Positions 1 to 64,000 of a DNA stretch of 64,000 nucleotides are shown here, piece after piece; position 1 is the stretch's first letter, and each line of letters starts with the position of its first letter. Both the position numbers and the translations under genes were made by a program. The DNA is from an uncultured Flavobacteriaceae bacterium (GTDB taxonomy: Bacteria; Bacteroidota; Bacteroidia; Flavobacteriales; Flavobacteriaceae): the NCBI GenBank assembly GCA_947494565.1, contig CANLVG010000005.1, positions 62,001-126,000 of the forward strand, written 5' to 3'. The notes below the pieces were generated by a model. That model did no database searches, had not been told where the DNA came from, and saw only the letters and a list, made by a program, of their open reading frames with translations.

Positions 1-1241
1 TGAAAACAGTCCCGAAATTCAAATCGTACTACAATCTTGCGAGTATTTTGGGTTCTGGTTATGTGGAAATCGATAAGTGGAATATGGATATAGGCCGCAT
101 CTACGATGTCTTTGGCTTTAACGATGCCGAGGGTCCACGAGTTCGATTAGGGGCGCGAACCTATTTTGGTGAAAACGACCCTTGGCGTTTGGAAGGTTAC
201 GGGGCATATGGTTTCACGGATAAAAAGTTCAAATACGGTGCATCCGCTAAATTTCTGTTGGATAAGAAAAACAGATTGATTTTATCTGGGGGCAATCGCC
301 GTGATGTAGAGCAGTTGGGAGGAAGCCTTACCGCGACCAACGATGTTTTAGGAAGGAGTATTGCCTCTTCGGCAGTACTTACGGTAGGGGCCAACAACCG
401 ATTGACGAGTATCAACTTAAGCGCTTTGAACCTTGAAATGGAGCCGGTGACCAATTTCCGTATTGGTTTAGGGTCCACCTTTCGAACACTCCGTTCGGCC
501 TTGCCCGATGCCTTTAGCTTAGATTATGTGGATGCAAGCGCTGATACAGGGGTTTCTTCTGAAATTCGACAGTTTGATGTGAATGCCCTATTGATTTATA
601 CCCCGGGCAAACGAACGATAGGGTATGGTGTCGAACGTCGCGACATCAATGATGAATACAGCACACTATTATTGAAATACACCAAAGGTATCGATGGTGT
701 TTGGGATAGCGATTTCAATTATAGCAAGTTGCAGTTCTCTTATAGCCAACCATGGCAAGTAGGAGGTTTTGGGCGTTTGTTCAGTACCGTGGAGGTTGGT
801 AAAACTTTTGGGGATGTACCCTTAGGTCTTCTGAATGTTGTGCCAGGCAATCAAACTTTTTTCACGACCTATGGCACCTTTGCCAATCTGGATTTTTATG
901 AATTCGTTACCGATACCTATGCTTCGGTACATTTGGAACATAACTTTAATGGAAGGCTGTTTTCTAGAATACCATTCCTTAGAAAATTCAATCTCAGGGA
1001 GATTATCGGTCTTCGAGGGGTTTGGGGGCAGCTATCCGATTCGAATATGGCCTTGAGTGCACCGGCTACTATAAACACGCCGTTACAAGCACCGGATGAT
1101 AGAATTTATTATGAATACTCATTAGGAATCGGTAATATTTTTAGGATTCTCAGAATCGATTTCAACTTTCGGGGCAATTATTTGGATAGCCCGAATGCGC
1201 GACCATTTGCCATAACAGGTACCTTTGGTTTTAGCTTTTAA
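1..1241 (+). CDS. DUF5686 family outer-membrane protein, C-terminal part
   Basis: The reading frame is open from the left edge (codons begin at position 3) to TAA at 1239-1241, so this is the end of a gene that starts outside the window. About 413 residues are visible. They are rich in alternating beta strands and aromatic residues and end in FGFSF with a terminal Phe, as outer-membrane beta-barrels do. The sequence resembles the C-terminal barrel of the Bacteroidota DUF5686 / carboxypeptidase-regulatory-like proteins, which carry an N-terminal CarboxypepD_reg-like domain (not visible here). The family's function is not well established. A TTG at 48 could be read as a start, but it lies inside the barrel and is not the real one. 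Confidence 0.8.
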   Translation, partial: KTVPKFKSYYNLASILGSGYVEIDKWNMDIGRIYDVFGFNDAEGPRVRLGARTYFGENDPWRLEGYGAYGFTDKKFKYGASAKFLLDKKNRLILSGGNRRDVEQLGGSLTATNDVLGRSIASSAVLTVGANNRLTSINLSALNLEMEPVTNFRIGLGSTFRTLRSALPDAFSLDYVDASADTGVSSEIRQFDVNALLIYTPGKRTIGYGVERRDINDEYSTLLLKYTKGIDGVWDSDFNYSKLQFSYSQPWQVGGFGRLFSTVEVGKTFGDVPLGLLNVVPGNQTFFTTYGTFANLDFYEFVTDTYASVHLEHNFNGRLFSRIPFLRKFNLREIIGLRGVWGQLSDSNMALSAPATINTPLQAPDDRIYYEYSLGIGNIFRILRIDFNFRGNYLDSPNARPFAITGTFGFSF

Positions 1242-1334
1242 CGTTGCCTTACTTTTCCCGACATCTTTGTAAAGGTGGTATGGGTAGTTGAAATGGTTGA
1301 AGACTTTTTTAACCTACATGTAAAACCTATACTA

Positions 1335-1365
1335 TTGTTGTACCTTAAACGTTAGAATATCTTTG
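1335..1365 (+). promoter_or_regulatory. Promoter of ppa
   Basis: TATCTTTG at 1358-1365 is a perfect match to the Bacteroidota -7 box TAnnTTTG. Two overlapping TTG triplets at 1335-1340 give a -33 element with 17-20 bp spacing. Transcription would start near 1371, about 15 nt before the ppa start codon. Confidence 0.65.
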
Positions 1366-1385
1366 CGGACTAAAAAATAGCGAAA

Positions 1386-1910
1386 ATGCCTAAAAAAGAA
1401 ATAACATTCGATGTGTTGATCGAAATCCCCAAAGGGAGTAGAAATAAATACGAATACGATTTTACCCTTCATAAAATTCGGTTTGACCGAACACTCTTTT
1501 CATCGATGATGTATCCAGGTGACTATGGTTTTGTTCCAGAAACTTTGGCCTTGGATAAAGACCCGTTGGATGTCTTGGTGATGACCACTGAACCGACCTA
1601 TCCCATGGTCGTGATGGAAGTAAAGCCCATAGGTGTTTTTCACATGACCGATGAAAAAGGTCCGGATGAAAAGATTATCTGTGTTCCTGTGAACGACCCT
1701 GTTTGGAACAAGAAGAACGATATCAGCGATATCAATCCACATCGAAAAAAAGAGATTACCCACTTTTTTAAGGTATATAAAGACTTAGAGGAAAAGAAAG
1801 TCGATACCGGAGGGTGGGGCGACGCAAAGGAAGCAATTAAGATTTATCATGAATGTGTGAAGCGTTACGAAGAGAGTGACCACAAAAAGAAACGCACCTT
1901 CACGATTTAA
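1386..1910 (+). CDS. ppa: Inorganic pyrophosphatase (family I)
   Basis: This soluble cytoplasmic enzyme hydrolyses pyrophosphate to two phosphates and so pulls biosynthetic reactions forward. The 174 aa length fits family I. The signature around residues 57-63 (D57-K-D59-P-L-D62-V) supplies the metal-binding aspartates, and the segment YPGDYGFVPET just before it is also characteristic. The ATG at 1386 is preceded by a good promoter. The gene is followed by a strong terminator and then by a membrane pyrophosphatase gene, so soluble and membrane-bound forms of the same activity sit side by side but in separate transcripts. Confidence 0.95.
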   Translation: MPKKEITFDVLIEIPKGSRNKYEYDFTLHKIRFDRTLFSSMMYPGDYGFVPETLALDKDPLDVLVMTTEPTYPMVVMEVKPIGVFHMTDEKGPDEKIICVPVNDPVWNKKNDISDINPHRKKEITHFFKVYKDLEEKKVDTGGWGDAKEAIKIYHECVKRYEESDHKKKRTFTI

Positions 1911-1922
1911 AATTTCAGCTCT

Positions 1923-1960
1923 AAAAAAGCCCCATTTATAGTTAAATGGGGCTTTTTTTA
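1923..1960 (+). terminator. Rho-independent terminator after ppa
   Basis: Stem GCCCCATTTA (1929-1938) pairs with TAAATGGGGC (1943-1952) across a 4-nt loop and is followed by a run of seven T. Upstream A residues extend the stem and could make it work on both strands. Confidence 0.9.
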
Positions 1961-1976
1961 TTCTCTATGATTTCAC

Positions 1977-1984
1977 TACTTTTG
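1977..1984 (+). promoter_or_regulatory. -7 box of hppA
   Basis: TACTTTTG matches TAnnTTTG and lies 36 bp before the hppA start codon. No clear TTG -33 element is seen at the right distance, so only the -7 element is supported. Confidence 0.45.
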
Positions 1985-2019
1985 CCCCCGTTAGAAAAAA
2001 CTAAATAAATAACTCAACA

Positions 2020-4404
2020 ATGGAATTAATCGTAAAATTTTTACCTGTATTCGGAGTGGTGGCCCTTCTCTTTGTGGCCTGGAAGAATGCATGGGTAGGC
2101 AAGCAAGAAGTCGGGGACGCCAAAATGGCTCGAATCGCAAAAAATATTGCCGATGGGGCAATGTCTTTCTTGAAAGCCGAGTACAAGATCTTGTCGATTT
2201 TTGTAGTGGCTGTAGCTATTCTTTTATTCTTTAAAGGAAGTAATGAAGAAGGCTCTAACGGTATGGTGGCCGTCTCTTTTATAGTAGGGGCGATCTGTTC
2301 GGCTTTAGCTGGATTTATTGGAATGAAAGTCGCTACCAAAGCGAATGTGCGAACCACAAATGCTGCAAGACAATCGCTTGGAAAAGCCTTGGAAGTAGCT
2401 TTTGCAGGTGGTGCCGTGATGGGACTTGGTGTTGTCGGTCTTGGTGTTTTAGGATTAAGCGGATTGTTCATGTTGTATAGTGGTCAAGGATGGGCCATCG
2501 GTGAAGTGTTGAATGTACTTTCCGGATTTTCACTTGGAGCCTCTTCAATTGCCTTGTTTGCACGTGTTGGAGGTGGTATTTATACCAAGGCGGCCGACGT
2601 TGGCGCTGATTTGGTAGGTAAAGTCGAAGCAGGTATTCCTGAAGATCACCCACTAAACCCTGCTACGATTGCCGATAATGTCGGTGATAATGTAGGTGAT
2701 GTTGCCGGTATGGGAGCTGACCTTTTCGAATCATACGTAGGTTCTATTATCGGTACCATGGTATTGGGTGCTGCGTTTACTCAAATCCCTGCTTTTGCAG
2801 GAGCTTTTGATGGTTTGGGCGCTGTTTATCTTCCTTTGGTATTAGCTGCCATTGGTATAATCATGTCTATCATCGGTACCTTCTTTGTGAAAGTAAAGGA
2901 TGGTGGAAATCCACAGACTGCGCTGAATATCGGCGAATTTGGTTCTGCTGGTTTGATGTTGGTCGCTTCTTATTTCATTATTACCATGATGCTTCCTGAA
3001 AGCTGGTCTTTCGGAGGAACCGAATATTCTGCGTTGGGTGTTTTCTTCGCTGTAATAGCTGGTTTGGTTGCTGGTTTGGCAGTAGGTAAAGTAACTGAGT
3101 ATTATACAGGTACAGGTACAAAACCCGTAAACGCTATTGTGAGACAATCCGAAACCGGCGCAGCGACCAATATCATTGCTGGCCTCGGGGTAGGTATGAT
3201 GTCTACGATGTTCCCTATTTTATTGATCGCTGCTGCGATCTTGGTTTCGCATCACTTTGCCGGACTATATGGTATCGCGATTGCTGCAGTAGGGATGCTT
3301 GCCAATACCGGAATCCAATTGGCGGTTGATGCCTACGGACCGATTTCCGATAATGCAGGAGGTATCGCTGAAATGGCGGAACTTGAGCCTGAAGTACGGG
3401 AAAGAACGGATAAATTGGATGCAGTAGGAAATACAACGGCTGCCATTGGTAAAGGATTTGCGATTGCCTCCGCAGCTTTAACGGCTTTGGCCTTATTTGC
3501 TGCCTTTATGCAAACTGCAAACGTAACTGCAATTGATGTTTCAAAACCGACCGTAATGGCTGGTCTGTTGGTGGGAGGAATGCTTCCATTCGTATTCTCT
3601 GCATTATCGATGAATGCAGTTGGTCGTGCCGCAATGGCCATGATCGAAGAGGTACGACGTCAGTTTAGGGATATTCCACAATTGAAAGCGGCCCTTGAAG
3701 TAATGAGGGCTGTTGATTCCGATATGTCAAAAGCGACCCCTGAACAGCGTGCTATTTTTGATGCTGCCGACGGCGTTGCCGAATATGATAAATGTGTTGC
3801 GATTTCCACGCAAGCATCGATTAAAGAAATGGTATTGCCTGGACTATTGGCGATTGCCGTCCCGGTTGCCGTCGGATTTATAGGTGGTGCCGAAATGTTG
3901 GGTGGACTTCTAGCGGGAGTTACAACTTGTGGGGTGCTCATGGCGATTTTCCAGTCCAATGCTGGTGGTGCTTGGGATAACGCTAAAAAGATGATTGAGG
4001 AACAAGGTAAAAAAGGTACAGATGCGCATAAAGCAGCTGTGGTAGGTGATACCGTTGGTGATCCGTTCAAGGATACTTCCGGACCTTCTTTGAACATCCT
4101 ATTAAAGTTGATGTCCGTTGTTGCTTTGGTTATTGCACCAAGTATCGCGATGGATGTAGACACTGGTATGGCAACTACTACCGAAGAAGTTTCAAAAACC
4201 ATCACAATGAATGTCGAAAATGATGATATGGCCGAAGCTACAATTGCCTATACATCAGTTGTGAATGGAGAAGAAGTGACCGAGGAGAAGACCATTTCAG
4301 GTACCAAAGTAGAAGTGGAAGCCCAGTTGCAAGAAATGAAAGATGCTGAAGTAAGAACTGAAGGCGTACAAAAGGAGATTGTGATTGAAAAGGAAGTCAA
4401 TTAA
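2020..4404 (+). CDS. hppA: Membrane ion-pumping pyrophosphatase
   Basis: A polytopic membrane enzyme that uses pyrophosphate hydrolysis to pump H+ and/or Na+ across the inner membrane. The 794 aa protein has many hydrophobic segments and the family's substrate-binding region ([20 protein letters not shown], about residues 207-227). The motif [10 protein letters not shown] near residue 470 has Ala where K+-independent enzymes have Lys, which predicts a K+-dependent type; such enzymes include the Na+-pumping and Na+/H+-pumping groups. After the last conserved membrane part (about residue 710) there is an acidic tail of some 80 residues, rich in Glu, Val and Thr, that looks periplasmic or cytoplasmic and is longer than in typical family members. 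The ATG at 2020 has no Shine-Dalgarno sequence, as expected here. Confidence 0.93.
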
Positions 4405-4431
4405 TAGGACTTTAGTTTTTCATTGGATATT

Positions 4432-4463
4432 GAAAGCCATCTGACAGACGTCGGATGGCTTTC
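4432..4463 (+). terminator. Stem-loop after hppA, probable terminator
   Basis: GAAAGCCATC (4432-4441) pairs perfectly with GATGGCTTTC (4454-4463) around a 12-nt loop. The T run after it is short, so termination may be modest. It lies between convergent hppA and tonB and could serve both. Confidence 0.6.
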
Positions 4464-4551
4464 TTGATTAAGGCTATTGCTTATCTGAGGTATAGAACCG
4501 TATAAATAAAACCATCTTTATTTACTATATAGGGTTGATCGTCATATGCTT

Positions 4552-5253
4552 TTAATTGAGTCTGAAGTTGATAGGAATCGTAAAGGCTACTTTCACGTTT
4601 TTGTCTCTCTGTTTTCCGGGTTTCATTTGAGGGAGTTTCCCGATTATTCTTCCAGCTTCTTTTTCTAAAATTTGGTGTGGTCCTCTTAACTTGATTCCAC
4701 TTATGGTTCCATCTTTTTGGATAGTGAATTGAGTAAATACTTTTCCTTGAATACCCATTTCCTGAGCCATTTCCGGATATTTAAATGCTTTTGAGATATG
4801 CTTGTTCATCATTTTCTGGAAGCATGCGCGTTTGTCCTGATCATTTTCACATCCAGGGAAAACAGGTACTTCTTCAATGTTAATCCAATCAACTTTTGGT
4901 TCTTCAACCACTTTTTCGAAATCTATATCTTCTAATGTTTCGATGACCGTATCCGGCTCCGGTTCTATAACTTCAATAACCGTCTCAATGGTTTCCTCTT
5001 CGTCAGGTATAACTTCTATAATGGGAGGAGTCGTAATTTTTTTTGGAGGAGGTGGAGTTTCTATTTCAAATAGTTCAATCTCTTCAATTAGCTCTTCATC
5101 CACATTCATGGAAATACTATAGTCTGGTGTTTCAAAAAAGGTTTTCCATTCCAATGCCACGTAGGTCAGCATCAATACGGAGAAGAGGCCAACAACGAAA
5201 TACATTCCACTGTTTCGATTCAAATCTTTTTTCGGATTTTTTTTAAGTTCCAT
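4552..5253 (-). CDS. TonB family energy transducer
   Basis: TonB links the inner-membrane proton motive force to outer-membrane receptors. The 233 aa protein shows the expected order: a basic N-terminal tail, one transmembrane anchor (about residues 17-35), a Glu/Pro-rich periplasmic spacer (residues 60-115, with PPPPKK), and a C-terminal TonB domain with the signature PEMAQEMGIQGKVFTQFTI followed by the strand pair that contacts TonB boxes. No exbB or exbD lies nearby, so this is an orphan tonB, of which Bacteroidota have several. The ATG at 5251-5253 gives a short cytoplasmic tail before the anchor. Confidence 0.9.
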   Translation of the reverse strand: MELKKNPKKDLNRNSGMYFVVGLFSVLMLTYVALEWKTFFETPDYSISMNVDEELIEEIELFEIETPPPPKKITTPPIIEVIPDEEETIETVIEVIEPEPDTVIETLEDIDFEKVVEEPKVDWINIEEVPVFPGCENDQDKRACFQKMMNKHISKAFKYPEMAQEMGIQGKVFTQFTIQKDGTISGIKLRGPHQILEKEAGRIIGKLPQMKPGKQRDKNVKVAFTIPINFRLN

Positions 5254-5476
5254 TTCTTTTTGATTTTTGAGTCCATTTCAAGAACTCGGTTTACATAAAA
5301 TTTAAAAGCGTCGGTAGTCTTTAGGAAATGATGGGTTGTTTATGTAGTTCAATCTAGAACAGTATGCCACGATAAGCAATGAGTATTGAGGGAACGAACC
5401 CTTTTAATGAGGGAACAGGTTAATTTTTAACCAACCTGTGAGGAATGTCCTTTGAAGCTTTTCTATATTTGAAGTA

Positions 5477-6475
5477 ATGGCACTATTCGGTAAGAGAGAC
5501 AAACTGCAGATCATCAGCTTTCAGAGCTATGGAACCGATACCCATTTGTATGTCAGGGGCCGCGCCTTGGAGGATGAAAAAATCGATTTGGCCCATCAGG
5601 GTTTGTTCCGTTTATTCTGGAATTCGTTCAAGCGGTTCGAGACCGATGAGGTGAAACATACCAAGCTTCGTCTGACCTTGCCCGACAATCGGGTATTCTA
5701 TACCGAAACGGATCATGAGGGCTACTACAAGTTCGATGTGCAGGCTGATAACTTGCTCAGCTTGACCAATTCTGAAGGCTGGGTAACCTGCGAACTGGCG
5801 TTTGAAGCAACGGATTTGAAGCATGAAATTTCGAGGGCGAACCGATTTCCAGGGGAAGTACTTATTCCTTCTGAAAAAATCGAATATGGCGTCGTGAGCG
5901 ATATTGACGATACCATTTTACATACTGGCGTGGTATCGCTTTTGAAATGGCGGGTCATTGTCAATACCTTCTTTAAGAATGCTGCGAAAAGAGTACCTTT
6001 GAAAGGAGCGGCTGAACTATATCATACGTTCCACCTTGGAAAATCAGGCAAAAATGCGAATCCCATTTTCTATGTGAGTCATAGCCCATGGAACTTGTAT
6101 CGCTACCTTGATTTCTTCTTGACCGAGAACAACTTTCCAAAAGGCCCCATACTGCTGCGCAGCATGTCAAGTTTTCGACCTGGAAAATCAAAAAAGCCAC
6201 ACAAACAGAATGAGATCCTGGATATTTTGAGCACCTATCCGCAGTTAAAATTTATCTTGATCGGTGATAGTGGTGAGAAGGATGCCGATATTTATAAGGA
6301 TATCGCCGAGAAAAACCCAAATCGAATTTTGGCCATTTACTTGCGCACGGTCAACCATAAAAAGAAAATACGCCGAATACAGGCCTTGATCGACTCTTTT
6401 TCCCTAGTACCCATGGTGTTGGTTCGTACAAGCGAACAAGCCATTGAACACGCCAAGGAAAACGGTTTTATTTAA
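5477..6475 (+). CDS. App1-type phosphatase (DUF2183)
   Basis: The 332 aa protein matches the App1/DUF2183 family, named after the yeast actin-patch phosphatidate phosphatase. The HAD-like catalytic motif DxDxT is present as D142-I-D144-D-T146, and the conserved GDSGEKD segment lies near residue 270. An N-terminal beta-rich domain (about residues 1-130) precedes the catalytic domain. The bacterial substrate is not known; phosphatidate is a guess from the family name. TATATTTG at 5464-5471 is a perfect -7 box only 5 nt before the ATG, which would make the mRNA essentially leaderless. The 3' end overlaps the convergent kinase gene by 8 bp. Confidence 0.85.
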   Translation: MALFGKRDKLQIISFQSYGTDTHLYVRGRALEDEKIDLAHQGLFRLFWNSFKRFETDEVKHTKLRLTLPDNRVFYTETDHEGYYKFDVQADNLLSLTNSEGWVTCELAFEATDLKHEISRANRFPGEVLIPSEKIEYGVVSDIDDTILHTGVVSLLKWRVIVNTFFKNAAKRVPLKGAAELYHTFHLGKSGKNANPIFYVSHSPWNLYRYLDFFLTENNFPKGPILLRSMSSFRPGKSKKPHKQNEILDILSTYPQLKFILIGDSGEKDADIYKDIAEKNPNRILAIYLRTVNHKKKIRRIQALIDSFSLVPMVLVRTSEQAIEHAKENGFI

Positions 6476-7091
6476 GTTCGAACAGACCGTTGATTTCGGC
6501 ATCGATCTTGTTGATGACATGACCTAGGTCTTCAGGTTCATCCACGAAGTCAAGGTCATCGACATCTATTACCAGAAGATTGCCTTTTTCGTACCCGTGC
6601 ACCCAAGCCTCATAGCGCTCATTGAGACGACTGAGGTAATCAATGGATATGGTATTCTCATAGTCACGGCCGCGTTTATGAATCTGCTTGACCAAATTCG
6701 GAATCGAACTTCTGAGGTAAATCAGGAGGTCGGGAGGTTGAACCAAACTCTCCATCAATTCGAATAAACTCGAGTAATTGGTGAAATCACGGTTGGTCAT
6801 CAGCCCCATGGCATGGAGGTTAGGGGCGAAAATATAGGCGTCCTCGTAGATGGTACGGTCTTGAATGATATTCTTGCCCGATTCCCTTATTTTCAAGATT
6901 TGGCGGTATCTGTGATTCAAAAAATAAATCTGTAAGTTGAAACTCCAGCGTTCCATTTGGGTATAGAAATCATCCAAATAAGGATTGTCTACCACATCTT
7001 CGAAGTGCGCTTCCCATTTATAATGTTTGGAAAGTAATTTTGTCAATGTGGTCTTTCCCGCCCCAATATTTCCCGCAACGGCTATATGCAT
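6468..7091 (-). CDS. Deoxynucleoside kinase
   Basis: A cytoplasmic salvage enzyme that phosphorylates deoxynucleosides with ATP. The 207 aa protein begins with the P-loop GNIGAGKTT (residues 7-15). It also has the family's QDRTIYED motif (the Asp-Arg pair that contacts the substrate) and a LID-like basic segment (HKRGRDYE). Relatives are the dGK/dAK-type kinases of Gram-positives and Bacteroidota; the base preference cannot be read from the sequence. It converges on the App1 gene with an 8-bp overlap at the 3' ends. Confidence 0.88.
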   Translation of the reverse strand: MHIAVAGNIGAGKTTLTKLLSKHYKWEAHFEDVVDNPYLDDFYTQMERWSFNLQIYFLNHRYRQILKIRESGKNIIQDRTIYEDAYIFAPNLHAMGLMTNRDFTNYSSLFELMESLVQPPDLLIYLRSSIPNLVKQIHKRGRDYENTISIDYLSRLNERYEAWVHGYEKGNLLVIDVDDLDFVDEPEDLGHVINKIDAEINGLFELK

Positions 7092-7329
7092 ACTTTAAAG
7101 CTATAATGATGGTTAGTTACTCCGCATAAAATCGATAGCATACAATATACAAAGTATATCGAGTTCACTCAAAAAATCATCGATGAAATAAGGCTTTAAA
7201 TTTATTTCTACCCATTATTTTCGGATTGAAGCCCGTGGGGGCCACTGTTGTCATAAGCCTTCCTTTTTCGAACCGCTCTTTTTAGCGGCAATTCTTTACC
7301 GATTCATATCGGCAACAAAACTATTTTCA

Positions 7330-7337
7330 TATTTTTG
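7330..7337 (+). promoter_or_regulatory. -7 box of the metK leader
   Basis: TATTTTTG is a perfect TAnnTTTG match. Transcription would begin about 7342-7345, immediately before the SAM-II aptamer. No convincing TTG is seen 17-23 bp upstream. The gap before it (7092-7329) has no gene; it holds two small adjacent hairpins, CCGCT/AGCGG near 7273-7288 and CCGAT/ATCGG near 7300-7313, of unknown role. Confidence 0.55.
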
Positions 7338-7348
7338 CACCTGAACCA

Positions 7349-7419
7349 AGAGGAAGGATTTGACTGATTGCAACCTCTAGACCCTGGAGCCTTCAGGGTG
7401 CAAAAATGCTAAAGCAGTT
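7349..7419 (+). promoter_or_regulatory. SAM-II (SAM-alpha) riboswitch
   Basis: All hallmark parts of the SAM-II class are seen. P1 is AGAGG (7349-7353) with CCTCT (7374-7378). The loop carries GATTTGAC and TTGCAA, and the 3' tail carries the invariant GCTAAAG (7408-7414). The pseudoknot forms between GACTG (7362-7366) and CAGTT (7415-7419). An extra hairpin, ACCCTG/CAGGGT (7381-7399), sits in the linker where the class tolerates insertions. SAM binding would stabilise the pseudoknot and lower metK expression. No terminator follows, and the start codon is 70 nt downstream, so the expression platform is unclear; control of translation is the likelier mode for this class. Confidence 0.87.
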
Positions 7420-7488
7420 GATACTAGCAAGCTACTATCACACTTCTCAAAGCATTACGGCCTATCCTTCGCAGATTTTTTGATTATT

Positions 7489-8745
7489 ATGTCGTATTTA
7501 TTTACATCTGAATCCGTTAGTGAGGGGCATCCTGATAAAGTTGCCGATCAAATAAGTGATGCCCTACTGGATAGTTTTTTGGCTTTTGACCCTGAGAGTA
7601 AAGTGGCTTGTGAAACCCTGGTGACCACAGGTCAAGTAGTATTGGCGGGCGAAGTGAAAAGTGATACCTATCTCGATGTGCAGCATATTGCACGAACGGT
7701 CATCAATCAAATTGGATACACCAAGGGCGCCTACCAATTCAGTGGGGATTCCTGTGGTGTGATTTCATTGATTCACGAGCAATCAAAAGAGATCAATCAA
7801 GGTGTTGACCGCGGTAAGAAAGAAGAGCAGGGGGCCGGTGACCAGGGTATGATGTTTGGGTATGCCACCAATGAAACGGCAAATTACATGCCGTTGGCCC
7901 TTGATATTTCGCATAAAATATTGCAGGTTTTGGCCGATTTACGGCGTAAAGGAAAGGAAATTGATTACCTCAGGCCGGATGCCAAGTCGCAAGTAACGAT
8001 CGAGTACTCCGATGATAATGTACCGCAACGAATCGATACTATTGTGGTGTCCACCCAGCATGACGCCTTCCACAAAAACGATGCGAAGATGTTGGCAAAG
8101 ATCAAAAAGGATATCGTTGAGATTTTGATTCCGAAGGTCAAGAAGAAGCTGCCGAAGAAAATACAGAATCTGTTCGATGACCAGATTAAATACCATATCA
8201 ATCCAACCGGAAAGTTTGTTATCGGGGGCCCACATGGAGATACAGGCCTTACAGGTCGAAAAATAATTGTGGACACCTATGGGGGCAAGGGTGCACACGG
8301 TGGTGGCGCCTTTAGCGGAAAAGACCCGAGTAAGGTGGATCGCAGTGCGGCCTATGCAGCCAGACATGCGGCAAAAAACCTTGTGGCTGCGGGTGTCGCG
8401 GATGAGATATTGGTGCAAGTCAGTTATGCTATCGGTGTGGTTGAGCCAACTTCTATTTTTGTGGATACCTATGGAACGGCTAAGGTTGATTTGACCGATG
8501 GCGAAATTGCATTGAAGGTTGAAAAGCTATTTGATATGAGACCGTTCGCGATTGAGAAAAGACTGAAACTAAGAAATCCGATTTATCTAGAAACCGCGGC
8601 TTATGGTCATATGGGTAAAGAGCCTAGAATCACCACTAAGATTTTTGAATCTCCCTATAACGGCCGGGTCGAAAAGGAAGTGGAACTGTTCACTTGGGAG
8701 AAACTCGATAGGGTAGAGGCTATTAAAAAGGCATTCAAACTCTAG
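7489..8745 (+). CDS. metK: S-adenosylmethionine synthetase
   Basis: Makes SAM from methionine and ATP in the cytoplasm. The 418 aa protein has the family signatures: GHPDK near the N-terminus, [12 protein letters not shown], and the phosphate-binding [17 protein letters not shown] chose ATG at 7489 ([17 protein letters not shown]); an in-frame TTG three codons earlier is less likely. It sits behind a SAM-II riboswitch and so would be repressed by its own product. A strong terminator follows, so it is monocistronic. Confidence 0.96.
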
Positions 8746-8766
8746 AAGAAAGTAGTAAATTATGTG

Positions 8767-8797
8767 AAGCCCGGCAATTTGATTGTCGGGCTTTTTT
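8767..8797 (+). terminator. Rho-independent terminator after metK
   Basis: AAGCCCGGCAA (8767-8777) pairs with TTGTCGGGCTT (8783-8793) across a 5-nt loop, followed by T residues. Confidence 0.9.
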
Positions 8798-8845
8798 CAT
8801 CCCTGCTTTTTCTTTAGTAGTTTTAGGGAAACTTAAATCATCACT

Positions 8846-10777
8846 ATGCGAAAGTTAGCCCTCTCATTGATAACCCTTGTTATGTTGTGTGTCGGTTCTT
8901 GTATCAAAACCGTCAAGCCGGAAGCAGAGGAAATCTCAAAAACCTATGTGGCCGACAATTATACCAAGAATGAGGTTGCCATTGAAATGCGTGATGGGGT
9001 CAAGCTACATACCACCGTTTATTCCCCAAAGGATACTTCCAAAAAGTATCCCATCATTATGCAACGCACCCCGTACAGTTCAAGACCATATGGTGAAGGG
9101 CAATTCAAAGAAAAAATAGGTCCTAATATCCATATGATGCAAGAAGGCTATATTGTCGTGTATCAAGATGTTAGAGGACGTTGGTTGAGTGAAGGGCATT
9201 ATGAGAACATGCGGGCCTACATTCCGAACAAAACATCGAATGAAGACGTGGATGAAAGTTCGGATACCTATGACACCATTGAATGGTTGGTCAATAATGT
9301 GGAAAACAACAACGGACGCGTAGGTATTTGGGGAATTTCATACCCCGGGTTCTATTCCACTTACGCTACGGTAGATGCCCATCCGGCATTGAAGGCCGCT
9401 TCTCCGCAAGCTAGTATCGGGGATTTCTTTTTTGATGATTTCCATCATAACGGAGCTTATTTATTGAGTTATTTTAGGGCTACTTCCTTATTTGGTACCC
9501 CAAGGCCCAATGGTGACCAGCCCATTGATACGGCTTGGTACGGCCTACCTGATTTAAAGACCGAAGATCAGTACCAGTTCTTTTTGGATAAAGGCCCGCT
9601 TAAAAATTTGAATTCCTTTTTTGAATACGATATTAAAGACGTGGTATCGATAGCACCAGATGAAATGACCGATGATTTCTTTTGGAATGAATTAAAAGAA
9701 CACCCCAATTACGATGAACTTTGGCAAAGTCGAGGGCTTATTCAACATTTAAAGGACGTAAAATCGCATGTGGCGACTATGGTTGTGGGCGGTTGGTTCG
9801 ATGCGGAAGATCTATACGGTCCCTTGGAGACTTACAAGAATATTGAAAAATACAATGAAGGAAATTATAATACCATGGTATTCGGTCCTTGGGATCATGG
9901 GCGCTGGTCAAAGCGTGATGGACGTACGGTTGTGGGGAATTACTATTTCGGAGATGGCATTTCAGAATTTTTTCAGGAAAATATCGAAACCAAGTTCTTT
10001 GATCATTTTCTTAAGGGAAATGGCGATAAGAACAGCGGACTTCCAGAAGCCTATGTGTTTGATTCAGGAAGAAAGGAATGGAAGCAATACGATACTTGGC
10101 CTCCGGAAGGAGTAGTCAAAAAGGATATGTTCTTATCGGAAAATCAAGAATTAACCCCAGAGCGGAAAGCTGAAGTGGGAATTGAATTTATGAGCAATAT
10201 CAAAAAACCGGTGCCCTATTCAGAGGATGTAAAGTCGGTATTTACGCCCAGAAAGTATATGACTGACGATCAGCGTTTTGCCGCTCGACGCGCTGATGTG
10301 CTTGTTTTTGAAACCGAAGTTTTGGAAGAGGATTTGACCCTTGCAGGAGATATTTTAGCCAAACTCAAAGTAGCTACGACAGGCGATGCTGCGGATTGGA
10401 TCGTAAAGGTCATCGACGTGCATCCTGCCGAAACGGAAACTAATGAAGAAATGCAAGATCATTTAAAAATGAGCAATTACCATCTGATGGTACGCAGTGA
10501 AGTGATGCGAGGTCGTTTTAGAAACAGTTTTACAAATCCCGAGCCTTTTGTTCCTAATGCAAAAACCGAGGTGAACATTAAATTGCAAGATGTGTTTCAC
10601 ACCATTCAAAAAGGACATAAACTTCAAATACAAGTACAGAGTACCTGGTTTCCACTGATAGATCTGAATCCGCAGACCTATGTGGAGAATATTTTTAAGG
10701 CGGACGAAGAAGATTTTAAAACCCAAACCCATACGGTGTTTACCGATTCAAGTATTGAGTTTTCGGTGTTGGAGTAG
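8846..10777 (+). CDS. CocE/NonD (S15) family hydrolase, lipoprotein
   Basis: A 643 aa alpha/beta-hydrolase of the Xaa-Pro dipeptidyl-peptidase / alpha-amino-acid ester hydrolase group. The N-terminus is a lipoprotein signal with lipobox VGSC (Cys19), so it is exported and lipid-anchored. The nucleophile is in GISYPG (Ser165). The conserved YQDVRGR segment lies near residues 106-112, a probable acid residue is in GGWFDAEDLYGP, and the His is in GPWDHGRW. The C-terminal third is the beta-rich galactose-binding-like domain usual in this family. The natural substrate (peptide, amino-acid ester or acyl amide) cannot be told. It stands alone between a terminator and a convergent gene. Confidence 0.88.
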   Translation: MRKLALSLITLVMLCVGSCIKTVKPEAEEISKTYVADNYTKNEVAIEMRDGVKLHTTVYSPKDTSKKYPIIMQRTPYSSRPYGEGQFKEKIGPNIHMMQEGYIVVYQDVRGRWLSEGHYENMRAYIPNKTSNEDVDESSDTYDTIEWLVNNVENNNGRVGIWGISYPGFYSTYATVDAHPALKAASPQASIGDFFFDDFHHNGAYLLSYFRATSLFGTPRPNGDQPIDTAWYGLPDLKTEDQYQFFLDKGPLKNLNSFFEYDIKDVVSIAPDEMTDDFFWNELKEHPNYDELWQSRGLIQHLKDVKSHVATMVVGGWFDAEDLYGPLETYKNIEKYNEGNYNTMVFGPWDHGRWSKRDGRTVVGNYYFGDGISEFFQENIETKFFDHFLKGNGDKNSGLPEAYVFDSGRKEWKQYDTWPPEGVVKKDMFLSENQELTPERKAEVGIEFMSNIKKPVPYSEDVKSVFTPRKYMTDDQRFAARRADVLVFETEVLEEDLTLAGDILAKLKVATTGDAADWIVKVIDVHPAETETNEEMQDHLKMSNYHLMVRSEVMRGRFRNSFTNPEPFVPNAKTEVNIKLQDVFHTIQKGHKLQIQVQSTWFPLIDLNPQTYVENIFKADEEDFKTQTHTVFTDSSIEFSVLE

Positions 10778-10833
10778 GTAACGGTGTGGTGAGGCCGTTA
10801 TTAAAGGAGTTCAGGTGCTGTTGGCAGCGATTT

Positions 10834-11211
10834 CTACTTTTTTTCTTCGCGCAAAATTCTGTCCATTTTTCGACCTTTTGCCAATTCGTCAATAAGTTTT
10901 TCCATACGTCTACATTGTTTGTAGACCTCAAATTCATCCGCTATTTCCTCAATTCGATACCCGCAAACGACTCCTTTGATCAAGTGTGCGTTTGGATTTA
11001 TTTTAGCTTTTTGAAAAAATGTTCTAAATGTTGCTTTTTCATCAATAAGTGCTTGTAAAGCCTCTTGATCAAAACCAGTGAACCATTTAATTACATGGTC
11101 TAGTTCTTCTTTTGTTTTACCATTTTTCTCTAGCCTATTCAAGTAAAGTGGATAAATGGATGCAAATATCATATGAGCGACTTTTTCATTTTTTTCAGCT
11201 GTAACTTTCAT
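10834..11211 (-). CDS. DUF2200 family protein
   Basis: The 125 aa protein matches DUF2200 over its whole length. It has IYPLYLNRLEKNGKTKEELD near the N-terminus, then a WFTGF motif, NPNAHLIKGVVCGYRIEEI in the middle and KLIDELAKGRKMDRILR at the end. The function of this family is unknown. There is no signal peptide, so it is probably cytoplasmic. It is transcribed away from the metY leader, and no neighbour suggests a role. Confidence 0.85.
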   Translation of the reverse strand: MKVTAEKNEKVAHMIFASIYPLYLNRLEKNGKTKEELDHVIKWFTGFDQEALQALIDEKATFRTFFQKAKINPNAHLIKGVVCGYRIEEIADEFEVYKQCRRMEKLIDELAKGRKMDRILREEKK

Positions 11212-11422
11212 GTCTATTGGTTTTTAATTTCAAATTCATTGGTGCCAACACATGCAGACAACTACAAGTTACAACAGATTTCAATAGTAGGAAATAGAGC
11301 TGCTAACAAACCAGTTTCCTTTCTCGAAATCAAGAAGACCGGAGGCGGTATGCTACCCTAGTAAAAGACTGAGATTTTTGTGAAATTTTTCCAAATCATT
11401 AGGTTTTTAAACAATTCTGACT

Positions 11423-11430
11423 TTTATTTG
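11423..11430 (+). promoter_or_regulatory. Probable -7 box of the metY leader
   Basis: TTTATTTG differs from TAnnTTTG at one position and would start transcription about 25 nt before the SAM-I aptamer. The rest of the gap 11212-11460 shows nothing else I can name. Confidence 0.35.
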
Positions 11431-11460
11431 TGGTCTCAAAGTTCAAACACGTATTGAATA

Positions 11461-11580
11461 GTTATCAAGAAAGGTGGAGGGATTAGACCCTTTGAAGCCT
11501 TAGCAACCCTTGACTCCTCCCGATAGCTATCGGGATCAAGAAGGTGCTAAATTCTATCCGTTGATCAATGGGCAGATAAC
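11461..11580 (+). promoter_or_regulatory. SAM-I (S-box) riboswitch before metY
   Basis: Classical S-box sequence. P1 is GTTATC (11461-11466) with GATAAC (11575-11580). Then come AAGAAAGGTGGAGGGATT, the GACC...GAAGCC kink-turn/P2 region, TAGCAACC and AAGGTGCTAAATTC. The tip of P3 carries an 18-bp perfect palindrome (11518-11535). Downstream, AGATTGT (11588-11594) and ACAATCT (11599-11605) form a hairpin before a T-rich stretch ending CTTTTT near 11629, a plausible but weak expression platform. SAM should switch metY off. Confidence 0.95.
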
Positions 11581-11757
11581 GCAAAACAGATTGTTTATAC
11601 AATCTATTCGCTTTCTTATAACTTTTTGATTTAACCTTGCTGCAATGTCGGCTAGCTTGGGTTTGGCTTTTAATGATTTTTTGTGATTCCCGCGGAGGCG
11701 GAAATCTAGTAAGAACCAGTGTTCCAATAAAAAAACGGACGCGCAAAATGTACTATT

Positions 11758-13050
11758 ATGAGCAATCAAAGATTAGCAACAAATGCCTTACATGCAGGTC
11801 ATGACACAACACAAACAGGGGGTACGCGAGCAGTGCCTATTTATCAATCCACTTCGTATGTTTTCAATGATACCGATCACGCCGCGAATCTCTTTTCGCT
11901 AGCCGAACTTGGTTTTATTTATACCCGTTTGAACAACCCTACCAATCAAATATTACAGGATCGATTGGCGGCAGTAGAAGGAGGCGTGGGAGCCGTGGTC
12001 TTTGCTTCTGGTACAGCGGCCATTTCCACAGGCTTATTGACGCTTTTGAAAGCAGGAGACCATATCGTTGCTTCCAGTAGTTTGTATGGAGGCACCTTTA
12101 ACTTATTGAACGTTACTTTGCCTAGATTGGGCATTACCACCACCTTTGTTGATGCTTCAAAACCTGAAAGTTTCGGGGAGGCAGTTCAAGAGAACACCAG
12201 AGCCTTTTTTGTAGAGTCTTTAGGGAATCCGAAGTTGGATGTTTTAGATTTAAAGGCGATTTCTAAAGAAGCCAAAGCAGCAAAAGTGCCTTTTATCGTA
12301 GATAATACGGTGGCTACTCCGGGATTGTTGAATCCTATTGAGCACGGCGCAAACCTAGTGATCCACTCACTTACCAAATATATTGGTGGTCAGGGCAATT
12401 CTCTTGGGGGAGCGATAGTCGACGCCGGTACCTTCGATTGGACCAACGGGAAATTCCCAGAGTTTACCGAACCTTCCGCAGGGTATCATGGTTTGGTGTA
12501 TAGCGAAGCTTTAGGCGCTGCTGCATTTACATTTAAGTTGATTTTGGAAGGATTGCGTGATTTCGGCGGAGCATTGAGTCCGTTCAATGCGTTCCAAATT
12601 ATTCAAGGTTTGGAAACCTTGCCGGTACGGATAAAGCAGCATAGCGCCAATGCTTTGGAATTGGCCACTTGGTTAGAAGGAAGGGAAGAAGTCGCATGGG
12701 TGAACTATCCGGGACTCAAGAGTAACAAGTACTATGATCTGGCACAAGAGTATTTGCCAAAAGGGCAAAGTGGCTTGGTGACTTTTGGAGTTAAAGGCGG
12801 GTTTGAAGCAGCCAAGAAATTAACCGATGCCACGAAGGTATTTTCGTTATTGGCGAATATCGGTGATACAAAGTCACTTATTATCCATCCGGCAAGTACA
12901 ACACATCAACAACTAACAGCAGAACAACAAGAGGCTGCCGGTGTCGGTCAAGACCTAATACGCCTATCGGTAGGGTTAGAAGATATACAAGATTTAAAAT
13001 CAGATTTAGAGAATGCTTTCGCTTCGATCGACAAGTCGATTTTAGCTTAG
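11758..13050 (+). CDS. metY: O-acetylhomoserine sulfhydrylase
   Basis: A PLP enzyme that joins O-acetylhomoserine and sulfide to give homocysteine (the family also acts on O-acetylserine). The 430 aa length fits the MetY branch of the Cys/Met-metabolism family. The PLP lysine is in HSLTKYIGGQG, the substrate-binding region YTRLNNPT is near residue 60, and the aromatic-pocket region is SGTAAIS. The SAM-I riboswitch 5' of the gene and the metX-containing fusion just 3' of it fit O-acetylhomoserine as the substrate. Sulfide would come from the sir operon at 23.7 kb. Confidence 0.92.
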   Translation: MSNQRLATNALHAGHDTTQTGGTRAVPIYQSTSYVFNDTDHAANLFSLAELGFIYTRLNNPTNQILQDRLAAVEGGVGAVVFASGTAAISTGLLTLLKAGDHIVASSSLYGGTFNLLNVTLPRLGITTTFVDASKPESFGEAVQENTRAFFVESLGNPKLDVLDLKAISKEAKAAKVPFIVDNTVATPGLLNPIEHGANLVIHSLTKYIGGQGNSLGGAIVDAGTFDWTNGKFPEFTEPSAGYHGLVYSEALGAAAFTFKLILEGLRDFGGALSPFNAFQIIQGLETLPVRIKQHSANALELATWLEGREEVAWVNYPGLKSNKYYDLAQEYLPKGQSGLVTFGVKGGFEAAKKLTDATKVFSLLANIGDTKSLIIHPASTTHQQLTAEQQEAAGVGQDLIRLSVGLEDIQDLKSDLENAFASIDKSILA

Positions 13051-13057
13051 GAAAGTC

Positions 13058-13144
13058 ACTTCGGCTTCGCTCAGTCATGAAATAGAGTCGGCTTCGCGAA
13101 GTCGAAATAACTAGTTGACTGTATCTCGACTCCGCTCGATATGA
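13058..13144. repeat. Composite interspersed repeat between metY and the fusion gene
   Basis: Three related GC-rich units occur in a non-coding gap. ACTTCGGCTTCGCTCAGTCA is at 13058-13077. A partly palindromic GTCGGCTTCGCGAAGTCGAA is at about 13088-13107. CTCGACTCCGCTCGATATGA is near 13122-13144. The first unit recurs with one mismatch at 16551-16570. Such TTCGGCTnCGCTCAGTC elements are scattered between genes in many Flavobacteriia (family knowledge). Function unknown. Confidence 0.6.
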
Positions 13145-13164
13145 CAGAACCATACCTTTAATAT

Positions 13165-16100
13165 ATGCTCCACCACCTAAAAATAGCAAACTATAAAACC
13201 ATCAGCGGTGTAACGCAAGACATCGAGTTATCCTATCAGCTTTTTGGAAAAAAGCTACACGAGGCGCCTATTGTATTAGTGAATCACGCGTTGACCGGAA
13301 ATTCGAATGTCACCGGGAAAGAAGGTTGGTGGGCTTCTTTGATCGGGGAGGGTAAGTGTATCGATACGAAAAAGTATACCATTCTATCCTTCAATATTCC
13401 AGGGAATGGATACGACAAATTCACCATCGAAAACTATAAGGATTTTGTTGCGGGTGACATTGCCCATATTTTCTTAGAGGGTTTGAAAGGCTTGCATATC
13501 GATTCCCTTTTTGCGGTTATCGGGGGTTCTTTAGGTGGCGGCATCGCTTGGGAAATGGCGGTTTTGAACCCGAAACTGATCCAGCATCTGATTCCCGTCG
13601 CCTCCGATTGGAAATCTACCGACTGGTTAATTGCCAACTGTCAGATTCAAGAACAGTTTTTGGTGAATTCAAAGCAACCCGTTCATGATGCGCGAATGCA
13701 TGCCATGTTATGCTATCGTACACCTGAGTCTTTCAAGGAACGCTTTAAAAGGAGTACCAATGAAGAACTGCAGGTGTTCAATGTGGAAAGTTGGTTGATG
13801 CATCACGGTAAAAAGCTACAAGAACGATTTCAGCTTTCCGCCTATAAGCTCATGAACCAACTGCTGAAGACCATCGATGTGACTCGTAATGGCGATGAAA
13901 ATTTTAAAAACCTTCAAAATAGCGATACCAATATTCATATCGTCGGAGTGGATTCGGACTTGTTTTTTACCGCCAAGGAAAACAAGGAGACTTTCAAGCA
14001 GATTGCCCAGGCCAATAGCAATGTGACCTATGGTGAGATACAATCACTTCATGGTCATGACGCCTTCTTGATCGAATTTGAGCAATTGCAAAAACTTCTC
14101 TCGGGCATTTTCAACCAAAACGGGAAGTCGAAGCGAGTCAAGGTTCTGAAATTCGGCGGAAAATCACTAAGTAATGGCGAAGGCATCGGTAGGGTCTTGG
14201 AAATCGTACAATCAAAGGTTGCGGCAAATGAAAATATTGCTGTGGTACTATCGGCTCGGGAAAAGGCTACCGATCAGCTGGAGGCGATGCTCAATAAAGC
14301 AGCACAAGGAAAAAATTATATCAAGGATTTTGAGGCATTCGAAAAGTACCAGCAACACACCTTCGGCAACGTCAATCTCTCTCAGGAATTCAAAAGTTTG
14401 GCAAAGCTCTTCGAAGGGGTTTCCCTATTAGGCGATTATAGCGCAAAAATCAAGGATGAGGTGTTGGCCTATGGGGAATTGATTTCCGGTAAGTTGTTAA
14501 CTAAACTGTTGATCGGGGAAAACATAAATGCCAAGTTCATAGACGCCAGGGAACTGTTCAAAACAGATGATACGTTCGGGGATGCCAAGTTATTGGAAAA
14601 TGTTTCGAAAGAAAATGTGTTGCAAACGTTTTCATCATTGACGTCCGACATAGTTCCAGTATTTACCGGCTTTATTGCCGCTACCTTGGAAGGCGAAACA
14701 ACGACCTTGGGCAGAAATGGCAGTAACTATTCCGCGGCCTTGCTCGCGAATTTTCTAGATGCCGAAGAGCTGCAGAATTATACCCATGTTGATGGAATTT
14801 ACACGGCCAACCCCGATTTTGTGCCAGAAGCCAAGAGGCTATCGAACTTGTCATATGAAGAGGCGAACGAACTGGCGAATTTCGGTGCTACCATTTTGCA
14901 TGCAAAGACGATTATCCCGTTGATCGAGAAGAACATCCCGTTGCGAATTCTCAATACTTTCAACAATGACAATGAGGGTACCTTGATCAGTGCAAAATCA
15001 AGCAAAGATGGTATTAAATCCCTTTCCATCATCGAAGATGTGGCCTTGGTCAATCTTGAGGGTAGGGGACTTTTGGGAAAAGTGGGGATCGACGCCCGTA
15101 TCTTTAGAGCCCTGGAGGAAAAGAACATCAATGTCAGTATTATATCCCAGGGTTCCTCTGAACGCGGAATCGGGCTGGTGGTGAACGAACCTAATGCCAT
15201 AAGGGCCAAACAGGCTTTGGAAAAAGAGTTTTCAAGGGATTTCAAATCCAAGGATATCAATATGATTACGGTAATCAATGACGTATCAGTGGTATCCATA
15301 GTAGGGCAAGACCTGAGCACTTTTCATAAACCCTATAATGCCCTGATTAAAAATCAAATCGTTCCATTGCTTTTTAATAATACGATATCGGGAAAAAATG
15401 TAAGTCTAGTCTTGAAAAAAGCAGACCTTCACAAAGCCTTAAACGTCATGCACGGTCAGATTTTCGGTATTATCAAAAAGGTGAACCTTGCGATATTTGG
15501 CCATGGTAATGTTGGGGGGACCCTTATCGACCAGATCTTAAAATCATCAGAAAGTATATCCAAGCGAAAAGGAATCGATTTGAATGTGTTTGCCGTGGCC
15601 AATTCAAGAAAACTGCTTTTGAGTAAAAAAGGAATTCCTAAATCATGGAAATCGGCAATCGAGTCAAGAGGAGCCGAATACAAGATGAGGGATATCTTTA
15701 ATTTTGCAAAAGAAAACCATTTAGAAAACCTGATTGCAGTGGACAATACGGCGAATCAGGATTTTGTGGCACATTACTTCGACTTTGTGGAGAATGGTTT
15801 TGATCTGGTTTCCTCGAACAAAATAGCAAACACTTTGGGTTTTGATTACTATCAGTTACTTCGTGAAGAACTGACGAAGAATCAAAAGCAGTATTTGTAT
15901 GAAACCAATGTGGGCGCTGGCCTACCGCTGATCGACACCATTAAATTGTTGCACCTGTCAGGTGAGAATATCACGAGGATCAAAGGTGTTTTTTCGGGTT
16001 CATTAAGCTATATTTTCAATACGTTTTCGGAAGTCAACGCACCCTTTTCCCAGATATTAAAAGATGCGATGCATAAAGGCTTTACCGAGCCGGACCCTAG

Positions 16101-16551
16101 AGAGGATTTATCCGGCAACGACGTGGGAAGGAAACTATTGATTTTGGCCCGTGAGTTGGAGCTGAGCAACGAGTTTACGGACATTCAGATTCAAAACCTG
16201 ATTCCAGAGCAGTTACAACAAGGAGAAGTGGCCTACTTTCTAGAGCATTTGAATATGTTGGATGACAAGTTCAATGAAATCAAGAAGAATCAAAAACCGA
16301 ATCATGTACTGCGTTATGTGGGGGACTTGCATGGGAACCTCCAAAAAGAAAAAGGGGTGCTGGATGTTGAACTGGTTTCAGTGCCTAAGGAGAGCGCGTT
16401 AGGTCAGGTCAAGGGTTCGGATTCCATTATAGAGATTTATACGGAATCATATGGGCAGAATCCCTTGGTCATTCAAGGAGCTGGGGCGGGAGCGGCAGTA
16501 ACTGCCAGAGGCGTTTTTGGAGATATTTTAAGAATTGCCGAAAAAGGATGA
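13165..16551 (+). CDS. Trifunctional MetX-like / aspartokinase / homoserine dehydrogenase
   Basis: The 1128 aa protein joins three activities. Residues 1-320 form a MetX-like alpha/beta-hydrolase (homoserine O-acetyltransferase) with nucleophile Ser122 in GGSLGG, a probable acid at Asp265 and His298 in GHDAFLIE. Residues 325-620 are aspartate kinase (KFGGKSL at 329-335, GRNGSNYSAA). Then come ACT regulatory domains (about 640-780) and homoserine dehydrogenase to the end (Rossmann GHGNVGG, GVFSGSLSYIFNTF, EPDPREDLSGND). It could carry aspartate to aspartyl phosphate and aspartate semialdehyde to homoserine and O-acetylhomoserine; semialdehyde dehydrogenase is not encoded here. It lies between metY and metZ-like genes. 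Flavobacteria are known to have such long ThrA proteins. No separate metX is in the window. Confidence 0.9.
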   Translation: MLHHLKIANYKTISGVTQDIELSYQLFGKKLHEAPIVLVNHALTGNSNVTGKEGWWASLIGEGKCIDTKKYTILSFNIPGNGYDKFTIENYKDFVAGDIAHIFLEGLKGLHIDSLFAVIGGSLGGGIAWEMAVLNPKLIQHLIPVASDWKSTDWLIANCQIQEQFLVNSKQPVHDARMHAMLCYRTPESFKERFKRSTNEELQVFNVESWLMHHGKKLQERFQLSAYKLMNQLLKTIDVTRNGDENFKNLQNSDTNIHIVGVDSDLFFTAKENKETFKQIAQANSNVTYGEIQSLHGHDAFLIEFEQLQKLLSGIFNQNGKSKRVKVLKFGGKSLSNGEGIGRVLEIVQSKVAANENIAVVLSAREKATDQLEAMLNKAAQGKNYIKDFEAFEKYQQHTFGNVNLSQEFKSLAKLFEGVSLLGDYSAKIKDEVLAYGELISGKLLTKLLIGENINAKFIDARELFKTDDTFGDAKLLENVSKENVLQTFSSLTSDIVPVFTGFIAATLEGETTTLGRNGSNYSAALLANFLDAEELQNYTHVDGIYTANPDFVPEAKRLSNLSYEEANELANFGATILHAKTIIPLIEKNIPLRILNTFNNDNEGTLISAKSSKDGIKSLSIIEDVALVNLEGRGLLGKVGIDARIFRALEEKNINVSIISQGSSERGIGLVVNEPNAIRAKQALEKEFSRDFKSKDINMITVINDVSVVSIVGQDLSTFHKPYNALIKNQIVPLLFNNTISGKNVSLVLKKADLHKALNVMHGQIFGIIKKVNLAIFGHGNVGGTLIDQILKSSESISKRKGIDLNVFAVANSRKLLLSKKGIPKSWKSAIESRGAEYKMRDIFNFAKENHLENLIAVDNTANQDFVAHYFDFVENGFDLVSSNKIANTLGFDYYQLLREELTKNQKQYLYETNVGAGLPLIDTIKLLHLSGENITRIKGVFSGSLSYIFNTFSEVNAPFSQILKDAMHKGFTEPDPREDLSGNDVGRKLLILARELELSNEFTDIQIQNLIPEQLQQGEVAYFLEHLNMLDDKFNEIKKNQKPNHVLRYVGDLHGNLQKEKGVLDVELVSVPKESALGQVKGSDSIIEIYTESYGQNPLVIQGAGAGAAVTARGVFGDILRIAEKG

Positions 16552-16618
16552 CTTCGGCTCCGCTCAGTCACCGAATTGTAAGATGGTATTTCAAACTGTT
16601 GACTGAGCGTAGCCGAAG
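16551..16618. repeat. Long inverted repeat after the fusion gene
   Basis: ACTTCGGCTCCGCTCAGTCA (16551-16570) is followed after about 28 nt by its near-exact inverse TGACTGAGCGTAGCCGAAGC (16600-16619), pairing at 18 of 20 positions. The first arm begins on the last base of the fusion gene's stop codon. It could act as a hairpin terminator-like or mRNA-stabilising structure, though no T run follows. The arm sequence matches the repeat at 13058. Confidence 0.7.
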
Positions 16619-16686
16619 CCAAAACCAGGTCAAGCGTAGCCAAAGCCAATACAAGGTGAAGCAAAGCCAAAACCAAATAAAGTTGA
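16606..16686. repeat. Three tandem 27-bp repeats
   Basis: Three head-to-tail units of exactly 27 bp are present (16606-16632, 16633-16659, 16660-16686), each beginning AGCGTAGCC or AGCAAAGCC and ending GGTCA, GGTGA or GTTGA. They grow out of the right arm of the inverted repeat and end 4 bp before the metZ-like start codon. Identity decays from first to third copy. Both strands are open in one frame (27 = 9 codons), which creates a spurious minus-strand reading frame. Confidence 0.8.
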
Positions 16687-16690
16687 ATAC

Positions 16691-17857
16691 ATGAGTAAAA
16701 ATAAGTTCGAAACCAACGCTATACGAAACCAACTGAAACGTTCGCAGCATCTCGAGCATTCGGTGCCCCTTTACATGACTTCAAGTTTTGTGTTTGAGGA
16801 TGCCGAAGATATGCGTGCTTCATTTGCAGAAGAGAAAGAGCGTAATATCTATTCTAGATATTCGAATCCGAATTCGTCCGAATTTGTGGATAAGGTCTGC
16901 CAAATGGAAGGTGCAGAGGCCGGTTTCGCCTTTGCTTCAGGAATGGCCGCTGTATTCTCGACTTTGGCTGCTTTATTGGAAGGTGGTGACCATATTTTAT
17001 CGGCGCGAAGTATTTTTGGTTCAACGCATTCGTTATTCAGTTCTTTTTTTCCAAAGTGGAATATCTTACACACGTACTTTAAGATTGATGAGTTGGATGG
17101 CCTTGAGGAACTGATCACTCCGAAAACCAAATTGATTTATGCCGAGACACCGACCAATCCGGGAGTGGATGTCTTGGATTTGGAAATGCTTGGAAACATT
17201 GCCAAAAAACACAATCTTATTTTGGTCATTGACAATTGTTTTGCGTCACCATACTTGCAACAACCCATTAAATTCGGTGCTGATTTAGTCATTCATTCGG
17301 GCACGAAGTTAATGGATGGTCAAGGTAGGGTTTTGGCCGGTGTCACGGTCGGGCAATCGGCATTGGTTGATAAGATATATCGCTTTTCAAGAATTACGGG
17401 TCCAGCACTTTCTCCTTTTAACGCATGGGTCTTGTCAAAAAGTTTAGAGACTTTGGCGGTGCGTGTGGACCGTCATTGTGAAAATGCACTGAAACTAGCC
17501 ACTTTTTTAGAAGATCATGACCAAGTGAATTGGGTGAAATACCCATTTTTAAAATCGCATCCCAAGTATGGGATTGCCAAAAAGCAAATGAAAGCAGGTG
17601 GTTGCGTGGTCGCATTCGAAGTAAAAGGAGGGTTGACAGCAGGTCAGCGATTCTTTGATTCGATCAAATTATTGTCGCTATCGGCCAACTTGGGTGATTC
17701 AAGAAGCATTGTTACGCACCCAGCCTCTACAACCCATAGCAAACTAACATCTGAAGAACGGGCAGAAACGGGTATTACAGATGGTATGGTTAGGGTTTCT
17801 GTTGGTTTAGAACATATTGATGATATCATAGATGATATAGCCCAGGCGTTAGGGTAG
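16691..17857 (+). CDS. metZ: MetZ-like trans-sulfuration PLP enzyme
   Basis: A 388 aa Cys/Met-metabolism PLP enzyme. The PLP lysine is in HSGTKLMDGQGRVLAG; the DGQGR part is typical of O-succinylhomoserine sulfhydrylase (MetZ). Other conserved parts are YSRYSNPN, ASGMAA and ETPTNPGVDVLDL. It may transfer sulfide, or act as cystathionine synthase or gamma-lyase; the exact reaction cannot be fixed from sequence, and the local acetyltransferase suggests O-acetylhomoserine. It is paralogous to metY but clearly of another branch. ATG at 16691 follows the tandem repeats. It ends 4 bp from the convergent gene. Confidence 0.82.
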   Translation: MSKNKFETNAIRNQLKRSQHLEHSVPLYMTSSFVFEDAEDMRASFAEEKERNIYSRYSNPNSSEFVDKVCQMEGAEAGFAFASGMAAVFSTLAALLEGGDHILSARSIFGSTHSLFSSFFPKWNILHTYFKIDELDGLEELITPKTKLIYAETPTNPGVDVLDLEMLGNIAKKHNLILVIDNCFASPYLQQPIKFGADLVIHSGTKLMDGQGRVLAGVTVGQSALVDKIYRFSRITGPALSPFNAWVLSKSLETLAVRVDRHCENALKLATFLEDHDQVNWVKYPFLKSHPKYGIAKKQMKAGGCVVAFEVKGGLTAGQRFFDSIKLLSLSANLGDSRSIVTHPASTTHSKLTSEERAETGITDGMVRVSVGLEHIDDIIDDIAQALG

Positions 17858-17861
17858 TGGA

Positions 17862-18332
17862 TTATTTCACGGCATTCCAAATATCAAGATACATTTTCCA
17901 GTCACCTTCCACCTTGCGCCAAATAACCACATATTTTCCTTTCCAACTACTTTCTTCGCCGTTGGCGCGTTTGGTTTTTCCTTCATAATAGCCATAGTCA
18001 TAGGCTTCATCGCCGATGACCTTTACTTCCGAGGGCATGAGTTTATGGTAAGTGGTTTGGACTCCTTCCGGCAATTTCCAGTAGTTCAATATGGCCTCTT
18101 TTCCCTCGAGTATTTTCATATTGTTAGGAAATAGTTTGGCGTCCTCGGTGTATGATTCAACGATCATCTCATAATTGGCCCCAACCACATAGCTAGAGAA
18201 GTCTTGCGCGTTTTGGAGAATTTGATCGATATCCTTCTGGTTTCCCGAGAATTCTTGGGAATAACAACTGATAGTTACAATCAGTAACCCAAAAGTAAGG
18301 AGATTCTTGAATAGAGTGGATGTCGTCTTCAT
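17862..18332 (-). CDS. Secreted SnoaL/DUF4440-like protein
   Basis: A small protein of about 156 aa with a signal peptide (hydrophobic LLTFGLLIVTISC, then YSQ). The mature part has the NTF2-like/DUF4440 pattern: an N-terminal helix, the motif SYTEDAKLFPNN, and a C-terminal WKMYLDIWN. Members act as small-ligand binders or isomerase-like folds, and no specific activity can be given. I chose the ATG at 18332 (MKTTS); another lies three codons upstream at 18341. It is 12 bp downstream of the TIM-barrel lipoprotein gene (3 bp if the upstream ATG is used), so the two are probably co-transcribed. Confidence 0.7.
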   Translation of the reverse strand: MKTTSTLFKNLLTFGLLIVTISCYSQEFSGNQKDIDQILQNAQDFSSYVVGANYEMIVESYTEDAKLFPNNMKILEGKEAILNYWKLPEGVQTTYHKLMPSEVKVIGDEAYDYGYYEGKTKRANGEESSWKGKYVVIWRKVEGDWKMYLDIWNAVK

Positions 18333-18344
18333 AATCACCACGGT

Positions 18345-19271
18345 TTAGTTAAAGCCTAAATTCTTAATCCCTTCATGGCTAACCTTAATGGCTTCGAGGG
18401 GTTTCATGGTGAACGTCATGTCTTGCTCTACCATGTAGTACTCCATACCTGATTTTTCCTTTTCTGCTAATATTTTGGCAAAATCGATTGTACCCTTGCC
18501 CACCGGGGCGAACTTCCCTTCGTCATCCATATCCTTGACATGCCAGATTTTAAAGCGTCCGGGATATTTTTCAAAGTAGGCCACCGGATCCGCGCCAGCC
18601 TTGGTGACCCAAAAGAGGTCCATTTGAAAGTTGACCAAATCCGGATTGCAGTGCTCCAGCAAATAATCGATCGGCACGATGCCGTCAGCATCCTCCATAA
18701 ATTCAAAGTCATGGTTGTGGTACAATAATTGAAGTCCAGCGGCATGTGCTTTTTCTCCTAGCGCATCAATGATTTCCGCTAAATTCTTTGCTCCACCGGT
18801 CATGCTCATGGTGTTGGTCTCATTGTCATAATTGAATAATCCCATGGGTGGGATCGGAACGACAAAATATTGAAATCCTGCGGCTTTGGCGTCAGCCATC
18901 TCCTGTTCTGCATTGTCTAGGGTGACACTGCTTTGGTGTGTACTTATAGGACGCAAATGGAGTTCTTTCAAATAAGCCTGAAAATCCTCGGGCGACATGC
19001 CATAGTACATTCCATCAGCATATCCGGCAGCTTCAATATTTTGATAACCGGTTTCGGCCACGGTTTTCAAGGTCGCTTTCGCATCTTCGGTCATAGCGTC
19101 GCGAACAGTATAGAGGGCCAATCCGCCCACCTGGGCTTTTTCAGTTGATTCCATAGGTTGGGCGGCGCCGGCTTCGCTTGAAATACTCTTCTTGTCGGCC
19201 TTTTCTTTACATGCTACAAAGCCTAAAAACAAAAAGGCAAGTGTAGCGAATCGAAATATCATTTTCTTCAT
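18345..19271 (-). CDS. Sugar phosphate isomerase/epimerase-like lipoprotein
   Basis: A 308 aa protein with lipobox FVAC near residue 19-22, so it is probably a lipoprotein. The rest is a xylose-isomerase-like TIM barrel (AP endonuclease 2 superfamily). Metal-ligand candidates are in YHNHDFEF, the QMDLFW segment, KIWHVKDMD and the terminal VEQD. Exported members in Bacteroidota are common near sugar and inositol catabolic genes, but no such context is present. The start chosen is MKKMIFRF at 19271; an upstream in-frame start would place 14 extra residues before the signal peptide. Confidence 0.82.
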   Translation of the reverse strand: MKKMIFRFATLAFLFLGFVACKEKADKKSISSEAGAAQPMESTEKAQVGGLALYTVRDAMTEDAKATLKTVAETGYQNIEAAGYADGMYYGMSPEDFQAYLKELHLRPISTHQSSVTLDNAEQEMADAKAAGFQYFVVPIPPMGLFNYDNETNTMSMTGGAKNLAEIIDALGEKAHAAGLQLLYHNHDFEFMEDADGIVPIDYLLEHCNPDLVNFQMDLFWVTKAGADPVAYFEKYPGRFKIWHVKDMDDEGKFAPVGKGTIDFAKILAEKEKSGMEYYMVEQDMTFTMKPLEAIKVSHEGIKNLGFN

Positions 19272-19400
19272 ATTGTTTAATTTCAGATGACGTTTTTGGT
19301 TTGTGGAATACAAGTATCCAACTATTTTATGGCAAGTAAGTTACTTATGTTTTATGGCTTCACAACTATCCTTATCAGCAGTTATAGTATAAAAATTACC

Positions 19401-20738
19401 TTATAACTTGTTTTTGAAAATCTTCCCATCTTTCATAATAAATTTCAGATACTTTTCAGGATCGGCGACGATGTCAATATTCTCCAATGGATTACCTTCA
19501 TAAATAAGAAGGTCGGCATAGGCACCAGCTCTTATGACACCTAGTCTTCCTTCCGTATACGGATTGATTTTTCCTGAGAGCGATAGTAGACGTGCATTGC
19601 CGGAGGTAGCTTGTTTCAGAACCTCCAAAGGCGAATACCATTTGGTACGGGTTGTAAATTCTTTTAGGGCGTACGATTCGTAACCTAGATCTCCATAGGC
19701 GTCAGAACCAAACCCTACATTGATGTCATATTTTTTCGCTAGCTTAAAAACATGGTCCGTTCCTTCTAGTACAGGCTTTATTTTTTTGAGCAAGGGTTCT
19801 GGTATCGTGTCTTTTCCAGGAACCCAGAAACTTGCTGGGGTCTCGGTCCAAAAGGCTTGTGGTACAAGCCATGCGTCTTTCGCTTTGATCAATTTAATGG
19901 TTTCTTCATCGATGAGATGCCCATGGTCAAGACATTTAACGCCTGCCTTTAAGGCTCGAATGGCACCTTTGGATTCATAAATGTGAACCGCAACGTAGGT
20001 GTCCCAATCAGCTGCTGCCTGTACTGCCGCTTCTAGTTCTTCAAGGGTGAATTGTACAGAGTGAATGGGGTCAAAATCAGAGGAAATGCCGCCACCGGCC
20101 ATAACTTTCAGTTGGGTCGCTCCTTTTCTCAAGTTCTCCCTTGCCGCCTTTAATACTTCCGGTACCCCATCCACCACGAAAGACCAGCCCAATAAATCTG
20201 ACGGATGCATTTGTCCTCCTGACAATTGAACGCTGGGCTCATTGGAACTGCGGAAATCACCATGCCCTGATGTCTGGCTAATATAGGCTCCTGAAGGGTA
20301 AATACGAGGTCCGGGAATCAGGCCTTCATCTACTGCTCTTTTGATGCCAAAAACCGGACCTCCCAAATCACGAACTGTGGTGAAACCCAACATCAAAAAA
20401 TTCTCGGCCGCTTTGGCCGTCCTAACGGCAGTATACATCCAATGCGCTTCATTTCTAGATTCTTTATCGCTCATGGTGGCCGACAAATGAACATGGGCAT
20501 CCGACAAGCCTGGAATTAGGGTGTGCCCCTTTCCATCGATGACGATGGCATCATCAGGTTCGGAAATGGTTTTTGAAATGCGTTGAATAAGGTTGCCCTT
20601 GATGAGTACACTGACATTGGTATTGAGCACATTGCTTGTTCCGTCCCAAACATTGACATTCTTTAGCAGTGTTGTATGCTGTGAATAGATTGCAAGACCT
20701 ATAAAGGAAAAAAAGAGTGTCAGGAATTTGGTTCTCAT
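19401..20738 (-). CDS. Secreted amidohydrolase (imidazolonepropionase/prolidase-like)
   Basis: A 445 aa metal-dependent hydrolase of the amidohydrolase superfamily. It has a signal peptide (MRTKFLTLFFSFIGLAIYSQ), the HxH metal motif in DAHVHL, a candidate carboxylated Lys in LKVMAGGG, later ligands in AVHIYES and LDHGHLID, and the catalytic Asp in GFGSDAYGD. The C-terminal VIRAGAYADLLIYEGNPLE is typical of the Xaa-Pro dipeptidase/imidazolonepropionase-like branch. Substrate unknown. The start at 20738 was chosen because it begins the signal peptide. The gene lies 57 bp downstream of the Rieske gene and is probably in its operon. Confidence 0.85.
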   Translation of the reverse strand: MRTKFLTLFFSFIGLAIYSQHTTLLKNVNVWDGTSNVLNTNVSVLIKGNLIQRISKTISEPDDAIVIDGKGHTLIPGLSDAHVHLSATMSDKESRNEAHWMYTAVRTAKAAENFLMLGFTTVRDLGGPVFGIKRAVDEGLIPGPRIYPSGAYISQTSGHGDFRSSNEPSVQLSGGQMHPSDLLGWSFVVDGVPEVLKAARENLRKGATQLKVMAGGGISSDFDPIHSVQFTLEELEAAVQAAADWDTYVAVHIYESKGAIRALKAGVKCLDHGHLIDEETIKLIKAKDAWLVPQAFWTETPASFWVPGKDTIPEPLLKKIKPVLEGTDHVFKLAKKYDINVGFGSDAYGDLGYESYALKEFTTRTKWYSPLEVLKQATSGNARLLSLSGKINPYTEGRLGVIRAGAYADLLIYEGNPLENIDIVADPEKYLKFIMKDGKIFKNKL

Positions 20739-20795
20739 AGGGCTGGTGTTGTGGTGGTAGTTGAAAAGTTTAAGTGAGAAAGGTAAGCTTTTCAA

Positions 20796-21797
20796 TCAAT
20801 AACTCAATTTTTGTTTTTTCATGGTTCGCCTGTAATTCATGGCTACAGCATCAAATTTCAGATGTAGCTCTTCGGTAAAATCGAAAGGAACCTGCTCGGG
20901 CCGCTGTGATTCAACAATACGCTTATCCTGATCAAAGATAACCTGCTCAAACTCCTGTAAAATTGTATCGGGTTCATCGAGATTATAGTTGCGGCCGATC
21001 AGGCAGAATCCGCGACATTTGGTATTGGAAGTCGGTTGCGAAACGAAAAAATAGACCATACCTTTTTCACCGCCCCATCCCAGGCGTAGCACAATGGTGT
21101 ACGGCAGATGTAATTCATAAACACTTTGGCGCTCGGGCTGTACGACATCCTCATTGGCAAAAACCGGAAAATCATCACTATTGGTAGCTTCTGGCCGCAC
21201 GACTGAGTAGTGAAGCACCGCATCTTTGACCGTGACCTTGCATTCCGGAACTTCGGGACGGTTTGGGTCTCCCAGTAAACCAGGGTGAACCCATGGGAAA
21301 TGGCCAAAATCGGTAAAATTCTCCACTTGTCTTGAGCTATCGCTATTCCAATCAAACGGACCTGTTTTGACCCATTTCCAGGTGTCTGTTCCAAACTCGG
21401 GAATATCTGGCAATTCATAGGCAGCATCTTCCAAGGCAACCCAAATCAAGCCATATCTTTCTTGACAACGGTATGCAGGGGTTTTTGCCTTTGAAGGAAT
21501 AGCTACATCCGGAGCTTGTGGAATCTTTACGCATTTTCCCTGCTTATCGAACTGCCAAGCGTGATACGGACAAACAAGGCAATCATCTTTTATCCAACCT
21601 AGGGACAAAGCCGTTCCTCTATGGATACAGATATCACGCATGGCATGGACCGACCCATCGACCGTTCGCCAGATGACCAGTGGTTCGTCCAACAAAAAAG
21701 TGCCAAAGGGAGTGTCGGGCTTAATTTCTTCACTATAACCCACTGGATGCCAGCAAGCGAATAATTTCTCTGGAAATGAAGTTTTTTTAGGTTCCAT
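20796..21797 (-). CDS. Rieske non-haem iron oxygenase
   Basis: A 333 aa ring-hydroxylating-type oxygenase alpha subunit of the PaO/VanA-like class. The Rieske [2Fe-2S] ligands are C57-x-H59 and C76-x2-H79. The mononuclear iron site is in ENFTDFGHFPWVHPG (His166, His171, with Asp163 as the electron-bridge residue). It would oxidise an organic substrate with O2, but no reductase gene is adjacent and the substrate is unknown. There is no signal peptide, so it is cytoplasmic. A palindromic operator lies 14 bp upstream of its start codon, opposite a TetR gene, suggesting ligand-induced expression. Confidence 0.88.
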   Translation of the reverse strand: MEPKKTSFPEKLFACWHPVGYSEEIKPDTPFGTFLLDEPLVIWRTVDGSVHAMRDICIHRGTALSLGWIKDDCLVCPYHAWQFDKQGKCVKIPQAPDVAIPSKAKTPAYRCQERYGLIWVALEDAAYELPDIPEFGTDTWKWVKTGPFDWNSDSSRQVENFTDFGHFPWVHPGLLGDPNRPEVPECKVTVKDAVLHYSVVRPEATNSDDFPVFANEDVVQPERQSVYELHLPYTIVLRLGWGGEKGMVYFFVSQPTSNTKCRGFCLIGRNYNLDEPDTILQEFEQVIFDQDKRIVESQRPEQVPFDFTEELHLKFDAVAMNYRRTMKKQKLSY

Positions 21798-21810
21798 AGG
21801 TTTTTATATA

Positions 21811-21824
21811 TGAACAAATGTTCA
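21811..21824. promoter_or_regulatory. Palindromic operator, probably for TetR
   Basis: TGAACAAATGTTCA is a perfect inverted repeat (TGAAC-AAAT-GTTCA) 13 bp upstream of the Rieske start codon. A second half-site, TTGTTCA, lies at 21840-21846 and overlaps the -33 region of the tetR promoter. Their place in a divergent promoter region suggests repression of both genes. Confidence 0.65.
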
Positions 21825-21839
21825 CGTAAATATATATAA

Positions 21840-21873
21840 TTGTTCATAATCCTCAAACTTTTCTCTATTTTTG
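21840..21873 (+). promoter_or_regulatory. Promoter of the TetR gene
   Basis: TTG at 21840-21842 and TATTTTTG at 21866-21873 (perfect TAnnTTTG) are spaced by 23 bp. The predicted start of transcription is near 21879, about 11 nt before the start codon. Confidence 0.55.
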
Positions 21874-21889
21874 GGGCATATAGGTTAAA

Positions 21890-22471
21890 ATGAAAAATAG
21901 CGCCAAGAAAGAACGCTTCTTCGCAGTCGTATTGAAACTAATTCATAGAAAGGGCTTTAAGGCAACTACGATGCGTGATATCGCCCAAGAACTGAATTTC
22001 GAAGTGGCGAATGTCTACAACTACATTCCTTCAAAACAGGCACTGTTAGAGACGTATATCTTCGATACACAAAACGAATTTCATGATGCGATGGAGCTTA
22101 TTCTAGAGTCATCCTATGCCCCGGATGAAAAACTACGACATGTCATCTCCTCGTATATTCGCATAACAACGAAGCGACCCTATGAGCAGGCCCTTCTGGT
22201 CAATGAATGGCGAAATTTGAAGGAACCTGGATTGCAGCGGTTTCTGGAGCGAAGAAAGGCGTATGAAAATAAACTAATGTGGCTTCTTGAAGACGGAATG
22301 GAACAGCAACTTTTTAAGTCAGCTGACCCGAAAATAGCAACACAGACTATTTTGGCTTCTCTTCGTTGGTTACACAACAGCTATCTTCAGGACGATGCGC
22401 CAAAGAATCCGATTGAGCTTGAAAAACAGCTCCTAACCTTTATTTTCAACGGCGTGTCGGAGAATGGATAA
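21890..22471 (+). CDS. TetR family transcriptional regulator
   Basis: A 193 aa regulator with the TetR N-terminal helix-turn-helix (GFKATTMRDIAQELNFEVAN, about residues 24-43, then the YNYIPSKQALLE signature) and a ligand-binding C-terminal helical domain. It is divergent from the Rieske-amidohydrolase genes, and a palindromic operator lies between them. By analogy with other divergent TetR pairs it probably represses that operon and itself until an inducer, perhaps the oxygenase substrate, is present. The ligand is unknown. Confidence 0.88.
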   Translation: MKNSAKKERFFAVVLKLIHRKGFKATTMRDIAQELNFEVANVYNYIPSKQALLETYIFDTQNEFHDAMELILESSYAPDEKLRHVISSYIRITTKRPYEQALLVNEWRNLKEPGLQRFLERRKAYENKLMWLLEDGMEQQLFKSADPKIATQTILASLRWLHNSYLQDDAPKNPIELEKQLLTFIFNGVSENG

Positions 22472-22528
22472 AGTTGAGCTATTTCCGTAATTCCAGTACG
22501 CTTTACCTATTTTAACTATCTTAGCGAC

Positions 22529-22942
22529 ATGCTCTCCAAAAAGACAAAATACGGACTCAAAGCCTTGACTTTTTTGGCTTCCCGAAAAGACACCAAACCC
22601 GTGCAAATTGCGGAAATCTCGCGAGAAGAGAATATTTCCCAAAAGTTTCTGGAGAGTATTTTGCTCTCCCTTCGAAAAACAGGTTTTCTGGGCTCCAAAA
22701 AGGGAAAGGGTGGAGGATATTACCTGATTAAGGATCCAAGTGAGATCCTAATGACCGATGTCATGCGTATTTTGGAGGGGCCCATTGCAATGGTCCCCTG
22801 CGTAAGTCTCAATTTCTACGAAAAGTGTGATGATTGTCCTGATGAGCATACCTGCTCCGTAAACAAACTGATGCTCAAGGTGCGTGATGCCAATTTGGAG
22901 GTCTACCGCAACAACACCCTTGCCGACCTGGTATCTTTCTGA
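22529..22942 (+). CDS. Rrf2 family transcriptional regulator
   Basis: A 137 aa Rrf2 protein with an N-terminal winged HTH (KKTKYGLKALTFLA, then QIAEISREENISQKFLESIL), the wing GSKKGKGGGYYL, and a C-terminal dimer helix. Cysteines at 91, 100, 103 and 109 could bind an Fe-S cluster as in IscR/NsrR-like members, although CymR-type members sense cysteine status through a protein partner. It directly precedes the sulfite-assimilation operon in the same direction, and two palindromes before cysH fit it as the operon's regulator. The ATG at 22529 gives the standard Rrf2 N-terminus. Confidence 0.9.
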   Translation: MLSKKTKYGLKALTFLASRKDTKPVQIAEISREENISQKFLESILLSLRKTGFLGSKKGKGGGYYLIKDPSEILMTDVMRILEGPIAMVPCVSLNFYEKCDDCPDEHTCSVNKLMLKVRDANLEVYRNNTLADLVSF

Positions 22943-23011
22943 TAGCGTCTTGTCGAAATTTATGCGACAACCACTAAATTATTCTCAATTTACATGGTGT
23001 TTTGTTAATAA

Positions 23012-23028
23012 TCTATTAAATCTATAGG
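23012..23028. promoter_or_regulatory. Putative Rrf2 operator, distal copy
   Basis: TCTATTAAATCTATAGG contains the inverted repeat CTAT-N7-ATAG and matches the proximal copy at 23092 in 15 of 17 positions. It lies about 70 bp upstream of the predicted transcription start. Confidence 0.55.
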
Positions 23029-23078
23029 GTAAATGAAATAAATTAGGGGAGCTTACGTCTTAGTTAGGGAATTAATTC

Positions 23079-23086
23079 TATTTTTG
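23079..23086 (+). promoter_or_regulatory. -7 box of the cysH operon
   Basis: TATTTTTG matches TAnnTTTG. It sits between the two operator copies, so that the proximal copy would cover the transcription start. No TTG -33 element is visible, as may be expected for an activated or regulated promoter. Confidence 0.5.
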
Positions 23087-23091
23087 AATAT

Positions 23092-23108
23092 CCTATTAAA
23101 TCCATAGG
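23092..23108. promoter_or_regulatory. Putative Rrf2 operator, proximal copy
   Basis: CCTATTAAATCCATAGG is an inverted repeat (CCTAT-N7-ATAGG) just downstream of the -7 box and 10 bp before the cysH start codon, a typical repressor position. Confidence 0.6.
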
Positions 23109-23118
23109 AATAATAATT

Positions 23119-23742
23119 ATGAAGATCAACCTAGATTTAGACTACTATAACAAGCTCTTCAGACATCAAGGTCCGAATGAGATTATCGAATGGGCGCTGC
23201 AATTGTCCGATAAGAGAATCGTCACCACCAGTTTCGGTAAATACTCGGCGGTGCTGTTGAGCACCTTTAGTAAAAAAGACCCTGATATTGATGTGGTTTA
23301 TTGTGATACCGGCTATAATTTACGGGAGACCTATGCACATGCCGATTACCTGTTGAATAGATTTCATCTCAACCTCAATACGTATGTGCCCATGCAAACA
23401 AAGGCATTTATCGAACACCGACTGGGTTTTCCGAAGGTAGATGAGCCAGGTTTTACGGAGTTTACTGAAATCGTAAAACTTGAACCATTCAGAAGGGCAT
23501 TGAAAGAGCATGACCCTGACATTTGGTTTACCAATATCAGAGTGCGAAAAACCGAGTATCGAAATTCCAAGGATATTTTGAGCTATAGCAAAGACGGAAT
23601 TTTAAAGGTGAGTCCTTTTTATTACTGGTCCGACGAAGAATTGGATGTCTACTTGAATCAAAATCATCTACCGAAAAATAGTAACTACTACGACCCTATT
23701 AAGGCACTGGAAAATAGGGAATGTGGCATACACCTACAATAA
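23119..23742 (+). CDS. cysH: Phosphoadenylyl-sulfate reductase
   Basis: Reduces activated sulfate (PAPS or APS) to sulfite using thioredoxin. The 207 aa protein has the PP-loop-like SFGKYSAVLLS near residue 39, the CDTGYNLRETY motif, and the C-terminal catalytic RECGIHLQ (Cys202). The extra Cys pairs that bind a [4Fe-4S] cluster in APS reductases are absent, which favours PAPS. It is the first gene of the operon, 3 bp before sir. Unusually, no cysD/cysN (ATP sulfurylase) follows, so the activated sulfate must be made by enzymes encoded elsewhere. Confidence 0.88.
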   Translation: MKINLDLDYYNKLFRHQGPNEIIEWALQLSDKRIVTTSFGKYSAVLLSTFSKKDPDIDVVYCDTGYNLRETYAHADYLLNRFHLNLNTYVPMQTKAFIEHRLGFPKVDEPGFTEFTEIVKLEPFRRALKEHDPDIWFTNIRVRKTEYRNSKDILSYSKDGILKVSPFYYWSDEELDVYLNQNHLPKNSNYYDPIKALENRECGIHLQ

Positions 23743-23745
23743 GAA

Positions 23746-25836
23746 ATGCAGAGTTTTAGAACAGAAATAGAAAATCCTGTAATCGAGAAAGACATTCTCG
23801 AATTGGAACGCAAAATAAATGAGTTTCAGAATGGCAAGCTTGATGAAGAGAAGTTTAGAAGTCTTCGGTTAGCCAGAGGAGTGTATGGCCAGCGACAGCA
23901 GGGGGTACAAATGATTCGAATCAAACTGCCCTATGGTAAAGTTACCTCCAAGCAGTTACATCGAATCGCCGATGTGTCAGATGAATACTCCACTGGTCGC
24001 TTGCACATTACCACGCGACAAGATCTTCAGATTCACTATGTCGACTTGAATAGAACCCCTGAGCTGTGGTCGGAGCTTGAAAAAGATGAAGTCACATTGC
24101 GAGAGGCTTGTGGGAACACCGTGCGAAATGTAACGGCAAGTGAAACGGCAGGGATTGACGTTGACGAACCCTTCGATGTATCACCATATGCGCATGCGTT
24201 ATTCACTTATTTTCTTCGTAATCCGATAAGTCAGGAAATGGGTAGAAAATTCAAGGTTTCCTTTTCGGCAAGCGACGCGGATACCGGATTGTCATATATG
24301 CACGATTTAGGCTTCATTGCCAAGATAAAGAATGGTATTAGGGGATTCAAAGTCATGTTAGGGGGTGGTTTAGGTTCACAGCCGCGACATGCCGATGTGC
24401 TTTTCGAGTTTCTCCCATCGGAGAAAATCATACCCTTAATGGACGGTGTCATCCGCGTATTCGATCGCTATGGCGAACGAAAGAGTAGGGCGAAGGCGCG
24501 AATGAAATTCTTGTTGAAGGATGTAGGTCTAGAAGGATTCAAATCGCTTTTGGAAGAAGAGCAAAAAGCCGTGCCTTATAAAGTATTTCCTATTGATGCC
24601 TCAAGTTACCCGGAGATAAAAGTGGCGACCGCAACTGTGCCTCCGGTCGAAATTGAAGACAAAGAAAGTTACGAAACATGGAAATCGACCAATCTGGTCC
24701 CACAAAAACAGCCAGGTTATGTCGCTATTGGGATTAAAGTATTGTTAGGCGATTTTTATACGGATAAGGCCAGGATATTGGCCGATTTAGTTCAGAACTA
24801 TGCTGCCGGGGAAATTCGATTGTCCTTACGTCAGAACATATTGATTCCTTTTGTCCGAGAAGAGCAGGTTCCTTTTTTCTATACGGAGCTAAAAAAACTT
24901 GGCTTTGTAGAGGCGGGCTATAATAAAGCATTGGATATCACCGCTTGTCCGGGTACCGACACCTGTAATTTGGGGATTGCCAGTAGTACCGGAATCGCAG
25001 AAGAGTTGGAGCGGATTATCAAAGCCGAATATCCACAATACATCAGTAATTCGGATGTGGTCATTAAGATAAGTGGATGCATGAATGCCTGTGGTCAGCA
25101 CAATATGGCGAACATTGGTTTTCAAGGTATGAGCATACGCACTAAGGATAAATTGGTGGCACCCGCCCTGCAGGTATTATTAGGTGGTGGGAATATTGGA
25201 GATGGGCAAGGTCGTTTTGCAGATAAAGTGGTCAAAGTGCCAAGCAAAAGAGGACCAGAAGCATTACGCTTGATCTTAAATGATTTTGATGCTAATGGAA
25301 ATGGACGTACGTATGCGGATTATTACTTGGAAAAAGGCGAGCACTATTTCTATGATTTTCTCAAACCGCTGACCGATATCGACACCTTGACACCACTTGA
25401 TTTTATTGATTGGGGAACGGAAAAGCGCTATGAAAAGGCTATCGGTATTGGCGAATGTGCCGGGGTGGTGATCGACCTAATCGCTACCTTACTTCTTGAA
25501 AGCAAGGAAAAAATAGAAAAAGCGAAAGAGAGTCTAGATGAAGGTAAATGGGCAGCTAGTATCTACCATTCCTATTCCTCCATGGTGAATTCGGCCAAAG
25601 CCCTACTGACAGCTGAAAAGACGAAGGTGAATACCCATGCCAGCATCATCAAGGATTTTGACACGAAGTTTGTTGAATCAGGACGGATAATCGTTTCAGG
25701 AGGATTTGAAGCGCTGGTGCTACAATTGAATAAAAACGAGCCCACTAAAGAATTTGCAACAGCTTACTTGCAAGAGACTAGCGTCTTTTTGCAAAAGGTA
25801 GAGACTTTTCGGGAAAAAGAACTGGCACATGTATAA
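23746..25836 (+). CDS. Sulfite/nitrite reductase with C-terminal HEPN domain
   Basis: A 696 aa sirohaem-[4Fe-4S] reductase that would convert sulfite to sulfide with six electrons. The cluster/sirohaem cysteines are C401-x5-C407 and C445-x3-C449, and the two ferredoxin-like half-domains with RLHITTRQDLQIH and IRLSLRQNILIP are present. Beyond about residue 550 comes a helical HEPN-like tail (SIYHSYSSMVNSAKALL), as annotated in Bacteroidota relatives; its role is unknown. The operon with cysH and sirohaem-synthesis genes supports sulfite over nitrite as substrate. It overlaps cobA by 8 bp. Confidence 0.92.
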   Translation: MQSFRTEIENPVIEKDILELERKINEFQNGKLDEEKFRSLRLARGVYGQRQQGVQMIRIKLPYGKVTSKQLHRIADVSDEYSTGRLHITTRQDLQIHYVDLNRTPELWSELEKDEVTLREACGNTVRNVTASETAGIDVDEPFDVSPYAHALFTYFLRNPISQEMGRKFKVSFSASDADTGLSYMHDLGFIAKIKNGIRGFKVMLGGGLGSQPRHADVLFEFLPSEKIIPLMDGVIRVFDRYGERKSRAKARMKFLLKDVGLEGFKSLLEEEQKAVPYKVFPIDASSYPEIKVATATVPPVEIEDKESYETWKSTNLVPQKQPGYVAIGIKVLLGDFYTDKARILADLVQNYAAGEIRLSLRQNILIPFVREEQVPFFYTELKKLGFVEAGYNKALDITACPGTDTCNLGIASSTGIAEELERIIKAEYPQYISNSDVVIKISGCMNACGQHNMANIGFQGMSIRTKDKLVAPALQVLLGGGNIGDGQGRFADKVVKVPSKRGPEALRLILNDFDANGNGRTYADYYLEKGEHYFYDFLKPLTDIDTLTPLDFIDWGTEKRYEKAIGIGECAGVVIDLIATLLLESKEKIEKAKESLDEGKWAASIYHSYSSMVNSAKALLTAEKTKVNTHASIIKDFDTKFVESGRIIVSGGFEALVLQLNKNEPTKEFATAYLQETSVFLQKVETFREKELAHV

Positions 25837-26596
25837 AGAACCCAAATTAACGGTGGTGGGCGCTGGCCCTGGAGATGTTGAACTGATTACCGTAAAGGCC
25901 ATTTATGCCCTGCGGGCTGCAGAGGTAGTTTTATATGATGCACTTGTCGATCCTGAATTGCTGTGTTTCGCTCCTGACGCCGAACATATATTTGTTGGAA
26001 AACGAAAAGGATGTTATGCCTATCAGCAAGGGCAAATCAATGAACTCATTGTAAGTCGTGCCAAAAGCCATGGTCATGTTGTGCGCCTTAAAGGAGGCGA
26101 CCCTTTTGTATTTGGACGGGGAGCCGAGGAGATGGAATATGCAGTTGCTCACGGAATTGAAGTCGCCATGGTACCGGGCATCTCATCATGTTTATCCGTT
26201 CCCGGGTCCCAAAATATACCTGTCACCAAAAGGGGCGCTTCAGAAAGCCTTTGGGTCATCACCGGAACCACAAAGGAACACAGATTATCGAACGACATTC
26301 GCCTAGCGGCCAAGTCAACGGCCACGGTCGTGATATTGATGGGTATGTCGAAACTTTCCCAGATCGTAGACCTCTTCGTGAAAGAAGGCAAGTCTCATAC
26401 GCCAATAGCTATCATACAGAATGGTACAAGGGAAAATGAGAAAGTAGGAGTGGGTACGATTGACTCCATTGAGCAGGAAGTGGATCGCCAAGGGCTCGCC
26501 AATCCCGCAATTATTATTATCGGAGAAGTAGTGCGCCATCGCGAACGGATTTTCGAAATACAACGGCAATATGGTCAAACCGAATTAGTACACTGA
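25829..26596 (+). CDS. cobA: Uroporphyrinogen-III C-methyltransferase
   Basis: Adds two methyl groups from SAM to uroporphyrinogen III, giving precorrin-2 for sirohaem. The 255 aa protein has the SUMT signatures VGAGPGDVELITVKA at the N-terminus and RLKGGDPFVFGRGAEE in the middle, and GTRENE near residue 205. It overlaps sir by 8 bp and is followed 2 bp later by the next sirohaem gene, so it supplies the cofactor of Sir. Confidence 0.93.
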   Translation: MYKEPKLTVVGAGPGDVELITVKAIYALRAAEVVLYDALVDPELLCFAPDAEHIFVGKRKGCYAYQQGQINELIVSRAKSHGHVVRLKGGDPFVFGRGAEEMEYAVAHGIEVAMVPGISSCLSVPGSQNIPVTKRGASESLWVITGTTKEHRLSNDIRLAAKSTATVVILMGMSKLSQIVDLFVKEGKSHTPIAIIQNGTRENEKVGVGTIDSIEQEVDRQGLANPAIIIIGEVVRHRERIFEIQRQYGQTELVH

Positions 26597-26598
26597 AA

Positions 26599-27177
26599 AT
26601 GGAACGAAATAACCTGTATCCCATTTTTTTGAAAACTGCAAACCTTCATGTTTTGATTGTAGGAGGAGGAAATGTGGCCGAAGAGAAATTGACCTTTTTA
26701 ACGAAGTCGAGTCCAGACGCCAAGGTCACCATGGTATCTCCCATGTTTCGAGAGGCGACCAAAAAATTGGCTCAGCTGTACGATGTTGAAATGATTACCG
26801 ATACCTATCATGCGAAATATTTGATGGGTGCCCATATGGTTGTTGCAACCACAGACGTACCGGAAGTGAATATTCAGGTGTATCATGATTGCCGGTCTTT
26901 AGACAAACTGGTAAATGTAGCCGACAATCCTCCCTATTGTGATTTTTATATGGGTGGTATCGTGACCAAAGGCAATGTCAAAATAGCGATTTCCACCAAT
27001 GGGAAATCACCAACAACAGCTAAACGGCTTCGTCAGTTCTTTGAAGAGGTGATTCCGGAAGATATCGATCAAATGGTAAAAAATCTCAATGTCTATAGAA
27101 AAACCCTAAAAGGTGATTTTGAACAAAAAGTGGTAAAAATGAATGAAATCACGCAAAAATTAGTCGAAAAAGTATAA
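26599..27177 (+). CDS. Precorrin-2 dehydrogenase / sirohydrochlorin ferrochelatase
   Basis: A 192 aa protein equal to the N-terminal part of CysG (Met8p-like). It oxidises precorrin-2 with NAD+ and inserts iron to make sirohaem. Seen are the Rossmann motif GGGNVAEEK (about residues 17-25) and the conserved ISTNGKSPTTAKRLRQ. The methyltransferase half of CysG is encoded separately just upstream (cobA), 2 bp away. The whole operon cysH-sir-cobA-this gene appears translationally tight. Confidence 0.9.
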   Translation: MERNNLYPIFLKTANLHVLIVGGGNVAEEKLTFLTKSSPDAKVTMVSPMFREATKKLAQLYDVEMITDTYHAKYLMGAHMVVATTDVPEVNIQVYHDCRSLDKLVNVADNPPYCDFYMGGIVTKGNVKIAISTNGKSPTTAKRLRQFFEEVIPEDIDQMVKNLNVYRKTLKGDFEQKVVKMNEITQKLVEKV

Positions 27178-27272
27178 AAGACGTTAGTATTCCGGACAAA
27201 CCGTTAGGGTCGTCAGCGCAATCGATAGCAATTTTCACCCTACTAATTCAAATATTATAATACGTAAATAAA

Positions 27273-28334
27273 ATGATAAAAACAGATATACTCATCATCG
27301 GAGCCGGCCCTACAGGCCTCTTTACGGTTTTTGAAGCCGGACTTTTAAAATTGAAATGCCATCTAATAGATGCTTTGCCACAACCTGGCGGACAATGTTC
27401 CGAAATCTATCCGAAGAAGCCGATTTACGATATACCGGCATTCCCGGAAATTTTGGCAGGGGATTTAGTATCCAATCTGATGGAGCAAATTAAACCTTTT
27501 GAAGCGGGTTTCACCTTGGGTGAAAGAGCTGAAACGTTGGATAAGCAAGAAGATGGCTCTTATATCGTGACAACGAATAAGGGCACTCAACACCATGCCC
27601 CGGTAGTTGTTATTGCTGGCGGATTAGGTTCTTTTGAGCCTAGAAAACCACCCATTGAAAATATACAGGAATTCGAGGATAAAGGGGTGGCCTATATTAT
27701 CAAAGACCCGGAAGTGTATCGTGATAAAAAAGTGGTGATTGCCGGAGGTGGCGATTCTGCTCTGGATTGGGCAATCTATTTGACCGATGTAGCAGCCGAG
27801 GTTTCCCTCGTCCACAGGAGAAATGAATTCCGTGGCGCCTTGGATTCGGTTGAAAAGGCCTCTGAACTGGCGAAACTGGGAAAAATAAAACTATTCACCG
27901 AAGCAGAGGTGAAAAAAATATACGGGGATGAACAGGTTGAGGCAGTGGTTATAAAGCACAATGATTCAAGTAGAGGAGAGACCTATTTGGAAGTAGATAA
28001 CTTCATCCCCTTGTTTGGTTTATCCCCAAAACTTGGCCCCCTTGGTACCTGGGGACTCGAAATCGAGAAGAATGCGATTCGCGTGAACAATGCAAAGGAT
28101 TATCAGACCAATCTTCCCGGGGTATTTGCAATAGGTGATGTGAACACCTACGAAGGAAAGTTGAAATTAATCCTTTCCGGTTTTCATGAGGCCGCTGTGA
28201 TGTGTCAATATGCCTACCAAATTATAAATCCAGGGAAGCGATTTGTCATGAAATATACCACTGTTGGTGGAGTCGAAGGTTTTGACGGCACGAAGAAGGA
28301 AGCCAAAAAAGAAGTGGTGCAGAGTATTGCCTAA
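27273..28334 (+). CDS. Ferredoxin-NADP reductase-like flavoprotein
   Basis: A 353 aa FAD/NAD(P) oxidoreductase of the thioredoxin-reductase-like FNR type (YumC-like). It has the FAD motif IGAGPTGLFTVFEAG (residues 7-21), the NAD(P) motif VIAGGGDSALDWA near residue 156, and the GDVNTYEGKLKLILSGFHEAA signature near 285; the CxxC of thioredoxin reductases is missing. At the end of the sulfur operon it may supply electrons, through a ferredoxin, to sulfite reductase. It is separated from the previous gene by 95 bp and followed by a strong terminator. Confidence 0.9.
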   Translation: MIKTDILIIGAGPTGLFTVFEAGLLKLKCHLIDALPQPGGQCSEIYPKKPIYDIPAFPEILAGDLVSNLMEQIKPFEAGFTLGERAETLDKQEDGSYIVTTNKGTQHHAPVVVIAGGLGSFEPRKPPIENIQEFEDKGVAYIIKDPEVYRDKKVVIAGGGDSALDWAIYLTDVAAEVSLVHRRNEFRGALDSVEKASELAKLGKIKLFTEAEVKKIYGDEQVEAVVIKHNDSSRGETYLEVDNFIPLFGLSPKLGPLGTWGLEIEKNAIRVNNAKDYQTNLPGVFAIGDVNTYEGKLKLILSGFHEAAVMCQYAYQIINPGKRFVMKYTTVGGVEGFDGTKKEAKKEVVQSIA

Positions 28335-28365
28335 AAAGTTTGCTATGACCGTGAATTAGCGATAG

Positions 28366-28397
28366 CCTCCGATCGATTATCGATCGGAGGTTTTTTT
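28366..28397 (+). terminator. Rho-independent terminator of the sulfur operon
   Basis: CCTCCGATCGAT (28366-28377) is the exact inverse of ATCGATCGGAGG (28379-28390), followed by seven T. Confidence 0.93.
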
Positions 28398-28412
28398 GTC
28401 CTGGAAGTATAA

Positions 28413-28458
28413 AAAACACGTGTTTTCTTGCTTTTGAATTTACTGTGCCGTTTCTTTG
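28413..28458 (+). promoter_or_regulatory. Promoter of the metH leader with adjacent palindrome
   Basis: TTG at 28428-28430 and TTTCTTTG at 28451-28458 (one mismatch to TAnnTTTG) are spaced by 20 bp. Directly upstream is a perfect 14-bp palindrome, AAAACACGTGTTTT (28413-28426), which could bind a regulator. Confidence 0.45.
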
Positions 28459-28485
28459 TCCTTAGTTCATTAATACATTGAAAAC

Positions 28486-28634
28486 GTTATCAAGAAAGGT
28501 GGAGGGATTAGACCCTATGAAGCCTTAGCAACCCTTTAACTTTAAAGAAGGTGCTACGTTCTATCTTACCCTGACCCGAAGCTTTCGGATGCGCAGGACC
28601 AGTTCTAAATCGATTGGTTATTAAGACAGATAAC
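28486..28634 (+). promoter_or_regulatory. SAM-I (S-box) riboswitch before metH
   Basis: P1 is GTTATC (28486-28491) with GATAAC (28629-28634). The core contains AAGAAAGGTGGAGGGATTAG, GAAGCCTTAGCAACC and AAGGTGCTACGTTC, nearly identical to the metY copy. P3 here is short (CTTTA / TAAAG). The P4 arm is longer than in the metY copy. No convincing terminator follows before the start codon at 28712, so the mode of control is open. Confidence 0.94.
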
Positions 28635-28711
28635 AAAAGAACAGACAGGCCGTCTACACTTTTCCTTACTTGATATTTTATTCGACCAATTTTAATTTTG
28701 GTCATTTGTTT

Positions 28712-29716
28712 ATGGTAATGATCAAAGACGTATTACAAAAAAAAATTCTAGTGCTTGATGGCGCAATGGGTACCATGCTACAGCGCTATAAGTTCAAAGA
28801 AGAAGATTTTCGAGGGGAACGTTTCGCTGCATGGGAACACCCCCTTCAAGGGAACAATGATCTCTTGTCCTTAACACAGCCTGAAGCTATTGCCGAAGTA
28901 CATCGAAAGTATTTTCAGGCCGGTGCCGACATTATAGAGACGAATACTTTTTCAGGAACCACAATCGCCATGGCCGATTACCATATGGAGGATTTGGTTT
29001 ATGAACTGAATTATGAATCGGCGCGAATCGCAAAAAAGGTAGCGGACGAATTCACTAGAAAAGAACCGCATAAGCCGAGATTCGTGGCGGGTAGTATGGG
29101 TCCCACGAATAAAACCGCCAGTATGTCGCCCGACGTGAACGATCCTGGATATCGCGCCGTATCTTTTGACGAATTGCGAATTGCCTACAAGCAACAGGCG
29201 GAAGCACTTCTCGATGGGGGATCTGACCTTTTGTTGGTAGAGACCATTTTTGATACCTTGAATGCGAAGGCGGCACTTTTTGCCATAGAGGAAATTAAGG
29301 AAGAACGTAAAATCGATATTCCTATCATGGTCAGTGGTACCATAACGGATGCGTCTGGCCGAACCTTGTCAGGGCAAACAGCAGAGGCCTTTCTCATATC
29401 GATTTCCCATATTCCCATTTTATCGGTAGGTTTTAATTGCGCTTTAGGGGCAAGTCAATTGGTGCCTCATTTAGAGGTTCTGTCCAATAAAACCGAGCAT
29501 GCCGTTTCTGCACATCCGAATGCCGGTTTGCCCAACGCCTTTGGGGAATATGACGAAACCCCGGAGCAAATGGCACAACAAATCAAAGAATACCTTGAAA
29601 AAGGTTTGGTAAATATTGTCGGTGGCTGTTGTGGCACTACGCCAGAGCATATTTCGGCAATTGCCGAGCTGGTGAAACAGCATGAGCCTAGGACATTGAT
29701 AACTCAAAACGTTTAG
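28712..29716 (+). CDS. metH: Methionine synthase, homocysteine-binding subunit (split MetH, part 1)
   Basis: The 334 aa protein is the N-terminal homocysteine S-methyltransferase module of cobalamin-dependent methionine synthase, which transfers methyl from methylcobalamin to homocysteine. Zinc ligands are Cys243 (GFNCALG) and Cys306-Cys307 ([10 protein letters not shown]). It ends TAG immediately before the ATG of part 2, so the enzyme is made as two chains, as in other Flavobacteriia. I chose ATG 28712; ATG 28718 is also possible, while the earlier in-frame TTG at 28670 lies in the leader. It is controlled by the SAM-I riboswitch. Confidence 0.9.
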
Positions 29717-32404
29717 ATGACTGAAGCCAAGCCAAGATATTTGAAATTGAGTGGCTTAGAGCCCTTGGTAGTAACTCCCGAAAGCAATTTTGTCAATGTT
29801 GGGGAACGCACTAACGTGGCAGGTTCTAAAAAATTCCTGCGCTTGATTAAGGAAAACAAGTTCGAGGAAGCACTCGATGTGGCCCGTCATCAGGTAGAAG
29901 GTGGCGCCCAGATTATCGATATCAATATGGATGACGGCCTCATAGATGGTAAGGAGGCCATGGTGAGGTTTTTAAACCTGGTCATCGCTGAGCCTGATAT
30001 CGCCCGTGTGCCCATTATGATCGACAGTTCAAAGTGGGAAATTATCGAGGCAGGCCTGCAGGTGGTTCAAGGAAAATGCGTTGTAAATTCCATTAGCCTG
30101 AAAGAAGGGGAAGAAGAGTTTGTACATCATGCCAAACTGATCAAGAGATATGGTGCCGCCGTTATCGTTATGGCCTTTGATGAAGTCGGACAGGCCGATA
30201 ACTACGACCGGCGTATAGAGATTTCAAAACGTTCGTATGATATTTTAGTGAACAAGGTTGGGCTGCCCCCTGAGGATCTTATTTTCGACCTGAATATTTT
30301 TCCGGTGGCCACCGGAATGGACGAACACAAACGAAATGCCATTGACTTTATCGAAGCAACCCGATGGGTTCGCAAAAACCTTCCCCATTGTAGCGTCAGC
30401 GGTGGTGTGAGTAATGTTTCCTTTTCATTTCGAGGAAACAACCCTGTGCGAGAGGCCATGCACTCCGTATTCCTGTATCATGCCATAAAAGCAGGGATGA
30501 ATATGGGTATTGTCAATCCGGCACTATTGGAAGTCTATGACGATATACCCAAAGACCTATTGGAGCATGTGGAAGATGTAATGCTCGATAGAAGGGAAGA
30601 CGCTACGGAACGTTTATTGGATTTTGCCGAATCCGTTGTAGGTAAAGCAAGAGAAAGTAAGATCGATCTGTCATGGCGTGAAGAACCCTTGCAAAATAGA
30701 ATCACTAGGGCCCTGGTCAAAGGGATCGATCAATATATTGAAACTGATGTAGAAGAGGCGAGGCAAGCGTCCGCTAAACCTATTGAGGTCATTGAAGGGC
30801 ATTTAATGACCGGAATGAATGTGGTAGGCGACCTGTTCGGGAGTGGAAAGATGTTTTTGCCTCAAGTGGTGAAGTCCGCTAGGGTCATGAAAAAGGCGGT
30901 CGCTTATTTATTGCCCTATATCGAAGAGGAAAAATTATTGAACCCTCAGCAAGGAGATTCCACCAACGCGGGAAAGATATTGATGGCCACGGTAAAAGGA
31001 GATGTACACGATATTGGAAAAAATATCGTGAGCGTCGTATTGGCCTGTAATAATTATGAGATTGTCGATTTAGGAGTCATGGTTCCTCCGGAGAAAATTA
31101 TACAGACCGCTATTGACGAAAGTGTGGATATCATCGGTCTTAGTGGTCTGATCACGCCTTCCCTCGATGAGATGGTGCATTTGGCCAAGGAAATGGAACG
31201 GAAGAACTTCACGATCCCCTTATTGATTGGGGGAGCGACGACCAGTAAGGCCCATACAGCGGTAAAAATAGACCCACAGTATGGTCAGGCTGTGGTACAT
31301 GTAAATGATGCCTCAAGAGCGGTCACTGTGGTAGGCGATCTATTACAAAAAGAGAGCTCTGGCAGGTATAAAAAGGCAATCAAGGAGGATTATCATCTGT
31401 TTCGCGATAAATTCTTGAAACGCGCTGTTCAAAAAGAGTTCAAAACCCTTGAAAGTGCGCGGGCCAATAAGTTTAAAATCGATTGGGACGAAACTACCAT
31501 CGTTAAACCCAAACAACTGGGAATTCAGGTCATCGAAGAGCTAGCCTTGGAAAAATTGGTTCCCTATATCGACTGGACCCCTTTCTTTCGAAGTTGGGAG
31601 CTTCATGGAAAATACCCGGATATCTTAACGGATGATATAGTTGGGGAACAAGCCACTCAGCTTTTTGCCGATGCGCAGCAAATGCTGGATACGGTCTTAA
31701 GGGAAAAACAATTGAAAGCTAAGGGTATTTTCGGTCTTTTTCCTGCCAATACGATCAACGATGATGATATTGAAGTAGCTGCGGACGAACGGTATGTCTT
31801 TAGAACATTGCGTCAACAACTAAAACGTAGGGAAGGCGTGCCTGATCATGCATTGGCAGACTTCATCGCGCCTAAAGAGAGTGGCCAACAAGATTATATA
31901 GGATGTTTTTGTGTTTCCACGGGCTTTGGTACGGCGGATTTGGCGAAGGCCTATGAGGAGCAATTAGACGACTACAGTTCTATACTGATCAAAGCTTTGG
32001 CTGATCGCTTAGCGGAGGCCTTTGCAGAGTATTTACACCATGCAGTGAGAACTGAACATTGGGGATATGCTGCCAACGAGCATTTGACCAATGAAGAATT
32101 GATCAATGAGTCCTATAAAGGTATCCGACCGGCGCCAGGGTATCCTGCATGTCCAGATCATTTAGAAAAATTGACCATATGGGATATTCTTGGGGTAGCG
32201 GATAAGATAGGAGTGAAGCTGACGGAAAGCTTGGCGATGTGGCCGGCTGCATCGGTATCCGGATACTATTTTGCGAATCCGGAGGCACGCTATTTTGGGC
32301 TTGGAAAAATAAAGGAAGATCAGGTGCAAGACTTCGCCGATCGCAAAGGCATTGCTGTTGAGAAGGCGAGGCAATGGTTGGCACCTAACATTTCGGAGGA
32401 TTGA
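29717..32404 (+). CDS. metH: Methionine synthase, folate/cobalamin/activation subunit (split MetH, part 2)
   Basis: The 895 aa protein carries the rest of MetH. First is the methyltetrahydrofolate-binding TIM barrel ([16 protein letters not shown], about residues 26-41). Next is the cobalamin cap and Rossmann domain with the lower-axial His431 in [10 protein letters not shown]. Last is the C-terminal SAM-binding activation domain ([12 protein letters not shown]). With part 1 it makes methionine from homocysteine and 5-methyl-THF. Its start codon directly abuts the stop of part 1. metF, supplying 5-methyl-THF, lies 108 bp downstream. Confidence 0.95.
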
Positions 32405-32512
32405 ACGAGATTTGAAGTGCGTTGCTGAAGGTGCTTCCAAGATGACTCGAATTGCGCATAGTTGAATGAAGAGATTCCCGTGAAGCGGGAGTAATAAAAG
32501 TATAGGTTGTTT

Positions 32513-33466
32513 ATGAAAGTAACGGATCATATAAAGGAAGCAGAAGGGAAAACACTTTTCTCCTTCGAGATCATTCCCCCTGTAAAAGGACGGAATATTC
32601 AAGAACTCTATGACAATATAAACCCCTTGATGGAATTCAAACCTCCATTTATCGATGTAACCACATCTCGGGAAGAATATGTGTATATCGACCGAGACGG
32701 ACTACTCGACAAAAAATTGACGCGCATGCGGCCGGGTACCGTAGGCATCTGCGCCTCAATAAAGCATAAATATGATGTAGATACGGTACCTCATGTGCTC
32801 TGTGGTGGTTTTACCAAAGAAGAAACAGAGTACCTACTGGTCGATTGCCACTATTTGGGTATTGATAACGTCATGGCCCTGCGCGGTGATGCCATGCGTG
32901 AAGAGAAGTATTTTGAACCTACCAAAGGGGGGCATGACTATGCGATTGGTTTGGTCGAACAAATTCAGCATCTTAATTGCGGCAAGTATCTGCATGAAGT
33001 AATCGAAACGGACGCTTGTTCCGACTTTTGTATTGGGGTGGCCGGCTATCCCGAAAAACACTTAGAGGCCCCGTCCCTAAAAACGGATTTGAAACGCTTG
33101 AAGGAAAAAGTGGATTCGGGCGCGGATTATGTGGTGACACAAATGTTTTTCGATAACCAAAAGTATTTTGATTTCGTTGATGCGGCAAGGGGCATAGGAA
33201 TCAATGTGCCTATCATACCGGGAATCAAACCGATTGCGGTGAAACGTCATTTGAACCTACTACCGCAGGTTTTTAAAATCGATTTGCCCGAAGATTTAGT
33301 GGATGCGGTCGAAAAGTGTAAAGACAACAAAACGGTACGTCAGGTCGGAGTTGAATGGTGTGTGCAACAATCCAAAGAGCTCTTGGCTGCCGGAGTGCCT
33401 GTGTTGCATTACTATTCCATGGGTAAATCGGATAATATTAGGGAAATAGCGAAAACCTTGTTTTGA
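32513..33466 (+). CDS. metF: 5,10-methylenetetrahydrofolate reductase
   Basis: Reduces methylene-THF to 5-methyl-THF, the methyl donor for MetH. The 317 aa flavoprotein TIM barrel has FSFEIIPPVKGR near the N-terminus, NVMALRGDAM in the middle, and YVVTQMFFDNQKYFDFV and IPGIKPI toward the end. I chose ATG 32513 over the in-frame TTG two codons earlier. It follows metH in the same direction, probably in one transcript; a small hairpin (TCCCG-N5-CGGGA, 32475-32489) lies between them. It ends 1 bp before the convergent unknown gene. Confidence 0.95.
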   Translation: MKVTDHIKEAEGKTLFSFEIIPPVKGRNIQELYDNINPLMEFKPPFIDVTTSREEYVYIDRDGLLDKKLTRMRPGTVGICASIKHKYDVDTVPHVLCGGFTKEETEYLLVDCHYLGIDNVMALRGDAMREEKYFEPTKGGHDYAIGLVEQIQHLNCGKYLHEVIETDACSDFCIGVAGYPEKHLEAPSLKTDLKRLKEKVDSGADYVVTQMFFDNQKYFDFVDAARGIGINVPIIPGIKPIAVKRHLNLLPQVFKIDLPEDLVDAVEKCKDNKTVRQVGVEWCVQQSKELLAAGVPVLHYYSMGKSDNIREIAKTLF

Positions 33467-33467
33467 A

Positions 33468-35981
33468 CTAATTTTCTTTTTTGGTAATCCTAGCAATACC
33501 AATAATGAAGGTCGTTAAAAAAAATGTACTTACGATTTTATGAAAAATGCCAATATCTTTTGGAGATAAAAGTTTGAAATATTCAAAGCTTTTATTTGAC
33601 AATTCAAGATTATGATTTCTTCCAAGAGGGATTGGAATCATGTTTTCCAAAGTAAACCATAAGGGGCTATAGATTTCACTTTTGCTATTCGGGCTTAGAA
33701 GGGTAAACCCATTGATTTCTCCCATATAATTATAAAAGAGAATTCCAAAGACGAAGGATAGTACTAAAAGACCAAATGACTTCCATGCCGGGATAGTCAA
33801 TCTAGCAACCATTCCGATAACAAAAAATGCAACTAGGTCAACAGGGTTCCCATAAGTTTTTATCCTTCCTCTAATCAATATTTTCTTTGCCTCTGAGTCA
33901 TTACCCACATTGTTATAGGCAAAGGCCAATTGCTCATAAGGTTGACGGTTATTTAGTTTTGAACTTTCGGTTTCAAACCAATAACAGTCCGATAATCCCT
34001 TATTATTACTATCATGGGTATGGATGAAATTGTATTTTAATCCTATTATTTTCCAAGTGGTTTCGTTACTCGTACCCAGTTCCGGCTTAACATAAAAACG
34101 ATTGGTATGAACAGATTGTAAGTCTACTTTGCCAACTGATTTGAAAGATGGAATATGTTCTTCCTTCTGATAATCATTTATAAAAAGGGAAGATCCTATA
34201 GTAGAGAACTTGAGATCTATAGCATTCTTATCGTCCTTCCCCCTATTGGGTAAATAGAACAAAGCACCTGCTAAATCGAGCTTATTTCCAATGTTCATGC
34301 TGGTTAAATTGGTCTCACCGATTAAATACATACAAACATGCTCTAATTCTGCTTTTTTATGGTCATCTTCTAGAGTGGTATTTAGAAAACGTTTCTTAAT
34401 CCAGATTAAGTAACTTCTAACTGTACTAGTTTCTTCTATCTCTATACTCTTAGAGTCTTTCTCTATCAAATTTCCGTCGTCAATATTAATTGTTGTGATT
34501 ATTTTTTTAAGTAATTCTTTGAGCCTGTGATTTATGTCCTTTCCTTCTACCTCTTCACTATTTAGTACTAATTGACTTTTTGAGGGTTGGTTAGAAGGGT
34601 TTTTAAGAATTTTATCAGAATCTTCTTTTAGGAATTTTCTAAATGTATTTAGGTACTTGTTTATTATAGAATTTATAGTCTGTATATTATTAAAACTTGG
34701 ACTTATATCCTCAATTTGGGAGGAGTTAAAAACCAAATCATTTTCAAGATTGGAATTAGACAAATTAAGGCATGTTGAAAATATTTTTTCTCGAGTATCA
34801 TAATTAAATAAACAGGCAGAATAAATCGATAAATCCTTAAATCCCGAATTGCTCATTTGTATTTGACCAAAAGAATAAACACCTTTTCTTAGCAAGACTT
34901 TTGACTGAATACTGTTGGAAGCTGAGATTGTAGTATCGTCTTCATGAATACCAAGAGTTTTTCCAGAGATTAGTATAGTGTCTTCTATTCGCAGTACATC
35001 ATTGATTTTAGAATCGTTAAGTAAAACTTTACCTAAAATAAGGCACTCGCCATTGATTCTGAAAAGGCTAGAGGACAATCCTTTTGCGGAGATGACATCG
35101 CAATCTGACCAATCATTTCCTTCTTCTGGATATAAATCGTAGTCAACGTCACCGGCTAAAAAAGTTGAACGAAAAATATATATACTACGAATGTTTGCAT
35201 AGGAAAGTACTAACCGTGATTCCACTAGTCCGGTCCATGACATGTTAAGAATCTCGATTTTAGAAAATGAAAAATCAATTACTTCTTTAAAATTTTCGTA
35301 TTTGAAAGTAATATTGCCCTTAAACACGGAATTGGAGAAATGTATTCCGGAGCTGATGTTGAATACCCCATCGATATCGGTAATATATGGGTCAGAATTC
35401 CCAAGTATTTCAAAATCTCCAGAAAAAAAGGCACCCTCACCATGGATACTTGGATAATAACCCTCCTTGTTGAAGAAATAAAAACATTTTTTTCCGATAC
35501 CGATTTTAGAGTTAATGAATTTTAAGTTTCTAAACTTAGTACGCTCAAAGTTTACCCCGCCATAAAAGGAACAATTATCGAACTCTAGATTTGGGGAAAT
35601 TGTTTTGAAACTCAGATCTAGAACAAAAAGATTTGAGTGAAAGGACGGGGCTTTGGCTCTTAATAAATCTTCATATTGTTCGAAGGTCAATATGTGCGCA
35701 TTGGAAATTTTGAGTTTACCTTTTCGAAAGATGTATTGATAATCTTCTCTTAGGGTCAAAGCCCATTCTAAAATTTCGGAGCGAACGATAGAATCACCTT
35801 TGATTTTACTTTTAGGAGGTAGGTCAATAAGACCATTTGTCAGGCCTTCAACCAATAGAAGCTCCTCAGCGTCGGTAAGTTCGAACTTGTATAGGTTAAT
35901 GTTATTCATGGGCAGTATCCGATGTAATTCACCTTCGGAAAAATCCAAAAAAAGTAACTCAATAGCCTTTTTAAATTTCAT
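33468..35981 (-). CDS. Unknown beta-helix protein with C-terminal membrane domain
   Basis: An 837 aa protein I cannot assign to a named function. Residues about 110-420 and again 560-650 are repeats of short strands with F, L or N at regular spacing (for example FERTKFRNLKFINS), like a pentapeptide-type right-handed beta-helix. A charged linker (about 440-545) is rich in Lys, Glu and Asn. Then comes QPYEQLAFAYNNVGNDSEAK (about 685-703), followed by three likely membrane segments (about 715-732, 735-752, 810-832). The QPYEQLA...G...EA box followed by membrane segments recalls large pentapeptide-like membrane proteins of Actinobacteria (from memory). There is no signal peptide, so the N-terminal part should be cytoplasmic. 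It is AT-rich and overlaps the upstream gene by 4 bp. Confidence 0.75.
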   Translation of the reverse strand: MKFKKAIELLFLDFSEGELHRILPMNNINLYKFELTDAEELLLVEGLTNGLIDLPPKSKIKGDSIVRSEILEWALTLREDYQYIFRKGKLKISNAHILTFEQYEDLLRAKAPSFHSNLFVLDLSFKTISPNLEFDNCSFYGGVNFERTKFRNLKFINSKIGIGKKCFYFFNKEGYYPSIHGEGAFFSGDFEILGNSDPYITDIDGVFNISSGIHFSNSVFKGNITFKYENFKEVIDFSFSKIEILNMSWTGLVESRLVLSYANIRSIYIFRSTFLAGDVDYDLYPEEGNDWSDCDVISAKGLSSSLFRINGECLILGKVLLNDSKINDVLRIEDTILISGKTLGIHEDDTTISASNSIQSKVLLRKGVYSFGQIQMSNSGFKDLSIYSACLFNYDTREKIFSTCLNLSNSNLENDLVFNSSQIEDISPSFNNIQTINSIINKYLNTFRKFLKEDSDKILKNPSNQPSKSQLVLNSEEVEGKDINHRLKELLKKIITTINIDDGNLIEKDSKSIEIEETSTVRSYLIWIKKRFLNTTLEDDHKKAELEHVCMYLIGETNLTSMNIGNKLDLAGALFYLPNRGKDDKNAIDLKFSTIGSSLFINDYQKEEHIPSFKSVGKVDLQSVHTNRFYVKPELGTSNETTWKIIGLKYNFIHTHDSNNKGLSDCYWFETESSKLNNRQPYEQLAFAYNNVGNDSEAKKILIRGRIKTYGNPVDLVAFFVIGMVARLTIPAWKSFGLLVLSFVFGILFYNYMGEINGFTLLSPNSKSEIYSPLWFTLENMIPIPLGRNHNLELSNKSFEYFKLLSPKDIGIFHKIVSTFFLTTFIIGIARITKKEN

Positions 35982-36769
35982 GATTCTCCTAAAATCAATT
36001 TTTCATCGAACATTTTGACCTGACCATCGTTCTTGTCTACTTGAATGTTAGCCTTGAAGATGCATCCTTGGAAAACCATATGTACATTTTTTATAACATA
36101 CTTTGGGTTATCATTATATAGGTTCAAAAACTGTATTTCATTCATATTCTCCTCTACTTCCTTTACTATGTCCTTTTTTTTATATTTTTTTTTATCCTTC
36201 AGTTCCCTTTGAGAAAAATCTAAAAGCTCCGCTATTCTCGCTAGCTCGTAAAAAATGTAAAATTTTCCATGTCTTCCCTCTACATTAAAAAAGAAAAATT
36301 TGACATAATCTAAAATTTCTTGTTCAGTTTTAAGCCAGAATACTGATTCTTCATTCGAATTATAAATTGGCACGTTGGTTTCATTAATTAAAAAACCAGA
36401 GTTGCGTGCTAGAATATTCGAGCTGTTTTTGACAGAGATTATCGGTAAAAATGCAAGTTTTATTTCTTTGTTCGAGTTTTCAACCAGTTTGTAAAACCTA
36501 AGAGTTTTATGAAATTGGATTTTTTTGGAAATGAAGATTTTTAGATTTTCTGTAGGAAAAGTTTCTGATTTTTCATTCCATAATTTTTTTCCCAGTCCAA
36601 AAAAAAGACTATCAGGTGTGCCAAAACCTCTGTTAGAGCCGACAATCGTTTCTAATTTTATTTCTTTATCCAAAACTTTTCCCGTAATATCTTGCCATTG
36701 GTACCAAGGTTCTAAAAAAAGTTGTTCTTGTTTAAACAAACTTATTTTCTCTGATTCTGATAAATCCAT
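35978..36769 (-). CDS. Unknown 263 aa cytoplasmic protein, partner of the beta-helix membrane protein
   Basis: I do not recognise a family. The protein has no signal peptide or membrane segment. It starts with an acidic helix, then FLEPWYQWQDITGK, a hydrophobic mixed region to about residue 170, and a very basic helix (LKDKKKYKKKDIVKE, about 195-209). It closes with a beta-rich end (FQGCIFKANIQVDKNDGQVK). Its stop overlaps the start of the 837 aa gene (ATGA-type 4-bp overlap), so the two are translated together and probably work together. Base composition is clearly more AT-rich than the metabolic genes around it, suggesting an acquired pair. Confidence 0.72.
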   Translation of the reverse strand: MDLSESEKISLFKQEQLFLEPWYQWQDITGKVLDKEIKLETIVGSNRGFGTPDSLFFGLGKKLWNEKSETFPTENLKIFISKKIQFHKTLRFYKLVENSNKEIKLAFLPIISVKNSSNILARNSGFLINETNVPIYNSNEESVFWLKTEQEILDYVKFFFFNVEGRHGKFYIFYELARIAELLDFSQRELKDKKKYKKKDIVKEVEENMNEIQFLNLYNDNPKYVIKNVHMVFQGCIFKANIQVDKNDGQVKMFDEKLILGES

Positions 36770-36840
36770 ATACTATTTTTAGGAAAATTCAATGTTCTAT
36801 TTTTTCTGCTCATTATATTTAAAATAGTTAGCTTGCGCCA

Positions 36841-37932
36841 ATGCGATTTCTATTGAAAGTTAACTTTTTTTTTTTTATTGTGATGGGTTTTTCGCAAGAC
36901 AGGGAAATGCAATCGTATACCCTAGAGGCCAGCCCCTTTTACGGCAGTGTCATCTTGCATAATCCTGATATCAACCATTTGATTACCGAACATCCGTCCG
37001 GAATTATTTTGGGTTTTAACCGCAAGACGTTCGGAAATGAAGAATGGCAACAATGGTATAACTATCCAGATTTGGGGGCTTCCTTTATTTATCAAGATAT
37101 GGTCAATCCGACGCTAGGTAAGAATATCGGATTGTATGCTCACTTTAACTTTTACTTCTTTAAACGAAATTTGCAGCTCCGTATAGGCCAGGGAATGGCC
37201 TATACGACCAATCCATATGATAAGAATACCAATTTTAGAAATAATGCTTACGGCTCGACCTTACTGAGTTCTACGTATTTAATGTTGAACTTTCAGAAAG
37301 AGAACATCATTAAGAATCTTGGTATTAAGGCCGGTATTTCGGTCATTCACTATTCCAATGCAAATGTCAAAGCTCCGAATACTTCGACGAATACGTTGGC
37401 CTTTAATGCAGGGTTGGTATATAGTATAAATCAAGAAGAAGAGGTCTATATCCGACGCGAAAAAGAAAAGATAACGGAACCCATACGTTATACTGTAGCG
37501 CTCCGAGGAGGAGTGAATGAAAGTGATGTAATTAATTCCGGTCAATATGGCTTTGCGGTTTTTTCGGGGTTTGCTGACAAACGGTTGGGGAGGAAGAGTG
37601 CCATACAATTGGGTGCCGATATCTTTTTTTCGAACTTCTTAAAAGAGTTGATTCGGTTTCAATCGATTTCCTTTCCGGAGAATGAGATTGCTGCGGATAC
37701 CGATTTCAAACGTGTGGGGGTCTTCATAGGCCATGAATTGTTCATCAATAAATTAAGTGTCACTAGTCAGCTCGGATATTATGTGTACTACCCCTTTGAT
37801 TTTGAAGGAAAAGTGTACAATAGAATGGGGTTGAAACGCTATTTTGGGAATCGCTGGTTTGGCGAAATCTCACTCAAATCACATGGTGCGGCTGCCGAAG
37901 CCGTCGAATTTGGAATAGGGATTAGATTATGA
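36841..37932 (+). CDS. Lipid A deacylase-like outer-membrane protein (acyloxyacyl hydrolase family)
   Basis: A 363 aa protein with a signal peptide (hydrophobic stretch ending GFSQ) and a predicted beta-barrel. The PagL-type active-site motif H-x-S-N is present as H170-Y-S172-N173, which supports hydrolysis of an acyl chain from lipid A in the outer membrane. It is about twice the size of PagL itself, as is common in Bacteroidota members; the second half (from about 220) forms additional barrel strands. Its stop overlaps the start of the GIN gene by 4 bp (ATGA), so they are co-translated. Confidence 0.82.
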   Translation: MRFLLKVNFFFFIVMGFSQDREMQSYTLEASPFYGSVILHNPDINHLITEHPSGIILGFNRKTFGNEEWQQWYNYPDLGASFIYQDMVNPTLGKNIGLYAHFNFYFFKRNLQLRIGQGMAYTTNPYDKNTNFRNNAYGSTLLSSTYLMLNFQKENIIKNLGIKAGISVIHYSNANVKAPNTSTNTLAFNAGLVYSINQEEEVYIRREKEKITEPIRYTVALRGGVNESDVINSGQYGFAVFSGFADKRLGRKSAIQLGADIFFSNFLKELIRFQSISFPENEIAADTDFKRVGVFIGHELFINKLSVTSQLGYYVYYPFDFEGKVYNRMGLKRYFGNRWFGEISLKSHGAAAEAVEFGIGIRL

Positions 37933-38738
37933 TCATGAACAGCACGCAAAAAAAACAGTTTAAGAGAACTTTAGGACGAAACGCTCTTCCATTCTGCCTA
38001 TTGTACCTGCTGATCTTCATAAACCAGGGATGTAATTCCAACTCGGCCTCTGATTGTTTTCAAAACGCCGGGGAAATTGTTAGGGATGAGGTTGTGGTTG
38101 CTGGTTTCTCACAAATCACGGTTTTCGAAAATGTGCGATTGATCGTAGCGGAAGGCGTTGAACATAAAGTTGAGGTGGAAACGGGATCGTTTCTCAGAAA
38201 TGAGGTCAGTATCACGGTAGAGGGAAGTCGATTGCTCTTACGTGACACCAATGATTGTAATTATGTTCGAGACTATGGAATCACCACGGTTTACGTTACC
38301 GCACCTGAGCTTACTGAGATAAGAAGCAGTACCGGCTTGCCTATTAGAAGCGAGGGTGTTTTGAACTATGCAGATTTGACGTTGATTTCGGAAAGTTTTT
38401 TAAACCCGGAAAGTGAAACCACTGATGGTGAATTCGATTTGGATTTGAATGTGGAGAATCTGGCCCTTATTGTAAACGGAATTACCTATTTTAAGCTAAG
38501 GGGTTCGGCGATGGATTTCAACGTTCAGATAGCAGCCGGGGATTCTCGTATCGAGGCTGAAAATCTTATCGCAGAGCGAGTTTCCATAGACCATCGCGGA
38601 ACCAATGATCTGTTCGTAAATCCGCAACAGTCTTTACGCGGGGTTATTCGAGGTACGGGTGACGTGATTAGCAGTAACCGACCCCCGGAAGTTGAAATTG
38701 AAACACTTTTCAATGGTAAACTGATATTTAAAAATTAA
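37929..38738 (+). CDS. Head-GIN domain lipoprotein (DUF2807)
   Basis: A 269 aa protein with a lipoprotein-like signal (hydrophobic FCLLYLLIFI, lipobox NQGC at about residue 36). The mature part has the GIN-domain beginning VAGFSQITVFENVRLIVAEG and a beta-solenoid of short strands, usual for the putative auto-transporter adhesin head-GIN family of Bacteroidota. The function is not established; a surface location is likely. It is translationally coupled to the lipid A deacylase-like gene. Confidence 0.82.
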   Translation: MIMNSTQKKQFKRTLGRNALPFCLLYLLIFINQGCNSNSASDCFQNAGEIVRDEVVVAGFSQITVFENVRLIVAEGVEHKVEVETGSFLRNEVSITVEGSRLLLRDTNDCNYVRDYGITTVYVTAPELTEIRSSTGLPIRSEGVLNYADLTLISESFLNPESETTDGEFDLDLNVENLALIVNGITYFKLRGSAMDFNVQIAAGDSRIEAENLIAERVSIDHRGTNDLFVNPQQSLRGVIRGTGDVISSNRPPEVEIETLFNGKLIFKN

Positions 38739-38768
38739 TCCATGGCAACCCAATAACTTGTATACGGT

Positions 38769-39905
38769 GTGAACCCCATTCTCAAGTATATCAAAGACAT
38801 ATTACGCAAGAAACGTATAGTAGGTAATGACCAGCAGCTTACTGGTTTGGTCAAGGCGGATATGTTGCTTCAAGAACTGGTTGACATGAAAAAAGTGCCC
38901 GGTATTTCGGTTACCGTGATGCGCAATGGGGAAAAGTTGTTGCAAAAGGGCTACGGCTATGCAAATATAGAAAACGGAATTCCTATGGACCCCGGGGAAA
39001 CAATCTGTAGAATAGCCAGTATATCAAAGAATATAGCAGCAATCGCTTTGGCACATATGGTCAAGGATGGTATGATTTCCCTTGACGCTTCCTTTTACAA
39101 ATACGTACCCTATTTCCCTAAAAAACAATGGGACTTTACCATTCGACAACTCGCTAGCCATACGGCAGGTATACGAGGATACCGAGGCTTGGAATACGGT
39201 TTGAACAAGCCCTACTCCATTCAAGAGAGTATTGCTATTTTTAAGGACGACGACCTGCTTTTCGAACCGGGTACGGATTATCTGTATACTAGTTTTGATT
39301 GGGTATTGATTTCATTGGCGATGCAGGAATCAAGTGGGATTCCTTTTGAAGAGTATACCCGGGAAAAGGTTTTGCGCCCCCTCGATATGACAAAGACCTT
39401 GGCCCCTTCCAGAAAGAGAGAAGGGGAGGAAGAAACACTACATCTTGAAGACCGAAACCCAGGGACCAGTCGATCCAATACAGTTTTCCAAACTCGAGCA
39501 ACTTACTATTCTAAAAATCGCTTTGGTTTTCGAAAGGCAATACCCGTAAACAATCACTATAAACTGGCTGGAGGTGGATTTCTATCTACCTCTGGGGATA
39601 TCGCAAAATTCGGCCAGGCTGTTTTAGATGAAAAGGCCTTGGATAAAGAGCATCTTGATGAATTTTTGACCTCCGAGACGGTCAAGGAGAACAAAACCTA
39701 CTATGGACTCGGTTGGCAGGTGAGTGAGGATAAGCACGGAAGACCATACTACGGACATGTTGGAAATGGCGTTGGGGGGTATTCAAATCTATTCGTTTAT
39801 CCGAGGGAGCAAATGGTTTTTGCGGCATTAATCAATTGTACGAACCCTGGTATACAAGACGAATTGAATATGGTACAAGACCGCCTACTTAAAATCGAGG
39901 GATAG
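38769..39905 (+). CDS. Beta-lactamase-like serine hydrolase (class C / LACTB type)
   Basis: A 378 aa penicillin-binding-protein-like hydrolase. The catalytic SxxK is S84-I-S-K87. A YxN-like element is in YLYTSFDW, where Asn is replaced. The HxG triad element is in YGHVGNGVGG. Such proteins act as esterases or D-amino-acid peptidases more often than as true beta-lactamases. No signal peptide can be seen, so a cytoplasmic location is suggested, unusual for the fold but known for LACTB-type enzymes. The start is GTG at 38769: an in-frame stop lies just upstream at 38754-38756, and the next ATG (38859) would remove part of the conserved N-terminal region. Confidence 0.8.
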   Translation: MNPILKYIKDILRKKRIVGNDQQLTGLVKADMLLQELVDMKKVPGISVTVMRNGEKLLQKGYGYANIENGIPMDPGETICRIASISKNIAAIALAHMVKDGMISLDASFYKYVPYFPKKQWDFTIRQLASHTAGIRGYRGLEYGLNKPYSIQESIAIFKDDDLLFEPGTDYLYTSFDWVLISLAMQESSGIPFEEYTREKVLRPLDMTKTLAPSRKREGEEETLHLEDRNPGTSRSNTVFQTRATYYSKNRFGFRKAIPVNNHYKLAGGGFLSTSGDIAKFGQAVLDEKALDKEHLDEFLTSETVKENKTYYGLGWQVSEDKHGRPYYGHVGNGVGGYSNLFVYPREQMVFAALINCTNPGIQDELNMVQDRLLKIEG

Positions 39906-40010
39906 TAAACGGCCAAGTACATATTGCTTTTTAACAAAATTCTTTTATTTTAGCATTGAAGAATATTGAAAAAGTAATAAAAAGAGTACTGTAATAGTTC
40001 ATTACACGTG

Positions 40011-40655
40011 CTAATCAAAGCAAAAATATAGATCACCCGGAGTAATATTAGTCTTACTTAGATTGTAGATAAGAGGTTTGTCTAAAGAGTCGAAATAAAG
40101 CCCCCAATATTTGGAGTAAGGGGAATCGTATTTTTGAGGTCTGACCGAATTGTTTTTAGTAAAAAGCTTTTTGGTCGTAGTATCCTCTAAGACTGGAATA
40201 TGGATTTCATTGGGTGCTTGGCCCATTATTGTTGAATAGTACTCGTAATGATGAAGAAGGGCTTGAACGATGTATTCAAATTCTTCAACAATACTGTTCT
40301 GTTCAACGGAATAGATAGTGATCGAGGTGTTTTTAAAGTATATGGAAACTTCTTCGAAATCAAATGTGGGCGTAAGGGCTTGATTTAAGCCATATAGCGC
40401 ATTTTGAAATTGTAGAATTGGCTTCGAAATATTGACTTTTTGGTCAGAATCATCAAAAGGCATTCGAATTAAGGAAATTATTTCAGGAAGACTGAAGCAG
40501 CAATCGACCTCTATGGCCAGGTTTACAAGTCCGTCAGAAGGCGGACAGATTACTACTTTAATGTCGGTTGAGAAAATCTGTTCTAAATTTCTTTCAAAAT
40601 CTAGAATAATTTCAAGTTCACTTTGGGCAAGGGTGATTTTGGAATAATTTGTCAT
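40011..40655 (-). CDS. Unknown 214 aa protein
   Basis: No family recognised. It is acidic, mixed alpha/beta, without signal peptide or membrane segments. A central FEYIVQALLHHYEYYSTIMG helix and a C-terminal part rich in Tyr and Asn are the only notable traits. It is divergent from an HTH regulator gene, with direct repeats in the shared upstream region, and may be regulated by it. AT-rich compared with flanking housekeeping genes. Confidence 0.6.
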   Translation of the reverse strand: MTNYSKITLAQSELEIILDFERNLEQIFSTDIKVVICPPSDGLVNLAIEVDCCFSLPEIISLIRMPFDDSDQKVNISKPILQFQNALYGLNQALTPTFDFEEVSIYFKNTSITIYSVEQNSIVEEFEYIVQALLHHYEYYSTIMGQAPNEIHIPVLEDTTTKKLFTKNNSVRPQKYDSPYSKYWGLYFDSLDKPLIYNLSKTNITPGDLYFCFD

Positions 40656-40678
40656 TTGCTAATATTTTTATAGTTTTC

Positions 40679-40708
40679 CTAGCATGACAATTTTTTACTA
40701 GCATGACA
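40679..40708. promoter_or_regulatory. Direct repeats in the divergent regulatory region
   Basis: CTAGCATGACA occurs twice (40679-40689 and 40698-40708) with a 19-bp period, about two helix turns, between the unknown gene and the HTH gene. This is what a regulator binding one DNA face would need. A related TGTCATTTGCTAA in the opposite orientation overlaps the start codon of the leftward gene (about 40650-40662). Confidence 0.5.
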
Positions 40709-40800
40709 GTATTTAAAACTGTTGAGCTGTAAAAAATAATCAGATATTAGCAATTGGCGTTCGCAAATTATAAAATATTTTTTACATAAAAAAATAGTTG

Positions 40801-41310
40801 ATGATTTTAAATAGACTGAGAGACTATCTTCTACATCGCGATTTAAGCTTCAATAAGTTCGAAATGTCCTTAGGGGTAAGCCATGGAAGTATATCGAATG
40901 CCTGGAAACATCAAAGGAATATCGGCTCAAATGTCGTTGAAAAAATACTGAGCACCTATCCTGACATCAACGCCGAATGGCTACTTCGAGGTGAAGGGGA
41001 AATGTTGAATGCCGCGGCTAATTCAGCATCTGATTTTAAAATTTCAAAGGGAAGAACAGATGAAGAATTAATTGCACAGATACTGGCGTTTTTTGGTTTG
41101 CAAAGCCGCGAAGAACTAGTGGAGTATTTAGATAATTCTTCAAATTCTGACCGCTTAGGCCTCTATGAGCAAATGATTCTGCAAATATGGGAGAACAAAT
41201 ATGGAAAAGAACTTAAAGCAATCAAACTTCAATTAATGACCTTGTTTTCTGCCCATATGGATGAACAAATGACGTCTAAAGAGTCCGATACGGATGCTAT
41301 GACGAGTTAA
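40801..41310 (+). CDS. HTH transcriptional regulator (CI-repressor-like N-terminus)
   Basis: A 169 aa protein. The first 60 residues form a lambda-repressor-like HTH (LSFNKFEMSLGVSHGSISNA, then a recognition helix). They are followed by INAEWLLRGEGEML, a motif seen in many Bacteroidota CI-like regulators of phage and chromosomal origin. The rest is helical and unassigned, with no LexA-type peptidase motif, so it is not a self-cleaving repressor. ATG 40801 was chosen over TTG 40798. It sits between two unknown genes, divergent from one and overlapping the other by 4 bp at the 3' end. Confidence 0.8.
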   Translation: MILNRLRDYLLHRDLSFNKFEMSLGVSHGSISNAWKHQRNIGSNVVEKILSTYPDINAEWLLRGEGEMLNAAANSASDFKISKGRTDEELIAQILAFFGLQSREELVEYLDNSSNSDRLGLYEQMILQIWENKYGKELKAIKLQLMTLFSAHMDEQMTSKESDTDAMTS

Positions 41311-41858
41311 GGAATACGACTCATTCCCTCAACATAATCTAATTTGAACTGTATAAGGTCTAATAAAAATTGAATAGTGGCCTCATTACGTGTTTCATTG
41401 AACTCATCAAGAAATGCCTTCGTCCCCAATATAATTTGGCGGTAAGAAATAGCGTGTTCTTCAACGTTCTCATTTTGATGATAGAGACAATTGAAGTAAA
41501 TGATCATATAGTTGAACCATTTCTTTTCATGAGTCAGCGAACGATACCGCTCCATTTCTTTGCTGAGGTCCTCAATACCTATATAGTCATCGATTTTTTG
41601 AATCAACGATTGTTGCAATTTCATTGAATATGGTTTATAGGTGACGACAAATACATCTAAATATAAAATATATTCTATTAAATAGCAATGTAAAATGGGC
41701 AATCTATCGGCGAATGTATGTACAGAATAAAACTTCGCTTCCTCCAAATTCTCAACCGTTATATTATTTGTATGGCCTATGCATGCAGAGGGGTAGTGAA
41801 AGAGAGACTTGATATACAACGGATGACAGGTGTTGTCCCTAGTGTCATTTGTAATCAA
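41307..41858 (-). CDS. Unknown 183 aa protein
   Basis: No family recognised. It is largely helical, with a Tyr-rich middle (YLIEYILYLDVFVVTYKPY) and a C-terminal helical region, and no clear signal peptide. It converges on the HTH gene with a 4-bp overlap. The first 30 residues look unlike a normal N-terminus, so the true start could be further inside. Low confidence that it is a real gene, although the frame is long for this AT-rich stretch. Confidence 0.45.
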   Translation of the reverse strand: MITNDTRDNTCHPLYIKSLFHYPSACIGHTNNITVENLEEAKFYSVHTFADRLPILHCYLIEYILYLDVFVVTYKPYSMKLQQSLIQKIDDYIGIEDLSKEMERYRSLTHEKKWFNYMIIYFNCLYHQNENVEEHAISYRQIILGTKAFLDEFNETRNEATIQFLLDLIQFKLDYVEGMSRIP

Positions 41859-42005
41859 AGTGTGCCAAAAAGTTCTGAACGTTGGACATTTTCTCTAGTG
41901 GTCCTTCGCTCGAGCTCATTTAGGAACGAAAACGATTTTGTTAACACTAATATTTATTTAAATTTTTGCGCGGATATTAGTACCTTATGAGGAATAATTT
42001 TCAGT

Positions 42006-43097
42006 ATGACTTTGCGATCTTTGATACTAGTTTTAATCTGTGGTCTGTATGCTTGTCAGACAGCAAAAAAAGAGGGCGGGAGCAATGTATCCCCTGAATT
42101 AGTGCAGCAGTCGATCAAAAAGATCGATGTGCACGCGCACTTTAAATATTCTCGAGATTACCTTCTCGATTTTTTCAAAAAATGGAATATGCAAGCCGTT
42201 CTTGTTGATGTATCCATTGCCGATTCAGCAGGAGTCAATAGAAGTTGGAACGAGTATTTAGCGCATAGCGGTACCCAGCCTGATTTGTACTTTCTCTGTA
42301 CCTCCCTAATCGGGGTTGACATTGATGCCACTGATTTTGCCGAGAAAGAGATCGAACGGTTAAAAAATGAAATCGAAGCAGGCGCATTGATGGTCAAGGT
42401 TTGGAAGAATTTTGGTATGGTCACCAAAGATGCCTCTGGAGAGTTCATTCAAATAGATGACGTTCGGTTGCAGCCCATATGGGAATTTTTAAAAGATAGA
42501 AACATTCCCGTAATGGCCCATATCGGAGAGCCTATCCAAGCATGGCGACCATTGAACGACAAGAACAATCCACATTACGGTTATTATTCGGAGCACCCCG
42601 AATACCATGCCTTCCAACACCCGGAGATACCATCCTACGAAACGATTATTAATGCTCGAGATCGATGGATTGAGAACAACCCCGAACTGAAAATCTTGGG
42701 CGCGCATTTAGGCAGTATGTCGCATGATGTAGAAATGGTGGCGCAACGTTTAGACCGCTTTCCTAATATGTATGTAGAGCCTGCAGCTCGTTTTGGTGAT
42801 TTGGTAGGACAGGATTCCGAGAAGGTGAAGGCTTTTTTTATCGAATACCAAGATCGTATCCTGTTCGGAACGGATTATGGAAACTCGGTTGTCCAAGATG
42901 GAAAAAGTCCAAATGAATTGAAAAACGAAGTCCATGCCCTTGAGAAAGATTACGATCGTCTTTGGCGATATGTAAGTACCACTGATTCGATTTATGAGAG
43001 AGGACAAGAAAATGTTGGTTTAAAATTGCCCGAAAAAGTGTTGCATAAATTCTATTACCGGAATGCTATTGATTTTTTAGGGCTCGAAGCGGACTGA
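42006..43097 (+). CDS. Amidohydrolase (TIM-barrel) lipoprotein
   Basis: A 363 aa protein with a lipoprotein signal (lipobox LYAC, Cys17) and an amidohydrolase-2 type fold. HxH is in DVHAHF, the middle ligand in AHIGEP, another in LGAHLGSM, and the catalytic Asp in LFGTDYGN. Relatives include ACMSD-like decarboxylases and lactone hydrolases; the substrate cannot be told. The exported location is unusual for that group but frequent in Flavobacteriia. It is 59 bp upstream of the LuxR-type gene in the same direction. Confidence 0.85.
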   Translation: MTLRSLILVLICGLYACQTAKKEGGSNVSPELVQQSIKKIDVHAHFKYSRDYLLDFFKKWNMQAVLVDVSIADSAGVNRSWNEYLAHSGTQPDLYFLCTSLIGVDIDATDFAEKEIERLKNEIEAGALMVKVWKNFGMVTKDASGEFIQIDDVRLQPIWEFLKDRNIPVMAHIGEPIQAWRPLNDKNNPHYGYYSEHPEYHAFQHPEIPSYETIINARDRWIENNPELKILGAHLGSMSHDVEMVAQRLDRFPNMYVEPAARFGDLVGQDSEKVKAFFIEYQDRILFGTDYGNSVVQDGKSPNELKNEVHALEKDYDRLWRYVSTTDSIYERGQENVGLKLPEKVLHKFYYRNAIDFLGLEAD

Positions 43098-43156
43098 ACT
43101 CAAAAAGTACTAGAGACGCGTCAGTTATTAAAAGCGATAGTGTAATGTGATGATAT

Positions 43157-44122
43157 ATGATTAAAAAAAGCCTGTTTTTTCTTTTATTTTTTTACAGTGT
43201 TGTGGTATGTGCCCAGGCGGCAATTTCTGGCCAAATCAATAGAAATGTTGAGGGCACTCCTGCCAAAGTACATTTGACCAAATTGAATATAGAACATATC
43301 AAGGATTTGAAATTTGCAAAGCCCGTAGCCTGGATGCTAACCAGGGAAGATGGTTCGTTCACTTTTGACCAAAAACACATTGCCGATAAAGATGCCGTGT
43401 ATCATATTTATGTGAAACGGGTAGAAGAAGCATTAAACGATACGATTGCTGCCGGGGCTACCTTTATTTTATCCAAGTCGGATAAAATGATTTTCCAGAG
43501 AACTAAAGTTCCTTTCGCCGAATACACAACCACCAACGAAGCCGATAAAGAATGGAAAAGGTTATTGGCCTACGAGACGGAATTGTTACAATCGAAATTG
43601 GACCAAGATAACGAGGAGCAACAGTTAAAGGGTTATGCGAAAGACTCTCTCCGCATTTTGATGGTAAAATTGATAGGAATCAAGCAATTGGAAGAAAAGG
43701 GACTCCTTGAACAGGATATCACCAAAAATTCAGCTTTTTATCTCGCGCTTCTTTCCGAACTTAAAGAAAGCGAAATGCCCAAAGAAAACTATCTGTTTCT
43801 TGAAAAGCGTCTGGCGTTTTTAACACAGGGTACGATAGAAAAAAAATACGCCTGGAGCAAGATGGTGAATTACATATTGGGAGTCTTGGTGCTGGGGCTC
43901 GCAGGTTTTCTGATAGTTCGCCGAAAAAGTGCACCTATACCCGTCGCACTCAGCAGGCAGGAACAGAATATTCAAAAATTAATTGTTGAAGGAAAAACCA
44001 ATAAGGAAATAGCAAATGAGCTTTATATCAGCATTAGTACCGTAAAAACCCATATCACCAATATCTACCAAAAGCTAAAAGTCGCCAACCGTCAGGAATT
44101 GGTACGGAAAATGCGAAATTAG
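43157..44122 (+). CDS. Membrane-anchored LuxR-type regulator
   Basis: A 321 aa protein with a topology rarely seen in transcription factors. It has an N-terminal signal peptide (hydrophobic core then VCAQ), an exported domain of about 210 residues that begins like a carboxypeptidase-regulatory/Ig-like strand set, one transmembrane helix (about residues 236-253, ILGVLVLGLAGFLIV), and a cytoplasmic C-terminal LuxR/GerE HTH (LSRQEQNIQKLIVEGKTNKE to the end, with TVKTHITNIYQKL). It probably senses something outside and acts on DNA at the membrane. Its targets are unknown; the flanking genes are candidates. Confidence 0.85.
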   Translation: MIKKSLFFLLFFYSVVVCAQAAISGQINRNVEGTPAKVHLTKLNIEHIKDLKFAKPVAWMLTREDGSFTFDQKHIADKDAVYHIYVKRVEEALNDTIAAGATFILSKSDKMIFQRTKVPFAEYTTTNEADKEWKRLLAYETELLQSKLDQDNEEQQLKGYAKDSLRILMVKLIGIKQLEEKGLLEQDITKNSAFYLALLSELKESEMPKENYLFLEKRLAFLTQGTIEKKYAWSKMVNYILGVLVLGLAGFLIVRRKSAPIPVALSRQEQNIQKLIVEGKTNKEIANELYISISTVKTHITNIYQKLKVANRQELVRKMRN

Positions 44123-44205
44123 TACGGGTACTAGTGCCTATTTCCCACTACTTAAAATACGTTTTTAAACTATTCTGAAAGTCCTTTGTTATAAAGTACT
44201 TTTAG

Positions 44206-47200
44206 ATGTCAACAAACCACTTTAACAGATGGAACCGTATGTTGGGCTGGGCGCTCTTTGGTATTGCGCTTGTGGTATATGCTCTTACGGTTGAACCGAC
44301 CGTAAGTTTTTGGGATGCCGGTGAGTATATCGCTACCTCGGCCAAATTGCAGATTGCCCATCCGCCGGGGGCTCCTCTTTTACAGATGATAGGTGCGTTC
44401 TTCGCGCTCTTTGCCTATGATAAATCGCAGATTGCACTCATGGTCAACTATGTTTCAGTGGTCTCAAGCGCTTTTACCATTCTTTTTCTTTTTTGGTCGA
44501 TTACCCATTTGCTACAACAACTGGTCTTCAAGATCAAAAGGCCTACTAGGGAAAACCACATCGCCATTTTAGGTAGTGCAAGCATCGGTGCTTTGACCTA
44601 TACCTTTTCAGATAGTTTTTGGTTTAATGCAACCGAGACCGAAGTATATGCTACAGCAAGTTTCATTATGGCCCTATTGCTTTGGTTGGGACTCAAATGG
44701 ACTGATGACCAACATTCCGTACGAAGGAATAAATGGCTACTGCTTATCTCATTTGTCGTCGGGTTGACCTTTGGTGTTCAGTTTATGGGGTTTTTAGCAA
44801 TCCCTTCTATTGTATTGCTCTACTATTTCAAGAGCTATAGGCCCACGGTCAAAAATTTTATTCTCGCCAATCTCCTGGCAATCGGCGTGCTGATGTTGGT
44901 GTTCAAATTTGCGCTGACCTACGTGCTTCAACTGTTCGGTTGGTGCGAGGTTGTGTTGGTGAATTCTTTCGGGTTGCCTTTTAATTCAGGTACTGTACTC
45001 ATGGGATTTTTGTTGGTCGCCCTCTTCTATTTTGGCCTGCGATATACAAGGAGACGTAAGTATATGGCAGCCCATACGATACTTCTTTCCATACTTTTTT
45101 TGGTCTTGGGATTTTCATCATGGCTATTGCTTCCCATTCGGGCCAGTGCCAAAACCGTGATCAATGAAAATGACCCTTCTGATGCCCGTTCCTTGTTGGC
45201 ATACTACAATAGGGAACAATATCCTGCTACCGATAGCCCCTTTTACGGAGCCTACTATTCAGCTGCGTTTGCATCGGACCATCCGGATAAGGACGATAGA
45301 CCAAAATATGAGAGAAACGAGCGACTGGGCAAATATGTCATCGTAAATGACTTTGAAGGAGCACTCCGAGGATCCTCTGAAGAGCACAAAGGGTGGTTGC
45401 CACGCATGTGGAGTGAGCAAAATGCAGAGAATTACATGCGGTATTATGGGGTGCTCGATTTCACCATTAAACCCAAGTATAAAAATAATCAAGACCTAAA
45501 GAATACGGTAAACTTGATAAGACAGCAGCACGCTAAGGGTGAGATAGGGATAACCGAGTATATAACCTTTCTTAATGAAGCGAGCGACTACATCGAAGTG
45601 CGCCCTCCCACCCTAGGTCAGAATATCAAGTACATGCTTCATTTTCAGTTGGGTTATATGTATTGGAGGTATTTCATGTGGAATTTCACCGGTAGACAGA
45701 ATGATGAACAGGGGCGTTTTGACGACAATGGGGCTTGGCTTTCTGGAATAGTACCTATAGATAACCTGTATTTGGGAAGTCAAGAAGATCTACCCGAGGA
45801 GGTATTGCGGAACAAAGGTCGAAACACTTATTATTTCTTACCGCTGCTCTTAGGTCTTGTCGGTTTGGTTTTTCAATTTCGAAGTGATTGGAAACAGTTT
45901 TGGGTACTATTGGTTTTCTTTTTATTTACGGGCCTTGCCATTCAGTTTTATACCAACCCACCAATATTTCAACCACGAGAACGTGATTATTCCTTGGTAG
46001 GGTCTTTCTATGTTTTTTCAATTTGGATTGGCTTCGGAGCGTATGGTTTAATCAACCTGTTAAGAAAAAAGATACGATCAGCATACGTAGGGCCGATGGT
46101 TCTTTTGATTTGTTTGTTGATAGTGCCCTTGCGTATGGCCGAACAAAATTGGGATGACCATGATCGCAGCAACCGGTATACGGCTTTGGCAATGGCCAAA
46201 GCTTATCTCGATTCTACGAAAAAGAATGCAGGGTCTATTCTGTTTACGATAGGTGACATAGATACCTATCCCCTTTGGTATGTTCAAGACATAGAGGGGT
46301 ATCGAACGGATACCAGAGTGGTGGTTACCACGTATTTCGGAACAGATTGGTTTATTGACCAGATGAAACGTCGGGCCTATGAGAGTGCGCCTATTCCCTC
46401 GCAACTCGATCACGATCTGTACCGATACGGGTCTAGGGATATCATCTACTATGCGCCGATAACCGATAACCGTTGGGCTATAAAGGACTTTATGAAATGG
46501 GTGGCGAGCGATGTCCCAAGAACAAAAGTCAAGAATCTTTTGCAAGAACAAGGCCGTGACTTAAATGGGTATTCCGATAGCTATCTCGAGGCCGTGTATT
46601 ATCCCACCTATAAAATAAGGCTGCCGGTCAACAAAAAAAAGGTACTAAAGACCGGATTGGTGAAGGTAGAAGATGCGGATCAAATAGTCGACTTTATAGA
46701 CATCGACTTACCACAATCGGGTATCGGTAAAGCAAGTCTTATGATGCTCGACATTATTGCTAACAATGATTGGGAACGGCCGATTTACTTTTCAGGCGGA
46801 AGCTTTGACGAAAAGGAATACATCTGGATGAGCGATTTTTTACAACTGGATGGATTAGCGTACAAATTGGTACCCATTAAAACCAAGACCGAATCTATTT
46901 TCGACAAGGGAAGGATAGATAGTGAACTGATGTTTGAAATCATCAATACATGGGATTGGGGAAATTCCGGTGACGCTGACATCTATCATGATCCGCAAAC
47001 GAGAAAGCAGTGGGGCGTATCCTATCGTATTGTCTTGGCACGACTACTGGAAACCTTATTGGAGGAAAACGAAATTGAAAAGGCAAAATCCATCATCAAA
47101 TTGGTTCGGAAACACATTCCGATAGAACATTATGGCTATCATACTTTTGTGGAGCCTTTTTTGGATGGCTCTTTCAAAGTAGGAGAAACTAAAGAAGCTA

Positions 47201-47427
47201 GAGCCATGTTTGCGACATTGAAGAAAGTGTATGTGGATCGATTGAACTATTACCGCAAACGGCCAATCGATGAGAAGTACGAACGGTTGGAAACATTGAT
47301 AAGTGATTTACAGTCTTACAGAAGGTTGATCGATATTTTGGTGAAGAATGGCCAAAACGCTCAAGCGGAAAAGGAGGAAAATCATTTTAACAACTATCTT
47401 AAAGAGTTTCAATATATGTTAGAGTAA
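44206..47427 (+). CDS. DUF2723 family membrane glycosyltransferase
   Basis: A 1073 aa inner-membrane protein with about ten hydrophobic segments in the first 400 residues and again at about 540-650, then a soluble C-terminal domain. The first exported loop EPTVSFWDAGEYIATSAKLQ, with its acidic residue, matches the DUF2723/GT-C type proteins of Bacteroidota, which are related to protein O-mannosyltransferases and use lipid-linked sugars. The real acceptor is unknown; Bacteroidota O-glycosylate exported proteins. The C-terminal 400 residues contain a TPR-like region. Transcribed alone. Confidence 0.88.
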   Translation: MSTNHFNRWNRMLGWALFGIALVVYALTVEPTVSFWDAGEYIATSAKLQIAHPPGAPLLQMIGAFFALFAYDKSQIALMVNYVSVVSSAFTILFLFWSITHLLQQLVFKIKRPTRENHIAILGSASIGALTYTFSDSFWFNATETEVYATASFIMALLLWLGLKWTDDQHSVRRNKWLLLISFVVGLTFGVQFMGFLAIPSIVLLYYFKSYRPTVKNFILANLLAIGVLMLVFKFALTYVLQLFGWCEVVLVNSFGLPFNSGTVLMGFLLVALFYFGLRYTRRRKYMAAHTILLSILFLVLGFSSWLLLPIRASAKTVINENDPSDARSLLAYYNREQYPATDSPFYGAYYSAAFASDHPDKDDRPKYERNERLGKYVIVNDFEGALRGSSEEHKGWLPRMWSEQNAENYMRYYGVLDFTIKPKYKNNQDLKNTVNLIRQQHAKGEIGITEYITFLNEASDYIEVRPPTLGQNIKYMLHFQLGYMYWRYFMWNFTGRQNDEQGRFDDNGAWLSGIVPIDNLYLGSQEDLPEEVLRNKGRNTYYFLPLLLGLVGLVFQFRSDWKQFWVLLVFFLFTGLAIQFYTNPPIFQPRERDYSLVGSFYVFSIWIGFGAYGLINLLRKKIRSAYVGPMVLLICLLIVPLRMAEQNWDDHDRSNRYTALAMAKAYLDSTKKNAGSILFTIGDIDTYPLWYVQDIEGYRTDTRVVVTTYFGTDWFIDQMKRRAYESAPIPSQLDHDLYRYGSRDIIYYAPITDNRWAIKDFMKWVASDVPRTKVKNLLQEQGRDLNGYSDSYLEAVYYPTYKIRLPVNKKKVLKTGLVKVEDADQIVDFIDIDLPQSGIGKASLMMLDIIANNDWERPIYFSGGSFDEKEYIWMSDFLQLDGLAYKLVPIKTKTESIFDKGRIDSELMFEIINTWDWGNSGDADIYHDPQTRKQWGVSYRIVLARLLETLLEENEIEKAKSIIKLVRKHIPIEHYGYHTFVEPFLDGSFKVGETKEARAMFATLKKVYVDRLNYYRKRPIDEKYERLETLISDLQSYRRLIDILVKNGQNAQAEKEENHFNNYLKEFQYMLE

Positions 47428-47488
47428 GGTTAATTCTATTTTCTTGTTTAAGAATAATTGATTATCTTTAAACAAAAAAATAATGATA

Positions 47489-47950
47489 ATGAAAAAGATA
47501 GTTTTCAGCATGCTGTTTCTTTTAATGGGTGCTACTGCTTTACAGGCACAGGAAATAACTTCTTTTCCAGGGATGTGGGGGGAATCTTTTTACCAAGATA
47601 AGACCAAGCTCTCCTGGAAAGAGATAGACGCGATAATGAAAGAAAGCCAGGCGGCGGAAATGCATTGGCAAAAATCGAAAAAACAAGCACTCGGAGGACT
47701 TGTTTTCGGTGCGGCTAATTTTGGATCTGCCATATGGCTCTTATCTAACCTCGATAAGAATGAACCGCTAACAGGTCCGGCCATTGCTGTCGCTGGAACA
47801 GGTCTTATCGGTTCTATCTTTTTTCATTCTTCAATGAAGAACAAGAAAAAAGCTATATTGGAATATAATGACTCCTTAGATAAAAAAACATCATACCGTT
47901 TGGTTCCTACAAGTAACCAAAACGGTTTTGGTCTGGCTTTGAAGTTCTAG
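47489..47950 (+). CDS. Small exported membrane protein, intact paralogue of the 49.6 kb pseudogene
   Basis: A 153 aa protein with a signal peptide (MKKIVFSMLFLLMGATALQAQ), a short conserved stretch (EITSFPGMWGESFYQD), one or two hydrophobic segments (about residues 65-110), and the C-terminal NGFGLALKF. No known family. The same pattern, including QEIT, a YYQD-like motif and NGLGLALKF, recurs in the broken gene at 49582. The terminal strand might face the outer membrane. I use ATG 47489 rather than the one two codons upstream (47483). Confidence 0.65.
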   Translation: MKKIVFSMLFLLMGATALQAQEITSFPGMWGESFYQDKTKLSWKEIDAIMKESQAAEMHWQKSKKQALGGLVFGAANFGSAIWLLSNLDKNEPLTGPAIAVAGTGLIGSIFFHSSMKNKKKAILEYNDSLDKKTSYRLVPTSNQNGFGLALKF

Positions 47951-48025
47951 TGTCGTCCCTTATCGATTACTAGTTTTTTGCTAAAAGGATAAGTACTATT
48001 TTAGTAGGTATAGAATACTACACCT

Positions 48026-49528
48026 ATGAAATACCTTGTCCTTTTTACTTTTCTCCCCATTTTAGTGATGGCCCAGAATAAGTCAGCTCAACTAGATGAC
48101 CTATCAAATCGTTATGCAGAACGTTCTTTTCCGCTATTGAAAGAGCTGTTGAGCATTCCTAATGATGCCTTTTATCCTGATGATATTGAAAAAAACGTAA
48201 CATGGTGTGAAACCGAGTTCGGTATGAGGGGGTTTGCCACAAATAGAATTGCGACTAAAGGGGCTCCTTTAGTACTTGCCGAACGTTCGCATAAGAGCGC
48301 AAAGAAGACCGTATTGATTTACCTGCAAATCGATGGGCAGCCTGTAGATAGTACACGATGGTTTCAAGAAAGTCCGTATACGCCTACCCTGAAAAAGAAA
48401 GGTCAAGATGGCGATTGGGAATCCATTCCCTGGAATCGAATTACGAATTATGAAGATGACTGGCGGGTCTTTGCTCGGTCAGCAAGCGATGCCAAGGGAC
48501 CGGTGGCTATGTTTTTAGCAGCTTTGGATGCCGCCGCCGAGGCTAGCATTCGGCCCAATTATAATATTAAGGTCATTATGGATTTTGAGGAGGAGTTGGG
48601 TTCTCCACATCTGCCACAAGCCGTAATTGACAATGCTTCGCTTTTGGAGTCGGATATGTTGATTATTTTCGATGGCCCGCGTCACATCACGAATAAGCCC
48701 ACTTTGACCTTTGGCGCTAGGGGAATTGCCACTGCGACCTTGACCACCTATGGACCGGTAGTGCCTCAGCACAGCGGTCATTTCGGAAATTATGCTCCGA
48801 ATCCGGCACTTCGATTGTCCAAACTCCTCGCTTCTATGAAAGATGATAGTGGGCGTGTGATCATTCCTGGTTTTTATGATGGAATCCGAATAGATGAGGA
48901 TACGGAAAAAATCCTAAGGGCCGTGCCCGATAATGAGAATCAGATCAAAAATAGACTGCAGATAGTGGAAGCCGATGGAGTGGGAAACTATTATCAGGAA
49001 GCCATTCAATACCCTTCTTTGAACATTAGGGGAATGCAATCGGGCTGGATCAATGAAAAAGTACGCACCATTATACCGGGTTGGGCAAGGGCGGAAATCG
49101 ATGTGCGGCTCGTGTTGGAATCCGACCCGAAACGACTGCTGAATTTGATAAAATCGCATGTGCAAGACCAAGGATATGTTGTAATCGATACCGAACCTAC
49201 CAAAGAAGAACGGTTGAAACACCACAAAATAGCAACCCTTACCACTGAAATCTCCTATCAATCGTTCCGGACAGATTTTGACTCCGAAGTCGGACTATGG
49301 TTGAGGAGTGCCCTGGGAAAGGCGTTTGGCGAAGAACCGATCATGATTCGGGTGAGTGGTGGGTCGATACCGATTTCCCCTTTTGTAAGTACCTTGGGTA
49401 TCCCCGCGGTAACGGTTCCTACCGTAAATCGTGATAATAACCAGCATAGTCCGAATGAAAACATTAGGCTGGGCAACTATCGGGAAGGTATCAAGACCAT
49501 GATCGCTATTTTGAAAGAGAAGTTATGA
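48026..49528 (+). CDS. M20 family metallopeptidase, exported
   Basis: A 500 aa exported peptidase or amidohydrolase of the M20/M25/M40 fold. It has a signal peptide ending MAQ. Catalytic and metal-site regions are LQIDGQPVD (residues 100-108), ARSASDAKGP, MDFEEELGS and, near the end, HSPNENI. In the first motif the usual zinc ligand His (HxD) is replaced by Gln101 while Asp103 remains, which may change metal binding. It sits between two paralogous small genes. Confidence 0.82.
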   Translation: MKYLVLFTFLPILVMAQNKSAQLDDLSNRYAERSFPLLKELLSIPNDAFYPDDIEKNVTWCETEFGMRGFATNRIATKGAPLVLAERSHKSAKKTVLIYLQIDGQPVDSTRWFQESPYTPTLKKKGQDGDWESIPWNRITNYEDDWRVFARSASDAKGPVAMFLAALDAAAEASIRPNYNIKVIMDFEEELGSPHLPQAVIDNASLLESDMLIIFDGPRHITNKPTLTFGARGIATATLTTYGPVVPQHSGHFGNYAPNPALRLSKLLASMKDDSGRVIIPGFYDGIRIDEDTEKILRAVPDNENQIKNRLQIVEADGVGNYYQEAIQYPSLNIRGMQSGWINEKVRTIIPGWARAEIDVRLVLESDPKRLLNLIKSHVQDQGYVVIDTEPTKEERLKHHKIATLTTEISYQSFRTDFDSEVGLWLRSALGKAFGEEPIMIRVSGGSIPISPFVSTLGIPAVTVPTVNRDNNQHSPNENIRLGNYREGIKTMIAILKEKL

Positions 49529-49581
49529 CTTCCGACACAATTGTTTAGTGCGGGTTTCGTTCTATTTCGAAATATCCAAGT

Positions 49582-50073
49582 ATGAAAATTCTTAAGACCC
49601 AGCTACTACTGATTTTACTCGTGTTGTATGCTCCAAAAGTGATGGCGCAGGAAATTACGATGTTCTCAGGCTTCTGGGCTCCTGAGTACTATCAAGACGA
49701 TAAGAAGATAAACAAGAAAGAACTGGAAGCCCTGTTTATCAAAAATGACGAAGTACAATTACAATGGAAAAAGGCAAAGACATAGGAAACAGTGGCCGGA
49801 ATTGCAACTTTGGCCGAGCTTGGCCTTTTGGTTTGGGCCTATTCCGAAATCTTGGACGATCGCCGACCCAAAAACGAAAGGGCAGAAAGAGCTTTGGGTC
49901 CATTGGTAGGGTCACTGGGGTCGCTAGTAATCGGGGTGATTTACTTAACTAAGGCAAACCGGTCTAAAAAGAATGCTATTCTTACCTACAACAGGCAATT
50001 CGATAAACAGACTTCTTTTTATATCACTCCTATAGGGAATCAAAATGGTCTGGGACTGGCTTTGAAATTTTGA
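49582..50073 (+). pseudogene. Nonsense-mutated paralogue of the 47.5 kb gene
   Basis: The frame starting at 49582 (signal peptide ending VMAQ, then EITMFSGFW) stops at TAG 49783-49785 after 67 codons but continues in the same frame without other stops to 50073, ending NGLGLALKF. Aligned without gaps to the paralogue at 47489, the TAG falls exactly on a Gln codon (CAA in the paralogue), so a single CAG-to-TAG change is the simplest explanation. The reading frame after the stop is otherwise preserved, so the event looks recent, or the codon could be read through. Confidence 0.8.
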
Positions 50074-50133
50074 CGGGGATTGAAAAAAAATCAAAGGAAA
50101 ATAGAAATTCTAAATTAAATCATTACATTAGCC

Positions 50134-50141
50134 TAAGTTTA
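50134..50141 (+). promoter_or_regulatory. Possible -7 box of the phe leader
   Basis: TAAGTTTA differs from TAnnTTTG only in the last base. It would start transcription around the ATG of the leader peptide at 50150. Confidence 0.3.
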
Positions 50142-50149
50142 AGTGTATC

Positions 50150-50218
50150 ATGATAAAGCAATATTTTTTTAACGGTTACTTTTTTTACTTCTTTAAAAGA
50201 GGTGAGGGACTGTTATAA
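50150..50218 (+). CDS. Phe/Tyr-rich leader peptide of the pheA operon
   Basis: A 22-codon frame (ATG 50150, TAA 50216-50218) with Phe at codons 6, 7, 11, 12, 14 and 15 and Tyr at codons 5, 10 and 13, that is 9 aromatic residues among codons 5-15. It lies directly before the antiterminator/terminator pair and pheA, and its stop codon falls inside the antiterminator. This is the expected layout for ribosome-mediated attenuation by Phe- and Tyr-tRNA charging. Confidence 0.8.
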   Translation: MIKQYFFNGYFFYFFKRGEGLL

Positions 50219-50270
50219 TATATTGCAACAAGATATAGTATGGAAGTCCCGCAAAAGCGGGACTTTTTTC
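50204..50270 (+). promoter_or_regulatory. Transcription attenuator of the pheA operon
   Basis: Two exclusive structures are visible. The terminator is AAGTCCCGC (50244-50252) with GCGGGACTT (50257-50265), then Ts. The antiterminator is GGGACT (50206-50211) with AGTCCC (50245-50250), closed further inside by ATAATATAT (50215-50223) pairing with ATATAGTAT (50233-50241) at 8 of 9 positions. A ribosome stalled at the Phe/Tyr codons (50162-50194) leaves 50206-50241 free so the antiterminator forms. A ribosome reaching the stop codon covers it and the terminator forms. Confidence 0.85.
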
Positions 50271-50287
50271 GTTGATAGTTTGCTAGA

Positions 50288-51115
50288 ATGGGTTTAAAAA
50301 TTGCAATACAGGGTATCAAAGGGTCTAACCATCATCAGGTGGCGCTAGACTATTTTGGTGCTGATATAGAATTAGTGGAATGTTTGTCTTTTCATCAGTT
50401 GGTAGATGAGCTTCTTGAAGGTAGCGCTGACAAGGGAATTATGGCCCTCGAAAATTCGATAGCCGGTTCGATTATACCCAATTATGCATTGGTAGATGAC
50501 AATGGTCTACATATTATTGGGGAACACTATTTGAACATTCATCACCATCTGATGGTTCTGAAAGGGCAAAGTGTGAATGATATTGAAGAAGTGCGATCAC
50601 ACCCTATGGCGCTGTTGCAATGTCGCGAATATTTAAAGACCAAGCCCCATATTAAAATGGTCGAGGATGTGGACACCGCGGAGACCGCCAAGCAAATTAA
50701 GAAACACAATTTAAAGGGTATTGCGGCAATCGCACCTTCAGTTGCCGCCGAATTGTACGATTTGAACATCGTAGCATCCGACATACAGACCATTAAGAAT
50801 AACTCCACGCGATTTATCATTGTAAAGACAAAAAACAAGGAGATTGCCAAGACGGAAATCAACAAGGCTTCCGTACGGTTTAAAACCGATCATAAACGCG
50901 GAAGTTTGGCCGCTATGCTTAATGTTATGAGCGATTGCAATTTGAACCTGACCAAGATTCAAAGCTTGCCCATTATTGAGACACCTTGGAAATATGCTTT
51001 TTTTGTTGATGTGACCTTTCAGGGCTATGACAATTTTGAAAAGGCAAAATCATTGTTGAACATCATGTCGGAAGACTTCAAAGTATTGGGTGAATATAAA
51101 AATGGGAGGCTATGA
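50288..51115 (+). CDS. pheA: Prephenate dehydratase
   Basis: Converts prephenate to phenylpyruvate in phenylalanine synthesis. The 275 aa protein has the dehydratase domain (IAIQGIKGSNHHQVAL, ALENSIAGS, catalytic NNSTRF near residue 179) and a C-terminal ACT domain (from about residue 195) with SLPIIETPWKYAFFVD, so it is likely inhibited by Phe. There is no fused chorismate mutase; that activity lies in the DAHP synthase fusion downstream. It is the first gene after the attenuator and overlaps the aminotransferase by 4 bp. Confidence 0.95.
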   Translation: MGLKIAIQGIKGSNHHQVALDYFGADIELVECLSFHQLVDELLEGSADKGIMALENSIAGSIIPNYALVDDNGLHIIGEHYLNIHHHLMVLKGQSVNDIEEVRSHPMALLQCREYLKTKPHIKMVEDVDTAETAKQIKKHNLKGIAAIAPSVAAELYDLNIVASDIQTIKNNSTRFIIVKTKNKEIAKTEINKASVRFKTDHKRGSLAAMLNVMSDCNLNLTKIQSLPIIETPWKYAFFVDVTFQGYDNFEKAKSLLNIMSEDFKVLGEYKNGRL

Positions 51116-52257
51116 TAGAAACGGCCGATAGGTTAAAAACGGTTCAAGAATACTACTTCTCAAAAAAACTTAGGGAGGTACGGGGTCTTGTCGCTGAAGG
51201 TAGATCGATTATCAATATGGGTATTGGCAGCCCGGATCTTGCCCCCTCGGATGAGGTGATCGATACAGTAAAAAATGCCGTGACCGATGCGGGCGCCCAT
51301 CAATATCAGAGTTATCAAGGCCTGCCGGCTTTAAGAACGGCCATTGCCGATTTTTATCGATTAAAGTTCGATGTGAGGGTCGACCCTATGAACGAAGTAT
51401 TGCCTTTAATGGGATCAAAAGAGGGTATTATGCATATCAGTATGGCCTTTTTAAATCCTGGAGACGAGGCGCTGATTCCGAATCCCGGATATCCGACCTA
51501 CAATGCTGTGACGAAGTTGGTGGGGGGCGTAGGCAGAAATTATGATTTGATGGAAAATCGCAATTGGTTTCCTGACCTAGGGGCACTCGAAAAAGAAGAT
51601 CTTTCAAAAGTAAAGTTGATGTGGGTAAGCTATCCACATATGCCAACGGGCGCGACTGCAACGAAGCAGCAGCTCGAACAACTTGTTAATTTTGCAAAGA
51701 GGAAGAATATTCTACTGGTCAACGATAATCCGTATAGCTTTGTTTTAAGTCGAAACCCAACAAGTATTCTGAACATTGTTGGGGCAAAAGATGTCGCATT
51801 GGAACTGAATTCACTAAGTAAGACCTTTAATATGGCCGGTTGGCGTGTGGGCATGGTGCTCGGTAAGGCAGAACACATTCAATCGATACTTAAAGTGAAA
51901 AGCAATATGGATTCCGGAATGTTCTATGGCATTCAAAAAGGAGCCATTGCAGCCCTCAGAAGTGGTAAAGAGTGGTTTGATCGTCTCGATGAGGTGTATT
52001 CGTCTCGAAGAAAATTGATGTTCCAACTGGCCGATAAATTAGGTTGCTCTTATGATACCAATGCCGTCGGAATGTTTGTATGGGCGAAATTACCTGCTGG
52101 AAGCAAACCCTCCGAAGCATTCATTGACGATGTGCTGTACGATAAGAACATATTTATTGCGCCGGGAACCATTTTCGGTAGTAACGGCGAGGGGTATATC
52201 CGATTTTCCTTATGTGTCACTGAAGAAAAGATTGAAGAAGCTATAAAAAGATTTTAG
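51112..52257 (+). CDS. PLP aminotransferase of the aromatic operon
   Basis: A 381 aa class I/II fold-type I aminotransferase. The PLP lysine is in SLSKTFNMAGWRVG, with NPGYPTYNAV, WVSYPHMPTGA and NDNPYSF around the active site. The context (pheA before, tyrA after) suggests it makes Phe and Tyr from phenylpyruvate and hydroxyphenylpyruvate; the sequence alone is also like the LL-diaminopimelate-type branch, so other acceptors are possible. It is translationally coupled to pheA by ATGA overlap. A 151-bp gap before tyrA holds no clear signal. Confidence 0.88.
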   Translation: MIETADRLKTVQEYYFSKKLREVRGLVAEGRSIINMGIGSPDLAPSDEVIDTVKNAVTDAGAHQYQSYQGLPALRTAIADFYRLKFDVRVDPMNEVLPLMGSKEGIMHISMAFLNPGDEALIPNPGYPTYNAVTKLVGGVGRNYDLMENRNWFPDLGALEKEDLSKVKLMWVSYPHMPTGATATKQQLEQLVNFAKRKNILLVNDNPYSFVLSRNPTSILNIVGAKDVALELNSLSKTFNMAGWRVGMVLGKAEHIQSILKVKSNMDSGMFYGIQKGAIAALRSGKEWFDRLDEVYSSRRKLMFQLADKLGCSYDTNAVGMFVWAKLPAGSKPSEAFIDDVLYDKNIFIAPGTIFGSNGEGYIRFSLCVTEEKIEEAIKRF

Positions 52258-52408
52258 ATAGCGCAGGTAGAAAGTTGCGGATATGTCGGTTAAAAATGTA
52301 GAGATAAGTAGAACCGTTACTACAAATGGATACACTCCGAATAAAGGAGGACATAGCAGGTGATTTTGACCCCAACAGGGCGTCTATATAGATTAAAGTG
52401 TAAATAAA

Positions 52409-53269
52409 ATGAAAGTATTTATCATCGGTATCGGTTTGATCGGGGGTTCCTTTGCCAAGGATATCAAGCGCTTTGTGCCACAGGCGACCATCTATGGTAT
52501 TGACGCCAATGAGGCGCATTTGCAAGAGGCGTTATCCTTGAATCTCATTGACCATATTTCGAGCCATGAGGAGCTTGGTCTTGCGGACATGGTCATTGTT
52601 TCGATTCCAGTTGATGTCTTGGTGAGCGAGCTTCCTAAGATACTGGATGGCGTAAGCGATGATTGCGTGGTTTTTGATGGGGGGTCTACCAAAAGTTTGA
52701 TTTGTAGGTCCTTGGAAAATCATCCAAAGCGGAGAAATTACTTAGCGGCACATCCTATTGCTGGTACGGAGTTTTCTGGTCCTTCCGCAGCGGTAGAAGG
52801 CCTGTATGAAGGCAAGACGAATATCATCTGTGAAGTGGAAAAGACGGCTTTCAAATTACAGGAGAAGGCGTTGGCACTATTTCAGAAAATGGGAATGCGA
52901 ATTAGATATATGAATCCAGAAGCCCATGACAAGCACATCGCCTATGTTTCGCATTTGTCACACATCAGTTCGTTTATGTTAGGAAAGACCGTAATCGAGA
53001 AAGAAAAAAACGAACGCGATATTTTTGACATGGCGGGATCTGGTTTTGAAAGTACCGTTAGACTCGCAAAAAGCTCACCGGCAATGTGGACACCCATATT
53101 CGAACAAAATAAGGATAATGTCGTGGAAACGTTAAACGAGTATATTCAGAACTTGGAAGAATTTAAACAAATGCTCATACAAAATGACTATCAAGGCATT
53201 TATGACGAAATGAACAACACGAACAAAATCAGGGAAATATTAAATGGGATACCCTTGCATAATAAGTGA
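52409..53269 (+). CDS. tyrA: Prephenate dehydrogenase
   Basis: Oxidatively decarboxylates prephenate to 4-hydroxyphenylpyruvate, the tyrosine branch. The 286 aa protein has the NAD-binding GIGLIGGSFAKD (residues 6-17), the conserved GGSTK and HPIAGTEFSGP segment, and the catalytic-region HDKHIAYVSHLSH. No C-terminal ACT domain is present. It is in the same operon as pheA, so Phe and Tyr branches would be controlled together by the attenuator. Confidence 0.94.
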   Translation: MKVFIIGIGLIGGSFAKDIKRFVPQATIYGIDANEAHLQEALSLNLIDHISSHEELGLADMVIVSIPVDVLVSELPKILDGVSDDCVVFDGGSTKSLICRSLENHPKRRNYLAAHPIAGTEFSGPSAAVEGLYEGKTNIICEVEKTAFKLQEKALALFQKMGMRIRYMNPEAHDKHIAYVSHLSHISSFMLGKTVIEKEKNERDIFDMAGSGFESTVRLAKSSPAMWTPIFEQNKDNVVETLNEYIQNLEEFKQMLIQNDYQGIYDEMNNTNKIREILNGIPLHNK

Positions 53270-53325
53270 GTTTTAGAAAAATCGATTAATACAATAACTA
53301 ATATTAAATAGACGAAGACATAAAA

Positions 53326-53385
53326 ATGGTGGAAAATAGTAACCTTTACCCTCCGCCTTTTACGCCTTCACCAAAAACAGAGTAA
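53326..53385 (+). CDS. Possible coupled small ORF before the DAHP synthase fusion
   Basis: A 19-codon frame from ATG 53326 to TAA 53383-53385, whose stop overlaps the DAHP synthase ATG (TAATG). It encodes five prolines, three in a row (YPPPF), which slow ribosomes unless EF-P helps. It may couple translation of the fusion gene to ribosome passage, or be a chance frame. Confidence 0.35.
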   Translation: MVENSNLYPPPFTPSPKTE

Positions 53386-54467
53386 TGGAGAATACAAAAG
53401 AAATGAGAACATGGTTGGATGATATGGGTTTAGATCATCCACTAGTAATAGCAGGACCATGTAGTGCAGAAACTGAAGAACAAGTGATGCGCATCGCTCA
53501 CGATTTAAAAGATACCGATGTCAACTATTATAGAGCTGGTATTTGGAAACCAAGAACACGCCCGGGAAATTTTGAGGGTGTGGGTGCGTTGGGCTTGAAA
53601 TGGCTTCAAAAGGTAAGAGAAGAAACAGGGTTGAAAACCGCTACCGAAGTTGCCAATCGAGCACATGTAGAGCTAGCTTTGGAGCATGATATCGATTTGT
53701 TATGGATTGGGGCCCGTTCAACAGTGAGTCCCTTCATTATGCAGGAACTGGCCGACGCACTGGCAGGCACTGATAAAATTGTACTGGTTAAAAACCCGGT
53801 GAACCCTGATTTGGCGCTTTGGTTAGGCGGAATTGAACGATTGCATACCGCAGGGATCAAAAAACTTGGGGCCATACATCGCGGATTTTCCACCTATGAG
53901 AAATCAAAGTATAGGAATATTCCAGAATGGCAACTGGCCATTGAGTTTCAAAATAGATTTCCTGATTTGCCCTTGATCAATGATCCATCGCACATTACAG
54001 GAAAGCGCGATATGATCTTTGACGTTTCGCAGACCGCTCTGGACCTGAATTTTGACGGACTTATGATAGAAACACATCATGATCCCGATAATGCTTGGAG
54101 CGATGCGGCGCAACAAGTAACTCCTGATAGATTGGTACAGATTATGGATGATTTAAAAATCAGAAAGGAAGACGACCCCGAAACGGAATACAACAGTCAG
54201 TTAAATGGACTTAGGGCACAGATCGATGTAATCGACAATCAGCTTATAGATACTTTGGGCAAACGTATGAAGGTCGCTGACGGTATCGGTAAATTGAAAA
54301 AGACCCGAAATGTTGCCGTACTTCAATCTAATCGGTGGAATGAAATTTTGGGAAAAATGATTCTAGAGGGTGAGACCAAAGGGTTGAGTGAAGAATTCGT
54401 GCTGCGTATGTTCAAAGCCATACACCAAGAGTCAATAAATCATCAAGAGAAGATTTTAAAGGCCTAG
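53385..54467 (+). CDS. DAHP synthase / chorismate mutase fusion
   Basis: The 360 aa protein starts with a type I-beta DAHP synthase (residues 1-265; VIAGPCSAE, YRAGIWKPRTRPG, RGFSTYEK, LINDPSHITGKRD), the first step of the shikimate pathway. A chorismate mutase of AroQ type follows (about 275-360; LRAQIDVIDNQLIDTLGKRMKVADGIGKLK). It thus joins the entry step to the branch point leading to prephenate. It is the last gene of the pheA-tyrA group, 115 bp after tyrA, and is followed by a strong bidirectional terminator. Confidence 0.95.
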   Translation: MENTKEMRTWLDDMGLDHPLVIAGPCSAETEEQVMRIAHDLKDTDVNYYRAGIWKPRTRPGNFEGVGALGLKWLQKVREETGLKTATEVANRAHVELALEHDIDLLWIGARSTVSPFIMQELADALAGTDKIVLVKNPVNPDLALWLGGIERLHTAGIKKLGAIHRGFSTYEKSKYRNIPEWQLAIEFQNRFPDLPLINDPSHITGKRDMIFDVSQTALDLNFDGLMIETHHDPDNAWSDAAQQVTPDRLVQIMDDLKIRKEDDPETEYNSQLNGLRAQIDVIDNQLIDTLGKRMKVADGIGKLKKTRNVAVLQSNRWNEILGKMILEGETKGLSEEFVLRMFKAIHQESINHQEKILKA

Positions 54468-54486
54468 TCAACCAGAAATAACGTAT

Positions 54487-54523
54487 AAAAAAGGCGCCAT
54501 CATAGGAATGATGGCGCCTTTTT
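54487..54523. terminator. Bidirectional terminator
   Basis: GGCGCCATCAT (54493-54503) pairs with ATGATGGCGCC (54508-54518) across a 4-nt loop. A runs precede and T runs follow, so it can end transcripts from both the aromatic operon and the convergent small gene. Confidence 0.93.
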
Positions 54524-54556
54524 ACTTTTGTCAATGATGGTAAAGGGATGCTGGTT

Positions 54557-55000
54557 TTACTCCTTCTTGAAGATGTAGCGGGTAATGAACAAGCCTTGGC
54601 CATCATCGCCACCGGCGTCGGCTTCAACACCACTGGCCACAAAGATCAATTCCCATCCATCTTGAAGCATCGCTGTTAACTTAGATGAAATCACGGCATC
54701 ATTGGCAGCAATATTCTGAAAACGGATTCCGGCAATGTTATAAAAATTGAGCAGTTTTGTTTCCTCAAAGTTCTTTACGCGAATATCTGAACGTTTTGAT
54801 TTGTTTCTTGTGTTGTCTTCGGCCGTTTGCTCCGAAGTATATTCACCGAAGTCCTTTTCTTCCTGAGCGTCTATAATACGAGATCTTCCGAGCCCACTTG
54901 GTACAATTGATTCTACACTTGTAATAACCTTTATTTGTTGCGCATTGGCATCAAAGGAAGCAATGAGTAATACGGTTGCGATAAAAACTATTTTTTTCAT
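54557..55000 (-). CDS. Small secreted protein of unknown function
   Basis: A 147 aa protein with a clear signal peptide (MKKIVFIATVLLIASFDANAQ). The mature part has a charged middle rich in Lys, Glu and Thr, and a C-terminal GWELIFVASG-like segment resembling the end of DUF4177-type domains (weak similarity, from memory). Function unknown. It is transcribed leftward from its own promoter region. Confidence 0.65.
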   Translation of the reverse strand: MKKIVFIATVLLIASFDANAQQIKVITSVESIVPSGLGRSRIIDAQEEKDFGEYTSEQTAEDNTRNKSKRSDIRVKNFEETKLLNFYNIAGIRFQNIAANDAVISSKLTAMLQDGWELIFVASGVEADAGGDDGQGLFITRYIFKKE

Positions 55001-55304
55001 AATTAAAAATTTAAGATATGTTGATTAAAGACAATATGGTTTAGTTAAGGTTGCACGACTGGTTCAAAAAATCACTGAACTTTGGTTTTTTTAGATAAGA
55101 ACATTACTCAAAGTTAAGCGCTGTTTTTGATTTGAACCACAAAAATGGGCTTTTTGGTGAAAAATGAAGGAAAATAAGGAGACGTCTTTACTGGGTATAC
55201 GATCTTGAAATCGATTTCTCACAGCTATTTATATCAATTATAGTAGGACCCAGCTCGTTCAAAAACCTTTATTTTGTACTTATGGTCCGCAATAACAATA
55301 TGGA
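55001..55304. other. Divergent intergenic region
   Basis: About 300 bp between two divergent genes. TTTATTTTG (near 55269-55277) is one base short of a TAnnTTTG box for rsgA. No RNA gene, repeat or clear operator is seen. Confidence 0.4.
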
Positions 55305-56258
55305 ATGAGAGGTACGGTTTATAAATCGACGGGAAGTTGGTATACTATTAAGGCTGCGGATGGAGAGTTCTATGAATGTCGCATTAAGGGAAAGTTTCGA
55401 ATAAAAGGTATTAAGAGTACAAATCCCATAGCCGTAGGTGACATAGTGGAGTTTGCTATAGAAGAGGGAGGTGACGAGACTGTAGGTATTATTTCGGCAA
55501 TTGAAGAACGAAGAAATTACGTCATCAGAAAATCGGTCAATCTTTCCAAACAGACCCATATTATCGCTTCGAATCTAGACCAGGTCTTTTTGCTCGTTAC
55601 GCTCAACAACCCCAAAACATATCCGATATTTATCGATCGTTTTTTGGCGACGGCAGAGGCCTACGATATTCCTGTTACCCTGCTCTTCAATAAAATTGAC
55701 ACCTATAATTTAGAAGAACTCGCCGAGGTAAAATACCTTGCGGAGCTTTATAGGAATATAGGGTACACCTGTATTGGAATTTCAGCAAAAACGGGAAATA
55801 ATGTGGACAAGGTAAAAGAATTGATGGTCGACAAGATCAGTATGTTCGCAGGCAATTCAGGCGCCGGTAAATCTACCCTGATCAATACTATTGAACCAAC
55901 TCTGGACATAAAAACAGCAAGGATCTCCGAACAGCACTTACAAGGACAACATACCACGACTTTCGCAGAAATGTACGACTTGGGTTTTGGGGGGAGTATT
56001 ATCGATACTCCGGGTATCAAAGGGTTTGGGGTTGTAGATATGGACAAACAGGAAATCGGGGATTACTTTCCTGAGTTCTTCGCTTTGAAAAGTGAGTGTA
56101 AATTCAATAATTGCATTCATTTAGATGAGCCGCACTGTGCGGTAAAAGAGGCGTTGGATCAAGAAAAGGTGTCATGGAGCCGTTACAAGAGCTATGTTCA
56201 GATAGTGACGGGAGAAGAGGAGAACTATCGTACGGATCTTTTTGGCGAGAAAAAATGA
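55305..56258 (+). CDS. rsgA: Ribosome small-subunit biogenesis GTPase
   Basis: A circularly permuted GTPase that helps late assembly of the 30S subunit. The 317 aa protein has an N-terminal OB fold, G4 (LLFNKID) before G1 (GNSGAGKST) and G3 (DTPGIKGFG), as expected from the permutation. A C-terminal zinc site follows (C-x-F-N-N-C-x-H...C around CKFNNCIHLDEPHC). Its stop overlaps the start of dtd (ATGA). Confidence 0.95.
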   Translation: MRGTVYKSTGSWYTIKAADGEFYECRIKGKFRIKGIKSTNPIAVGDIVEFAIEEGGDETVGIISAIEERRNYVIRKSVNLSKQTHIIASNLDQVFLLVTLNNPKTYPIFIDRFLATAEAYDIPVTLLFNKIDTYNLEELAEVKYLAELYRNIGYTCIGISAKTGNNVDKVKELMVDKISMFAGNSGAGKSTLINTIEPTLDIKTARISEQHLQGQHTTTFAEMYDLGFGGSIIDTPGIKGFGVVDMDKQEIGDYFPEFFALKSECKFNNCIHLDEPHCAVKEALDQEKVSWSRYKSYVQIVTGEEENYRTDLFGEKK

Positions 56259-56707
56259 GAGCGGTCATTCAAAGGGTTTCCAAAGCAAGTGTTACGATTG
56301 ACGGAGAACTGTTTTCGGAAATCCATGGGGGTCTTCTTGTGCTCTTGGGAATAGTTGATTCCGATACCCGAGAGGATATCGAATGGCTATCCCGAAAAAT
56401 AAGTAATCTGCGTATTTTCAATGATGAGGAGGGGGTCATGAACCGGTCGTTGATCGATGCCCAAGGAGAAGCGTTGGTCGTGAGTCAATTTACCCTGCAC
56501 GCCGCGACCAAAAAAGGCAACAGGCCTTCTTACATCAAAGCTGCTAAACCCCATATCGCCATCCCCCTTTACCAAGATTTTATTGCGCAAATGGAAGGTG
56601 AATTGAACAAAAAAGTCAAAACGGGTGTTTTTGGAGCAGATATGAAGGTCGCTCTGTTGAATGACGGTCCCGTCACAATTATCATAGATACCAAAAATCG
56701 AGAATAA
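56255..56707 (+). CDS. dtd: D-aminoacyl-tRNA deacylase
   Basis: Frees tRNAs mischarged with D-amino acids or glycine. The 150 aa protein begins MRAVIQRVSKASVTIDGE and has the two cross-subunit motifs SQFTLHA and, near the end, NDGPVTIIID (GP-type motif). The start at 56255 overlaps the rsgA stop codon; an upstream in-frame ATG lies inside rsgA and is rejected. It completes a two-gene translation-quality operon. Confidence 0.95.
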   Translation: MRAVIQRVSKASVTIDGELFSEIHGGLLVLLGIVDSDTREDIEWLSRKISNLRIFNDEEGVMNRSLIDAQGEALVVSQFTLHAATKKGNRPSYIKAAKPHIAIPLYQDFIAQMEGELNKKVKTGVFGADMKVALLNDGPVTIIIDTKNRE

Positions 56708-56798
56708 TAGGGTTTCGTCTATAAATTTCAAAAGTTTTGTAAGAAATTAAGTTGCTTTGCGTTATGTGATTACCACCAAACCAAACCAAACCAAATCA

Positions 56799-58703
56799 AT
56801 GCGCTTACCAGTTTTTCTGTGTTTTCTATTTTTCTCCATACTTTCCTTGGCCCAATATCAAGCCTTAGCACTTGATGAGACCTTGACAAAGAATGCCAAT
56901 GCTGTGCTTCGTCTTGATCAAATGGAGATCGAGATTCACTCAAAGAAGGAAATGGTGGTCAAGAACAAGCAAGTGATAACCGTCTTGAACAGACTTGGAA
57001 ATAGACATGCAAGAACTGCTTTGGGGTATGACAGCTCAAAAAAAATCAAGGCAATAGAAATTATTATCTATGACAAACTTGGCAACCAGATAGAGAAAAT
57101 AAAGAAAAAAGACTTTACCGATGTAAGTGCGGTGGATGGCTTCTCACTTTATCTTGATTATAGACAGCTCTATTATGACTATACTCCCATTAGTTACCCT
57201 TATACCTTAGAGTTCAACTATGAATATATTACCCCCGATACCGGTAGTATACCCTCGTGGTACTTTTTGGGTGGGTTCATGAAAAGTGTGGAAAAAAGTC
57301 GATACTCCATTTACTATGCAAATTCGGCTTTAAAACCGATCATACACGAGAAGAATCTCGAATCAATTCGCTTCGAAAAGAAAGAAACGGGCAGTAGTAT
57401 TGTGTATACCGCCGAGAATATCGGAGCCATCAAACAAGAAAGATTAAGTCCCACTTTTGGTAAAATCGCGCCTAGGCTGATGACCAAAATCAATAATTTT
57501 CATTACAAAGGATATGATGGTACCATCGAGAGTTGGAGCGCCATGGGAACTTGGATTGATGAAAAATTGCTGGCCGGTCGTGATGAACTGAACGAGGCGA
57601 CCATACTGGAAGTGAAAGACCTGACTTCGGGTATCGAGGATGATTTGGAAAAGGCCAAGAAAATCTACAAGTACGTTCAAGATAATACCCGTTATATCAG
57701 TGTTCAAATCGGTATTGGAGGCTTACAGCCCATTAGTGCCATAGAGGTAGATCGCGTAAAGTACGGTGACTGTAAAGGCCTTTCGAATTACACTAAAGCT
57801 TTGTTGAAAGCCGTTGGTGTCGATTCTTATTACGCTGTGGTACAGGCCGGTGCCGACAAGGTTGATTTCGAGGAGGATTTTGCTGATTTGGCACAGGGAA
57901 ATCATGTGATTTTGACGATTCCTCACAAGGGCACGTATTATTGGATAGACTGCACCTCACAAGTGCTGCCATTCGGATATATAGGTAGCTTTACCGATGA
58001 TAGAAAGGTCTTGATCGTAAAGCCTGAGGGTGGCGAATTGGTCAGAACAACCTCTTATGTTGATGACGATAACTACCAACATATTGGTGCGTCTTACGTC
58101 ATTGATAGCGAAGGAGGTATTGCCGGCAATGCTACTATCAAGACCAAAGGAGTGCGCTATTATCAGCATTTTAGATTGAATCAAGACCCTAAGGAAGATG
58201 TTATTAAACACTATAAAAATCAATGGAACAATATCAACAACCTTAAGGTATCCGAATATAGCTTGAATGATGATAAGGCAGAAGTGACATTTAGTGAGAC
58301 GGTTTCTTTGAACGCAACGAACTATGCCTCATTAAGTGGTAATCGCATTCTCTTTACGGTGAATGCCTTCAACAATAATGACTTTGTCCCTGATAGGTAT
58401 CGAAATAGAAAACTGCCCTTTGAGATCCAACGCGGCTTTTTAGATACCGATGAGTTCACTATAGAGCTTCCAAAAGAGTATAGCATTGAGGCGATGCCCA
58501 AAGAACGACAAATCGAAACCGAGTTCGGTTCGTATGAAGTAGCTTATACCTATGTTCCTGAAAACAATACGGTGAAGTATTCCCGTAGTCTCCTTGTTAA
58601 GAAGGGGTATTATCCTAAAGAGAAGTATAGTGACTATCGCGATTTCAGAAAGGAAACAGCGCGTTTAGATGACGCGCAAATCGTTTTGGTCAAGAACCAA
58701 TAA
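56799..58703 (+). CDS. DUF3857 / transglutaminase-like exported protein, catalytic residues intact
   Basis: A 634 aa protein with a signal peptide (MRLPVFLCFLFFSILSLAQ), an N-terminal DUF3857 domain (beta-rich, to about residue 250), a transglutaminase core and a C-terminal beta domain. The catalytic Cys325 is in YGDCKGL, with His in GNHVIL and Asp in WIDCTS, so an active cysteine enzyme is plausible. The periplasmic substrate is unknown. The start was chosen at the signal peptide ATG. It stands 29 bp before a paralogue that has lost these residues. Confidence 0.85.
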   Translation: MRLPVFLCFLFFSILSLAQYQALALDETLTKNANAVLRLDQMEIEIHSKKEMVVKNKQVITVLNRLGNRHARTALGYDSSKKIKAIEIIIYDKLGNQIEKIKKKDFTDVSAVDGFSLYLDYRQLYYDYTPISYPYTLEFNYEYITPDTGSIPSWYFLGGFMKSVEKSRYSIYYANSALKPIIHEKNLESIRFEKKETGSSIVYTAENIGAIKQERLSPTFGKIAPRLMTKINNFHYKGYDGTIESWSAMGTWIDEKLLAGRDELNEATILEVKDLTSGIEDDLEKAKKIYKYVQDNTRYISVQIGIGGLQPISAIEVDRVKYGDCKGLSNYTKALLKAVGVDSYYAVVQAGADKVDFEEDFADLAQGNHVILTIPHKGTYYWIDCTSQVLPFGYIGSFTDDRKVLIVKPEGGELVRTTSYVDDDNYQHIGASYVIDSEGGIAGNATIKTKGVRYYQHFRLNQDPKEDVIKHYKNQWNNINNLKVSEYSLNDDKAEVTFSETVSLNATNYASLSGNRILFTVNAFNNNDFVPDRYRNRKLPFEIQRGFLDTDEFTIELPKEYSIEAMPKERQIETEFGSYEVAYTYVPENNTVKYSRSLLVKKGYYPKEKYSDYRDFRKETARLDDAQIVLVKNQ

Positions 58704-58732
58704 ACCAACCATACAAATTAAGAAGAACTACC

Positions 58733-60784
58733 ATGATTAGACTTAAAATTACCGTATTTTGCCTTGTTTTTTCCGCAACTTCCTTTGTTTTAGGCCAAGA
58801 TTTCAAGTTTGGAAAAGTTTCAAAAGAAGAGCTAACCGAGAACGTATATCCACAAGACTCCTCTGCCGTGGCCTCGGTATTGTACCGTCATCAAAGCGTG
58901 CGATTCTCATATACTCAAGGTGTTGGTTTTAAGCTGCTTACCGATGTGCATGAACGTGTGAAGATATATAGTAAAGATGGGTTTGATTATGCGACCGTAT
59001 CCCAATTGCTATATAAAAACGGAAGTGATGCGGAATCCATCTCAGGGTTAAAAGCCTATACCTATAACCTTGAAAATGGGAAGATAGAAAAGAGTAAGAT
59101 GGAGAAGTCAGCGGTATTCAAAACTTCCCGGAGCAAATACCGAAACGAGGAGAAATTTACATTGCCCAATGTAAAAGAAGGTAGCGTTCTTGAATACCAC
59201 TATCAAATCACATCACCGTTCTATTCCTCCGTAGATGAAATCGACTTGCAGTATGACATACCGATTAAAAAACTGGAAATAGCCGTAGAGATTCCCGAGT
59301 ATTTTGTTTTCAAACCGTTAATGAAAGGATACCTTCCAATTTCGCCCAAACTTGGTACAAAAGCGGGTAGAATAAATTACACTTCAAAGAACCGCTCTAA
59401 TCGCTACTCGGCCGCAACCAATTTTGATGCGCAAACAATTGAATATAAAATCAATACAACTCATTATGATATAGCGAATGTTCCAGCATTGAAGGAAGAG
59501 CCCTATGTCAATGATATGGACAATTATAGAAGCGCCGTCAAGTATGAATTGCAGTACATTCAGTTTCCACAGGAAGCACGTGAAAGCTATTCGACAACTT
59601 GGGAAGATGTCATCAAAAAAATATATGAAAGTGACAGTTTTGGAGGTCAATTGAAATCAGGTCGATATTTCCAGGAAGACCTTGAAAAGTTGATGGCGGC
59701 CACCACAACCGAATCAGAACTGATTGCCGCGATCTTTTTGCATGTACAGGGGCGAATGAATTGGAATAGCATCTATGGATACGGGGTAGATAAAGGGGTA
59801 AAGACAGCCTACAAAGAACGGTCGGGTAATATTGCCGATATCAATCTTATTCTTACCTCGATGTTACAAGAAGCCGGCCTGAATGCGAATCCGGTATTGG
59901 TCAGCACCAGAGACCACGGAGTACCAATGTTTCCCACTCGCGAAGGGTTCAATTATGTAGTTACGGCAGTAGAACTTGAAGGAGGAACGGTCTTACTCGA
60001 TGCAACGAACAAATACACCAAGCCCAATTTACTACCGACCCGAGCACTGAACTGGTTTGGCAAGATGATCAAAAAAGATGGTACCGCTAAGACATTGAAC
60101 CTTATTCCAAAGAAAGTTTCAAGAGAAAGCACAAACGTAAGCGTAGTCCTGAAGGCAAATGGTGATATTGAAGGTAAAGCGCGCAAGTCCTATACCGATT
60201 ATGATAGTTATGCTTTCAGAAATAGATATGCAGCTGCCGACGAAGAGGATTATTTGGAGAAGTTGGAGAACAGGAATAACGGAATGGAAATTTCTGATTA
60301 CGCCATCAAGAACAAGAAGACAGTTGGTAAACCGGTGATGGAAAGTTTTACCTTCAATTTGGAAAGTCAGGCCAACATTATAGGTGATAAGATGTATTTT
60401 TCACCTATGTTCTATATGGCCATGACCGAAAACCCCTTTAAACTTGAAGACAGAAACTATCCCATAGATTTTACTTATCCATGGCAAGAAAAGTTCGTCA
60501 TGAATATCAAACTCCCAGAGGGCTATCAATTGACTTCCAAACCGGAGAACATGAATATGGCACTTGTCAATAAAATGGGTAGCTTCAAGTATCAAATAGT
60601 CGAAAACGGAAGTGGCCTTCAAGTCATGGTCGATTTGAAAATAAATGAAGCGGTGATATCGGCAAACTACTATGCCGACCTGAAAGAATTGTTTAAAAAT
60701 GTCGTGGAAAAACAAACAGAAAAACTAGTTTTATCTAAAACTTCATCGGATGGAACTGCAGACAGCTCAGGCAAAAGTAGATAA
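58733..60784 (+). CDS. DUF3857 / transglutaminase-like exported protein, catalytic residues lost
   Basis: A 683 aa relative of the preceding gene product with the same order: signal peptide ending LGQ, DUF3857 domain, transglutaminase-like core, C-terminal beta domain. At the catalytic position GNIADI has Ile367 instead of Cys, and FNYVVTAV has Tyr in place of the triad His; Asp remains in LLDATN. It is therefore probably not an enzyme and may bind the substrate or assist its partner. The 3' end overlaps the MazG-like gene by 35 bp. Confidence 0.85.
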   Translation: MIRLKITVFCLVFSATSFVLGQDFKFGKVSKEELTENVYPQDSSAVASVLYRHQSVRFSYTQGVGFKLLTDVHERVKIYSKDGFDYATVSQLLYKNGSDAESISGLKAYTYNLENGKIEKSKMEKSAVFKTSRSKYRNEEKFTLPNVKEGSVLEYHYQITSPFYSSVDEIDLQYDIPIKKLEIAVEIPEYFVFKPLMKGYLPISPKLGTKAGRINYTSKNRSNRYSAATNFDAQTIEYKINTTHYDIANVPALKEEPYVNDMDNYRSAVKYELQYIQFPQEARESYSTTWEDVIKKIYESDSFGGQLKSGRYFQEDLEKLMAATTTESELIAAIFLHVQGRMNWNSIYGYGVDKGVKTAYKERSGNIADINLILTSMLQEAGLNANPVLVSTRDHGVPMFPTREGFNYVVTAVELEGGTVLLDATNKYTKPNLLPTRALNWFGKMIKKDGTAKTLNLIPKKVSRESTNVSVVLKANGDIEGKARKSYTDYDSYAFRNRYAAADEEDYLEKLENRNNGMEISDYAIKNKKTVGKPVMESFTFNLESQANIIGDKMYFSPMFYMAMTENPFKLEDRNYPIDFTYPWQEKFVMNIKLPEGYQLTSKPENMNMALVNKMGSFKYQIVENGSGLQVMVDLKINEAVISANYYADLKELFKNVVEKQTEKLVLSKTSSDGTADSSGKSR

Positions 60785-61076
60785 ATGGATCAAGGAACAC
60801 GGGGTACGCTATTTTAACGAACTCACTAATATGGCCCAACTCACGGAAGAGGTAGGTGAGGTAGCCCGTATTATTGCCAGACGTTACGGTGAGCAGAGCG
60901 AAAAGGAATCGGATAAATCAAAAGATCTTGGTGAAGAATTGGCCGATGTACTCTTTGTAGTACTTTGTTTGGCGAACCAAACGGGCGTTGATTTACAACG
61001 GGCTTTTGATGAGAAACTAGACCTCAAGACCAAGAGAGATCACGATCGCCACCACAATAATCAAAAGCTTAAATAG
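60750..61076 (+). CDS. MazG-like nucleotide pyrophosphohydrolase
   Basis: A 108 aa all-alpha NTP pyrophosphohydrolase that hydrolyses nucleoside triphosphates, perhaps damaged ones, to monophosphate and PPi. The metal motif is E-E-V-G-E...E-E-L-A-D (LTEEVGEVARI and LGEELADVLFV), typical of the MazG family. ATG 60750 lies inside the 3' end of the DUF3857 gene. It precedes aroA, but transcription of aroA may restart from a promoter near 61080. Confidence 0.88.
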   Translation: MELQTAQAKVDKWIKEHGVRYFNELTNMAQLTEEVGEVARIIARRYGEQSEKESDKSKDLGEELADVLFVVLCLANQTGVDLQRAFDEKLDLKTKRDHDRHHNNQKLK

Positions 61077-61079
61077 TAG

Positions 61080-61087
61080 TATCTTTG
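61080..61087 (+). promoter_or_regulatory. -7 box of aroA
   Basis: TATCTTTG is a perfect TAnnTTTG match that would start transcription near 61093. This argues against the TTG at 61085 and for the one at 61112 as the aroA start codon. No clear TTG -33 element is seen. Confidence 0.5.
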
Positions 61088-61111
61088 GGGCTCGTTTTAA
61101 AACACCGAACC

Positions 61112-62341
61112 TTGAAATTAAAACTAGCTTCACCTGATAGCACCTTATTCTCCTCGAGTATACAGATTACTGGCTCTAAGAGTGAAACGAATAGATGCCT
61201 CTTACTTCAGGCACTTTATCCAAATATTTCCATAGAGAATGTATCGAATTCCGATGACGCCCAAGTCATGCAAAAGGGATTGCAAGTCTCGACTGGTACG
61301 GTCGATATTCACCATGCAGGTACCGCCATGCGTTTTCTGACTAGCTTTTTTGCTTCAAGTGAGGGGAAAGAAGTTACCCTGACCGGATCAAAGCGTATGA
61401 CGGAACGCCCCATCAAAGTGCTGGTAGAGGCCTTGCGCCAATTGGGGGCCGACATCGTTTACGAACAAAATGAAGGGTACCCGCCTTTGAAAATCAAAGG
61501 CAAGAAGTTGACGGAGCGTAGTGTTAGTTTGCCGGCGGATATAAGCAGTCAGTATATATCTTCATTACTCTTAACTGCCCCAAGTCTTCAGAATGGGCTT
61601 GAATTGGAATTGGTAGGTAAGATTACTTCGGTACCTTACATTAAAATGACCTTAGCCCTGCTCGAACAGATCGGGGTAGTGAGTACGTTCGACGGCAACC
61701 GTATTTCGGTAGCACCCCGGACAATTGTCAATGACGCAAACCTAGTGGTGGAATCGGACTGGAGCTCCGCTTCATACTTTTATAGTATCGTAGCACTTTG
61801 TGAAATAGGAACACGAATTACTCTTTCTGCATATAAAAAGGATAGTCTTCAGGGTGACAGTATCCTTTCCAAAATATATACGGATTTCGGTGTGCACACA
61901 GTTTTCGATCAGCATAAGATTACCCTGATAAAGGCTGAAGACCCGAAGTTGAACACTGTTGGGTATGATCTGTCAAATGCTCCCGACACGGCACAAACCA
62001 TTGCCGTAACTTGTTTTGGGTTGGGGATGGGCTGTGAACTGACCGGCCTACATACGCTCAAGATAAAGGAGACGGATCGTCTAGAAGCGTTGTTTGTCGA
62101 GTTAACGAAATTAGGAGCTCCCATTTCGGTTACTGAAAAAGCGCTGACTTTGAAACCCTCGAATACCATAGAGTCCGATGTGGCCATCGATACGTATAAT
62201 GACCATCGTATGGCAATGGCTTTTGCTCCGCTCGCACTCAAAACCAATTTGATAATCAATGATGCAGAGGTCGTTTCAAAGTCTTACCCTGACTTTTGGA
62301 ACGATTTAAGGACCTTGCGATTTCAAGTCTCCGAATTATAA
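61112..62341 (+). CDS. aroA: 3-phosphoshikimate 1-carboxyvinyltransferase (EPSP synthase)
   Basis: Adds enolpyruvate from PEP to shikimate-3-phosphate. The 409 aa protein has ITGSKSETNR near the N-terminus (substrate/PEP binding), HAGTAMRFLTSFFA, and the KETDRL and DHRMAMAFAP motifs near the end. No ATG lies near the N-terminus. I chose TTG at 61112, which gives an N-terminus similar in length to relatives and lies downstream of a perfect -7 box; the TTG at 61085 would add nine residues (about 418 aa). The sequence is the flavobacterial class, not the E. coli type. Confidence 0.9.
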   Translation: MKLKLASPDSTLFSSSIQITGSKSETNRCLLLQALYPNISIENVSNSDDAQVMQKGLQVSTGTVDIHHAGTAMRFLTSFFASSEGKEVTLTGSKRMTERPIKVLVEALRQLGADIVYEQNEGYPPLKIKGKKLTERSVSLPADISSQYISSLLLTAPSLQNGLELELVGKITSVPYIKMTLALLEQIGVVSTFDGNRISVAPRTIVNDANLVVESDWSSASYFYSIVALCEIGTRITLSAYKKDSLQGDSILSKIYTDFGVHTVFDQHKITLIKAEDPKLNTVGYDLSNAPDTAQTIAVTCFGLGMGCELTGLHTLKIKETDRLEALFVELTKLGAPISVTEKALTLKPSNTIESDVAIDTYNDHRMAMAFAPLALKTNLIINDAEVVSKSYPDFWNDLRTLRFQVSEL

Positions 62342-62353
62342 TTCCCCTTTTAC

Positions 62354-62385
62354 TTGACATCCCCTATCCGCAGGTTGTATATTTG
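62354..62385 (+). promoter_or_regulatory. Promoter of queA
   Basis: TTG (62354-62356, in CTTGACAT) and TATATTTG (62378-62385) are spaced by 21 bp and give the best promoter match in the window. Transcription would start near 62391, with the ATG at 62429. Confidence 0.75.
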
Positions 62386-62428
62386 CAGCCGCTAAAAAAT
62401 AGTAATCCAAAGCAACTAATTCCTCTAT

Positions 62429-63478
62429 ATGAAACTATCGCATTTCAATTTTGAGCTTCCAGAGAATTTACTCGCCGAATATCCAGCGGAAAACAGAGAT
62501 GAGTCCAAGCTAATGGTCATCCATCGTGAAACGGGAAAGATTGAGCATAAGATGTTCAAAGATTTGATTGACTACTTTGATGAAGATGATATCATGGTCA
62601 TCAACAATACAAAGGTCTTTCCAGCGAGATTATACGGAAATAAAGAGAAAACTGGAGCGCGAATCGAAGTGTTTTTACTTCGTGAATTGAATGAAGAACA
62701 ACGTCTTTGGGATGTTTTGGTCGACCCGGCACGTAAGATAAGAATCGGTAATAAACTCTATTTCGGTGATGATGAAACCTTGGTTGCCGAAGTTATCGAT
62801 AACACGACCTCAAGAGGAAGAACTTTGCGATTTCTCTACGATGGTTCGTATCTCGATTTCAGAAGAAAACTGAGGGATTTAGGTCAAACCCCTTTGCCAA
62901 AATACATCAAGAGAGATGTGGAACCGGAAGATGAAGATCGATATCAGACCATTTATGCCAAGCATGAAGGAGCGGTAGCCGCACCTACGGCCGGACTCCA
63001 TTTCTCAAAGCATCTTTTAAAACGTTTGGAAATCAAAGGAGTGAATTTCGCTGAACTCACCTTACACGTAGGCTTAGGTACTTTTAACCCGGTTGAGGTA
63101 GAAGACCTTTCGAAGCACAAGATGGATAGTGAGGAATTGATTATCGATGAAAGGGCTACTGAAATTGTAAATTCTGCCAAAATCAAAAAAAGAAAAATAT
63201 GTGCCGTAGGTACTACGGCCATGCGTGGTTTGGAAAGCGCGGTTTCTTCGCAGCGCACACTGAACACCTTTGATGGATGGACGAATAAATTCATTTTCCC
63301 TCCTTATGAGTTCAGTATTGCGAATGCTATGATTACGAACTTTCATTTGCCAAAATCGACCTTACTGATGATGGTCTCCGCATTTGTGGGGCATGACCTG
63401 ATGAAAAAAGCATACAAAGAAGCTATTTTAGAACAGTATAAGTTCTATTCGTACGGCGATGCGATGCTGATTATATAG
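62429..63478 (+). CDS. queA: S-adenosylmethionine:tRNA ribosyltransferase-isomerase
   Basis: Makes epoxyqueuosine in tRNA by moving the ribosyl part of SAM. The 349 aa protein has [20 protein letters not shown] at the N-terminus, [39 protein letters not shown] and the C-terminal [15 protein letters not shown]. It uses SAM, so it draws on the same pool as the methionine genes, but no operon link is visible. Confidence 0.96.
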
Positions 63479-63496
63479 AACATATTTGTTTTTCCA

Positions 63497-63567
63497 TTAC
63501 GGTAGAACTGGTATACCGTAAGTTATAAATCCCTCTTTAAGTTCAATACAAGCATAAGGAGGGATTT
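63497..63567 (+). other. Two hairpins between queA and rlmN
   Basis: TTACGGTA (63497-63504) pairs with TACCGTAA (63514-63521), and AAATCCCTC (63527-63535) with GAGGGATTT (63559-63567) across a 23-nt loop. Neither is followed by a long T run. They may end queA transcripts weakly or form an rlmN leader. Confidence 0.4.
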
Positions 63568-63581
63568 CTTATACAACCTTC

Positions 63582-64000
63582 GTGAGCACAAAAAAAGACA
63601 TTCGGGCCCTGACCAAAGAACAACTGCGCGATTTCTTTGTTGCTAATGGCGACAAGGCTTTTCGAGGCAATCAGGTGTATGAATGGCTTTGGCAAAAATC
63701 GGCGCACTCCTTTGATGTGATGACCAATCTTTCAAAAGAGACCCGTGAAATGTTGGTACATAATTTCGTCATCAATCACATCAAGGTCGATGTCATGCAA
63801 CGAAGTAGTGATGGTACGATCAAGAATGCTGTACGCTTGCACGATGACTTGGTCGTAGAATCCGTGTTGATTCCGACAAGTACGCGAACAACGGCCTGTG
63901 TATCAAGCCAAGTAGGTTGCAGCTTAGATTGTAGGTTTTGTGCCACCGCACGACTGAAGCGAATGCGAAACCTAAACCCGGATGAAATTTATGACCAGGT
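63582..64000 (+). CDS. rlmN: 23S rRNA/tRNA adenine C2 methyltransferase, N-terminal part
   Basis: The gene runs off the right edge; 139 complete codons are visible from GTG 63582. RlmN is a radical-SAM enzyme that methylates A2503 of 23S rRNA and A37 of some tRNAs. The N-terminal domain (ALTKEQLRDFF, QVYEWLWQK, LSKETREML) is followed by ACVSSQVGCSLDCRFCATA with the CxxxCxxC cluster motif. GTG is used as start since no ATG is near; it follows the two leader hairpins. Confidence 0.93.
   Translation, partial: MSTKKDIRALTKEQLRDFFVANGDKAFRGNQVYEWLWQKSAHSFDVMTNLSKETREMLVHNFVINHIKVDVMQRSSDGTIKNAVRLHDDLVVESVLIPTSTRTTACVSSQVGCSLDCRFCATARLKRMRNLNPDEIYDQ

Follow-up and report, generated by a model that had tools for sequence, protein, structure and literature searches.

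The pheA operon of an uncultured Flavobacteriaceae bacterium appears, with a probability of about 0.93, to be controlled by a ribosome-mediated transcription attenuator located before its first gene. The element lies on the forward strand of a 64,000-nucleotide stretch of DNA that was analysed as a whole (the window). Four features, all readable from the sequence, carry this interpretation: a leader open reading frame (ORF), selection acting at the level of its codons, three alternative RNA helices with covariation, and a link to the pheA–aminotransferase–tyrA–DAHP synthase/chorismate mutase operon.

The first gene of the operon, pheA (50288–51115), encodes prephenate dehydratase (Pfam PF00800, 196.8 bits). 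It is followed on the same strand by a gene for a class I/II aminotransferase (51112–52257; PF00155), by tyrA, encoding prephenate dehydrogenase (52409–53269; PF02153 and PF20463), and by a gene for a DAHP synthase–chorismate mutase fusion (53385–54467; PF00793 and PF01817). The aminotransferase is probably aromatic-specific, to judge from its context. This set of enzymes indicates an operon for Phe and Tyr. Just upstream of the leader, at 49582–50073, a frame compared by eye resembles the ORF at 47483–47950 and contains an in-frame TAG (49783–49785); it looks like a decaying duplicate.

Leader Peptide and Selection on Its Codons

The leader peptide ORF, MIKQYFFNGYFFYFFKRGEGLL, occupies positions 50150–50218 and consists of 22 codons and a stop. 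The first-pass annotation, made from the letters alone, had counted six Phe codons and three for Tyr in a 22-codon leader, and direct reading confirms it: Phe is encoded by codons 6, 7, 11, 12, 14 and 15 and Tyr by codons 5, 10 and 13, with the control codons spanning 50162–50194. The leader had also been said to end inside one half of a pair of exclusive structures. This agrees with the position of the motif GGGACT, the first strand of the antiterminator, which sits in the last leader codons; the stop codon (50216–50218) is directly beyond this strand. The clustering of Phe and Tyr codons expected of a leader-peptide attenuator is found both in the window and in relatives, where the aromatic leader recurs.

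A set of 53 leaders shows how narrowly the codons are constrained. Of the 212 codons at positions −8 to −5 relative to region 2 (the antiterminator 5′ strand), 197 are TTT, TTC, TAT or TAC, and TTA and TTG do not occur. Base composition predicts about 25% Phe/Tyr at these codons, against the 93% observed. This excess bears on the reading of the site as an ordinary terminator, or a structured 5′ end, whose U-rich ORF is incidental and exerts no translational regulation. A U-rich sequence does favour Phe codons, but composition accounts for only the smaller of the two percentages, and shuffling of the 53 element-bearing upstream sequences (dinucleotide shuffles of sequences whose real versions were selected for carrying leader and terminator) gave the two together in 1 of 2120 cases. 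This is the least probable of the readings considered here.

Further controls were directed at chance and background. When the 420 bp before pheA in the window were put through 1000 dinucleotide shuffles, no shuffled sequence had a leader (at least nine aromatics in 14 residues) together with a terminator. Under loose criteria, both strands of the 80 loci of the wider survey described below (1.06 Mb) gave 13 matches, one of them the true pheA leader of locus L165, and both strands of the window (128 kb) gave two matches outside the leader. A model of the element, built on an alignment that includes the window and applied with 150 of 4093 first-look candidates scored, gave 22 matches in the bacterium's own genome (E up to 10); the pheA locus scored 112.1 bits and the next match 35.0.

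Conservation of the leader could instead reflect nascent-peptide arrest, as in TnaC, in which a specific leader peptide would bind free Phe or Tyr in the ribosome. The leader amino acids are indeed well conserved within the Maribacter-like group. The wider sample, however, keeps only the aromatic block while the remaining peptide varies, and the conserved GLL end is accounted for by RNA pairing of the same bases. Arrest of this kind is very unlikely.

Alternative Stems

Region 1 (50170–50193) is predicted by folding to pair with region 2, with 50170–50177 opposite 50208–50215 and 50183–50193 opposite 50197–50207. Region 2 provides the antiterminator 5′ strand, GGGACT (50206–50211), and region 3 the antiterminator 3′ strand, AGTCCC (50245–50250), which is shared with the 5′ arm of the terminator; folding and covariation support both strands. 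The intrinsic terminator, or 3:4 stem (50244–50269), is evident from direct reading and covariation. It consists of AAGTCCCGC (50244–50252), the loop AAAA and GCGGGACTT (50257–50265), with six T at 50264–50269. Both the antiterminator GGGACT/AGTCCC and the terminator with a T run, here with 9-nt arms, had been proposed in the first-pass annotation and are recovered here. A simple terminator scan did not list the terminator at 50244–50269, perhaps because A–T pairs extend into the T tract; separate custom scans detected it. The layout is that of an attenuator, with the 3:4 terminator between the leader and the first gene, a covarying 2:3 helix and a 1:2 stem over the control codons.

The predicted folds depend on how much of the leader is included. 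Over 50130–50275, the fold consists of the 1:2 stem and the terminator (−44 kcal/mol, z −5.3, none of 200 shuffles as good). For 50200–50275, the minimum-energy fold is the antiterminator with inner stems (z −3.2, 1 of 200 shuffles as good), whereas the centroid structure is the terminator form. The emergence of 2:3 as the minimum-energy form once region 1 is omitted matches what is expected with a ribosome on region 1.

Two additional helices are less certain. The inner stem that had been claimed for the antiterminator is present in the minimum-energy fold of 50200–50275 but is the weakest part in relatives: its 6-bp piece is paired in 69.5% of cells and, on some measures, does not outperform shuffles or slid controls, leaving the stem weakly suggestive. 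A possible outer helix around the 1:2 stem (50158–50226) is predicted between GCAATAT (50158–50164) and ATATTGC (50220–50226). Its own pairing beats permuted pairing (none of 3000 permutations did as well in either of two sets) and its column-wise covariation is unconvincing; this helix is likewise suggestive.

Covariation of the Helices

Column covariation was examined in 64 aligned sequences. The 1:2 and 3:4 helices together are paired in 94.0% of cells, and 9 of 23 pairs are changed on both sides. These both-side changes amount to 55 cells, against a shuffle mean of 14.5, and none of 500 shuffles had as many; the shuffle and permutation controls leave shared ancestry in. The first-pass annotation had suggested a search for compensating changes in related genomes, and they occur in all three helices. 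They are strongest in the terminator helix, which is paired in 99.5% of cells and has both-side changes at five of nine pairs (45 cells). In the 1:2 stem, the two helices tested are paired in 92.7% and 88.8% of cells; both-side changes are few (four pairs, 10 cells) and one pair is open in 28 of the 64 sequences.

The 2:3 helix is paired in 92.4% of cells, and both-side changes affect 14 cells, a count reached by none of 500 shuffles. Four of its eight pairs are changed in this way (8 of 500 shuffles had as many), and in the number of pair types 25 of 500 shuffles do as well. When region 2:3 duplexes were compared across 51 diverse loci, the mean energy was −12.6 kcal/mol with a locus's own partner and −8.0 kcal/mol with swapped partners; none of 5000 permutations was as good. 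The terminator core reads AGTCTC, ATCCCG, AGCCTT, CCCGGA or GACCGC in place of AGTCCC at some loci, and region 2 changes to match. Covariation of the antiterminator is a further point against a plain terminator with an incidental ORF.

Predicted Promoter and Proposed Mechanism

A possible −7 promoter box, TACATTAG (50124–50131), is located 26 nt upstream of the leader ATG. It has five of the six specified bases of TAnnTTTG, the flavobacterial promoter consensus given in passages of PMC9723704. Together with a −33 partner (TAG), the window motif has 7 of 9 consensus bases, which is weak; the promoter predicted here would place the transcription start near 50136–50139. Within 75 nt before the leader, at least eight of nine consensus bases are present at 37 of 53 loci (window included), against 9.7 expected from shuffles, and all nine at 17 of 53 against 0.6 expected. 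Bacteroidota-type motifs before the leaders make it unlikely that transcription starts beyond 50218, which the first-pass annotation had named as evidence that would count against an attenuator. A sigma-70-type candidate, TTTAAA-16-TATAAT (50192–50219), was rejected; it overlaps the 3′ end of the leader, and flavobacterial promoters are of the TAnnTTTG type according to the same passages of PMC9723704.

From these elements we infer promoter activity, translation of the leader, ribosome stalling and termination in the cell, together with the sensing of both Phe and Tyr. RNA polymerase would start just upstream of the leader ORF, with a ribosome behind it. Given ample Phe- and Tyr-tRNA, the ribosome at the stop codon (50216–50218) would cover region 2, the 3:4 terminator (50244–50269) would form and transcription would end before pheA. 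If charged Phe tRNA (or, presumably, Tyr tRNA) were short, the ribosome would stall in the Phe/Tyr block over region 1, GGGACT would pair with AGTCCC, and the operon would be transcribed with the terminator blocked. Without translation, the 1:2 stem would form and termination would be the default.

Amino Acids Probably Sensed

Sensing of both Phe and Tyr charging is the favoured reading, being the simplest account of the mixed codons. Phe and Tyr interchange at the same leader positions, and 52 of the 53 leaders contain both between codons −10 and −4. A sensor of Phe only, in which Tyr codons (UAU/UAC, one base from UUU/UUC) are tolerated and contribute little to regulation, would fit the higher number of Phe codons in the 53 leaders (280 vs 187 for Tyr). 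It would also fit the exception to the Phe and Tyr rule, genome G058 (83% complete), which has Phe-only leaders without Tyr and no tyrA nearby. Such a sensor does not readily explain the presence of both residues in nearly all leaders or the share of Tyr at codons −8 to −5, which is 24–43% (window counted twice), and codons for Leu, Ser, Cys or Ile, which also lie one base away from Phe codons, are nearly absent there. A Phe-only sensor is regarded as rather unlikely. In G058 (loci L158/L106), the two leaders, MNNLVSTFRFFGFFFFRKEGAMS and MNQNTQQNFSFFGFFFFKWKSEAVD, stand in tandem before pheA, a possible double attenuator.

The suggestion in the first-pass annotation that one attenuator could sense both amino acids thus stands as the favoured reading, but its reasoning from the presence of tyrA in the operon was too simple. 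Tyr codons do not depend simply on the presence of tyrA: nine operon-type loci have no tyrA nearby, and the leaders of eight of them retain 2–5 Tyr codons. Among these nine genomes, only G060 gave a TyrA elsewhere in a protein search. A TyrA family search gave weak partial matches in five more and none in G020, G025 and G058; the family matches in G137 and G155 are just above the curated cut-off, in frames of 426–468 aa. A phenylalanine-hydroxylase-family protein is encoded in all nine genomes and in 6 of 7 with an operon tyrA (15 of 16 overall). Since the hydroxylase is equally common with an operon tyrA, its presence discriminates nothing.

Occurrence in Relatives

Aromatic leaders are widespread in relatives, as the first-pass annotation had expected of a genuine attenuator. 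One set comprised the best 80 of 554 PheA matches, 74–89% identical and belonging to Flavobacteriaceae genera or to flavobacterial or Bacteroidetes assemblies; a Phe/Tyr-rich leader followed by a terminator is present at all 80 of these loci. In a set of 40 relatives, a script detected the leader in 36.

A wider survey covered 80 loci, each at most about 6.7 kb long, 31 of them from relatives and 49 from a phylum sample, in which two of the 31 also occur. The phylum-sample loci represent the same family (15), other orders of the class (17, all those with a match) and taxa outside the class (17 of 103 matching genomes). Loci were called operon-type if tblastn with window proteins matched an aminotransferase, TyrA, DAHP synthase or chorismate mutase near pheA. 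By this definition, leader and terminator are present at 59 of 62 operon-type loci and at none of the 18 pheA loci without detected pathway partners, a division in which divergent partners could be missed and two of the 18, L196 and L199, are incomplete loci.

Fifty-two of the 59 were found by the strict script and seven by a looser reading. The latter include five loci with a terminator stem of only three G–C pairs (L141, L142, L146, L155 and L176), one with an F/Y-rich leader starting with GTG (L134) and one with the element about 500 nt further upstream (L165). Three operon-type loci, L128, L132 and L159, have no element within 420 bp. In L128 (genome G133) and L132 (G167), another coding frame directly precedes pheA; here the attenuator may stand before a longer operon or may have been lost. 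In other orders of the class, 15 of 17 genomes, from five families, have the element (14 by script, and L134). The outside-class set contains one positive, L188 (genome G071).

Comparison with Known Attenuators

A whole-window scan with Rfam release 15 found no family at gathering score at the leader, T-box and riboswitch families included. Elsewhere, the window has one SAM-II and two SAM (S-box) riboswitches (7344–7422, 11459–11582 and 28484–28594). The element resembles the enteric pheA attenuator, Phe_leader (RF01859), in having a Phe-rich leader, alternative stems and a terminator before pheA, and the window matches across the whole model (1–125 of 125), albeit at 27.3 bits against a gathering score of 55. 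Among 20 relatives searched, six matched Phe_leader at E up to 0.5, the best at 34.3 bits. The window scores about equally with Leu_leader (27.6 of the 50 bits needed), so the Phe_leader match probably reflects shared architecture and not descent. Membership of either family was not accepted on these sub-threshold matches.

The enteric pheA leader is Phe-only, whereas the window leader mixes in Tyr codons and its operon also makes Tyr. In the thr (Thr/Ile) and ilv (Ile/Val/Leu) attenuators known from Proteobacteria, too, a single leader holds control codons for several of the amino acids that its operon makes.

Structured leaders of this kind are not without precedent in the phylum. Passages of a Flavobacterium psychrophilum transcriptome study (PMC9723704) describe a structured 5′ element before pheA and another before hisG; the pheA element is present in other Flavobacteriaceae genera, without an Rfam match, and the study reports strong clues that operons for amino-acid biosynthesis are preceded by leader-peptide attenuators. 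The window element has the same place before pheA in the same family, and novelty is limited accordingly. Beyond these passages, the present analysis adds the leader sequence, the Phe/Tyr codons, the alternative stems and the occurrence outside the family. In Bacteroides thetaiotaomicron, long 5′ UTRs hold short ORFs reminiscent of attenuation leader peptides, according to a passage in PMC7366714. The Phe/Tyr leader, its stems and its class-wide spread were not found in the open-access literature searched; an earlier prediction is possible (Lopatovskaya et al. 2010).

The same genome was examined at seven further amino-acid loci: hisG, trpE and a relative of it, two of the ilvD family and two for homoserine dehydrogenase. 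Leaders of this type are present at two of them, hisG and ilvD; the same script gave no convincing trp or thr leader at the seven loci. The hisG leader, MKNKNTHHHLSTGCQAR (locus L201, from 1198 on the plus strand, contig C11), has three His codons followed by a strong terminator and is probably a his attenuator. The ilvD leader, MKINKVVVNVLLIVP (L204, minus strand, 1083 on the reverse complement, contig C1), has nine Ile/Leu/Val in 15 codons and is followed by a 15-bp terminator stem. The match to the ilvD domain, likewise on the minus strand, follows some 400 nt further downstream; this leader is a probable branched-chain attenuator. The genome thus seems to use attenuation at other loci as well.

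Biological Significance

The type of switch is textbook; its wide recurrence is in a bacterial class with few prior descriptions. The odds appear even that this is an old, class-wide Bacteroidota attenuator acting as a two-input Phe/Tyr gate, in which a shortage of either aminoacyl-tRNA, read in a common control block, would release the entire operon and the Tyr input is kept even without tyrA. By conjecture, the input might be retained in such genomes because phenylalanine hydroxylase then makes Tyr from Phe.

The pheA element may act as a sensor of two amino acids and is a candidate for an Rfam family. It offers a detailed example, backed by covariation, of classical ribosome-mediated attenuation among bacteria whose mRNAs, in flavobacteria, are without Shine–Dalgarno sequences (passages of PMC9723704). 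Since an attenuator needs a ribosome close behind RNA polymerase, the element would provide a direct test of transcription–translation coupling in Bacteroidota.
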